Source: Chloroflexota bacterium (GTDB lineage Bacteria > Chloroflexota > Dehalococcoidia > DSTF01 > RBG-16-68-14). From it: a stretch of 35,699 bases of DNA. The notes below the pieces were generated by a model that saw only the letters and a program-made list of their open reading frames with translations, was not told where the DNA came from and did not search any database. Shown here piece by piece: positions 1 to 35,699 of the stretch; within the stretch, counting starts at the first letter, position 1; each line of letters begins with the position of its first letter. The position numbers and the translations under genes were made by a program. The stretch lies in contig JADFKB010000017.1 in assembly GCA_022565155.1 (NCBI GenBank), forward strand, positions 1 to 35,699. The letters are read 5' to 3'.

Positions 1-75
1 CTACAGTCGAGCAAGATTCACGCCATCACTCGACCAGTATCTGAACAGGGCGATGCGATTACTTATGTCAAATAG
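1..75 (+). CDS. Possible C-terminal end of an upstream gene (partial)
   Basis: Reading from the first base, a frame stays open for 24 codons and ends at TAG, just before the putative prfA promoter. The visible tail ends in GDAITYVK. Third codon positions are less GC-rich than in prfA, so this may be chance. I do not recognise the product, and the rest lies outside the window. Confidence 0.25.
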   Translation, partial: LQSSKIHAITRPVSEQGDAITYVK

Positions 76-96
76 TCTCCCGCCTGCGCAGGCCGC

Positions 97-102
97 TATA
101 CT
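97..102 (+). promoter_or_regulatory. Putative -10 element for prfA
   Basis: TATACT lies 52 bases before the prfA ATG. I see no good -35 at normal spacing. The same hexamer recurs before several other genes in the window, which is the main reason for calling it. Confidence 0.4.
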
Positions 103-154
103 GCACCGAGTGGACGCCGCCCGGACGATTTTGCTCTAGTAGACGTGAGTTCTG

Positions 155-1234
155 ATGTCGCTATCCGAACGCCTAGCCGCAGTTGAACGCCGTTACGAAG
201 AGCTGACGGCGGAGATGAGCCGCCCGGAGGTCGCCGCCAACCACGAGCAGCTCGGAGCGCTCGCACGCGAGCGCGCGTCACTCACCACCGTCGTCGAGTT
301 GCACCGCGACTACCGTGACGTCGCCGCCGCGCTCGAAGGCGCGCGGTCGATTGTAGCGGAAGGTGGCGACGCAGAGATGGTTGCCCTCGCCAAAGATGAG
401 ATCGCCGAGCTGACAACACGCCACGCGCAGCTAGAGGATCAGATCAAGCGCGCGCTGCTGCCGAAAGACCCCCGCGACGAACGCGATGTGATCATCGAGG
501 TGCGCGCCGGCACCGGCGGCGACGAAGCCGCGCTCTTCGCCGCCGACCTCTACCGCATGTACAACCGCTACGCCGAAGACCGCGGCTGGAAGACCGAGGT
601 CGTCTCGGCGAACGAAACCGGCATCGGCGGCTTCAAAGAGATCGTCTTTGAAGTCCACGGCGATGGCGCCTACTCCCGCATGAAGTACGAGAGCGGCGTC
701 CATCGTGTCCAGCGCGTCCCCCAGACCGAGACGCAGGGCCGCATCCACACCTCCGTCGCCACCGTCGCCGTGCTTCCGGAAGCGCAGGAGGTGGAGATCG
801 AGATCGATGACAACGACCTGCGTGTCGATATCTACCACGCCAGCAGCCACGGCGGCCAGAACGTTCAGAAGGTCGCCTCCGCCGTCCGCATCACCCACGT
901 GCCTACCGGCATCGTCGCTAGCTGCCAGGACGAACGTTCGCAGATGAAGAACAGGGTGAAGGCGATGGCCGTGCTGCGCGCCCGGCTGCTCGATAAGAAG
1001 GTGCGCGAACAGGAGGCGCAGATCGCAGGCGAGCGCAAGGCACAGGTCGGCTCCGGCGGCCGCTCCGAGAAGATTCGGACGTATAACTTCCCGCAGGACC
1101 GCGTCACGGACCACCGCATCGGCCTCACGCTGCACAACCTGCCCGCGATCCTCGACGGCAAGATCGACGACCTGATCGACGCCGTCGCCACCAGCGAAGA
1201 AGCCAAGCAACTGGAGCAGCAGACGGCGGTGTGA
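155..1234 (+). CDS. prfA: Peptide chain release factor 1 (RF1)
   Basis: RF1 recognises UAA and UAG in the ribosomal A site and triggers hydrolysis of peptidyl-tRNA. The 359-residue length is normal for the family. The GGQ catalytic motif is at residues 233-235. The stop-codon recognition tripeptide is P189-Q190-T191, in the context HRVQRVPQTETQGRIHTS, which identifies RF1 rather than RF2 (RF2 carries SPF). The N-terminal 100 residues form the usual helical domain. The ATG start gives the expected N-terminus; the Shine-Dalgarno match is weak. The next gene, prmC, encodes the methylase that modifies the glutamine of GGQ, so the pair forms a functional unit separated by 52 bases. Confidence 0.97.
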   Translation: MSLSERLAAVERRYEELTAEMSRPEVAANHEQLGALARERASLTTVVELHRDYRDVAAALEGARSIVAEGGDAEMVALAKDEIAELTTRHAQLEDQIKRALLPKDPRDERDVIIEVRAGTGGDEAALFAADLYRMYNRYAEDRGWKTEVVSANETGIGGFKEIVFEVHGDGAYSRMKYESGVHRVQRVPQTETQGRIHTSVATVAVLPEAQEVEIEIDDNDLRVDIYHASSHGGQNVQKVASAVRITHVPTGIVASCQDERSQMKNRVKAMAVLRARLLDKKVREQEAQIAGERKAQVGSGGRSEKIRTYNFPQDRVTDHRIGLTLHNLPAILDGKIDDLIDAVATSEEAKQLEQQTAV

Positions 1235-1286
1235 GCCGCTGGGCCACACTTCTTTCCCCGGCTCGGCCGAGTGCGTTCCGCTTATC

Positions 1287-2177
1287 ATGCACCAAATGAC
1301 CTTGGCCAAGGCCCTACAGTCAGCCGCTACGCGCCTCCGCGCAGCCGGCATCGACGACGCGCAGCTCGAAGCGGAGCTGCTGCTGCGCCACGCCCTCGGC
1401 GTCAGCCGCGAGCAGCTCTTCGTTCGGCTGCAGGAGCGGATGCCTGCCGGCATAGTGGAACACTACGACGCGCTCCTAACGCGGCGACTCGCCCGCGAGC
1501 CGTCGGCCTACATCACCGGCCATCGGGAGTTCTATGGCCTCGACTTCGCCTGCTCCCCCGACGCGCTGATCCCGCGGCCGGAGACAGAGCTGCTGGTCGA
1601 AACAGCGATCGACTGGACGCGGCGGCGGGCAGAAGGCAACGCGCGAACAGCCACGACCCTCGATCCGCTACCCCTTCTCGCCGACATCGGTACCGGCTGC
1701 GGCGCGATCGCCGTCGCGCTGGCCGTGCACCTGCCCGGCGCTCGCATCGTCGCCAGCGACACCTCCCCGCCGGCGCTGCGATTAGCGCGCCGAAACGCCG
1801 AAGCTCACGACGTGGCCGAACGCATCGACTTCGTCCAGATGTCGCTGCTATCGGGTCTGTGCGGACGGTTCGGCCTGATCGTCGCCAACCTGCCGTACAT
1901 CCCCAGCCGCACGTATTCCAAGCTGCCGCCGGAGATTCGCGAACACGAACCGCCATCCGCCCTCCGCGCCGGCCGGCGCGGAACAGCGCTCATCGAAGCG
2001 CTGTTGCCGCAGGCGGCTAGCCGCCTGCGGCCGGGCGGCCTGCTGTTGGCGGAGCATGCCTGGAACCAGGGCGGCCGCCTGCGCGACGCCGCCTGCGAGT
2101 CGTTCCCGATGGCGGCGATCAGCACGCGGCGCGACCTGGCCGGCCGCGAGCGGATGTTAGTGGTGCAAACGGAATGA
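1287..2177 (+). CDS. prmC: Release factor glutamine N5-methyltransferase
   Basis: PrmC/HemK uses S-adenosylmethionine to methylate the GGQ glutamine of RF1 and RF2. The N-terminal helical domain covers roughly residues 1-80 and contains the family motif around SAYITGHREFYG. The SAM-binding motif DIGTGCGAIAVAL starts at residue 133. The catalytic motif reads N201-L-P-Y, where most PrmC proteins have NPPY; NLPY is the form seen in KsgA-type methylases, so the substrate-binding asparagine is kept. A second in-frame ATG three codons later could be the true start; neither has an obvious Shine-Dalgarno. Its position directly after prfA supports the assignment. The gene converges with guaB3 after 25 bases. 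Confidence 0.93.
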   Translation: MHQMTLAKALQSAATRLRAAGIDDAQLEAELLLRHALGVSREQLFVRLQERMPAGIVEHYDALLTRRLAREPSAYITGHREFYGLDFACSPDALIPRPETELLVETAIDWTRRRAEGNARTATTLDPLPLLADIGTGCGAIAVALAVHLPGARIVASDTSPPALRLARRNAEAHDVAERIDFVQMSLLSGLCGRFGLIVANLPYIPSRTYSKLPPEIREHEPPSALRAGRRGTALIEALLPQAASRLRPGGLLLAEHAWNQGGRLRDAACESFPMAAISTRRDLAGRERMLVVQTE

Positions 2178-2202
2178 AGAGAAAACCGTTAGAACGCCAG
2201 CG

Positions 2203-3345
2203 TTAGCCCTGGGCACGCTGGATCTGCTTGCCTTCTGTCTTGATTGAAGGAGCGACGACCAGCTCCGCCTGCTGGAAGTCCCGAATCGCGCGCGCGCCGC
2301 ACATGCTCATCGCTGTGCGCAGCGCGCCGATCAGGTTCTCCGTGCCATTGGTGCGCGATGTCGGCCCGTGGATCACCTTCTGTAGCGTCGTATCGACACC
2401 GACTGGCACCCGCATGCCGCGCGGCAGGTCGGCGTTCGGCGTCGCCATGCCCCAGTGGTGGCCGCGGCCCGGCGCCTCTTCGCAGGCGGCCAGGATCGAG
2501 CCGAGCATGACGGCGTCCGCGCCAGCGGCAAACGCCTTGCAGAGGTCGCCACCGCTGCGAATGCCGCCGTCCGTGATGATCGGCACGTAGCGGCCACTCT
2601 CGCGGTAGTACTGATCGCGGGCGGCGGCGCAGTCCATCGTCGCCGTCACCTGTGGGACGCCGATGCCGAGCACTTCCCGGGAAGTACAGGCGGAACCGGG
2701 ACCGACGCCGACCTGAACCGCGGCGACGCCGGTCTCCATCAGCTCCTTGCATGCCCCAAAGCTGACGGTGTTACCAACAACCACCGGCATCGGCGCCATC
2801 TGCTCCACCAGCTCTGGGAACGTCAGTCCCTTCTCGCTGTACGAGTTGTGGCGCGCGGTTGTGACGGTCGATTGCACGACGAGCACATCGGCGCCAGCCT
2901 CCTTGGCGATTGGCGCAAAGGCTTTGGTGTTGGCCGGTGTACATGAGACGGCGCAGACAGCATCAGCCGATTTGATCTGCCGTATCCGCTCGCCGATAAG
3001 CTCCGGCTTGATCGGCGTTGCGTAGGCCCGTTGGAGCAGTCCCGTCGATTCCTCTTGTGAGGTAGCGGCGATCTCCTCCAGTACGCCGGCCGGATCCTCG
3101 TAGCGCGTCTGCACTCCCTCGAGGTTGAGGACCGCGAGCCCGCCGAGTTTCGAGAACACGATCGCGAACTCTGGATCAACAACGGCGTCCATTGCGGACG
3201 CCATAATTGGAAGCGCAAACTCAAGCTGGTCGATGCGGAAGGAGACTTCAGTCATCGCCGGATTTACGGTTAAATTGCCCGGTACAATCGCGACCTCATC
3301 GAAACCGTACGCCCGCCGCATCTGCTTCGCCTGTGGGACTGACAT
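2203..3345 (-). CDS. guaB3: IMP dehydrogenase family protein, GuaB3 type
   Basis: The protein is a TIM-barrel of the IMP dehydrogenase/GMP reductase family, expected to act in guanine nucleotide synthesis (IMP to XMP with NAD). The active-site loop reads GPGSACTSREVLG with the catalytic cysteine at residue 220. The phosphate-binding segments ITDGGIRSGGD and ADAVMLGSILA follow. At 380 residues it is about 100 shorter than classical GuaB: after the first barrel segment it continues straight through without the two CBS domains, as in the GuaB3 subfamily of actinobacteria, cyanobacteria and Chloroflexota. GMP reductase is the main alternative, but overall resemblance favours GuaB3. It is monocistronic, with 254 bases upstream before the divergent rsmI. 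Confidence 0.85.
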   Translation of the reverse strand: MSVPQAKQMRRAYGFDEVAIVPGNLTVNPAMTEVSFRIDQLEFALPIMASAMDAVVDPEFAIVFSKLGGLAVLNLEGVQTRYEDPAGVLEEIAATSQEESTGLLQRAYATPIKPELIGERIRQIKSADAVCAVSCTPANTKAFAPIAKEAGADVLVVQSTVTTARHNSYSEKGLTFPELVEQMAPMPVVVGNTVSFGACKELMETGVAAVQVGVGPGSACTSREVLGIGVPQVTATMDCAAARDQYYRESGRYVPIITDGGIRSGGDLCKAFAAGADAVMLGSILAACEEAPGRGHHWGMATPNADLPRGMRVPVGVDTTLQKVIHGPTSRTNGTENLIGALRTAMSMCGARAIRDFQQAELVVAPSIKTEGKQIQRAQG

Positions 3346-3551
3346 ACGCTACCTCCTCTTCTTCGGCCGGTACCCGTCCGCTCAGAGATAAGCGAATCGA
3401 GGCCGGCGGAAGCTACTCTGCCAGCAATCGAAGGTCCTGTCCAGTGGTATCACAGTTGCAATCAGCGTGAGGCACGTGTCTGATTTCCAGCACTCTACCA
3501 GAACCCTGCCCTACACGTCAACATTGGCTAGCCTGCGAATCCGAAAATTTG

Positions 3552-3557
3552 TATAAA
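3552..3557 (+). promoter_or_regulatory. AT-rich promoter-like stretch before rsmI
   Basis: TATAAA occurs in an AT-rich island about 45 bases before the likely rsmI start. The nearest -35-like hexamer, TTGGCT at 3524-3529, is 22 bases away, which is too far for a standard sigma-70 promoter. A second option is TATGTA at 3588-3593, six bases before the ATG. The exact element is undecided. Confidence 0.3.
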
Positions 3558-3599
3558 AAGATAGACGCATGGATAGTATCTAGGCGTTATGTAAACTAT

Positions 3600-4445
3600 A
3601 TGGGTGACCTCTATCTCATCGCCACCCCCATCGGCAACCTGGAGGACATCACGCTGCGCGCGCTCCGGCTGCTGGGCGAAGTGCCGCTCATCGCCGCCGA
3701 AGACACTCGCACCATCCGCAAGCTGCTTACCCGCCATGAAATCGCCGCGCCGAAGCTGCTCAGCTATACGGACCGTAACCGAAAGTCGAGAACCGCCGCC
3801 CTTCTCACCGCCCTCGAAGAAGGCGACATCGCCCTCGTATCGGAAGCCGGCACGCCGACGATCAGCGACCCAGGCGTTCACCTGGTCCAGGCTGCGCTCG
3901 CGGCCGGCCATCGCGTCGTGCCCATCCCCGGCCCGTCAGCAGTGATCGCTGCCCTGGCGGCATCAGGCCTGCCCACGCGTCGATTCCACTACCTCGGATT
4001 CCTGCCGCGCCAGCCGGGCCAGCGACGCCGGCTGCTGCGTGAGGCCGCGACCATCCCCGACACGCTCGTTGCCTTCGAATCGCCGCACCGGCTCCGCCAA
4101 ACGCTCACAGACTTAATCGAAGCGTTTGGAGATCGGCAAGTCGCCATCTGCCGCGAGTTGACGAAGCTGCACGAGGAGCTGTTCCGCGGTACGCCAACGG
4201 AAGCACTCGAACATTTCGCTCGACCGCGCGGTGAGTTCACGCTCGTCATCGAAGGCGCCGGTGGCACCAAACCTAAGCTGCAATCACCACCTGACATCGG
4301 CTTACAACTCCGCGAGTTGAAGCGCCAGGGCGTCCGCGCCCGCGACGCGGTGCGCCGGGTTTCGGAGAGCACGGGGCTGCCACATCGCCAGGTGTATAGC
4401 CGCTGGCTGGCGTTGGCGGACGAAGACGAGTCATCTGTCTCCTAG
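3600..4445 (+). CDS. rsmI: 16S rRNA 2'-O-methyltransferase RsmI
   Basis: RsmI methylates the ribose of C1402 in 16S rRNA using SAM. The N-terminus MGDLYLIATPIGNLEDITL is the family signature, followed by AAEDTRT, SEAGTPTISDPG (the SAM-binding loop region) and PGPSAVIAALAASGLP. The tetrapyrrole-methylase fold fills roughly residues 1-225, and a short helical C-terminal domain ends in RQVYSRWLAL. I start at the ATG preceding GDLYL, giving 281 residues. An upstream in-frame TTG would add 17 residues that do not look like family sequence. There is no Shine-Dalgarno before this ATG, so translation may be leaderless or weakly initiated. metG follows after 45 bases. Confidence 0.94.
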   Translation: MGDLYLIATPIGNLEDITLRALRLLGEVPLIAAEDTRTIRKLLTRHEIAAPKLLSYTDRNRKSRTAALLTALEEGDIALVSEAGTPTISDPGVHLVQAALAAGHRVVPIPGPSAVIAALAASGLPTRRFHYLGFLPRQPGQRRRLLREAATIPDTLVAFESPHRLRQTLTDLIEAFGDRQVAICRELTKLHEELFRGTPTEALEHFARPRGEFTLVIEGAGGTKPKLQSPPDIGLQLRELKRQGVRARDAVRRVSESTGLPHRQVYSRWLALADEDESSVS

Positions 4446-4458
4446 CTTCTCTCCGTGC

Positions 4459-4464
4459 TAGAAT
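4459..4464 (+). promoter_or_regulatory. Extended -10 promoter for metG
   Basis: TGC directly precedes TAGAAT, giving a TGn extended -10. The metG ATG lies 26 bases downstream, implying a leader of about 20 bases. A poor -35 (CTGTCT) sits 18 bases upstream. Confidence 0.45.
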
Positions 4465-4490
4465 AACCGCGCTGTTTTAGAAGACTATCC

Positions 4491-6173
4491 ATGACTGAAA
4501 AGATCTTCATCGGAGTCGCCTGGCCGTACGCCAACGGGCCGCTGCACCAAGGGCAGATGGTCGGCAGCTTCCTCCCCGCCGATTGCCTCGCCCGCTACCA
4601 CCGGCAGCGCGGCGATCGCGTGCTCATGGTCTCCGGCAGCGACCAATTCGGCACCCCGGTCACCGTCCGCGCGGAGCAGGAAGGCCGGACACCGCAGGCC
4701 GTCGTCGATGAGTATCACGAGAGCTTCGTCCGGTCGCTCGACTACATGGGCATCAGCATGGACCTCTACACGACAACGGGCACAACCAACCACCGCGAGA
4801 CTGTCCAGCGTATCTTTGCGAACCTGCTAGAAAGCGGCGACATCTACAAGCAGTCGATGACGCTCCTCTACTGCCCCAACGACAAACGCTTCCTGCCGGA
4901 TCGATACGTCGAAGGCGGCTGCCCCCATTGCGGCTTCGAAGGTGCCCGCGGCGATGAGTGCGAAAGCTGCAGCCGCGCGCTCGACGCACTGGAGCTCGTC
5001 GACCCGCGTTGCAAGCTCTGCGGCGCGACGCCGGAGCCGCGCGAGTCCGACCACTTCTTCCTGCGCCTCAGCGCCTACAGCGACAAGCTGCGTGAGTGGA
5101 TCTCGCAGCAGGCGCACTGGCGCAAGCACGTCGTCAACTTCAGCCTGGGTATCCTGAACGAAGGGTTGCGCGATCGCGCCATCACCCGCGACCTGTCCTG
5201 GGGCGTGCCGCTGCCGACCGATGCATTGGGCGAGGGCAAGAGCATCTACGTCTGGTTCGAGAACGTGCTCGGCTACCTCTCCGCAGCCAAGGAGTGGGCG
5301 CAGCAGCGCGGCGAGCCGGACGCCTGGCGCGAGTTCTGGCAGGACCCGGCCTGCCGCAGCTACTACTTCGTCGGCAAAGACAACATCTTCTTCCACGTCC
5401 TCAGCCTGCCGGTCACGATCATGGCCTACGGCAGCGGCGACGATGCGCCGCTAAACCTGCCGTACGATGTGCCCGCCAACCACTACAGCAACGTCGCCGG
5501 CGCAAAGGCCTCCGCCAGCCGTAACAGCGCCATCTGGATCAACGACCTGATCGGCCGCTACGACCCGGATGCAGTCCGCTACTATCTCTGCGCTACGATG
5601 CCCGAGACATCCGACTCGGACTTCACGTGGAAGGACTTCGTCGCGCGAAACAACAATGAACTCGTCGCCACCTGGGGTAACCTGGTCAACCGGACGCTGA
5701 CACTCACCTACCGGAACTTCGACGGCTGCGTGCCTGATCCGGGCGAGCTCGATGAACGCTCGCTTCAGCTCCTGCAGCAGGCCGAATCCAGGCTCGCGGA
5801 AGCGGGCGAGCAGCTAGACGCCTGCCACTTCCGCGCCGCTCTCGCGACGGCGATGGCGCTGGCTCAGGAGACGAACCGCTTCCTGGACGAGACCGCTCCC
5901 TGGAAGTCGCTGCCCGACGACAAGGACAATGCGGCTCGCAGCCTCTACACGGTGATCTGCGCGATCAACGTCCTCAAGATCGCTCTCTCGCCGTTTCTGC
6001 CCTTCACCTGCGACAAGCTCCACACCTACCTCGGCTACAGCACGCCGCTGAGCGAAAGCGGTTGGGCGCTGGTCCGGCCGCCCGCCGGCCAGCGGCTGGC
6101 CGAGCCAGCGCCGCTCTTCACGAAGCTGGAAGCTGCCGTCGTCGACGCCCAAGAGGAGCGGCTGGCATCGTGA
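4491..6173 (+). CDS. metG: Methionyl-tRNA synthetase with altered HIGH and KMSKS signatures
   Basis: This class I synthetase charges tRNA-Met. The start IFIGVAWPYANGPLHQG, the SGSDQFGTPV segment, the zinc-knuckle insertion (Cys pairs 144/147, 157/160 and 174/177, plus C128) and the anticodon-binding helices after residue 390 are all typical. The 560-residue length fits a form without the C-terminal tRNA-binding domain. Two catalytic signatures are unusual: the HIGH element is H19-Q-G-Q22, so the second histidine is glutamine, and the KMSKS loop reads K339-A-S-A-S343, so the second lysine is alanine (KFSTS-like variants lacking it exist in other lineages). The stop overlaps the GTG of tatD, so the genes are translationally coupled. 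Confidence 0.95.
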   Translation: MTEKIFIGVAWPYANGPLHQGQMVGSFLPADCLARYHRQRGDRVLMVSGSDQFGTPVTVRAEQEGRTPQAVVDEYHESFVRSLDYMGISMDLYTTTGTTNHRETVQRIFANLLESGDIYKQSMTLLYCPNDKRFLPDRYVEGGCPHCGFEGARGDECESCSRALDALELVDPRCKLCGATPEPRESDHFFLRLSAYSDKLREWISQQAHWRKHVVNFSLGILNEGLRDRAITRDLSWGVPLPTDALGEGKSIYVWFENVLGYLSAAKEWAQQRGEPDAWREFWQDPACRSYYFVGKDNIFFHVLSLPVTIMAYGSGDDAPLNLPYDVPANHYSNVAGAKASASRNSAIWINDLIGRYDPDAVRYYLCATMPETSDSDFTWKDFVARNNNELVATWGNLVNRTLTLTYRNFDGCVPDPGELDERSLQLLQQAESRLAEAGEQLDACHFRAALATAMALAQETNRFLDETAPWKSLPDDKDNAARSLYTVICAINVLKIALSPFLPFTCDKLHTYLGYSTPLSESGWALVRPPAGQRLAEPAPLFTKLEAAVVDAQEERLAS

Positions 6174-7030
6174 CTCTCCGCCTCTTCGACAGCCACTCCC
6201 ACGTCCAGCTATCGCAGTTCGACGGCGACCGTGACGCGATGCTCGGACGCGCGCGGGCCGCCGGCGTCACCGGCATGCTCGTCCTCGGCACAGACGTCGC
6301 CTCTTCGCAGGCCGCGATCGCCCTGGCCGAAGCGGAGCCCGGCGTCTATGCGGCGGCGGGCTGCCACCCCCACGACGCCCAGCACATGGACGCCGATTCG
6401 ATGTCGGCGCTCGCCGAGCTGGCGCGCCACCCGCTCGTCGCCGCCGTCGGCGAGATCGGCCTCGACTTCTACCGCAACTTCTCCCCGCACGACAAGCAGA
6501 TCGAGGTGTTCCAGCAGCAGTTGGAGACGGCGGCCGAGGTAGAGAAGCCTATCGCTGTCCACTGCCGCGACGCAAACGATGCGCTCTTTCCCATCATCGA
6601 ATCGTGGTCGCGGAGGCAAGGCGGCCGCCTGCCTGACGGACGGCCGCTCGGCGTCATGCACTACTTCAGCGGCGACACCGAACTGGCGGAGCGATACGTG
6701 GAGTTGGGCTTCGTCATCTCCATCCACTGCTCCGTCACCTATCCAAACGCCAACACACTCCAGGCCGTCGCCCAACAGCTACCGCTCGACGCCATGGTCA
6801 TCGAAACGGACAGCCCGTACGGCCCGCCGCAATCCAGGCGCGGCCAGCGTAACGAGCCGGGCTACCTCAGCGAAGCGGTGGCTGCGGTCGCAGAGCTGCG
6901 CGACGAATCGATAGAGCAGATCGCCGCCGCAACAACCGAGACAGCGCTTCGGCTCTTCTCTCCAGTATCTACAGCGGCAACGAGTCCGGCGCTCGGCAGC
7001 GCCAGAACGGCAGGGAGGAGCGCGCCATGA
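6170..7030 (+). CDS. tatD: TatD-family metal-dependent DNase
   Basis: TatD proteins are TIM-barrel metallohydrolases with 3'-5' exonuclease/DNase activity. The metal-binding signatures are in order: DSHSHVQL near residue 5, GEIGLDFYR around residue 92, HCRDAN, HYFSGD, and ETDSPYGPP with the final catalytic aspartate. I start at the GTG that overlaps the metG stop (GTGA), because GAGGAG lies 11 bases upstream and the protein then begins directly with the first beta strand, giving 286 residues. A longer upstream frame inside metG would add 36 arginine- and alanine-rich residues unlike the family. The stop overlaps the next ATG (ATGA). Confidence 0.92.
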   Translation: MTLRLFDSHSHVQLSQFDGDRDAMLGRARAAGVTGMLVLGTDVASSQAAIALAEAEPGVYAAAGCHPHDAQHMDADSMSALAELARHPLVAAVGEIGLDFYRNFSPHDKQIEVFQQQLETAAEVEKPIAVHCRDANDALFPIIESWSRRQGGRLPDGRPLGVMHYFSGDTELAERYVELGFVISIHCSVTYPNANTLQAVAQQLPLDAMVIETDSPYGPPQSRRGQRNEPGYLSEAVAAVAELRDESIEQIAAATTETALRLFSPVSTAATSPALGSARTAGRSAP

Positions 7031-7995
7031 CCGTGGCTTCAATCCATGAACCGGTCCAGCAAGAACTTGCTCAGGTAGAAGCGACGATCGCGAAGGTCAC
7101 TCGCTCGGAGATCCCTCAAGTGCAGCAGATGCTCCAGCACGTCCTCTCCGCAGGCGGCAAGCGGCTGCGGCCCACGGTGGCACTATTGGCCGGCCGCTTC
7201 GGCGAACACCGTCCGGAGTACCTCGTCCCGCTTGCGGCATCGATCGAGCTGCTGCATACGGCCACGCTCGTCCACGACGACGTGATCGACGACTCAGACA
7301 CCCGCCGCGGCCAGCCCACCACTAACTCCCGCCACCATAACGCCAGCGCCGTCATGCTCGGCGACTACATGTTCGCCCACGCTGCGGAACTGATCTGCCA
7401 CACGGAGAGCATCGAGGTGGTGAAGCTCTTCTCGCGCACGCTGCTAGCGATGGCCGGCGGCGAGTTGACCCAGGACATGGCCGCTTACGAGTACGGCCAA
7501 GACACCATGCAATACTTCCACCGCATCGCAGGAAAGACGGCTTCCCTCTTCGCCACCTCAGCCGAAGGCGGCGCAATGGTCGCCGGCGCGTCCGACGAGT
7601 GGATCGCCGCCCTGCACGACTACGGCGAGAACCTCGGCATGACCTTCCAGATCGTCGACGACATCCTCGACTTCGAGGGCGACGAATCGGAGCTGGGCAA
7701 GCCCACCGGCAGCGACCTCATGGCAGGCACCTTGACGCTGCCATCGCTGCTGCTCATGCAGCGCCATCCGGACGACAACCCCGTCAAGAAGCTCTTCGCC
7801 GATGCGTCGAACGGTCGCGAGCACCTGGCCGACGCGATCTCGATGATCCGGAACACCGACATTCTCGAGGAATCGTACAAGGTGGCGAAGGACTTCCGCG
7901 ACCGCGCCGTCGCCTCGCTGGAAGTGCTCCCGGACACCGCCGACCGCGCCGCCCTGATCGACATCGCCGACCACGTGATGGAACGCCGGTCTTAG
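7027..7995 (+). CDS. Polyprenyl diphosphate synthase (trans-isoprenyl chain elongation)
   Basis: The enzyme condenses isopentenyl diphosphate with allylic diphosphates to build an all-trans prenyl chain, probably the quinone side chain. The first aspartate-rich motif is D84-D85-V-I-D88 and the second is D211-D212-I-L-D215; GGKRLRP near residue 45 binds diphosphate. The 322-residue length is typical of long-chain (hexa- to octaprenyl) synthases, although chain length cannot be read with confidence from the sequence. It overlaps tatD by four bases. A quinone-tail enzyme fits with the quinone-reducing complex I encoded further along the window. Relatives are called IspB, HepT or SdsA. Confidence 0.92.
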   Translation: MTVASIHEPVQQELAQVEATIAKVTRSEIPQVQQMLQHVLSAGGKRLRPTVALLAGRFGEHRPEYLVPLAASIELLHTATLVHDDVIDDSDTRRGQPTTNSRHHNASAVMLGDYMFAHAAELICHTESIEVVKLFSRTLLAMAGGELTQDMAAYEYGQDTMQYFHRIAGKTASLFATSAEGGAMVAGASDEWIAALHDYGENLGMTFQIVDDILDFEGDESELGKPTGSDLMAGTLTLPSLLLMQRHPDDNPVKKLFADASNGREHLADAISMIRNTDILEESYKVAKDFRDRAVASLEVLPDTADRAALIDIADHVMERRS

Positions 7996-8010
7996 GCATA
8001 GGCGCGTTGC

Positions 8011-8016
8011 TATACT
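8011..8016 (+). promoter_or_regulatory. Extended -10 promoter for the FmdB-like gene
   Basis: TATACT preceded by TTGC forms a TGn extended -10. Predicted transcription would begin near 8023, immediately at the GGAGG Shine-Dalgarno of the downstream gene. Confidence 0.45.
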
Positions 8017-8037
8017 GACAGCCGGAGGTACCTGCGC

Positions 8038-8337
8038 TTGCCCATCTACGAGTACGCCTGCATGGACTGCAAAAAGATCGTCAGCGTCTTGGTGCGCAAC
8101 ATGAATTCGCCCGGCCAGCCCCACTGCCCAACATGCGACGGTACCGAACTGCACCGCGTGATGAGCAGCTTCGCCTTTCACCTGTCGATGATCAGCAAGC
8201 TCGATCAGCTTGACCCCAAGTACGACAAGATGATCGACGCCTCCAACCCCGACCTCGCGTTCGACAACCTGGTCAAGCAGTACGGGCTTGATCGGCCTGT
8301 CCCCAAGAGCGATCCCAACCTGCCGAAATTAGGTTAG
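8038..8337 (+). CDS. FmdB-type zinc ribbon protein
   Basis: A 99-residue protein that begins MPIYEYACMDC and has a second CPTC pair at residues 31-34, forming a single zinc ribbon characteristic of the FmdB/CxxC_CxxC_SSSS family; MSSF follows as expected. The remaining 55 residues look largely helical and have no recognisable domain. The start is TTG, chosen because GGAGG lies nine bases upstream and MPIYEY is the conserved N-terminus. The family is proposed to have regulatory or metal-linked roles, but its function is not established. It follows the prenyl synthase by 42 bases and may also have its own promoter. Confidence 0.85.
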   Translation: MPIYEYACMDCKKIVSVLVRNMNSPGQPHCPTCDGTELHRVMSSFAFHLSMISKLDQLDPKYDKMIDASNPDLAFDNLVKQYGLDRPVPKSDPNLPKLG

Positions 8338-8372
8338 CCACCGGCGCGACTAGCCCCGGCCGCAGATCTCAT

Positions 8373-8386
8373 CCACGGCGCCGTGG
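8373..8386. terminator. Perfect 14-bp palindrome between convergent genes
   Basis: CCACGGCGCCGTGG is self-complementary and lies between two convergent FmdB-like genes. It could fold on either transcript, but no T-run follows on either strand, so a terminator role is only suggested by position. Confidence 0.3.
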
Positions 8387-8436
8387 GCGCTGGAGGTGTG
8401 TTTACGGTATCGCGTAGCTGTGGAGCGACGCGTTGC

Positions 8437-8850
8437 CTACGGCTTGCGTAGCCTGCGCGGCAAGTGGTGCTCGCTAGGACGGACGCCGGAGGCGATCATC
8501 TTGTCGCGCTCCCGCGCCCGCAGGTTCCGGATCTCGTTCGCCACCTCCCGGTCTCCCTTCGACGGCCTCGGTCGCGGCTTCGGCTTATTGATCTCCGGAT
8601 GCTCAAACGCGCGCATCCGCCCGCGATTGCGCTGCTTTACCTCTTTGCCCAGATGCCAGAACGTGCCCTTGTCCGGCAGCTTGCGCGGATAGCCGTCCCG
8701 AAGCGTAAACGCGGCGATGCTCGTCGGCATGATCCGCTCGCCCGCCTTCTCGCAGACGACGCACGGTGCCGATTCCGACGCGCGTGTGATCGGGCGCAGC
8801 ACCTCGAAGATGCCGTCGCAGTCCTCGCAGTAGTATTCGTAGAGCGGCAT
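8437..8850 (-). CDS. FmdB-type zinc ribbon protein with basic C-terminal tail
   Basis: The N-terminus MPLYEYYCEDC and the pair CVVC near residues 30-33 make a FmdB zinc ribbon. MPTS follows. From about residue 55 the protein is rich in lysine, arginine and proline (for example NKPKPRPRPSKGDREV), suggesting a disordered, possibly nucleic-acid-binding tail. It is 137 residues long and is a second, divergent copy of the same fold as its convergent neighbour 99 bases away. A TATACT element ends eight bases before its ATG, so the mRNA may be nearly leaderless. Function is not established. Confidence 0.82.
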   Translation of the reverse strand: MPLYEYYCEDCDGIFEVLRPITRASESAPCVVCEKAGERIMPTSIAAFTLRDGYPRKLPDKGTFWHLGKEVKQRNRGRMRAFEHPEINKPKPRPRPSKGDREVANEIRNLRARERDKMIASGVRPSEHHLPRRLRKP

Positions 8851-8858
8851 AGGGCCTC

Positions 8859-8864
8859 AGTATA
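8859..8864 (-). promoter_or_regulatory. -10 element almost adjacent to the FmdB start codon
   Basis: TATACT on the minus strand ends eight bases before the ATG. CTGGCA, 18 bases upstream, matches the -35 consensus at four of six positions. Transcription from here would leave only one or two bases of leader. Confidence 0.45.
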
Positions 8865-8874
8865 GCCGCGACGC

Positions 8875-9678
8875 CTAGCGTATGCCAGCGCCGGGCGTCT
8901 GCGGCACTGGCCCCGGCCCTTTGCGCACCTCGTCCATGAACGCCGCCGATCGCACGTCCTGATCCAGCGCGTAGTGGATCGCATCGCGCAGGTAGCGCTC
9001 CAACTCCACCGCCAGCTCTCCGCTGTCCAGCGGCTTCGCCGCCTCACTAAAGCTGCCATCCTGCAGCAATTGGAGCGCCGCCAGCGCCTCGCTTGAGAGC
9101 GCAGTCAGCACGACATCGACCGGCTTGCACTCCATACAGACGACGCCGCCTAGCGCCGGCGCCCACAGCGCGGTCTTGTCCTTCTTCAGCTCCTCTCCGC
9201 GGAAGACGCAGCGCCGTAGCTCAGGCCGATAGCCGAGCTGCGTCAGCAGCGACATCTCGAAGTAGCGCAGGACAACGTCGATATCGTCCCGCGTCGCCAG
9301 CCGGCGCAGCGTATCGACCAGCAGCCGGTAGACCGTGAAGTTCTCGGCGCGCTCCTCCGTCGCCCGGTCGAGCAGCTCCGCCGCGTAGAGAGCGTAGCTG
9401 AGGCGTCCCAGATCGTCCCTGAGCGGCTGAAACGTCTCGATGCTCTGCGCCTGGGTGATGATGTCCAGGTTGCGGCCCTTGGCGAACATGTACGAACCGT
9501 GGCTGAGCGGCTCCACGTTGCCGGCCAGCCTGCTCTTCATCCGCCGGACGCCCTTCGCCACCGCGTCTACCTTGCCGTAGTCGGCGCTGTAGAGCGTGAT
9601 GATTTTATCCGTATCGCCCAGCGTGCGTTGCCGTAAAACGATTGCAGCGGTCTTGTACACCCGAGGTGGCCTAGCCAT
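8875..9678 (-). CDS. recO: DNA repair protein RecO
   Basis: RecO works with RecR to load RecA on SSB-coated DNA. The N-terminal OB-fold contains TAAIVLRQRTLGDTDKIIT and AKGVRRMKSRLAG, and the following helical part includes LYAAELLDRATEE. The zinc site is atypical: CVFRG has only one cysteine where many RecO proteins have CxxC, while the second pair VVCMEC is present, so three cysteines remain. The 267-residue length is normal. It is the fourth gene of a dnaX-ybaB-recR-recO run and starts 24 bases after recR, with a purine-rich AAGGCGG stretch upstream. Confidence 0.9.
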   Translation of the reverse strand: MARPPRVYKTAAIVLRQRTLGDTDKIITLYSADYGKVDAVAKGVRRMKSRLAGNVEPLSHGSYMFAKGRNLDIITQAQSIETFQPLRDDLGRLSYALYAAELLDRATEERAENFTVYRLLVDTLRRLATRDDIDVVLRYFEMSLLTQLGYRPELRRCVFRGEELKKDKTALWAPALGGVVCMECKPVDVVLTALSSEALAALQLLQDGSFSEAAKPLDSGELAVELERYLRDAIHYALDQDVRSAAFMDEVRKGPGPVPQTPGAGIR

Positions 9679-9702
9679 CGGCTAACGTCCGCCTTCCCGT
9701 CG

Positions 9703-10332
9703 TCAAACGTCCTGGCGATGCTCCAGCGCCTGGGCCAGCGTCACGTCGTCGGCGTACTCAAGGTCGGCGCCCGTCGGCAGGCCGCGGGCGAGGCGTGTGA
9801 CGCGCACGCCCAGCGGCGCCACCAGACGGCTGACGTACATCGCCGTCGCCTCGCCCTCCAGGTTGGGGTTCGTCGCCATGATCACTTCGTTCACCGACCC
9901 GTTGCGCAGCCGTGCGACCAGCTCGTTGAGCTTCAGGTCGTCCGGGCCGACGCCGTCCATCGGCGAGACGACGCCATGCAGCACGTGGTAGAGGCCCCGA
10001 TAGCTGCGGCTGCGCTCCAGCGCTAATATATCCAGCGGCTCCTCTACCACACAGATCAATGCCTGGTCGCGCTGCTCGTCCGTACAGATGCCGCAGGGAT
10101 CGACCTCTGTGACGTTCTGGCAGATCGAGCAGAGGATGATCTTCTCCTTCAGATCGACGATCGCATCTGCTAGCGCCTGCGCCTCTTCGTTCGAAGCCCG
10201 CAACAGGTAGTAGGTTAGCCGCTGGGCGCTTTTCGGGCCGATGGTGGGCAGCCGATGCAACGCTTCGATCAGGCGCGCCACGGGCGCAGCAGTGCTGGCC
10301 GAACGTCCTGGGGCAGCAGGCCTCTCGTTCAC
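9703..10332 (-). CDS. recR: Recombination protein RecR
   Basis: RecR is a ring-forming recombination mediator. The N-terminal helix-hairpin-helix (LIEALHRLPTIGPKSAQRL) is followed by a C4 zinc finger (CSIC at its start, CGIC at its end, near residues 68-88) and a Toprim domain with ICVVEEPLDILALE and VSPMDGVGPDDL, ending in the LARGLPTGADLEYAD signature. The 209-residue length includes a slightly longer N-terminus than usual. It begins ten bases after ybaB, within the classic dnaX-ybaB-recR order. Confidence 0.96.
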   Translation of the reverse strand: MNERPAAPGRSASTAAPVARLIEALHRLPTIGPKSAQRLTYYLLRASNEEAQALADAIVDLKEKIILCSICQNVTEVDPCGICTDEQRDQALICVVEEPLDILALERSRSYRGLYHVLHGVVSPMDGVGPDDLKLNELVARLRNGSVNEVIMATNPNLEGEATAMYVSRLVAPLGVRVTRLARGLPTGADLEYADDVTLAQALEHRQDV

Positions 10333-10342
10333 AGACTGTGGC

Positions 10343-10654
10343 CTACTTGGGCAGATTGATGCCGAACTGGCCGGCGAGACCGGCGAGCTGCTGCGTCTGC
10401 AAACCTTGCACCTTCTGCAGCGCTTCGTTCACGGCGGCGGTGATCAGGTCTTCAAGCATCTCGATGTCGTCCGGGTCGACGACCTCCGGCTCGATCTTTA
10501 GCGACTCCACCTTGAGGCCGCCCGTAACGGCAATGGTGACCGCGCCGCCGCCTGCGCTCCCGTCGACGACCTGCTCCTGCAGCTCCGACTGCGCCTTCAA
10601 CGCCTTCTCCTGCATCTGCTGCAGGCGCGCCATCATGTCGCGGTTCATCCCCAT
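10343..10654 (-). CDS. ybaB: YbaB/EbfC nucleoid-associated DNA-binding protein
   Basis: A small (103 residue) dimeric DNA-binding protein with the family features: an N-terminal amphipathic helix rich in Met/Gln (MMARLQQMQEKALKAQSEL), a central beta segment (VTIAVTGGLKVESLKIEPEVVD) and a C-terminal helix containing LITAAVNEAL. It starts three bases after the stop of the DnaX C-terminal frame. Its Shine-Dalgarno AAGGAGG lies inside that frame, so its translation appears coupled to completion of full-length DnaX. An internal ATG at residue 3 is an alternative start. Confidence 0.93.
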   Translation of the reverse strand: MGMNRDMMARLQQMQEKALKAQSELQEQVVDGSAGGGAVTIAVTGGLKVESLKIEPEVVDPDDIEMLEDLITAAVNEALQKVQGLQTQQLAGLAGQFGINLPK

Positions 10655-10657
10655 CGT

Positions 10658-11401
10658 TTAGCCTCCTTCATCGTCGCTGGAGAGCGCTTCGCCGACTAGC
10701 TCCTCGGCTGCGCGTACCAGGCCGCCGCGTTGCCCAGGACGTTGTACCTCCACGTTCGGATCCAGCACGCAGCGCACCGTCCGGCCGGCGCCAAGCACCT
10801 CGTCCACAGCCTGCTGGAGCGCGCGTACGTTCTCGCCGCCGTCGCCCTCCATGCGGTCCAGCAGCATCGCGTGCCGGAAGCCGAAGACGACCTCGCCGTC
10901 AGACGCTTCGATGATACCACAGCCACTATTCAGCAACGCCCCCGCCCGAAACTCCAATTCTCGCGTCCGATCATAGATCGCCGGCCAGCGCGCGCGCACT
11001 TCATCCAGTCCCTTCGCCGCACCGGCAGGCGCAACCGGTGGCTTCTCGCGCGCATCCGCTGTATTCTGCTCGGGCGGCGCAGGCGCGTCTCCCAGTCCCT
11101 TCGCCGCGCCGGCAGGCGCAACCGGTGGCTTGTCGCGCGCATCCGCCGTACTTTGCTCGGACGGCCTAGGCGCGTCTCCGTTATCCTGCGCGCTCCTCTC
11201 GGGCGCGGCCTTAGAAGCAGCCGGCTGCTTCCGCTTCGCCGGTGGCTTGCTGAATTCAGCAGCCGGTTCGGATCTCTTTGCTGGTGGGCCGGAAGCCGCC
11301 GTGGCCGCCGCCGGTTTGGCCGCCGGCTGGCTCTGGCGCTGTGGTTGCGGACGCGGAGCTGCTGGCGCTGCCGCAGCCGGAGGAGGCCGGGGCTTCCGCA
11401 G
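10658..11401 (-). CDS. dnaX: DnaX linker and C-terminal (tau-specific) domain in a shifted frame
   Basis: This frame is open for 247 codons after an in-frame TAG and lies one base ahead (+1) of the dnaX ATPase frame. It encodes a low-complexity Pro/Ala/Lys linker of about 130 residues, then a globular domain from ARWPAIYDRTRELEF through VVFGFRHAMLLDRMEG to VLDPNVEVQ, which matches the layout of the DnaX domain that follows the linker and binds polymerase alpha. No convincing independent start precedes the linker, and the stop is three bases from ybaB. I read it as the distal part of DnaX, reached by a programmed +1 event or separated by a one-base sequence error. Read through, full-length DnaX would be about 605 residues. 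Confidence 0.7.
   Translation of the reverse strand: MRKPRPPPAAAAPAAPRPQPQRQSQPAAKPAAATAASGPPAKRSEPAAEFSKPPAKRKQPAASKAAPERSAQDNGDAPRPSEQSTADARDKPPVAPAGAAKGLGDAPAPPEQNTADAREKPPVAPAGAAKGLDEVRARWPAIYDRTRELEFRAGALLNSGCGIIEASDGEVVFGFRHAMLLDRMEGDGGENVRALQQAVDEVLGAGRTVRCVLDPNVEVQRPGQRGGLVRAAEELVGEALSSDDEGG
11010..11183 (-). repeat. Two tandem 87-bp repeats in the DnaX linker
   Basis: Two adjacent copies (11010-11096 and 11097-11183) encode a 29-residue unit containing TADAR-KPPVAPAGAAKGL. The copies differ at only a limited number of positions, so the duplication is recent. The unit length is a multiple of three and preserves the linker frame. Confidence 0.85.
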
Positions 11402-12476
11402 CTAAGATCGAGCCCGCCAGCGCAAGCTCTAACGGCAGCGGCGAGAGCGGGTCGGCACGCAGATCGGCCTCGCCGAATGCGCGCAGGGTGGAGACGATCC
11501 GGTCCGTCCCGATCTCGGCGACCAACGCGCGCATCTCAGCGATCTGCTCCTCGCTCCAGCTTTCGCTGAGCTCGGCGCCGGCCTTCGCTAGCAGCAGGCC
11601 GCGCATCTGCGCCACCACCTGCCGCTGGAACTGGCGCAGATCGAGCCCGTCGTCGCGCACCTCGGAGATCACCGCCAGCCCTTCAGCCAGCTCGCCCTTC
11701 AGCGCGTGAGCGGCGAGCGTCACGCTGCGGGCGTCGACGACGAGGCCGAGTCCTTCCCGCACCTGGTCGTCGGCGAGCTTGTTGCCGTACGAATCGACGA
11801 GCTGCTCCAGCAGGTTGATCGCATCGCGCAGGCTGCCCGTAGCGACCCGCGCGATCTGCTTCAGCGCGTCTTCGGAGCACTCGATCCCCTCTTCGCCCGC
11901 GATGAACTTGAGCCGCCCGACGGCGGCTTCGAGCGGAATGCGCCGGAAATCGAACCGCTGGCAGCGCGAGATGACGGTCGCCGGCACCTTATGCGCTTCC
12001 GTCGTCGCCAGCACGAAGATGACGTGGGGCGGCGGCTCTTCCAGCGTCTTCAGCAGCGCGTTGAAGGCCGGCTCCGTCAGCATATGCACCTCGTCAACGA
12101 GGTAGACCTTGTAGGCATCAACGCCGCCCGCGGGAGCGAAGTTCGCCTTCTCGCGCAGGCTGCGGATCTCGTCGATACCGCGATTACTCGCCGCGTCCAA
12201 CTCGATCAGGTCGAGCGCGCGGCCGGCGAGATACGCCTGGCAGCTATCGCAGGCCGCACACGGCTGGCCGTCCCTTAGTTGGCTACAGTTCACCGCCATC
12301 GCTAGCAGCCGGCCCGTCGTCGTCTTGCCGGTGCCGCGCGGGCCCGAGAAGAGGTAGGCGTGCGCCACCTTATCGCCGGCGATGGCGTTGGTCAGGGTGC
12401 GCACTACCATCTCCTGGCCGGCAACTTCGGCTAAGGAGCGCGGACGCCACTTTCGATAGAGAACTTCGCTGCTCAT
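11256..12476 (-). CDS. dnaX: DNA polymerase III gamma/tau subunit, ATPase part (gamma-like product)
   Basis: DnaX is the clamp-loader ATPase. Walker A is G45-PRGTGKT-52, the zinc module uses C64, C73, C76 and C79, Walker B is VYLVDEVHML, and sensor 1 is in FVLATTEAHKVPATVISRCQRF. Domain III follows to about residue 360. The frame then enters low-complexity Ser/Ala/Gly sequence and stops at residue 406, while the tau-type linker and C-terminal domain continue in the +1 frame. The 406-residue product resembles a gamma form. The gene has its own promoter just upstream and heads the dnaX-ybaB-recR-recO operon. Confidence 0.93.
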   Translation of the reverse strand: MSSEVLYRKWRPRSLAEVAGQEMVVRTLTNAIAGDKVAHAYLFSGPRGTGKTTTGRLLAMAVNCSQLRDGQPCAACDSCQAYLAGRALDLIELDAASNRGIDEIRSLREKANFAPAGGVDAYKVYLVDEVHMLTEPAFNALLKTLEEPPPHVIFVLATTEAHKVPATVISRCQRFDFRRIPLEAAVGRLKFIAGEEGIECSEDALKQIARVATGSLRDAINLLEQLVDSYGNKLADDQVREGLGLVVDARSVTLAAHALKGELAEGLAVISEVRDDGLDLRQFQRQVVAQMRGLLLAKAGAELSESWSEEQIAEMRALVAEIGTDRIVSTLRAFGEADLRADPLSPLPLELALAGSILAAEAPASSGCGSASSSASATTAPEPAGGQTGGGHGGFRPTSKEIRTGC

Positions 12477-12536
12477 GGTTCGCTGCTCGTGAATGTGCGC
12501 CGCAGGTGGGTGTCGATAGGCTTCGGGATCGCGCTC

Positions 12537-12565
12537 AGTATACCAGCGGCCTTCCGGCGCCTCAA
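12537..12565 (-). promoter_or_regulatory. Promoter for the dnaX operon
   Basis: On the minus strand, TTGAGG (12565-12560), a 17-base spacer and TATACT (12542-12537) preceded by TGG form a near-consensus sigma-70 promoter with an extended -10. The leader to the dnaX ATG would be about 54 bases. The -35 overlaps the ybeY stop. Confidence 0.65.
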
Positions 12566-13038
12566 TGCGCCACGTCGATTAGCAGCGCCTCCTCCTTCGA
12601 GCGCATCAGCTTGGCCTCGGCGGCCGTCTCGTGATCGTAGCCCAGCAGGTGGAGGATGCCGTGCGCCAGCAGGTGCGCCAGCTCCACGCCGATGTCATGC
12701 CCCGCCCCCCCGGCCTGCCGCAGCGCGGTCGGAAACGCGATCACGACCTCGCCCAACTGTTCGGCGCTCTCCGGCGGCGTCACGAAGCCCTCCGCGCCAT
12801 CCATCCGAAACGAGAGGACATCGGTCGGCGCGTCGACGTCTCTGTAGCGCTTGTTTAGGTCGCGGACGGTCTCGTCGTCCGTCACCAGCACGCTCAGCTC
12901 GGCCAGCGAATCCATCTGCTCGGATTCAAGGACACGCCGCGCCAGCGCCGCGAGCGCCTGCTCGTCGACGCGAGCCGCGAACGGTGGTTCGACCTGGAGA
13001 GAGATCGTATCGGGCGAGGGCGTCATCGAGTCCAGCAT
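12562..13038 (-). CDS. ybeY: Endoribonuclease YbeY
   Basis: YbeY is a zinc-dependent RNase involved in 16S rRNA 3' end maturation and ribosome quality control. The metal motif is H126-GIL-H130-LLGYD-H136, and LNKRYRDVDAPTDVLSF is the family signature. It is 158 residues long from the first ATG; an ATG at residue 5 is an alternative, and TATGCT just upstream of that codon could act as a -10, making the mRNA leaderless. It lies upstream of dnaX on the same strand, but dnaX has its own promoter between them. Confidence 0.94.
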   Translation of the reverse strand: MLDSMTPSPDTISLQVEPPFAARVDEQALAALARRVLESEQMDSLAELSVLVTDDETVRDLNKRYRDVDAPTDVLSFRMDGAEGFVTPPESAEQLGEVVIAFPTALRQAGGAGHDIGVELAHLLAHGILHLLGYDHETAAEAKLMRSKEEALLIDVAH

Positions 13039-13078
13039 AGCGCATCCGTCACAACCGTTCGTGCGGACGACACACGCC

Positions 13079-13108
13079 TTGTCACCGGCGTTCCGGCCCC
13101 GTTACTAT
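13079..13108 (+). promoter_or_regulatory. Promoter giving a leaderless mRNA for the propeller gene
   Basis: TTGTCA (13079-13084), an 18-base spacer and TACTAT (13103-13108) form a good sigma-70 match. The -10 ends six bases before the ATG, so the normal start point falls on the start codon itself. No Shine-Dalgarno is present. Confidence 0.6.
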
Positions 13109-13114
13109 CCGCAC

Positions 13115-14668
13115 ATGCGCCACATGCCGATACGCTCCGCAGTCATCGCGACTGGCCTCTCGCTCGCGTTCGCCGCACTCCTGTTCACCGACAGCGGCTG
13201 GAGCGGCGCGCCCGCCACGGAGCGGGCCAGCGTCTCCTCAGCCGGGGCCGAGGCCAACGGCCCCAGCTTCGGCCCGGCGCTGAGCGACGACGGCCGCTAC
13301 GTCGTCTTCACGTCGGACGCCACGAACCTGTCGCCCTCAGACACCAACGGCCGCGATGTCTTCGTCCGCGACCGGCAGACCGGCATAACAGAGCTGGTCA
13401 GCATCGCCAGCGACGGCGCCCAGGCGAACCGGCCGGCACTCTTCCCCGCCATCAGCGGCGACGGCCGCTACATCGCCTTCCAGTCCGACGCTGACAACCT
13501 CGTCGCCGACGATACAAACGGCGTCAGCGACATCTTCCTCCACGACCGCCAGACCGGCGTCACCGAGCGCGTCAGCCTCACTAGTGCGGGCGGCCAAGCC
13601 AACGATGATAGCTTCACGCCGTCGGTCAGCGCCGATGGACGTTATGTCACGTTCACCTCCCTCGCAGATAACCTCGTCCCGGGCGATACAAATGACGACA
13701 GTGACGTCTTTCTCTGCGACCTTCAGACCGGCATAGTTGAGCTGCTCAGCGTCAGCACCGCGGGCGAGATCGGCGACGGCCCCAGCGGCGGCCTTGGCGC
13801 GGGAGCCGCGCGCATTAGCTCCGACGGCCGCTACGTTGTCTTCGGCTCGTTCGCCGGCAACCTCGCGCCGGGAGACAGCAACCTGCGCGACGACGTCTTC
13901 CTGCGCGACCGCCAGACCGGCGTCACGGAGCTGCTCAGTGTCAGCACCGCCGACGAACCCGGCAACGGCCACAGCATGTACCCGGACGTGAGCGATGACG
14001 GCCGCTACATCATCTATCACTCCCTGGCGGACAACCTCGTCGCCGGCGACAGCAACGGCCAGAGCGATGTCTTCCTCCGCGACCGCGATACAGGCGCCAC
14101 GACCTTACTCAGCGCCGGCATGGGCGGAACAGCAGCCGGCGGCCTTAGCCACTTCGCCGTCATCAGCGCCGATGGCCGCTTCGCCGCCTATCCGTCCGAT
14201 GCGGCCAACCTCGTTCTCGGCGATACCAACGGCCAGCGCGACATCTTCCTACAGGAGATCGCCAGCGGAGACGTAGAGCGGGTCAACCTCAGCAGCAGCG
14301 GCGGCGAGAGCGCCGGCCCGAGCTCGTCGGTCGCCATCGACGGTAGCGGCAACACCGTCGCTTACCAGTCGTTCGCGGACAACCTCGTCGCAGCGGATTC
14401 CAACGACGCACCGGATATCTTCGTATGGGGAACACCGCTCTTATCGGCCGCTACGCCAACGCCGGCCGCGCCGGCCGGCGACGCGGACTGCAGCAGCGCT
14501 GTCAACGCCATCGACGCCACGCTCATCCTTCAGCTCGTCGCCGGCCTCGTAAGCACGCTCCCCTGCCCTGCTGCCGCCGACGCGAACGCCAGCGGCAACG
14601 TCGACGCAATCGACGCCGCCCTCGTCCTGCAGTTCGTCGCAGGGCTAGTGGAGAGGCTGCCGCCCTAG
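13115..14668 (+). CDS. Secreted seven-bladed PD40/TolB-like propeller with dockerin-like tail
   Basis: The 517-residue protein starts with a signal peptide (hydrophobic core VIATGLSLAFAALLF, cleavage expected near residue 30). Seven repeats of about 57 residues follow, each built on S-DGRYVVF-S-A-NL-DTNG-DVF--D-QTG, as in the WD40-like PD40 repeats of TolB, so a seven-bladed beta propeller is likely. A short Pro/Thr/Ala linker leads to two dockerin-like calcium loops (GDADCSSAVNAIDATLILQ and ADANASGNVDAIDAALVLQ), so it may bind calcium or attach to a cohesin-like partner. The ligand is unknown. An in-frame region further upstream is antisense to ybeY and is not included. It converges with nuoN, two bases apart. 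Confidence 0.85.
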   Translation: MRHMPIRSAVIATGLSLAFAALLFTDSGWSGAPATERASVSSAGAEANGPSFGPALSDDGRYVVFTSDATNLSPSDTNGRDVFVRDRQTGITELVSIASDGAQANRPALFPAISGDGRYIAFQSDADNLVADDTNGVSDIFLHDRQTGVTERVSLTSAGGQANDDSFTPSVSADGRYVTFTSLADNLVPGDTNDDSDVFLCDLQTGIVELLSVSTAGEIGDGPSGGLGAGAARISSDGRYVVFGSFAGNLAPGDSNLRDDVFLRDRQTGVTELLSVSTADEPGNGHSMYPDVSDDGRYIIYHSLADNLVAGDSNGQSDVFLRDRDTGATTLLSAGMGGTAAGGLSHFAVISADGRFAAYPSDAANLVLGDTNGQRDIFLQEIASGDVERVNLSSSGGESAGPSSSVAIDGSGNTVAYQSFADNLVAADSNDAPDIFVWGTPLLSAATPTPAAPAGDADCSSAVNAIDATLILQLVAGLVSTLPCPAAADANASGNVDAIDAALVLQFVAGLVERLPP

Positions 14669-14670
14669 CG

Positions 14671-16146
14671 TTAGCCTAGCGCGCTCACAGCCCGCTGCGC
14701 GGCATCGATCAGCGGCGTCGGCACGAGGCCGACAACGAGCACTCCTACGCCCGTCACTGCTAGCGATGCTGCCAGCCACGGGCCGGTTCGGACATCGTCC
14801 TCCGCCGGCGCCGGCGCCAGGTACATGTGTCTCACCACCCGTAGATAGTAGTAGGCCGAAAGCGCCGAGTTCAGCACCGCGACGATCACCAGCCAGACAA
14901 GGTCGCTCTGGACGGCGGCGTTGAAGATGTAGATTTTGGCGACGAAGCCAGCTGTCGGCGGAATGCCGGTGAGCGAGACGAAGCAGAACGCCAGCACCGC
15001 CGCCGGCAGGGGCGCCCGCCGGCCCATGCCGGCGTAGTCTTCGATCTCATCCGAATTGATCCGGGCCGAGATCGCCATCACCGCGAAAAACGCGCCCAGG
15101 TTCGTCAGCGCGTAAGCCGCCAGGAAGAACGTCACGCCGCTCGCACCCAGCGTCGAACCGGCCGCGATCGCGGCGACGCCGATCGCTATGTTCCCCGCCT
15201 GCGCGATCGAGCTGTAGCCGAGTAATCTCTTGATATTCGTCTGCACCAGCGCCATCACATTGCCGACGCACATGGAGATCGCCGCCAGAACCGCGAACAC
15301 GGTCGCCCAGTCGCTGCTCACCAGACCGTCCGGCCCAATGCCGAAGCCCTGGTAGAAGACCCTGAGTATGACAGCGAAGCCAGCCGCCTTGCTGCCGACG
15401 GAGAGGAAGGCAGCAACCGGCGTCGCCGAGCCTTCATAGACGTCCGGCACCCACATGTGGAACGGCACCAGCCCCACCTTGAAGCTGAGCCCCGCCGCCA
15501 GCAACACTGCTGCCGCGATCAGCGCCGCCCTCGTACCTGGGTCGCCTTCCAGCACCAGCGACGAGATGCTGGCGGCGCCGTCCGGCGCGATCAGTTTCGT
15601 CGTGCCGGCGATGCCAAAGAGGAACGCCATCCCGTACAGGATCACCGCCGATGCTATCGCACCCATCAGGATGTATTTCAGCCCGGCTTCGCTCCCCTTA
15701 TCGTCCCTCAGGAACGCGGCGAGGACGTACTGCGAGATGCTCGTCAGCTCCAACGCGACGAAGATCAGGATCAGGTCACGCGCGCCGGCCAGCAGCATCA
15801 TGCCGCCCGTCGCCAGCATCAGCAGTGCCCAGAACTCGCCCTGGTTACGAATCTTGCGTACGAAGTCGGCCGAAGCGAGCGTCACCAGCCCGGCAACGCC
15901 GATGAACAGAAATCCGAAGAAGATGCTGAACGTATCGAGCGAGTACGTGCCATCGAACGCGACCGCCTCTCTGTCGCGCAGGATCAGCACTACCAGCCAG
16001 ATCGCCGACGCCGTCAGCGCGCCCAGCACCCCCACGGGCAGCCAGCCGCGGTTGCGATCGCGCAGCAGTATATCGGCGAACAGGACACCTCCCGCCGCCA
16101 CCATCAGGATCAGCTGCGGGCCAATGCGGTCGATGTCCTCTAGCAC
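14671..16146 (-). CDS. nuoN: NADH-quinone oxidoreductase subunit N
   Basis: NuoN is an antiporter-like proton-pumping membrane subunit of complex I. The 491-residue protein is almost entirely transmembrane helices. The proton_antipo_M core includes GLVPFHMWVPDVYEGSATP and NIKRLLGYSSIAQAGN, with the conserved lysines of discontinuous helices TM7 and TM8. The start is GTG, 15 bases after the nuoM stop. It is the last gene of the operon and converges with the propeller gene. Confidence 0.96.
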   Translation of the reverse strand: MLEDIDRIGPQLILMVAAGGVLFADILLRDRNRGWLPVGVLGALTASAIWLVVLILRDREAVAFDGTYSLDTFSIFFGFLFIGVAGLVTLASADFVRKIRNQGEFWALLMLATGGMMLLAGARDLILIFVALELTSISQYVLAAFLRDDKGSEAGLKYILMGAIASAVILYGMAFLFGIAGTTKLIAPDGAASISSLVLEGDPGTRAALIAAAVLLAAGLSFKVGLVPFHMWVPDVYEGSATPVAAFLSVGSKAAGFAVILRVFYQGFGIGPDGLVSSDWATVFAVLAAISMCVGNVMALVQTNIKRLLGYSSIAQAGNIAIGVAAIAAGSTLGASGVTFFLAAYALTNLGAFFAVMAISARINSDEIEDYAGMGRRAPLPAAVLAFCFVSLTGIPPTAGFVAKIYIFNAAVQSDLVWLVIVAVLNSALSAYYYLRVVRHMYLAPAPAEDDVRTGPWLAASLAVTGVGVLVVGLVPTPLIDAAQRAVSALG

Positions 16147-16161
16147 GTCTGCATCGCCCCG

Positions 16162-17631
16162 CTACGTCAATCCGGCCGCGATTGGCCCGATCGCCTGGTC
16201 GATGACATCGACGAGCCGCGACGGGAAGATGCCGACCGCCAGGATGATCGCCAGCAGCACGGCCATCGGAACCTGCTCCCACCAGGCCGTCGCGTCCGGC
16301 AGCCCTGCCCAGCGCTCGTTCTTCGGCCCAAACATCACACGCATCACCATCCAGAGGATGTAGCCGGCCGTCAGCAGGATGCCGAAGACGGCGAGGATCG
16401 TCGGCGCGGGGAAGCGGCTGGCGGCGCCGAAGAAGACCGTCACCTCCGCTACGAACCCCGACATCGCCGGCAACCCCAGCGACGCCAGCCCCGCCATCAC
16501 CATCACCACGGCGATGATCGGTGTCACGTGGGCTAGGCCGGACAGCTCGTTGATATCTCTCGTATGGGTCCGATCGTAGATCAGCCCCACCACAACGAAG
16601 AGCAGGCCGGTGATCACACCGTGGCTAAACATCTGCAGCGTCGCGCCGGTGATGCCCACCTGCCCCAACGCGGCGATGCCCAGCAGCACAAAGCCCATGT
16701 GGCTGACCGATGAGTAGGCGATCAGCCGCTTCAGATCGGTCTGGCGCAGCGTCACAATTGCTCCGTAAATGATGCTGATCGCAGCAATCGAGGCGAGCCA
16801 GACAGCGTAATCCTGCGCCGTGTCCGGCATGATACTGATCAGGATGCGGATCATGCCGTAGCCACCCATCTTCAACAGCACGCCGGCCAAGATCACGCTG
16901 ACCGCCGTCGGCGCGTCGGTATGGGCATCCGGTAGCCAGGTATGGAGCGGGAAGATCGGCAGCTTGACAGCAAAGCCAACGAAGATCAGGAAGAAGATCG
17001 CCGGCAGCGGCAACACGGCCCCGCTCAGGTCCGCCTCGCGCAGCGCCACCATGTCGAACGTCGACGGCTCCGCGGAGAAGGCGAGCGCCAGGAACCCTAC
17101 CAGCATCAGCGCGCTGCCGCCGAGCGTGAAGAGCAGGAACTTCATCGCCGAGTACTCCTTGCGGCCGGAGCCCCAGATGGAGATCAGGAAGTACATCGGC
17201 AGCAGCTCCACCTCCCAGAAGAAGAAGAAGAGGATCAGGTCCTGCGCCAAAAAGACGCCCAGCACGCCCGTCTCAAGCGCCAGCAGCCAGGCGAAGTACT
17301 CCTTGCTTCGAAGTTCCACGTTCCAGGAGATGAGCACCCCAACGGTGAAGAGCAGCGTCGTCAGGATCACCATGGTCAGTCCCAGGCCGTCCACTCCGAG
17401 GAAGTACTGGATATCGAAGCCCGCGTCCTCCGCCCGGATCCAGCGGAAGCTCTCCGTGAACTGCAGCCCCGCTTCGCCAGTGTCGAACATCCCGAACACC
17501 ACCAGCGAGACGCCCAGCACGATGCCCGTCACTGCCAGCGCCATGTACTTGGCGTAGCGCTCCTCGTCCTTCGGCAGCGTCGCGACGAGGATGGCGCCCA
17601 AAACCGGGAAGATGACCAGGAACGTCAGCAT
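16162..17631 (-). CDS. nuoM: NADH-quinone oxidoreductase subunit M
   Basis: NuoM is the second antiporter-like proton channel. Family features include FFWEVELLPMYFLI with the conserved TM5 glutamate, KLPIFPLHTWLPDAHTDAPT, and QTDLKRLIAYSSVSHMGF with the channel lysine. At 489 residues it is full length with about 14 helices. Upstream, where nuoL and nuoM would normally be almost adjacent, a 161-bp duplication/insertion separates the genes. The ATG is preceded by GGAGA sequence from the retained repeat copy. Confidence 0.96.
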   Translation of the reverse strand: MLTFLVIFPVLGAILVATLPKDEERYAKYMALAVTGIVLGVSLVVFGMFDTGEAGLQFTESFRWIRAEDAGFDIQYFLGVDGLGLTMVILTTLLFTVGVLISWNVELRSKEYFAWLLALETGVLGVFLAQDLILFFFFWEVELLPMYFLISIWGSGRKEYSAMKFLLFTLGGSALMLVGFLALAFSAEPSTFDMVALREADLSGAVLPLPAIFFLIFVGFAVKLPIFPLHTWLPDAHTDAPTAVSVILAGVLLKMGGYGMIRILISIMPDTAQDYAVWLASIAAISIIYGAIVTLRQTDLKRLIAYSSVSHMGFVLLGIAALGQVGITGATLQMFSHGVITGLLFVVVGLIYDRTHTRDINELSGLAHVTPIIAVVMVMAGLASLGLPAMSGFVAEVTVFFGAASRFPAPTILAVFGILLTAGYILWMVMRVMFGPKNERWAGLPDATAWWEQVPMAVLLAIILAVGIFPSRLVDVIDQAIGPIAAGLT

Positions 17632-17641
17632 CTCTCGAACG

Positions 17642-17821
17642 TCTCCATCACAGCGGATTCGAGATGTAGGCGAGGGTCTTTAGACCCTCACGAATCTCCG
17701 TCGGGGCCTGAAGACCCCGGCCTGCAAGGCTTGGTGAGCCGGACCTATTCGCGGTATACGCAGGTGCATCGTGCCTGCTCACTTCCATCCTCATCTGTGG
17801 CATCTCCATCACAGCGGATTC
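17642..17821. repeat. 161-bp palindrome-rich insertion flanked by 19-bp direct repeats
   Basis: TCTCCATCACAGCGGATTC occurs at 17642-17660 and 17803-17821. The second copy contains the nuoL stop codon; the first is the same sequence again without the gene. Between them are a perfect hairpin (GAGGGTC/GACCCTC with loop TTTA, 17672-17689) and an imperfect one (CGGGG/CCCCG arms, 17702-17719). The arrangement resembles insertion of a small non-autonomous repeat element with target duplication, or a tandem duplication that later diverged. Confidence 0.75.
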
Positions 17822-19746
17822 AACAGGAACACCAGGCCGCCGGCGATGAGCAACCCAGTGAACCCGATCACCCCGTACACTTGCACCTGGCCCGTCTGCA
17901 GCAGTCGCAGCCCGTCGCCACTGGCGCGCACCGTTGTCGCCAGGCCGTTCGCAATGCCATCGACGATGTAGGTGTCGAACCAGGCGGCACCGGCGGCGAC
18001 GCCTCCGATGAGGAGACGGCGCACGATCAGCCCTTCGTAGAGGTCGTCCAGGAAGTACTTGCGTACCAGCAGCGTGTGCAGCGGCCCCACCGCCGAACGC
18101 ACCCGCTCCGCCGAGAGCACCTTCACGCCGTAGAAGAGCCACGCCCCGCCGATGCCGGCCAGCGCCACGGCGGATGAACCGAGGGCGATTGCCCAGCTAA
18201 ACTCGAACGGGTGCAGCGCCGCTGCTGTCTCGCGGGGCAGCGCGCCGGCGAGCAGGTGCTCCACACCGCCGCTGATGTTCGCGAAGCCGATCAGCACCGC
18301 CGGCACGGCCAGCACCACCAGCGGCGCCACCATCACCCACGGCGATTCGTGCGGATGCGCCGCATCGCCGCCGTGGCCCTCTTCCTCCGGCTCAGCGCCG
18401 CCCTGGTACTCGCCCTCGAACGTCATAAAGATAGCCCGGAACATGTAGAACGCCGTCAGGAAGACGACGCCCAGCGCCACCCAGAACAGCACCTGCTGCT
18501 CGTTCCAGGCGTCGCCTAGAATCTCGTCCTTGCTCCAGAAGCCGGCCAGCGGGAACACGCCCGCCAGGCTCAACGAGCCGATGAGAAACGTCGCGTAGGT
18601 CCAGGGCATCATCTTCCGCAGCCCCCCCATACGCCGCATATCGAACGTGTTCGTCGCATGGCTGACGCTGCCGGAGCCTAAGAACAGCAGCGCCTTGAAG
18701 AAGGCGTGCGTGAGCAGGTGGAAGATCGCCGCAACGTAGCCGCCCAGGCCCAACGCCAGCATCATGTAGCCGAGCTGGCTGATTGTAGAGTAGGCGAGCA
18801 CACGCTTGATATCCGTGACGACGATTGCCAGCAGCGCCGCGAGCAACGCCGTCGTCCCGCCGATCGCCGCGACGGTCATCCGCGCATCGTCGGCCACTTC
18901 GAAGATCGGGAACATGCGCGCCACCAGGTAGATACCCGCCACCACCATCGTCGCCGCGTGGATCAGCGCGGAGACCGGCGTCGGGCCTTCCATCGCATCC
19001 GGTAGCCAGACGTGGAGCGGGAACTGGGCCGACTTTCCCGCCGCCCCAGCGAAGATGCCCAGCGCAAAGACGGTCAGCACGTTCACACTCAGCACACCTG
19101 CCACCGCCAGCTCCTGAATCTCGGCAATGTCGAACGTCCCCGCCTTCACGTAGATCAGGATAATCGCCAGCAGCAACCCGATGTCCCCCAGGCGCGTGAC
19201 GATGAACGCCTTCATCGCCGCCCGCGCCGCCGCAGGCTTGTGGAACCAGAAGCCGATCAGCAGGTACGAAGAGAGGCCGACCAGCTCCCAGAAGACGAAG
19301 AGCATCAGGATGCTATCGACCAGGATCAGCCCCAGCATCGAAGCTGTGAAGAGCGACATGTAGGCGTAGTAACGCGAGTAGCCGCCGTCGCCCTTCATGT
19401 ACCCCTGTGAGTAGACCTGCACCAGCAGCGAAACGGACGTGACGACGAGGAGCATGATCGCAGTCAGCCCGTCGAGCCGTATGCCCAGGTTGACAACGAG
19501 GTCAGGCCCCGCCGGCGGGGTGATCGTCAGCCACTCGTGCGTCCGGAACGCCAGCGCCGCCCCGTCGCTATCAATCGAGCTGTCGAGCGCCCAGAGCGAG
19601 AAGAGAAACGCCGTCCCGATGGCGGCGATCGTCGCGTAGCCGCTCAGGCGCGGGTACGGCCGTGTGAAGAGCAGGATCGCCAGCATCGAGCCGATCGGCA
19701 GCAGCAGGATCGACCAGGCGACGCCCTCCGGAATCTCCGGCAGCAT
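17809..19746 (-). CDS. nuoL: NADH-quinone oxidoreductase subunit L
   Basis: NuoL is the distal proton pump carrying the long lateral helix. The 645-residue protein has the N-terminal Proton_antipo_N segment, FFVFWELVGLSSYLLIGFW-like sequence around LMLFVFWELVGLSSYLLIGF, SAQFPLHVWLPDAMEGPTP, and DIKRVLAYSTISQLGYM. The C-terminal third contains amphipathic and transmembrane helices and ends in LLNPL. The ATG overlaps the stop of a small DUF2007-like gene (ATGA), so the two are translationally coupled. Confidence 0.96.
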   Translation of the reverse strand: MLPEIPEGVAWSILLLPIGSMLAILLFTRPYPRLSGYATIAAIGTAFLFSLWALDSSIDSDGAALAFRTHEWLTITPPAGPDLVVNLGIRLDGLTAIMLLVVTSVSLLVQVYSQGYMKGDGGYSRYYAYMSLFTASMLGLILVDSILMLFVFWELVGLSSYLLIGFWFHKPAAARAAMKAFIVTRLGDIGLLLAIILIYVKAGTFDIAEIQELAVAGVLSVNVLTVFALGIFAGAAGKSAQFPLHVWLPDAMEGPTPVSALIHAATMVVAGIYLVARMFPIFEVADDARMTVAAIGGTTALLAALLAIVVTDIKRVLAYSTISQLGYMMLALGLGGYVAAIFHLLTHAFFKALLFLGSGSVSHATNTFDMRRMGGLRKMMPWTYATFLIGSLSLAGVFPLAGFWSKDEILGDAWNEQQVLFWVALGVVFLTAFYMFRAIFMTFEGEYQGGAEPEEEGHGGDAAHPHESPWVMVAPLVVLAVPAVLIGFANISGGVEHLLAGALPRETAAALHPFEFSWAIALGSSAVALAGIGGAWLFYGVKVLSAERVRSAVGPLHTLLVRKYFLDDLYEGLIVRRLLIGGVAAGAAWFDTYIVDGIANGLATTVRASGDGLRLLQTGQVQVYGVIGFTGLLIAGGLVFLLNPL

Positions 19747-19937
19747 CAGATCTTCCTCAGCAGTTCGGCTGCCACGTGCGTCTTGCTATCCGGCACCCAC
19801 AGCTCGCGGCTGGCCCGCATGCCCGCCGCCGCGTTTAGCGGCGGGATGATCCGCACGGCGACGCCCTCCGCCTGGAAGAACTCCAGCCAAATCTGAGCGC
19901 CATAGCCGCTCTTCACATCCATGAACTTCGTCCACAT
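19746..19937 (-). CDS. Small DUF2007-like protein inside the complex I operon
   Basis: A 63-residue soluble protein lies between nuoK and nuoL, 15 bases after nuoK and overlapping the nuoL start by four bases. It begins MWTKFMDVKSGYGAQIW, has AEGVAVRIIPPLN in the middle and ends WVPDSKTHVAAELLRKI. This order (short beta strand, helix facing an EGI/V strand, and a final VP...A..LL helix) resembles the DUF2007 putative signal-transducing family, which has a small ferredoxin-like fold. The match is by eye and not certain. Tight coupling on both sides indicates a real gene and suggests a role linked to complex I assembly or regulation, which is inference. Confidence 0.7.
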   Translation of the reverse strand: MWTKFMDVKSGYGAQIWLEFFQAEGVAVRIIPPLNAAAGMRASRELWVPDSKTHVAAELLRKI

Positions 19938-19952
19938 AGCAGCCCTTCGCCT

Positions 19953-20288
19953 CTACCAGCGCAGCAGGTTGATCTTGTCGATGTCGATCGTCCCGCGATG
20001 GCGATAGACGGCCATCGCCAGCGCCAGCACGACCGCTGCCTCCGCCGCCGCGACGGTGATCACGAAGATCGCGAAGACGTGGCCATCCAGCGGCCGCGGC
20101 GACTCGACGAAGCGGGAGAAGCCGATCAGCGTCACATTGACAGCGTTCAGCATCAGCTCGATGCCCATCAGCACCGCGACGGCGTTCTTCTTCGACAGGG
20201 CGATGTACAGCCCGATGGCGAACAGCACGCCGCCCACGATCAGCACCTGTTCCAGTGTCACGCGCGCGGCAAGCAGCAGATCGGTCAT
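19953..20288 (-). CDS. nuoK: NADH-quinone oxidoreductase subunit K
   Basis: NuoK is a three-helix membrane subunit near the quinone/proton-pump junction. The 111-residue protein shows LIVGGVLFAIGLYIALSK, AVLMGIELMLNAVNVTL with the conserved glutamate of TM2, and VITVAAAEAAVVLALAMAVY with the TM3 glutamate. It starts one base after the nuoJ stop. Confidence 0.96.
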   Translation of the reverse strand: MTDLLLAARVTLEQVLIVGGVLFAIGLYIALSKKNAVAVLMGIELMLNAVNVTLIGFSRFVESPRPLDGHVFAIFVITVAAAEAAVVLALAMAVYRHRGTIDIDKINLLRW

Positions 20289-20289
20289 C

Positions 20290-20772
20290 TCAGTCTTCCC
20301 TCACCAGCACGATCGCCCCGATCATCGCCGCCACCAGCACCACCGACGCGATCTCGAACGGCAGCACGAACGGGCTGACCAGCGCGTCGCCAATCGCCGT
20401 CGCCGTGCCATCGACGATGAACGACGCGTCCTCCGCCTCGCGCCAGTCCGTCTCCACAGCCACAAGGGTCACTGCCGCGATCATCAGGCCGGAGAGCACG
20501 AACGCCGGCGCTTGGAGGAAATTGCCTGCGTTGTCTCTACTGGACTGTGGCGTCAGCATCACAGCGAAGATCATCAGCACAGAGATGGCGCCGGCATAGA
20601 TCAGCACCTGCGCCACCGCGACGAAGTCGGCCGACATGGTGATGTACAGCCCCGCAACGCCGACGAAGCTCAGGATCAGGAACAGCACCGCGTGCAGCAG
20701 GTTACGGACGACGATGATCATCGCCGCCGACGATACGGTGAGCGCCGCGAGCGCCCAGAACGCGATGACCAC
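20290..20772 (-). CDS. nuoJ: NADH-quinone oxidoreductase subunit J
   Basis: NuoJ is a membrane subunit with the mobile TM3 helix. Its 160 residues contain VRNLLHAVLFLILSFVGVAGLYI, ADFVAVAQVLIYAGAISVLM (TM3) and a C-terminal VLVAAMIGAIVLVRED. The GTG start is the first canonical option, but a good AAGGAAAGGA ribosome-binding sequence lies about 25 bases upstream, so a few extra N-terminal residues from a non-canonical codon such as CTG are possible. It directly follows nuoH; the nuoI gene usually found between H and J is absent. Confidence 0.95.
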   Translation of the reverse strand: MVIAFWALAALTVSSAAMIIVVRNLLHAVLFLILSFVGVAGLYITMSADFVAVAQVLIYAGAISVLMIFAVMLTPQSSRDNAGNFLQAPAFVLSGLMIAAVTLVAVETDWREAEDASFIVDGTATAIGDALVSPFVLPFEIASVVLVAAMIGAIVLVRED

Positions 20773-20802
20773 GCCGATGTCGTCCAGCGCCGATTCCTTT
20801 CC

Positions 20803-22083
20803 TTATACCGTGGCTGGTTCCGTTTGTCCGCTTCCTGCTTCCGGAGCAGCCTCGTCCGGCAGCGGCACCTCGATCTCGCTGAACAGCCGCGGCTTCTTCG
20901 GCGCCCGCTCGAACGCCTGCCCCATCACCCGCGCCCAGCCCGCTATCAGCACGCCGGCCAGCGCGAAGTTCACCACCGCGGCGACCGGCAGCACCACGCC
21001 CGCGCTCAGCTCGTACTCCCTCCAGAGCAGGACCTCCAGCGCGACGACGAAGACGTTGATGATCGCCAGCGGCAGCAGGAACTTCCAGGCGAACGCCATC
21101 AACTGATCGATGCGGAAGCGGGGCAGCGTGCCCCGGAACCAGATCAGAATGAAGTAGACCGCGTAGATCTTGCTGATGAAGATCAGCCAGCCGGGTACCC
21201 ACTGCTCCAGCCCGAACGCCCACCAGCCGCCCAGGAACAGCGTTGCGATGATGCCCGACATGGCGACCGCGTTCACCAGCTCGGCGGCGTAGAACAGCCC
21301 GAACTTCATCCCGGAGTACTCGATGTGAAAGCCCGCGATAATCTCCGACTCCGCCTCCGCGATGTCGGCCGGCGTCCGGTTCAGCTCGGCCGTCCCGCCC
21401 AGCAGGAAGATCAGGAAGGCCAGCGGCTGGAAGAAGATCAGCCACGACCAGTGTGTCTGTTGGAAGTCGACGATGCCGCTCATCTGCATCGTCCCCGCGA
21501 ACGTCACCACACCCAGCAGCGCCATCACCATCGGCAGCTCGTAGCTGATCAGCATCGCGATCACGCGCATCGAGCCGAGCAGCGCGTACTTGTTGTTCGA
21601 TGCGTAGCCGGCCATGAAGAGGATGATCGGCGTCGTCGAGCCGAGCGCGAGCAAGTAGAGCACACCGACGTTCAGGTCGGCCAACACCATCTGCTCGCCC
21701 CACGGCAGCACGGCGAACGCTAGTATCACGGGGATGAAGATGACGATTGGCGCCAGCGTGAAGACGATGCCGTCGGCGTTGTTCGGCTGCAGCGCCTCTT
21801 TCTGGATCAGCTTCAGCGCATCGGCCACCGGCTGCAGCAGCCCGAACGGGCCCACCCGGTTCGGCCCGCGCCGCACCTGAATCCGTGCGATCAGCCGCCG
21901 TTCGATCCAGATGTTGATGATCGCCGCAAGCCCGACGAAGAGGAGGATGGCCACCGCCCCTAGCAGCCCCGTGATCGCGTAGATCAGGCCGTCAGGCGCG
22001 CCCGCGTCCCGCAGCGCTTCGATTAAGCGCGCGACGCCGTTTCCCAGATCGCGGAGGTCGTACCAGTTCGCGAGCAGCGGCAC
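20803..22083 (-). CDS. nuoH: NADH-quinone oxidoreductase subunit H
   Basis: NuoH lines the quinone chamber and connects the peripheral arm to the membrane arm. The 426-residue protein contains ERRLIARIQVRRGPNRVGPFG, LLQPVADALKLIQKEAL, the acidic loop ELNRTPADIAEAESEIIAG and WFRGTLPRFRIDQLMAFAWK, all family hallmarks. It has about 40 residues before the first helix and a Pro/Glu-rich C-terminal tail. The GTG start overlaps the nuoD stop by one base. Confidence 0.97.
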   Translation of the reverse strand: MPLLANWYDLRDLGNGVARLIEALRDAGAPDGLIYAITGLLGAVAILLFVGLAAIINIWIERRLIARIQVRRGPNRVGPFGLLQPVADALKLIQKEALQPNNADGIVFTLAPIVIFIPVILAFAVLPWGEQMVLADLNVGVLYLLALGSTTPIILFMAGYASNNKYALLGSMRVIAMLISYELPMVMALLGVVTFAGTMQMSGIVDFQQTHWSWLIFFQPLAFLIFLLGGTAELNRTPADIAEAESEIIAGFHIEYSGMKFGLFYAAELVNAVAMSGIIATLFLGGWWAFGLEQWVPGWLIFISKIYAVYFILIWFRGTLPRFRIDQLMAFAWKFLLPLAIINVFVVALEVLLWREYELSAGVVLPVAAVVNFALAGVLIAGWARVMGQAFERAPKKPRLFSEIEVPLPDEAAPEAGSGQTEPATV

Positions 22084-23186
22084 TAGCGGTCGACCTCTCC
22101 CACGTTGATATCGATGCTGCCCAGCGTCACGATCGCATCGGCCACCGTCTGGCCGACCACCATCTCGCGCAGCGCCGAGAGGTTGAGCAGTGAAGGCGAC
22201 CGCACGTGGAAGCGATATGGCTCCGGCCCGCCGTCGCTCACCAGGTAGAAGCCCAACTCGCCTTTTGGTGACTCGATTCGCGAGTAGATCTCGCCCTTCG
22301 GCGGCCGGAGGTTCAGCGGCACGTCGGCCAGGTGACTGCCGGGCGGTAGCTGCTCCACCGCCTGCTCGATGATGCGCACGCTCTGGCGCAACTCCTCCAT
22401 CCGCACCACGAAGCGGTCGTAGCAGTCGCCCGTATGGCCGACGGGGATATCGAAATCCATGCGGTCGTAGACGCAGTACGGGTCCGCCTTGCGGATGTCC
22501 CAGACGATGCCCGAACCGCGCAACATCGGCCCGCTCATCGATGCGTTCATCGCCAGCTCCGGTGAGAGCACACCGATGCCGCGGCTGCGCATCAGCAGGA
22601 TCTCGTTATCGATCAGTAGGTCTTCGTACTCGCCGAAGCGGTCCGGCAGCTCGTCCAGCAGGCTGCGCAACTGCGGCAGGAACTCGTCCGGCAGGTCGAA
22701 CGCCACGCCGCCGATGCGCATGTAGTTCAGCGTCAGCCGCGCGCCGCAGGTCATCTCGAACAGGTCGAGGACCTTCTCCCGTTCGCGGAACATGTAGAAG
22801 AGCGGCGTCTGCCAGGCGCCGCAGTCGTTGACGAACGTGCCGTTGGCCATCGCGTGGCTGGCGATACGCTGTAGCTCCGCAAAGATCACTCGCAGGTACT
22901 GCGCCCGCTCCGGCACTTCGATACCGGCCAGCCGTTCGACGGCGATGCAGTACGAGAGGTTGCCCGTCATCGCCGCCAGGTAGTCCATCCGGTCTGTAAA
23001 GGGGATGTTCTGCGTCCACGTCCGCTCCTCCGCCAGCTTCTCCATACTGCGGTGCAGGTAGCCAACGATCATCTCGGCGTCGATGATGCGCTCCCCGTCC
23101 AGCGTCACCCGCATACGGAAGACGCCGTGCGTCGAGGGGTGCTGCGGCCCGATGTTGACGACGAGCGGCTCAGTCTTAATCGCCAC
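22083..23186 (-). CDS. nuoD: NADH-quinone oxidoreductase subunit D
   Basis: NuoD is the 49-kDa-type subunit, related to the hydrogenase large subunit, and contributes the quinone-binding histidine and tyrosine. [15 protein letters not shown] at residues 11-25 carries the quinone-site histidine; [32 protein letters not shown] and [21 protein letters not shown] are conserved blocks. It is 367 residues long. The start is GTG and overlaps nuoC by 11 bases. Its structural partner NuoB, which holds cluster N2, is not encoded nearby. Confidence 0.97.
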
Positions 23187-23703
23187 GGAACTCGCCTGCC
23201 CACTGCTCCGGGTCCTCCTTCGGGAACCGCCGGAGCCCCGGGCTCTGGCCGCCCGGCATCGCCATGTAGTCCTTGCGCAGCGGATGGCCCGGAAAGCCCT
23301 CCCAGAGGAAGATGCGTTTCATGTTCGGGTGGCCGCTGAAGTTAACGCCCAGCAGATCGTAGATCTCGCGCTCCTGCAGGTGCGCCCCGTGCCAAACCGA
23401 AACGACAGACGGCGCTTCCGGCTCATCATGATCGGCCCGCACCTTCACTGTCATCTCGTGGTTGTGGGAGAGGGAGCTGAGGTGGTAGACGATCTCGAAG
23501 TAGTCGAAGTGATCGACGCCGGAGAGCGCGTTCAGATAGCGCGCGTCCAGCTCGCGGTCGTCGCGCAGAAACGTCATCACCTCGACGAGGCGCTCCGGCC
23601 GCACCAACACCCAGTCCTCTGCTGTCTCTTCAATAGCGTCGGCGACGCCAGCCTCGATGTGCTCCGCGAGCTGGGCGCCGCCGATCCGCGTCGTCGCGGC
23701 CAT
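23176..23703 (-). CDS. nuoC: NADH-quinone oxidoreductase subunit C
   Basis: NuoC is the 30-kDa-type scaffold subunit of the peripheral arm. Its signature [21 protein letters not shown] is followed by [15 protein letters not shown] start at the ATG overlapping the nuoA stop (TGATG), which gives 175 residues; an upstream extension would run antisense-like through nuoA and is not supported. The one-base contact with nuoA leaves no room for nuoB, which normally lies between A and C. Confidence 0.95.
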
Positions 23704-24074
23704 CAGGCCCACTCCAGCGCCTTCTTCGCCCAGTCGTAGACGAAGCCCACTACAAGAATGAGCAGGAAGAGCGCGCCCGCGAAGAAGCCGCCGAAGCCCG
23801 TGTGCGGCAACGACACCGCCCACGGATAGAGCAGCAGTATCTCCACATCGAAGATGACGAAGATCAGCGCGTAGACGTAGTAGCGCACGTGGAACTGGCC
23901 GAGCGCGTCCCCTTCTGTCTCCACTCCGCACTCATAGGTAGCCGTCTTCACCGGGTCCGGCCGCTTGGGGCGGATCTTGAACAGCCCCAAGACGACGGAG
24001 GCGCCGATGGGCAGGAGCGGGAACGCCAGCGCGAAGAGTAGCAGGAAGCCTGCTCGTCCGAACTCATCCAGCAC
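23703..24074 (-). CDS. nuoA: NADH-quinone oxidoreductase subunit A
   Basis: NuoA is a three-helix membrane subunit at the quinone cavity. The 123-residue protein has KTATYECGVETEGDALGQF with the conserved cysteine loop, then RYYVYALIFVIFDVEILLLYPWAV with the conserved acidic DVE in TM2. The start is GTG with GGGGG seven bases upstream. It is the first gene of the operon and has a promoter about 45 bases upstream. Confidence 0.96.
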   Translation of the reverse strand: MLDEFGRAGFLLLFALAFPLLPIGASVVLGLFKIRPKRPDPVKTATYECGVETEGDALGQFHVRYYVYALIFVIFDVEILLLYPWAVSLPHTGFGGFFAGALFLLILVVGFVYDWAKKALEWA

Positions 24075-24099
24075 AGCGACACCCCCGATTGTGAAAATC

Positions 24100-24123
24100 C
24101 TCTCGCACTTCCGCGAGAGTATA
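24100..24123 (-). promoter_or_regulatory. nuo operon promoter with hairpin in the early leader
   Basis: TATACT (24123-24118) preceded by TGTGA forms a TGn extended -10 on the minus strand; the -35 is poor. Overlapping its end and running into the leader is a perfect 7-bp hairpin (CTCTCGC/GCGAGAG, loop of six bases, 24100-24119). The predicted leader to the nuoA GTG is about 38 bases. Confidence 0.5.
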
Positions 24124-24193
24124 TCACAGGGCGTAGACTTGCGAAACCGTGGTCACGTTCCGCAACGGTGCGTCCAATCGCCAGCGGCCTACT

Positions 24194-26254
24194 TCAGCAG
24201 CTATGCCCGTATTGCGATATCACACCGAGCAGATCCCACAGCCCGATATGTCCGTCGGGAGGCCCCAGCGCGTACTGATTTTCGCCTGGGGGCGGCGGAG
24301 AGCGGTCGAACGCTGGATGGTAGGAGACCATGTCTTCCGGGCGCGCTTGAGGGTCACTGTAGCGATTCACTGGCGCTGTTCCATTGCCGTCATTCGTGCC
24401 TAATCGAAACACCACTGCCAAGACATCTGTCAGCAACGCGATATCACCGTCCCGAGCGCCATCCGTCGCCGGCACGTCGTAGAAGTCCCAGTAGTTGTTT
24501 GGGTCACGCAGCCCGCCGATGAACGGGTTGCTCCCCAGCTCTGCGACGTCCGTACAGCCATCGCCGTCGCTGTCTTTACTGGTATCGAATGAGCCAGGGC
24601 CCACGAACGCGTCCGGGCAGTCTGCCGCGGCCCCGCCGATGCTTTCGGGGCAGGCGGCAAAGAACGCTATCTCCTGCTGCTGATAGCCCAACGGATCAAG
24701 ATCCATCGGTGAGTAGCGCTCCGAACCGTCCCGCGTCCAGCGGAAGACGGGGCTGTATCGGGCATTCGTATCCTCTGCTACCCCGGCATCTGCAGGGGCA
24801 AAGAACGCAACACCGAGATCTCGGTAGTCACCGTTCGGTTCCGGTTGTGAGGCGCTATAGCGGCTCTCACCGGTCTCCACGTGCTGCCAACGGCGAATCT
24901 CTTGGAAGCCGGGCACAGGTATATCGGAGGCATAGAAGCTTACGCCCGCAGGCTCGAAACCGCCCGGCGCTGGAGCGCTGCCAGCCAAGTAGATGGTACG
25001 CCCCTGATCGTCGATCCATTCTGTGACAGCAACAGCGAGCCGTATTTCGTGGAGGTACACCTGATACGTTTCACCGCTGGCGTATGAGATGTACATGGTG
25101 CGGTCTCCATCCCGGCTGTACACCTCGTGTTGAACGCCTGTATAGCAAGGGAACGGAACAACCCTACCGGCGGTGTTTGGCGGATGAAAGAACCGGCAAT
25201 CGACCATCACACTATCAGCTTCGTCCCATGGGCCTGTCAGCGCGTCCGATACTCGCACGTTGATAGACGTGGTAAAGTTCGTCGCGTACACGGCAACCCA
25301 CTTTCCGAGAAAATGATTGTATGCCACCTCCACTCCGTTATGCATGCCCGGTTGCCTCCAGAGAGCGCCTACGTTTGCGAGAGCCGGATCCCAGTAGCCC
25401 GCCTGCGGATCCCACAAGCCGGTCAGCCAGCGGCCGGGCTCATCTGGGCTGCCAGGTTCCCAGTACTCGTAGTCGGCCGGGGAATCGAAGCGGGCCGTGG
25501 GCACCCGGCTCAAGATGGTATCCGTCGTCCATAGCTGACGCGACATGTTAGAGAAGACGTAGACATACTCGCCGTCAACGTATATTCTGTTTGGCAAGGG
25601 AACGCCCTTCCGCCAGACGAGATCGCCCCCAAGCGCCCGTTCGCCGGAGAGAGTGCCAGTATCGAACGAGGCGATCCCAATTCCCGCTACCTTCCACGGA
25701 ACGGGCGAATCCGGAACTACTGATGCGTAGAAGAAATGCACCGTGTCCGTGGCTGTCGCTGCCATTCCCAGCGGCCAAACCGTCAGCTCCCTCGGCCAAT
25801 CAACCGCGAGTAACGGCACAGCAGCGCCATTCGCCTCCTTGGGTGTGAGGGTGATGCAGTCTGAGGCATCGGTGTCCGCGCTCCAACCGATGCTGTTGGG
25901 AATCTGCCCGCCGGTGATCCGCAACGTATCGCCAAAGTTCCAGTACACGACACCGCCGATCGCGACAGTATTGCCTCCGTCCTGGCCGATAATGCCTGCA
26001 CCCACTTTGGAGCTGCCCATCATCGAGCAGACAGGCCGGTTGGCCAATACGACAAACGGACGCTCCTCCAGGTAGGGCAACTGCTGTTGCGCAACGCTTG
26101 GAGTCGCCGAGCCTGGAAGTCGAGGAAATCCTAGAAGCGAAGCACCGGCGATACTAGCGACGATTACGAACACTCGTATCGTTGGGATGATCAGCGCCTG
26201 GAAGCCACGCTGGTTTCTACGCCAGATCGAGTACAAATTGGTTGGCACCACCAC
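24194..26254 (-). CDS. Large secreted protein: FGDT-type propeller, DUF5648-like domain, calcium module
   Basis: The 686-residue protein has an N-terminal signal or anchor helix (IRVFVIVASIAGASLLGF, about residues 26-45). Residues 60-430 include GGVVYWNFGDTLR and WPLGMAATATDTVHFFYAS and resemble the beta-propeller, glycosidase-like DUF4185 families; this is tentative. Residues 435-535 contain two FYAS/PVFRW-type units similar to DUF5648. A calcium loop (DSDGDGCTD, near 560) leads to a C-terminal module with NNYWDFYDVP, YHPAFDRS and GPPDGHIGLWDLLGVISQYG, ending HSC, a tail I associate with secreted Chloroflexota proteins. The start is one of three consecutive GTG codons, with AAAGGA five bases upstream. 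Substrate unknown; paralogues lie downstream. Confidence 0.75.
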   Translation of the reverse strand: MVVPTNLYSIWRRNQRGFQALIIPTIRVFVIVASIAGASLLGFPRLPGSATPSVAQQQLPYLEERPFVVLANRPVCSMMGSSKVGAGIIGQDGGNTVAIGGVVYWNFGDTLRITGGQIPNSIGWSADTDASDCITLTPKEANGAAVPLLAVDWPRELTVWPLGMAATATDTVHFFYASVVPDSPVPWKVAGIGIASFDTGTLSGERALGGDLVWRKGVPLPNRIYVDGEYVYVFSNMSRQLWTTDTILSRVPTARFDSPADYEYWEPGSPDEPGRWLTGLWDPQAGYWDPALANVGALWRQPGMHNGVEVAYNHFLGKWVAVYATNFTTSINVRVSDALTGPWDEADSVMVDCRFFHPPNTAGRVVPFPCYTGVQHEVYSRDGDRTMYISYASGETYQVYLHEIRLAVAVTEWIDDQGRTIYLAGSAPAPGGFEPAGVSFYASDIPVPGFQEIRRWQHVETGESRYSASQPEPNGDYRDLGVAFFAPADAGVAEDTNARYSPVFRWTRDGSERYSPMDLDPLGYQQQEIAFFAACPESIGGAAADCPDAFVGPGSFDTSKDSDGDGCTDVAELGSNPFIGGLRDPNNYWDFYDVPATDGARDGDIALLTDVLAVVFRLGTNDGNGTAPVNRYSDPQARPEDMVSYHPAFDRSPPPPGENQYALGPPDGHIGLWDLLGVISQYGHSC

Positions 26255-26408
26255 GGACGTCCTTTCCCACCAGGCCCAGGAAGAGTCTGATAACGACGGG
26301 GTCGACTCTCATGCGGGGATTCGCGTTGGCCACCAGACTAACACGCGGCCTAGCTTACTATGGAAACTACGTCCAGTCAAGCAAACAGCATACCGCCCGC
26401 AGATCGTG

Positions 26409-27320
26409 CTACGCTGAACCGCCGTCCGCGGCATCGTCCGGCGGCGCTTCCCGCGTGTCGCCGTCCCAGATGCACGGATTGGTGCCTGCCAGCACCTCCT
26501 CCTGCGACGGGATACGGTCGCCGTCGTCGTTATAGACCAGCGGGTCGCAGCCGGGTGTATCGAGTTCATAGGCGTCCCGCAGCAGGTCGCCGTCCGTATC
26601 GGCGGACGAGGCGTCGGTGCCGAGGAACGATTCAAAGCAATCCGTCAGGGTATCGCTATCGCGGTCGGGACAGGCGGCGTAAAACGCGATCTCGTGCCGC
26701 TCGTAACCGGCGCTCGCCAGATCGAGCGCCGCGTAGCGCTCCGAACCCGCCCGCCTCCAGCGGAAGACGGGGCTGTATCGGACATTCGTAGCCTCTGCTA
26801 CCCCGGCATCCGTGGGGGCGAAGAACGCAACACCCATATCCCGATAGTTGTCGTTCGGTTCCGGTGGTGAGGCGATATAACGACTTTCACCGGTCTCCAC
26901 GTGCTGCCAACGGCGAATCTCTTGGAAGCCGACCACAGAGATATCAGAAGCGTAGAAACTGACGCCCACAGGCCCGAAACTGCTCGGCGCTTACGTGTTG
27001 CCAGCCACGTAGATCGCCCTGCCTCGATCGTCGATCCATTCTATGACAGCAACCGCGAGCCGTATTTCGTGGAGGTACACCTGATACTCTTCTCCGTTGC
27101 TGTATGAGATGGATAAAGTTCGGTCTCCATCCTGGCTGTACACGTCGTGTTGAACCGCCGTATAGCAAGCAACCTTGAGCCCGCCCGGTGCCAGCTGGGC
27201 AGAAGACCAACTCGACCAGACCATAAGAGCAGCAACGACCGATGCGAACACGATGCCCGCTCTGTCAGGGTAGTGGAATGCATCTAAGGCCACCCTCACC
27301 AATTCCTTCTCACCAGACAT
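26409..27320 (-). pseudogene. Mosaic, internally deleted paralogue of the secreted propeller family
   Basis: The reading frame begins with a hydrophobic N-terminus (IVFASVVAALMVW) and jumps straight to CYTAVQHDVYSQDGDRT, corresponding to the last part of the propeller in its neighbours, so about 330 residues are missing. It then meets an in-frame TAA at 26991-26993, after YVAGNT, and continues in the same frame through FYASDISVVGFQEIRRW to calcium repeats ending in DDAADGGSA. The half nearer its 5' end resembles the 24194-26254 gene, while the last 321 bases match the 28309-30180 gene at about 97 percent by eye. The C-terminal part could still be made from an internal GTG, but I call it a pseudogene. 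Confidence 0.8.
26421..26741. repeat. 321-bp near-identical repeat, copy 1
   Basis: Aligned by eye with 28372-28692: same length, no gaps and about nine mismatches. It encodes the calcium-repeat tail of the pseudogene. Similarity falls sharply at both borders, as expected for gene conversion or recent recombination. Confidence 0.85.
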
Positions 27321-27408
27321 GAAGGATGCTAACGTAGCAACGACATGTCTCGGTTGTCAGGGCAACATTGGATGGTAGTGACGGTAGCGCTTCCGGTGGG
27401 TTGAGGGC

Positions 27409-28251
27409 ATGGGGAGACTATCACTTCGCCGGTTCCGCCGCGGGTGGCAGAAGGTCCGGCCACTTCCAACCCCCCGCTATGTCTCCGGTACACCCCGGAT
27501 CGGCGCCGACGAGGACCCGAACCTGCTCCTGATCCCCAGCACGGATACCCTCGCTGCCGCGGCCACATCGGAGCAAGCGGTCAGCTTCGTCATCGACCTC
27601 ATCGGCCAGTTGACGCCGAGTCAAGAGGTCGTCGATCAACAGGCCTACTACCACTTCGCTCGGGCTCAGTTCGGCTCGCACTTCCGCGAAGCCGACCTCA
27701 CAACTGTGCTCTGGGCGGCGGCTACGCTCATCCGTCCGACTAGTTACCTTGAGATCGGCGTTCGTAGGGGGCGCAGTGCTGCAGTGGTCGCGGCCATGTG
27801 CCCGGATTGCGCGATCTTCGGTTTCGATCTCTGGATGCCCGACTACGCCGGGGCACCCAACCCCGGTCCTGAATTTGTCCAGAAGGAGCTGTCCGCCGTA
27901 GGGCATCGCGGCAGTCTGGAGCTGATGTCGGGAGATAGCCGCAAGCTGGTGCCCTCGTTCCTACAACAGCGTCCTAGCTTGTTCTTCGACCTTATCACTG
28001 TCGACGGCGATCATTCGGTCTTCGGCGCGGCGTCCGATCTGGCGAACGTCCTCCCTAGGCTGAAGGTCGGAGGGATCATAGTTTTCGACGACATCGAGAC
28101 TCCCGGACTACGGCGCGCTTGGGACCACTTGGTACAGCGCGACAAACGTTACGTCACTTGGGAATCCGCCGCTACCGGCCAGGGCATCGCCGCGGCCATC
28201 CGGATAGGAGACAAACCGTTGCTTGGAAGAGCCGAGCGCACTCAGCTATGA
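27409..28251 (+). CDS. Class I SAM-dependent methyltransferase (Methyltransf_24-like)
   Basis: The 280-residue protein has a Rossmann-type SAM site: YLEIGVRRGRSAAVVAAM at about residue 113 (motif I), IFGFDLWMPDY (motif II), and FDLITVDGDHSVFGAASDL near residue 195, followed by LKVGGIIVFDDI. This DGDH/FDDI arrangement is typical of the Methyltransf_24 and cephalosporin-hydroxylase-like group, which often modify sugars or secondary metabolites. The 90-residue N-terminus is less conserved, with a basic RRFRRGWQKVR start. GAGGG lies directly before the ATG, so ribosome binding is poorly spaced. It sits on the plus strand among the minus-strand paralogues and converges with the next one. Confidence 0.82.
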   Translation: MGRLSLRRFRRGWQKVRPLPTPRYVSGTPRIGADEDPNLLLIPSTDTLAAAATSEQAVSFVIDLIGQLTPSQEVVDQQAYYHFARAQFGSHFREADLTTVLWAAATLIRPTSYLEIGVRRGRSAAVVAAMCPDCAIFGFDLWMPDYAGAPNPGPEFVQKELSAVGHRGSLELMSGDSRKLVPSFLQQRPSLFFDLITVDGDHSVFGAASDLANVLPRLKVGGIIVFDDIETPGLRRAWDHLVQRDKRYVTWESAATGQGIAAAIRIGDKPLLGRAERTQL

Positions 28252-28308
28252 CCTGAGCCGCGGGTCCGCCTACTTGGGTTACTAGCGTACTCGCTTCTCA
28301 GCAATGTG

Positions 28309-30180
28309 TTACCAATGTTTCTGAACGAGTACAGCGGCCGGCACGCGCACGAAGATTAGCTTAGCCTCGTCGCCGTCCGCGGCATCGTCCGGCGGCGCTT
28401 CCCGCGCGTCGCCGTCCCAGATGCACGGATTGGTGCCTGCCAGCACCTCCTCCTGCGATGGGATACCGTCGCCGTCGTCGTTGTAGACTAGCGGGTCGCA
28501 GCCGGGCGTATCTAGTTCATACGCGTCCCGCAGCAGGTCGCCGTCCGTATCGGCGGACGAGGCGTCGGTGCCGAGGAACGATTCAAAGCAATCCGTCAGG
28601 GTATCGCTATCGCGGTCGGGACAGGCGGCGTAAAACGCGATCTCATGCCGCTCGTAACCGGCGCTCGCCAGATCGAGCGCCGCGTAGCGCTCTGCATCGC
28701 CCTGTGTCCAGCGATAGACGGGGGCGAAGCGGCCGTTGCGCCCGCCGCTTGTCGATGCGTCCAGCGGCGCGTAGAAGTCGATGCCCCGATCGACGAACAC
28801 TTCGGTCGAACTGGGCGCGCCGGCGCCGTAGCGGACGGCGCCACTCTCCTCGCCGACCCAGCGGTGGATGGCGGAGAAGCCGGGCACCGGAATATCGGAG
28901 GCGTAGAACGCGAGGCCGTCCGCGGCGAACGAGGCCGGCGGCTCCGCTCCGGCGGGCAGATAGACCGCACGATCATATTTGTCTTTGTCGCGCCACTGGC
29001 GGATGCCGGCGGCCAGGCGAATTTCGTGCAGGTACACCTCGTACGCGCCACCGTTACTGTAGGTGACGTAGATCGTCCGGCCGCCGTCGCGCGCGTAGAC
29101 CTCGTGCTGGCTGCCCGTATAGCAAAGGAAGCCTTCTCTTATCGGTGCGTGGAAGGCAGAACATCGCACCAGCAGCGTCTCCGGCCCGTCCCAGGGCCCG
29201 GTCAGCTCATCCGCAGCCCGAACGCTGACGGCCGTCATAAAGTTGGAGGTGTACACGGCCAGCCAGCGGCCTAGAAACTCGTTGTATGCCAGCTCAACGC
29301 CGTTATGGTTCATCGCTTGCCGCCAGAGCGGCTCAATCTCCGACAGCTCCGGTCGCCAGCTGTTTGCCTCCTCGTCCCAGAGGCCGGCCAGCCAGCGGCC
29401 GGGCGTCACGGCATCGCCCGCCTGCCAGTACTCGTAGCTACTGAGCGACTCGATCTCGGTCTTAGGCACGCGCGCCAGCACGGCACCCTTCGTCCACGCA
29501 TCAACCGCTACGTTGTGCTGGACGTAGACGTATTCTTCGTCAGCAAACGTCCGCGATGGCAACGGCCCGCCAGCGGGCCACGGCAGCGCGCCGTCCAGTG
29601 CCCGCTCCGCCTCCAACGTCTCCGTGTCGAACGACGCCAGGCCAATCCCGGCGACTGTCCACGCTCCCTCTTCGCCGCCTTCCTTCGCGACAACAGAGGC
29701 GTAGTAGAAATGGACGGTGCCGGCAGACGTCTCCTCCATCCCCAGCGGCCAAAGGCTCCGCTCTGAACCAGGGTCATGGGGTAGCAGCGGCGCCGACGAT
29801 GCTGTCGTCCCTTTCGGCACTAACGTGATGCAGTCTGACGCGTCGCGGTCGCTGCTCCAGCCAAGGCTGTTCGGTATGATACTGCCGTCAGCCAGCACGG
29901 TATCGCCGAAGCTCCAGTAGACAACCCCGCCGGCGACGACCGAGTGGCCGCCGTCCGCACCCACCACGCCCGCCTTCGATAGCTGGCTGCCCAGCAGCGA
30001 ACAGACGAAGCGATCCGCCAGCACGACGACGGGATGCTCCTGAAGGAACGCGTGATCGGGCTCCGGCATCGGCTCAGATAGCGCCGTCCAGCTAATCGAA
30101 GCGGTGAAGACAATCGATAGCAATGCCGAGAGCAACACCGCGATCAGCGTCCGTACTCTCCAGCGCGAAGGTCGAGCCAT
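28309..30180 (-). CDS. Secreted paralogue: FGDT-type propeller, DUF5648-like domain, calcium repeats
   Basis: The 623-residue protein starts with a clear signal peptide (MARPSRWRVRTLIAVLLSALL, hydrophobic to about residue 30). The propeller-like part (about 45-420) has GGVVYWSFGDTVL, NSLGWSSDRDASDC and WPLGMEETSAGTVHFYYAS, matching the 24194-26254 gene block by block. DUF5648-like units follow (FYASDIPVPGFSAIHRW, RFAPVYRWTQGDAERY), then calcium loops (DRDSDTLTDCFE, DTDGDLLRDAYE, NDDGDGIPSQEE). It lacks the HSC tail and ends in an unrelated basic/hydrophobic stretch, FVRVPAAVLVQKHW, which may mark a rearranged 3' end. GAGGGAAG precedes the ATG. Function unknown; probably an extracellular carbohydrate-active or adhesive protein. 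Confidence 0.75.
   Translation of the reverse strand: MARPSRWRVRTLIAVLLSALLSIVFTASISWTALSEPMPEPDHAFLQEHPVVVLADRFVCSLLGSQLSKAGVVGADGGHSVVAGGVVYWSFGDTVLADGSIIPNSLGWSSDRDASDCITLVPKGTTASSAPLLPHDPGSERSLWPLGMEETSAGTVHFYYASVVAKEGGEEGAWTVAGIGLASFDTETLEAERALDGALPWPAGGPLPSRTFADEEYVYVQHNVAVDAWTKGAVLARVPKTEIESLSSYEYWQAGDAVTPGRWLAGLWDEEANSWRPELSEIEPLWRQAMNHNGVELAYNEFLGRWLAVYTSNFMTAVSVRAADELTGPWDGPETLLVRCSAFHAPIREGFLCYTGSQHEVYARDGGRTIYVTYSNGGAYEVYLHEIRLAAGIRQWRDKDKYDRAVYLPAGAEPPASFAADGLAFYASDIPVPGFSAIHRWVGEESGAVRYGAGAPSSTEVFVDRGIDFYAPLDASTSGGRNGRFAPVYRWTQGDAERYAALDLASAGYERHEIAFYAACPDRDSDTLTDCFESFLGTDASSADTDGDLLRDAYELDTPGCDPLVYNDDGDGIPSQEEVLAGTNPCIWDGDAREAPPDDAADGDEAKLIFVRVPAAVLVQKHW
28372..28692. repeat. 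321-bp near-identical repeat, copy 2
   Basis: Partner of the copy in the pseudogene; encodes the calcium-repeat tail of the intact gene. See the first copy for the comparison. Confidence 0.85.
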
Positions 30181-30243
30181 CTTCCCTCTTCGTAGCTAGC
30201 TACTCCGCTCAGCGCGCAAAGCTATCACCATGATACTGTACCT

Positions 30244-30269
30244 CCCGCCTATCACGCGCCGTAGGCGGG
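30244..30269. other. 8-bp stem hairpin between divergent genes
   Basis: CCCGCCTA and TAGGCGGG pair perfectly around a 10-base loop in the 161-bp gap between the divergent secreted-protein and membrane-anchored genes. It could be an operator or a structural repeat. No T-run follows. Confidence 0.4.
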
Positions 30270-30300
30270 CAGGCTGGTATTCCGTCCCATGCGGCGGGCA

Positions 30301-30338
30301 CGTCTCGCCCTCGTTCTTTCTGCTACACTCCGACCACC
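30301..30338 (+). promoter_or_regulatory. Promoter module, copy 1 of a 38-bp repeat
   Basis: TGC-TACACT forms an extended -10 whose last base is 12 bases before the ATG of the membrane-anchored protein. The 38-bp block matches 32974-33011 with three mismatches, one of them inside the -10 hexamer. Confidence 0.5.
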
Positions 30339-30341
30339 GAA

Positions 30342-30824
30342 ATGGAACAGCACACCTCAGGCCGCTCCGACAACCGGCTCCTGCGCTGGGCAGTTGCCGC
30401 AGCGATCCTCGGCGGCGCCGCGATCGTTGTCACGCTCCTCATCCTCCGAGCCATTCCAAGCGAAGCGGAAGTCGAGATCGAGATCGCCGGTTGGCGGGTG
30501 CCCGTTGGCGTCGTCATCAGCACCGACGACGTAAAGTCGCGCCTGCCTGGGATCGTCATCAGCTCCCTCCTCGGCGACAAGCCGGTGATCCAGATTAACG
30601 CCGGTCGGGTCGAACAGAGCAAACCCGGCGAACTCACGATTCAGCCACTCAGCGGCGGCAAGAGCGTCAGCTACGAGCTGACGGAAAGCACGAGGATCCT
30701 CGATATCCGCACTTTTGCCAGTGCGACGGGATTCGAGGAAGGAGAGCTAGCGGCGGTGATCACCAGCCCGGGCGGTAACGAGGCGTTCCTGGTGCTGACG
30801 GGCATCACCCGCGCCTCCGATTAG
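30342..30824 (+). CDS. Membrane-anchored hypothetical protein
   Basis: A 160-residue protein with a short polar N-terminus, one transmembrane helix (LLRWAVAAAILGGAAIVVTLLIL, about 14-36) and an extracytoplasmic domain of about 120 residues rich in beta-type segments (EVEIEIAGWRVPVGVVIST, GELAAVITSPGG). No cysteine lipobox is present. I do not recognise the domain. A promoter lies directly upstream with almost no leader and no Shine-Dalgarno. Codon use is like the core genes, so it looks like a real gene, but nothing in the neighbourhood gives a firm function. Confidence 0.7.
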   Translation: MEQHTSGRSDNRLLRWAVAAAILGGAAIVVTLLILRAIPSEAEVEIEIAGWRVPVGVVISTDDVKSRLPGIVISSLLGDKPVIQINAGRVEQSKPGELTIQPLSGGKSVSYELTESTRILDIRTFASATGFEEGELAAVITSPGGNEAFLVLTGITRASD

Positions 30825-30903
30825 CTAACCGCACGCGGAGCCGTCAGGCCGAGTGTTTCGATGTTCCTATATCCTGCTGGAGCCCATCGCTGGCGCTGGG
30901 AAC

Positions 30904-31053
30904 CTACAGCAGTTTGCGTTGCTCCTGCAGGAATGCGTGATCGGGTTCCGGCATCGGCTCAGACTCAACCGTCCAGCTAACCGAAGCGGCGAGCGATATC
31001 GAGAGCAACGCCGCGAACAGCGCCGCCGCTCTCCAGCGCGATGTTCGAGCCAT
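30904..31053 (-). pseudogene. 49-codon remnant of a fourth secreted paralogue (signal peptide only)
   Basis: On the minus strand, ATG to TAG encodes MARTSRWRAAALFAALL, a hydrophobic signal core, then SEPMPEPDHAFLQEQRKLL. The complete gene at 28309-30180 begins MARPSRWRVRTLIAVLL and has the identical SEPMPEPDHAFLQE stretch, after which the remnant diverges and stops. Similarity also extends upstream into the leader (GAAGATGG and the GAGTAGCTA region). It is therefore the 5' end of a duplicated copy whose body has been lost. It is too short to be functional as a propeller. Confidence 0.8.
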
Positions 31054-31192
31054 CTTCACCTTCGTCGTTAGCTACTCCACACAGCCTGCAGTGCAATCTT
31101 CAGACCGTCGTGACCCGGCGGCTCCTCGCAGCGCTGGCGGCTGTTGCTGCGGTCTGGCCCCTGGTGAGGGTGGCGGGTTGAGCAGAACCGAG

Positions 31193-32470
31193 CTAGACGC
31201 CCAACTCTTTCAACCTTCGCTCCGCCTCCGACACCGCGGTGTAGAACGCCCCGCGCGCCATCAGCGACGTCTCGGCAGCGGCGCGAGCGGCAAACAGCTC
31301 CCCCCAGAGCCGCCAGCCTTCGACGTTGTCCGGCTCCCCCTTACGCACCACATCGACCAGATGGCAGGCAAGCTGCAGGTCGCCGTCGTCCCGCAGCTTA
31401 CGGGCGCGGGCGAGGATCGATTCCGACCCGGTGGCGCCGACCAGAGCCGCCGCGACGTCATGCGAGTGCGCGGGCAGGATGTTGGCTGGGTCGCCGTCGT
31501 ACCAGCCACCGTAGAGGCGGTAGACGTTGCGGGCGATAAACTCCGGGTGGTCGTAGATCGGCCGCAGCCAGGGCTTGCCGGTCGATGGGAAGTCGATCTG
31601 ACGGATGATATCTTCCAGCCACTTTCCCTCGTTCATGCCGGCGACCACTTGGTCGTGGATCGAGCGCAGGAAGTCGGATGTCGAAAGCAGCGCGTCCTGG
31701 ATGCGCTCCTCGCCGGACATGGCGGGGCCGTGGCCGGGCAGCAGGTGCAACGGGCGCTTGGCGGCCATCTCAACCAGCGCGTCCGCCCAATCTTTGGCGT
31801 AGCGCTGCACCTTGTACGGATTGCCGCCGTTGGGAGAGGCCCAGACGAACGTATCGCCGGTGCAGAGGACGCGCCGGCCCGGCGAGAAGACCCACGTTTC
31901 GTCGTCCGTCTCGCCACGGGAGTGGTGTAACTCGAAATGCTCGCCGCCGACCGTGACGATCGCCTCGTCGCTGTACTCGATGTCCGGGTACGTCCAGGTC
32001 ACCGTGTTCCACGCCTTGGTCTCTTCTGGCAGGTTGAACTGCACGCGGTTGATGAAGTTGTTCTGCTCCGCCATCTGCCGGTAGCGGTCGAATCGATGAC
32101 GGATGTCGCGATGCCCAACGATGCGCGGCCGGGCGAAGCCACGTTCGGAGGCGTCCGCTATGATCGTCTCCGCGCCCGTGACGTGGTCGATGTGGCCGTG
32201 CGTGTACGCGATCGTTTCGACCGGCGCCTTGGAGAATTGCTCTCGCAGGCTCTGCACCATCCCCGGCGCGAACCACTGGGGGTTGGTGTCGACCATGAAG
32301 ATCGCACCGTCGCAGACGAATGCGGTGCAGTTACCCTGTGTCGGGAAGAAGACGACGCCCTCCGCCACCTCCTCCGCCGGCCCGCGATAGTAGAACGCCG
32401 CCTCTTCCTTCTCCATGCCCTTCGCCGATTCGTAGTCGAGCGGCTTCTGCTCGCCGTTATTCGCTGCCAT
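31193..32470 (-). CDS. Alkyl-sulfatase-like metallo-beta-lactamase-fold hydrolase
   Basis: The 425-residue protein has the MBL metal motif T90-HGHID-H96, then GETDDETWVF and LCTGDTFVWASPN, and a helical alkyl-sulfatase dimerisation region containing YDHPEFIARNVYRLYGGWYDGDPANI. This combination is typical of class III alkyl/aryl sulfatases (SdsA1/BDS1 type), which hydrolyse sulfate esters. It lacks the extra SCP2-like C-terminal domain and has no signal peptide, so it is probably cytoplasmic and its substrate may differ. The N-terminal GNCTAFVCDGAIFMVDT strand is normal for the fold. The ATG is separated by a long non-coding stretch from the next gene. Confidence 0.85.
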   Translation of the reverse strand: MAANNGEQKPLDYESAKGMEKEEAAFYYRGPAEEVAEGVVFFPTQGNCTAFVCDGAIFMVDTNPQWFAPGMVQSLREQFSKAPVETIAYTHGHIDHVTGAETIIADASERGFARPRIVGHRDIRHRFDRYRQMAEQNNFINRVQFNLPEETKAWNTVTWTYPDIEYSDEAIVTVGGEHFELHHSRGETDDETWVFSPGRRVLCTGDTFVWASPNGGNPYKVQRYAKDWADALVEMAAKRPLHLLPGHGPAMSGEERIQDALLSTSDFLRSIHDQVVAGMNEGKWLEDIIRQIDFPSTGKPWLRPIYDHPEFIARNVYRLYGGWYDGDPANILPAHSHDVAAALVGATGSESILARARKLRDDGDLQLACHLVDVVRKGEPDNVEGWRLWGELFAARAAAETSLMARGAFYTAVSEAERRLKELGV

Positions 32471-33073
32471 CTTCTACTCCGTTCCTTAGCGCCACCACCG
32501 ACAATCTAGCCGGCCGTACATCTTGTTTCGCTCAGCCCGGCGACGCTACATGATACTGTACGCCTCAGCCGCTAACAGGCCGTGAGTGGGCGGCCCGTTA
32601 CCGCTGCCGCCCGCGCGGTCGTAGTCCCCGGCACCGATCAGCAGGCAAGCGCCCTGGTACGAAGGATGGCACGCCTGCGCGGGCGGCGGTTGCAAGCAGA
32701 CCGCGGGCCTCCCGCAGCGCTGCCCTTAGAGACGACGAGAGCACCTATTGTGCTAGGTGCTCAGCAGCTCCGTGCTCCTTGCGAGCCGCTAAGCCCGCAG
32801 GATCCCTTCTGCTGACACGTCGCGCGGTGGTTTCGATTCCCAAGCCGTCGGCGCGCGTGTACTCAGCGCCCGTTACGGCCAGTCGTCCTGCCGCCTGCCT
32901 CTCCGTCGTGGGCATCGCCGAAGCTAGCGCCATCCCCAACAACATCTCCTGCGAGGACGACGTCTAGCCGGTACGTCTCGCCTTCGTTCGTTCTGCTATA
33001 CTCCGACCACCACAGCAGGAGATGCCAAGGATTGGGTTGGACGCTACTCAAGCCCGCATAGCGAGGAGTGCCG
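32471..33073. other. Long intergenic region with a perfect hairpin and an orphan promoter repeat
   Basis: I find no convincing gene in these 603 bases; short frames on both strands have no recognisable composition. Contents are a perfect 9-bp hairpin (GAGCACCTA/TAGGTGCTC, loop TTGTGC, 32739-32762) with no T-run, and the second copy of the 38-bp promoter module near the right end. The stretch probably holds rearranged debris from the accessory region. Confidence 0.5.
32974..33011 (+). promoter_or_regulatory. Promoter module, copy 2 (orphan)
   Basis: TGC-TATACT (-10 at 32997-33002) is a stronger match than copy 1. A CAGGAG ribosome-binding sequence and an ATG at 33022 follow, but the frame from it is only 63 codons and runs antisense into the next gene, so the original downstream gene seems to have been lost. 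Confidence 0.5.
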
Positions 33074-33574
33074 CTACCAGCCAAGCTCATTCATTTTCGC
33101 GACGATCTGTGCGGCCTTCTTATTGGAAGACTCCCGACCCTTCGCAAGTTGAGCGTCTCCTTGTTGCCGAGGGAGATCACGCTTGCCTACCATCATTCGC
33201 ACCCCACGAATGATATCCCGATACTCTTCACATAGCTCCTTGATGTCGGTATTTGAAACGGCGTAACCGAGCCATGGGCCAAACTTAAATTCATTGTCAA
33301 TGAACCGCTGCGATGCCTTCGGCTGTGCGGCTGCTGCCGGCTCTACGATGAGCAGAGTGAGGTATCCACCAACAGATGCCAGATCATGGAAGCCTTTGAG
33401 GAGTTCGTTCTCGATCATCTCGCGTACTTGCATGCGGCGCTGAACCCGCAACTGCGCCTTGCTCATGCGCTCTCCGTACCAGGGATAAATGACCGGCCCG
33501 ACCACCGCCGTGATTAGTGCGCCGACGACGACGAATAGACCACTGAGTAGTGCAACAACCAGGGTTGTATCCAA
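33074..33574 (-). CDS. Low-GC membrane-anchored hypothetical protein
   Basis: A 166-residue protein that starts at TTG with GAGG nine bases upstream. One N-terminal transmembrane helix (LVVALLSGLFVVVGALITAVVG, about residues 4-25) is followed by a mostly helical, charged cytoplasmic part (MSKAQLRVQRRMQVREMIENE and EEYRDIIRGVRMMV). I recognise no family. The gene is clearly richer in A and T than its neighbours; one 60-base line counted by eye is about 43 percent GC in a region otherwise well above 60. That, and the adjacent tRNA-like fragment, suggests horizontal acquisition. Confidence 0.7.
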   Translation of the reverse strand: MDTTLVVALLSGLFVVVGALITAVVGPVIYPWYGERMSKAQLRVQRRMQVREMIENELLKGFHDLASVGGYLTLLIVEPAAAAQPKASQRFIDNEFKFGPWLGYAVSNTDIKELCEEYRDIIRGVRMMVGKRDLPRQQGDAQLAKGRESSNKKAAQIVAKMNELGW

Positions 33575-33687
33575 GAGCTAACCTCGTTTCACACAGAACC
33601 CTGAGCATGCTTCTCAAAAGCATACAACAGTCGATAACTAGCCCGCTGTTGCTTTGCTCGCTACTCCTGTAGCACAGCGCTTGGCGC

Positions 33688-33731
33688 TGACCAATTGGGA
33701 AGCGGCTGCTCTACCACGGAGCTACGCCCTG
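33688..33731 (-). pseudogene. tRNA-Gly(CCC)-like 5' half
   Basis: On the minus strand, GGCGTAGCTCCGTGGTAGAG matches the end of the acceptor stem and the D-arm of a tRNA, with one change from the usual AGCTCAGTGG. It continues into an anticodon arm GCCGC-TTCCCAA with anticodon CCC at 33699-33697. The 3' anticodon strand (TTGGT) pairs poorly, and no T-arm (GGTTCGA) or matching 3' acceptor strand follows. It is therefore a truncated or disrupted tRNA rather than a functional one, ending at the anticodon loop. Confidence 0.5.
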
Positions 33732-33881
33732 CGGGAAGCCCGCCACGCTATGTGGCGCACTTCACTCGCCGTCATCACCGCTTAGGCTTATACTCAACAG
33801 CGCCATGGCTAGAGAGATCGACGAACCGCCAGGCTGCGCCCTAACGAGCGGCCTATCTCCGCCGCAGCATGCCCCCCTTCC

Positions 33882-33909
33882 TTGACCTACCTCACGTTCG
33901 CGTTATAGT
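33882..33909 (+). promoter_or_regulatory. Promoter for the DUF35-thiolase pair
   Basis: TTGACC (33882-33887), a 16-base spacer and TATAGT (33904-33909) make one of the best sigma-70 matches in the window. The leader would be about 60 bases. An alternative -10, TAGTAT, has an 18-base spacer. Confidence 0.6.
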
Positions 33910-33975
33910 ATTCCTCTCGGTGCGCCGGAAACACGGCGCATCTCTTTGTGCGCACGTTACGTCTACTAGGAGCCA

Positions 33976-34404
33976 ATCGAGCCCGAGTACAAGAAGCCGA
34001 TCCCGCAGCCAACGCCGGAGACCCAGCGCTACTGGGACGGCTGCAGGCGACACGAACTCTGGCTGCCCTACTGCACGGACTGCGACCAGTCCTTCTTCTA
34101 CCCACGCTTCTTCTGCCCCCGCTGCTTCGGCTGGAATATCGAATGGCGGCAGGCGAGCGGGCGCGGCACGGTCTACACCTTTGCCATCCAGCATCGGGCG
34201 CAGATGCCCGGCTTCGAGCCGCCCTACGTCACGGCGATCGTCCAGCTAGAGGAAGGTCCGCGTCTCATGACCAACCTCGTCGAGGTCGAACCCGACCCGG
34301 AGCACATCCGCTGCGAGATGCCCGTCGAGGTCGTCTTCCAGGACATCAACGACGAGATCAGCCTGCCGATGTTCCGCCCTGCCGCCGCCGGAGTCAGCCA
34401 ATGA
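33976..34404 (+). CDS. DUF35 OB-fold/zinc-ribbon protein with no canonical start codon
   Basis: After an in-frame TAG the frame is open to the thiolase start and reads YKKPIPQPTPETQRYWDGCR, a rubredoxin-like zinc ribbon (C33, C36, C47, C50) and an OB-fold containing GRGTVYTFAIQHR, PYVTAIVQLEEGPRLMTNL and PVEVVFQDIND. This is the DUF35 (ChsH2-type) family, which partners thiolase-like enzymes and may channel acyl-CoA. No ATG, GTG or TTG precedes the domain; the first plausible start is ATC six bases after the TAG, with AGGAG just before it (short spacing), so a non-canonical start or a single-base change from ATG is likely. Its TGA overlaps the thiolase ATG. Confidence 0.8.
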   Translation: MEPEYKKPIPQPTPETQRYWDGCRRHELWLPYCTDCDQSFFYPRFFCPRCFGWNIEWRQASGRGTVYTFAIQHRAQMPGFEPPYVTAIVQLEEGPRLMTNLVEVEPDPEHIRCEMPVEVVFQDINDEISLPMFRPAAAGVSQ

Positions 34405-35561
34405 GCCTATCAAAGAAGGTGGCTATTGTTGGCGTCGACGAGTCGGACCAGATCGGCATCTGCGAAGGCAAAACATCTCTAACGCTGCACGCGGAGGCGG
34501 CGCGCAACGCCCTGCGCGACGCCGGCATCGACAAGTCGGAGGTCGACTTCCTCGGCACCGCCGGCGCGTCGATCATGCAGCTCGCCGAGTACCTCGGCAT
34601 CCAGCCCAGCTACCTCGACGGCACCTCGGTCGGCGGCTCGTCGTTCGTCATCCAGGTCGAGCACGCCGCCGCCGCCATCGACGCCGGCATCTGCAACGTC
34701 GCCCTGATCACCCACGGCGAGATGGGCTACTCGGCCCGCCGCGGGCGCGCCTCGCGCGGCGGCGGCCCCGGCCGCTACGCCGACCCCGAGGCGCCGATGG
34801 TCCAGTTCGAAATGCCGTACGGCGTTGGCGGCCCGCCCAGCGTCTACGCCATGGCCGCCATGCGCCACATGCACCAGTACGGCACCACCCACGAGCAGCT
34901 CGCCGAGATCGCCGTCGCCACCCGCAAGTGGGCGCAGCTCAACCCGAAGGCCTACGTCCGCGATCCGTTGTCGATCGACGACGTGCTCAGCTCGAAGTGG
35001 ATTGCCTATCCGCTCCACCTCTACGACTGCTGCCTCGTCACCGACGCCGGCGGCGCCTGCGTCATCGTTAGCGCCGAACGCGCCCGCCAGCTCGAGAAGA
35101 AGCCGGTCTACGTCCTCGGCTCCGGCGAAGCGATGACGCACCAGAGCATGCTCAACAGCCCGGACCTGACGCAGACGCCCGCCCGCTACTCCGGCGAGCG
35201 CGCCTTCAAGATGGCCGGCCTGACGCCGAACGACATCGACGTCGTCGAGGTCTACGACTCGTTCACCTACACCGCGCTCGTCACGGTCGAAGAGCTGGGC
35301 TTCTGCGAGAAGGGCGAAGGAGGCCCCTTCCTCTCCGACCAGCGCTCGGCCCCCGGCGGCGATTTCCCGATGAACACCAACGGCGGCGGCCTCTCCTACA
35401 CCCACCCCGGCATGTACGGCATGTTCCTGATCATCGAAGCCGTCCGCCAGCTCCGCGGCGAGTGCGCCGACCGCCAGGTCGCCGATGCCCGCACCGCATT
35501 GGTGAACGGCACCGGCGGCTCCCTCTCCACCACCGGCACGCTGATCCTCGGCGTGGACTAG
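34401..35561 (+). CDS. Thiolase-like (SCP2/Ltp2-type) enzyme lacking catalytic cysteines
   Basis: The 386-residue protein has the thiolase fold of the lipid-transfer (SCPx/Ltp) group: KKVAIVGVDESDQIGI at the start, TSVGGSSFVIQVEHAAAAI where the nucleophilic cysteine normally lies (here G78-G79-S80-S81), NTNGGGLSYTHPGMYG with H335, and VNGTGGSLSTTG (369-373 NGTGG) without the second cysteine. Loss of both cysteines with a coupled DUF35 partner is the pattern of Ltp2-type acyl-CoA retro-aldolases and related complexes, so I do not call it an acetyl-CoA acetyltransferase. The ATG overlaps the DUF35 stop (ATGA). A longer upstream frame is out of register with the family and is excluded. Confidence 0.88.
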   Translation: MSLSKKVAIVGVDESDQIGICEGKTSLTLHAEAARNALRDAGIDKSEVDFLGTAGASIMQLAEYLGIQPSYLDGTSVGGSSFVIQVEHAAAAIDAGICNVALITHGEMGYSARRGRASRGGGPGRYADPEAPMVQFEMPYGVGGPPSVYAMAAMRHMHQYGTTHEQLAEIAVATRKWAQLNPKAYVRDPLSIDDVLSSKWIAYPLHLYDCCLVTDAGGACVIVSAERARQLEKKPVYVLGSGEAMTHQSMLNSPDLTQTPARYSGERAFKMAGLTPNDIDVVEVYDSFTYTALVTVEELGFCEKGEGGPFLSDQRSAPGGDFPMNTNGGGLSYTHPGMYGMFLIIEAVRQLRGECADRQVADARTALVNGTGGSLSTTGTLILGVD

Positions 35562-35581
35562 GCCATAACCGAAGGCGCTAT

Positions 35582-35631
35582 CCCTCTCCTTCCGGGAGAG
35601 GGTGTCCCGACAACGTCGGGACGGGTGAGGG
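35582..35631. terminator. Two adjacent hairpins after the thiolase gene (REP-like or bidirectional terminator)
   Basis: CCCTCTCC pairs with GGAGAGGG around TTCCG (35582-35602), and GTCCCGAC with GTCGGGAC around AAC (35604-35622); GGGTGAGGG follows. Paired GC-rich hairpins of this kind resemble dispersed intergenic palindromes. There is no T-run, but position between convergent genes fits a termination role. Confidence 0.55.
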
Positions 35632-35666
35632 CGGCCGACAGCCTGCGCCTTGGGACAAAAGACGCC

Positions 35667-35699
35667 CTACACCTTCCCGATCAGGCTCTTCAGCAGCGC
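35667..35699 (-). CDS. Possible C-terminal end of a convergent gene (partial)
   Basis: Entering from the right edge on the minus strand, ten codons read ALLKSLIGKV and end in TAG. Only the tail is visible and it is not diagnostic. The hairpins just downstream of it make a convergent gene plausible. Confidence 0.3.
   Translation of the reverse strand, partial: ALLKSLIGKV

Follow-up and report, generated by a model that had tools for sequence, protein, structure and literature searches.

A dnaX Gene Split between Two Frames in a Chloroflexota MAG: Probably an Ordinary Gene Broken by a One-Base Error in the Contig

Introduction

Two well-known cases of recoding in dnaX are those of E. coli and T. 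thermophilus. In both genes tau is encoded in one frame; gamma is made in E. coli by a −1 ribosomal frameshift on A_AAA_AAG and in T. thermophilus by slippage on a run of nine A (PMC5009743, PMC3711429). Two-ORF dnaX genes, which need recoding for the synthesis of tau, have also been described: they comprise 17 genes from 12 genera, all with a −1 change at the DNA level, and 12 of the 17 carry runs of 7–10 A (PMC3711429).

The DNA considered here, called the window, is the whole 35,699-nucleotide contig JADFKB010000017.1 of a Chloroflexota bacterium (assembly GCA_022565155.1), which is contig 29 of a MAG with 185 contigs, 2.8 Mb and a completeness of 92.8%. Its dnaX is like the genes of E. coli and T. 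thermophilus in that a short and a long product are possible. In those genes, however, recoding makes gamma from a one-frame tau, and neither A_AAA_AAG nor the run of nine A is found in the window dnaX. With the two-ORF genes it shares an ATPase part and a tau part lying in separate frames, but the described splits are −1 and mostly occur at A7–A10, whereas that of the window is +1, has no slippery run and is not conserved in relatives (PMC3711429).

Both Halves of dnaX Are Genuine Coding Sequence

On the minus strand, frame 0 of dnaX runs from an ATG at 12476 to a TGA at 11258–11256 (406 aa), and a frame one base ahead (+1) is open from 11401 to a TAA at 10660–10658 (247 aa). The contig passes through the break continuously, without N. 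The original prediction had described this frame change between a 406-codon ATPase frame and a second frame at 11401–10658, with a DnaX-type C-terminal domain next to ybaB, and both the ORFs and the model matches agree with that description (Table 1). Frame 0 and the +1 frame share a match to one NCBIfam model of DnaX, PRK14950 (585 positions), with E values of 8e-139 and 8e-13, respectively. Frame 0 has the Walker-type AAA+ clamp-loader ATPase, the lid and domain III expected of a DnaX protein, the other four models listed for it being above cut-off, and the +1 frame has the tau-like C-terminal part that follows the linker and aligns with that of relatives. As in the window, ybaB lies downstream of dnaX in L019, the one relative checked.

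Table 1. Features of the dnaX region (window coordinates) and of other frame breaks in the MAG.
Feature	Position	Strand	Evidence or remark
dnaX frame 0 as assembled: AAA+ ATPase, lid, domain III, then out-of-frame tail from ~11390	11256..12476	−	PF13177, PF22608, PF12169, TIGR02397, PRK14950 (positions 1–384)
dnaX frame +1: Pro/Ala-rich linker, tau-like C-terminal domain	10658..11401	−	PRK14950 positions 366–549
Overlap of both open dnaX frames	11256..11401	−	48 codons; 75% GC; no slippery run
Likeliest interval for a one-base length error	11381..11399	−	composition change-point, ~95% of weight; CCCC 11392–11389 inside
ybaB/EbfC family gene directly 3′ of dnaX, start at 10654	10343..10654	−	same order in L019
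Two-copy 87-bp tandem repeat in dnaX linker	11005..11179	−	90% matches; duplicated 29-residue stretch encoded
Cyclase/ATPase-type regulator	L116 (G000:C4) near 6530		frame break at run of five C
Conserved protein	L131 (G000:C19) near 3090		frame break
Kelch-type protein	L133 (G000:C5) near 26690		frame break

Over the N-terminal part, the window dnaX is 69–80% identical to that of family members. Differences at codon positions 1/2/3 amount to 0.14/0.10/0.41 for the N-terminal part as compared with G002 and to 0.16/0.10/0.41 for the C-terminal part as compared with G001. This third-position-heavy divergence, together with matches to one model in both frames, indicates that neither is a chance ORF and that both are real coding sequence. 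Purifying selection acts on both halves, the C-terminal part showing no decay, and the gene thus evolved as a single protein of about 605 aa. A candidate for a second DnaX that could serve as a backup in the MAG was rejected, as the match on contig C125 is a 350-aa delta′-like protein. A search of a plasmid collection with the dnaX DNA gave partial matches only, in the ATPase region and from unrelated bacteria.

Two further features of the region were observed in passing. Near 10730–10720 the C-terminus of dnaX reads PGQRGGLVRA, as against PGRGGHLVRA or similar in relatives, a gain and a loss of one residue each falling within six codons. On the plus strand, 12851–14668 encodes a TolB/WD40-like repeat protein with two dockerin-like repeats at its end (DADCSSAVNAIDATLILQ..., DANASGNVDAIDAALVLQ...), identified by eye.

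Position of the Break

Codon-usage scoring alone placed the break poorly, because the linker is compositionally odd, and every possible switch point was for this reason scored against the residue composition of the linkers of G001, G003, G004 and G005. About 95% of the weight fell on the interval given in Table 1, at least 120 bp ahead of the frame-0 stop. The interval includes the four-C run, near which the original prediction had suspected a one-base error, and this suspicion is supported. The per-residue composition score is −2.88 for the frame-0 tail and −2.04 for the +1 frame, the linkers of relatives lying between −2.08 and −2.29. Since the tail scores below the linkers of relatives, it is best read as out-of-frame linker DNA and not as an evolved C-terminus of gamma.

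dnaX in Related Genomes and the Assembly of Its Linker

A complete dnaX is present in 10 of 17 order relatives, including the family members G003, G004 and G005. All ten are single frames of 560–674 aa; they share the domain order, the type of linker and the C-terminal domain with the window gene and differ from it in being unbroken. In the remaining seven relatives the gene is cut, in G001, G010, G011, G012, G014 and G017 at contig ends and in G002 by N-runs. A dnaX match was also found in 140 of the 148 genomes of a class survey, and in the two surveys, of order and class, any other dnaX frame of less than 460 aa is cut off by a contig end or an N-gap. Within them the split is thus limited to the genome of the window, and relatives with a complete gene have it whole, as is expected of an assembly or sequencing indel; a split and a site conserved in relatives, as expected of programmed recoding, were not found among the ten complete order genes. 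The comparison with related genes that the original prediction had proposed thus speaks against a programmed gamma/tau split and for a one-base error. As a separate observation, three class members (G093, G100 and G117) have one in-frame stop each (TAA, TGA, TAG) inside the dnaX match.

The two nearest relatives, G001 and G002, both have an assembly broken in the linker. In G001, dnaX extends as far as '...LALANSVLATAA' on contig C223, and contig C62 carries the linker together with the C-terminal domain in one frame; in G002, two N-runs lie within the linker, and the reading frame before the second differs from that after it. Contig ends of the 17 order relatives are concentrated at the dnaX linker, in or next to which four were counted versus 0.6 expected (P = 0.003); in the rest of dnaX, two were observed versus 1.5 expected. 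These expectations are rough, since ends were taken to be evenly distributed and the linker to be 500 bp long, and the statistic relies on few events and rounded contig counts. The 87-bp tandem repeat is a possible further hazard for assembly. On contig C62 of G001 (L109), the dnaX part is preceded upstream by unrelated sequence fused to it (EHLPNFHKVAPYTRN...), apparently through a chimeric join.

Frame breaks elsewhere in the MAG were surveyed by tblastn of 0.76 Mb of it versus 0.91 Mb of G003, which left 198 sense-filtered genes for comparison. Besides dnaX, three of these genes are clearly broken in the MAG and whole in G003, each by a single break in a GC-rich stretch (Table 1). About 2% of genes carry a frame break, and this can be taken as the background of the assembly. 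Two more flagged genes of L133 were dropped, as their breaks near the N-terminus only were wrong start calls in the relative. G003 may carry a frame break of its own, in L200.

Weighing of the Explanations

It is probable that the dnaX of the window is an ordinary gene, the frame of which has been broken by a one-base error in the contig and not by a programmed frameshift. The organism would then carry a single-frame dnaX with an expected product of about 605 aa, composed of AAA+ ATPase, lid, domain III, Pro/Ala-rich linker and tau-like C-terminal domain, and a one-base length error at about 11399–11381, where the GC-rich low-complexity linker begins, would split the frame on paper. An error is favoured because both halves are intact and constrained, the genes of relatives are unbroken, the linker fails in assemblies of the order and the MAG has other frame breaks. 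Most likely, judging from sequence comparison, the error belongs to the assembly, the living genome being free of it. By comparison alone, a real one-base change in the lineage would look the same as an assembly error; such an indel or strain variant, real but unprogrammed and recently arisen in some members of the sampled population, is unlikely. The downstream half without decay would fit a very recent event equally well. Loss of the tau C-terminal domain is, however, expected from E. coli to be severely deleterious, and the assembly trouble in the linkers of relatives, together with the other frame breaks of the MAG, makes an error the likelier source. It is also very improbable that the gene has split into a gamma-like protein and a C-terminal domain translated separately from a GTG at 10999, both being made. 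This GTG lies at the domain boundary, is the start of a 113-aa ORF and has AAGGGA upstream, and relatives have Ala at its position; but AAGGGA belongs to the 87-bp repeat unit, the other copy of which is not followed by a start, no such arrangement is seen in relatives, and the +1 frame retains, from the GTG back to about 11390, a linker composition like that of relatives, for which a separate domain would have no need.

The original prediction had offered a novel programmed event, giving gamma-like and tau-like products, as the alternative to a one-base error near the four-C run, and of these two options the second is supported. If the +1 shift were programmed, by frameshifting or by slippage in transcription, normal translation would make a 406-aa gamma and recoding would make tau. 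A two-ORF dnaX with recoded tau is a described architecture, and in the window the overlap spans 48 codons and both frames are coding; nevertheless, the described cases are −1, mostly with A7–A10 (PMC3711429). The overlap (11401–11256) was searched for an A_AAA_AAG-type heptamer or other slippery run, and none was present. It holds no A/T run of four: as had been predicted, no A-run exceeds three (AAA at 11317–11315 and 11279–11277) and the longest homopolymer is CCCC at 11392–11389. A CCC codon is relevant to slippage of tRNA-Pro, and the C run, read as GCC|CCG in frame 0, does not supply one. The programmed frameshift of prfB has the same +1 direction, but it requires CTT and a stop codon in its shift site (CTTTGAC), and both are lacking from the break in the window dnaX. 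CTTTGAC is absent from the whole window, with no prfB-type shift site at the frame-0 stop, although the prfB of the same genome, which served as a positive control, has it where its conserved part begins. The likely switch lies at least 120 bp ahead of the stop, the RNA folding of the overlap is unremarkable (z = −0.72), and the split is not shared by any relative in the order and class surveys. A programmed origin is accordingly doubtful in the extreme, and the idea of separate gamma-like and tau-like products is left unsupported. An undescribed +1 dnaX frameshift, free of stop codon and slippery run and making tau in this one lineage, is hardly to be expected.

Conclusions

Were the break both real and programmed, it would represent a +1 route to tau without counterpart among the dnaX cases considered here (PMC3711429, PMC5009743). 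The value of the present finding lies in a practical caution on split dnaX genes in MAGs: as the dnaX linker is a recurrent point of assembly failure in this GC-rich order, a split dnaX in MAGs without reads is no proof of gamma/tau recoding.
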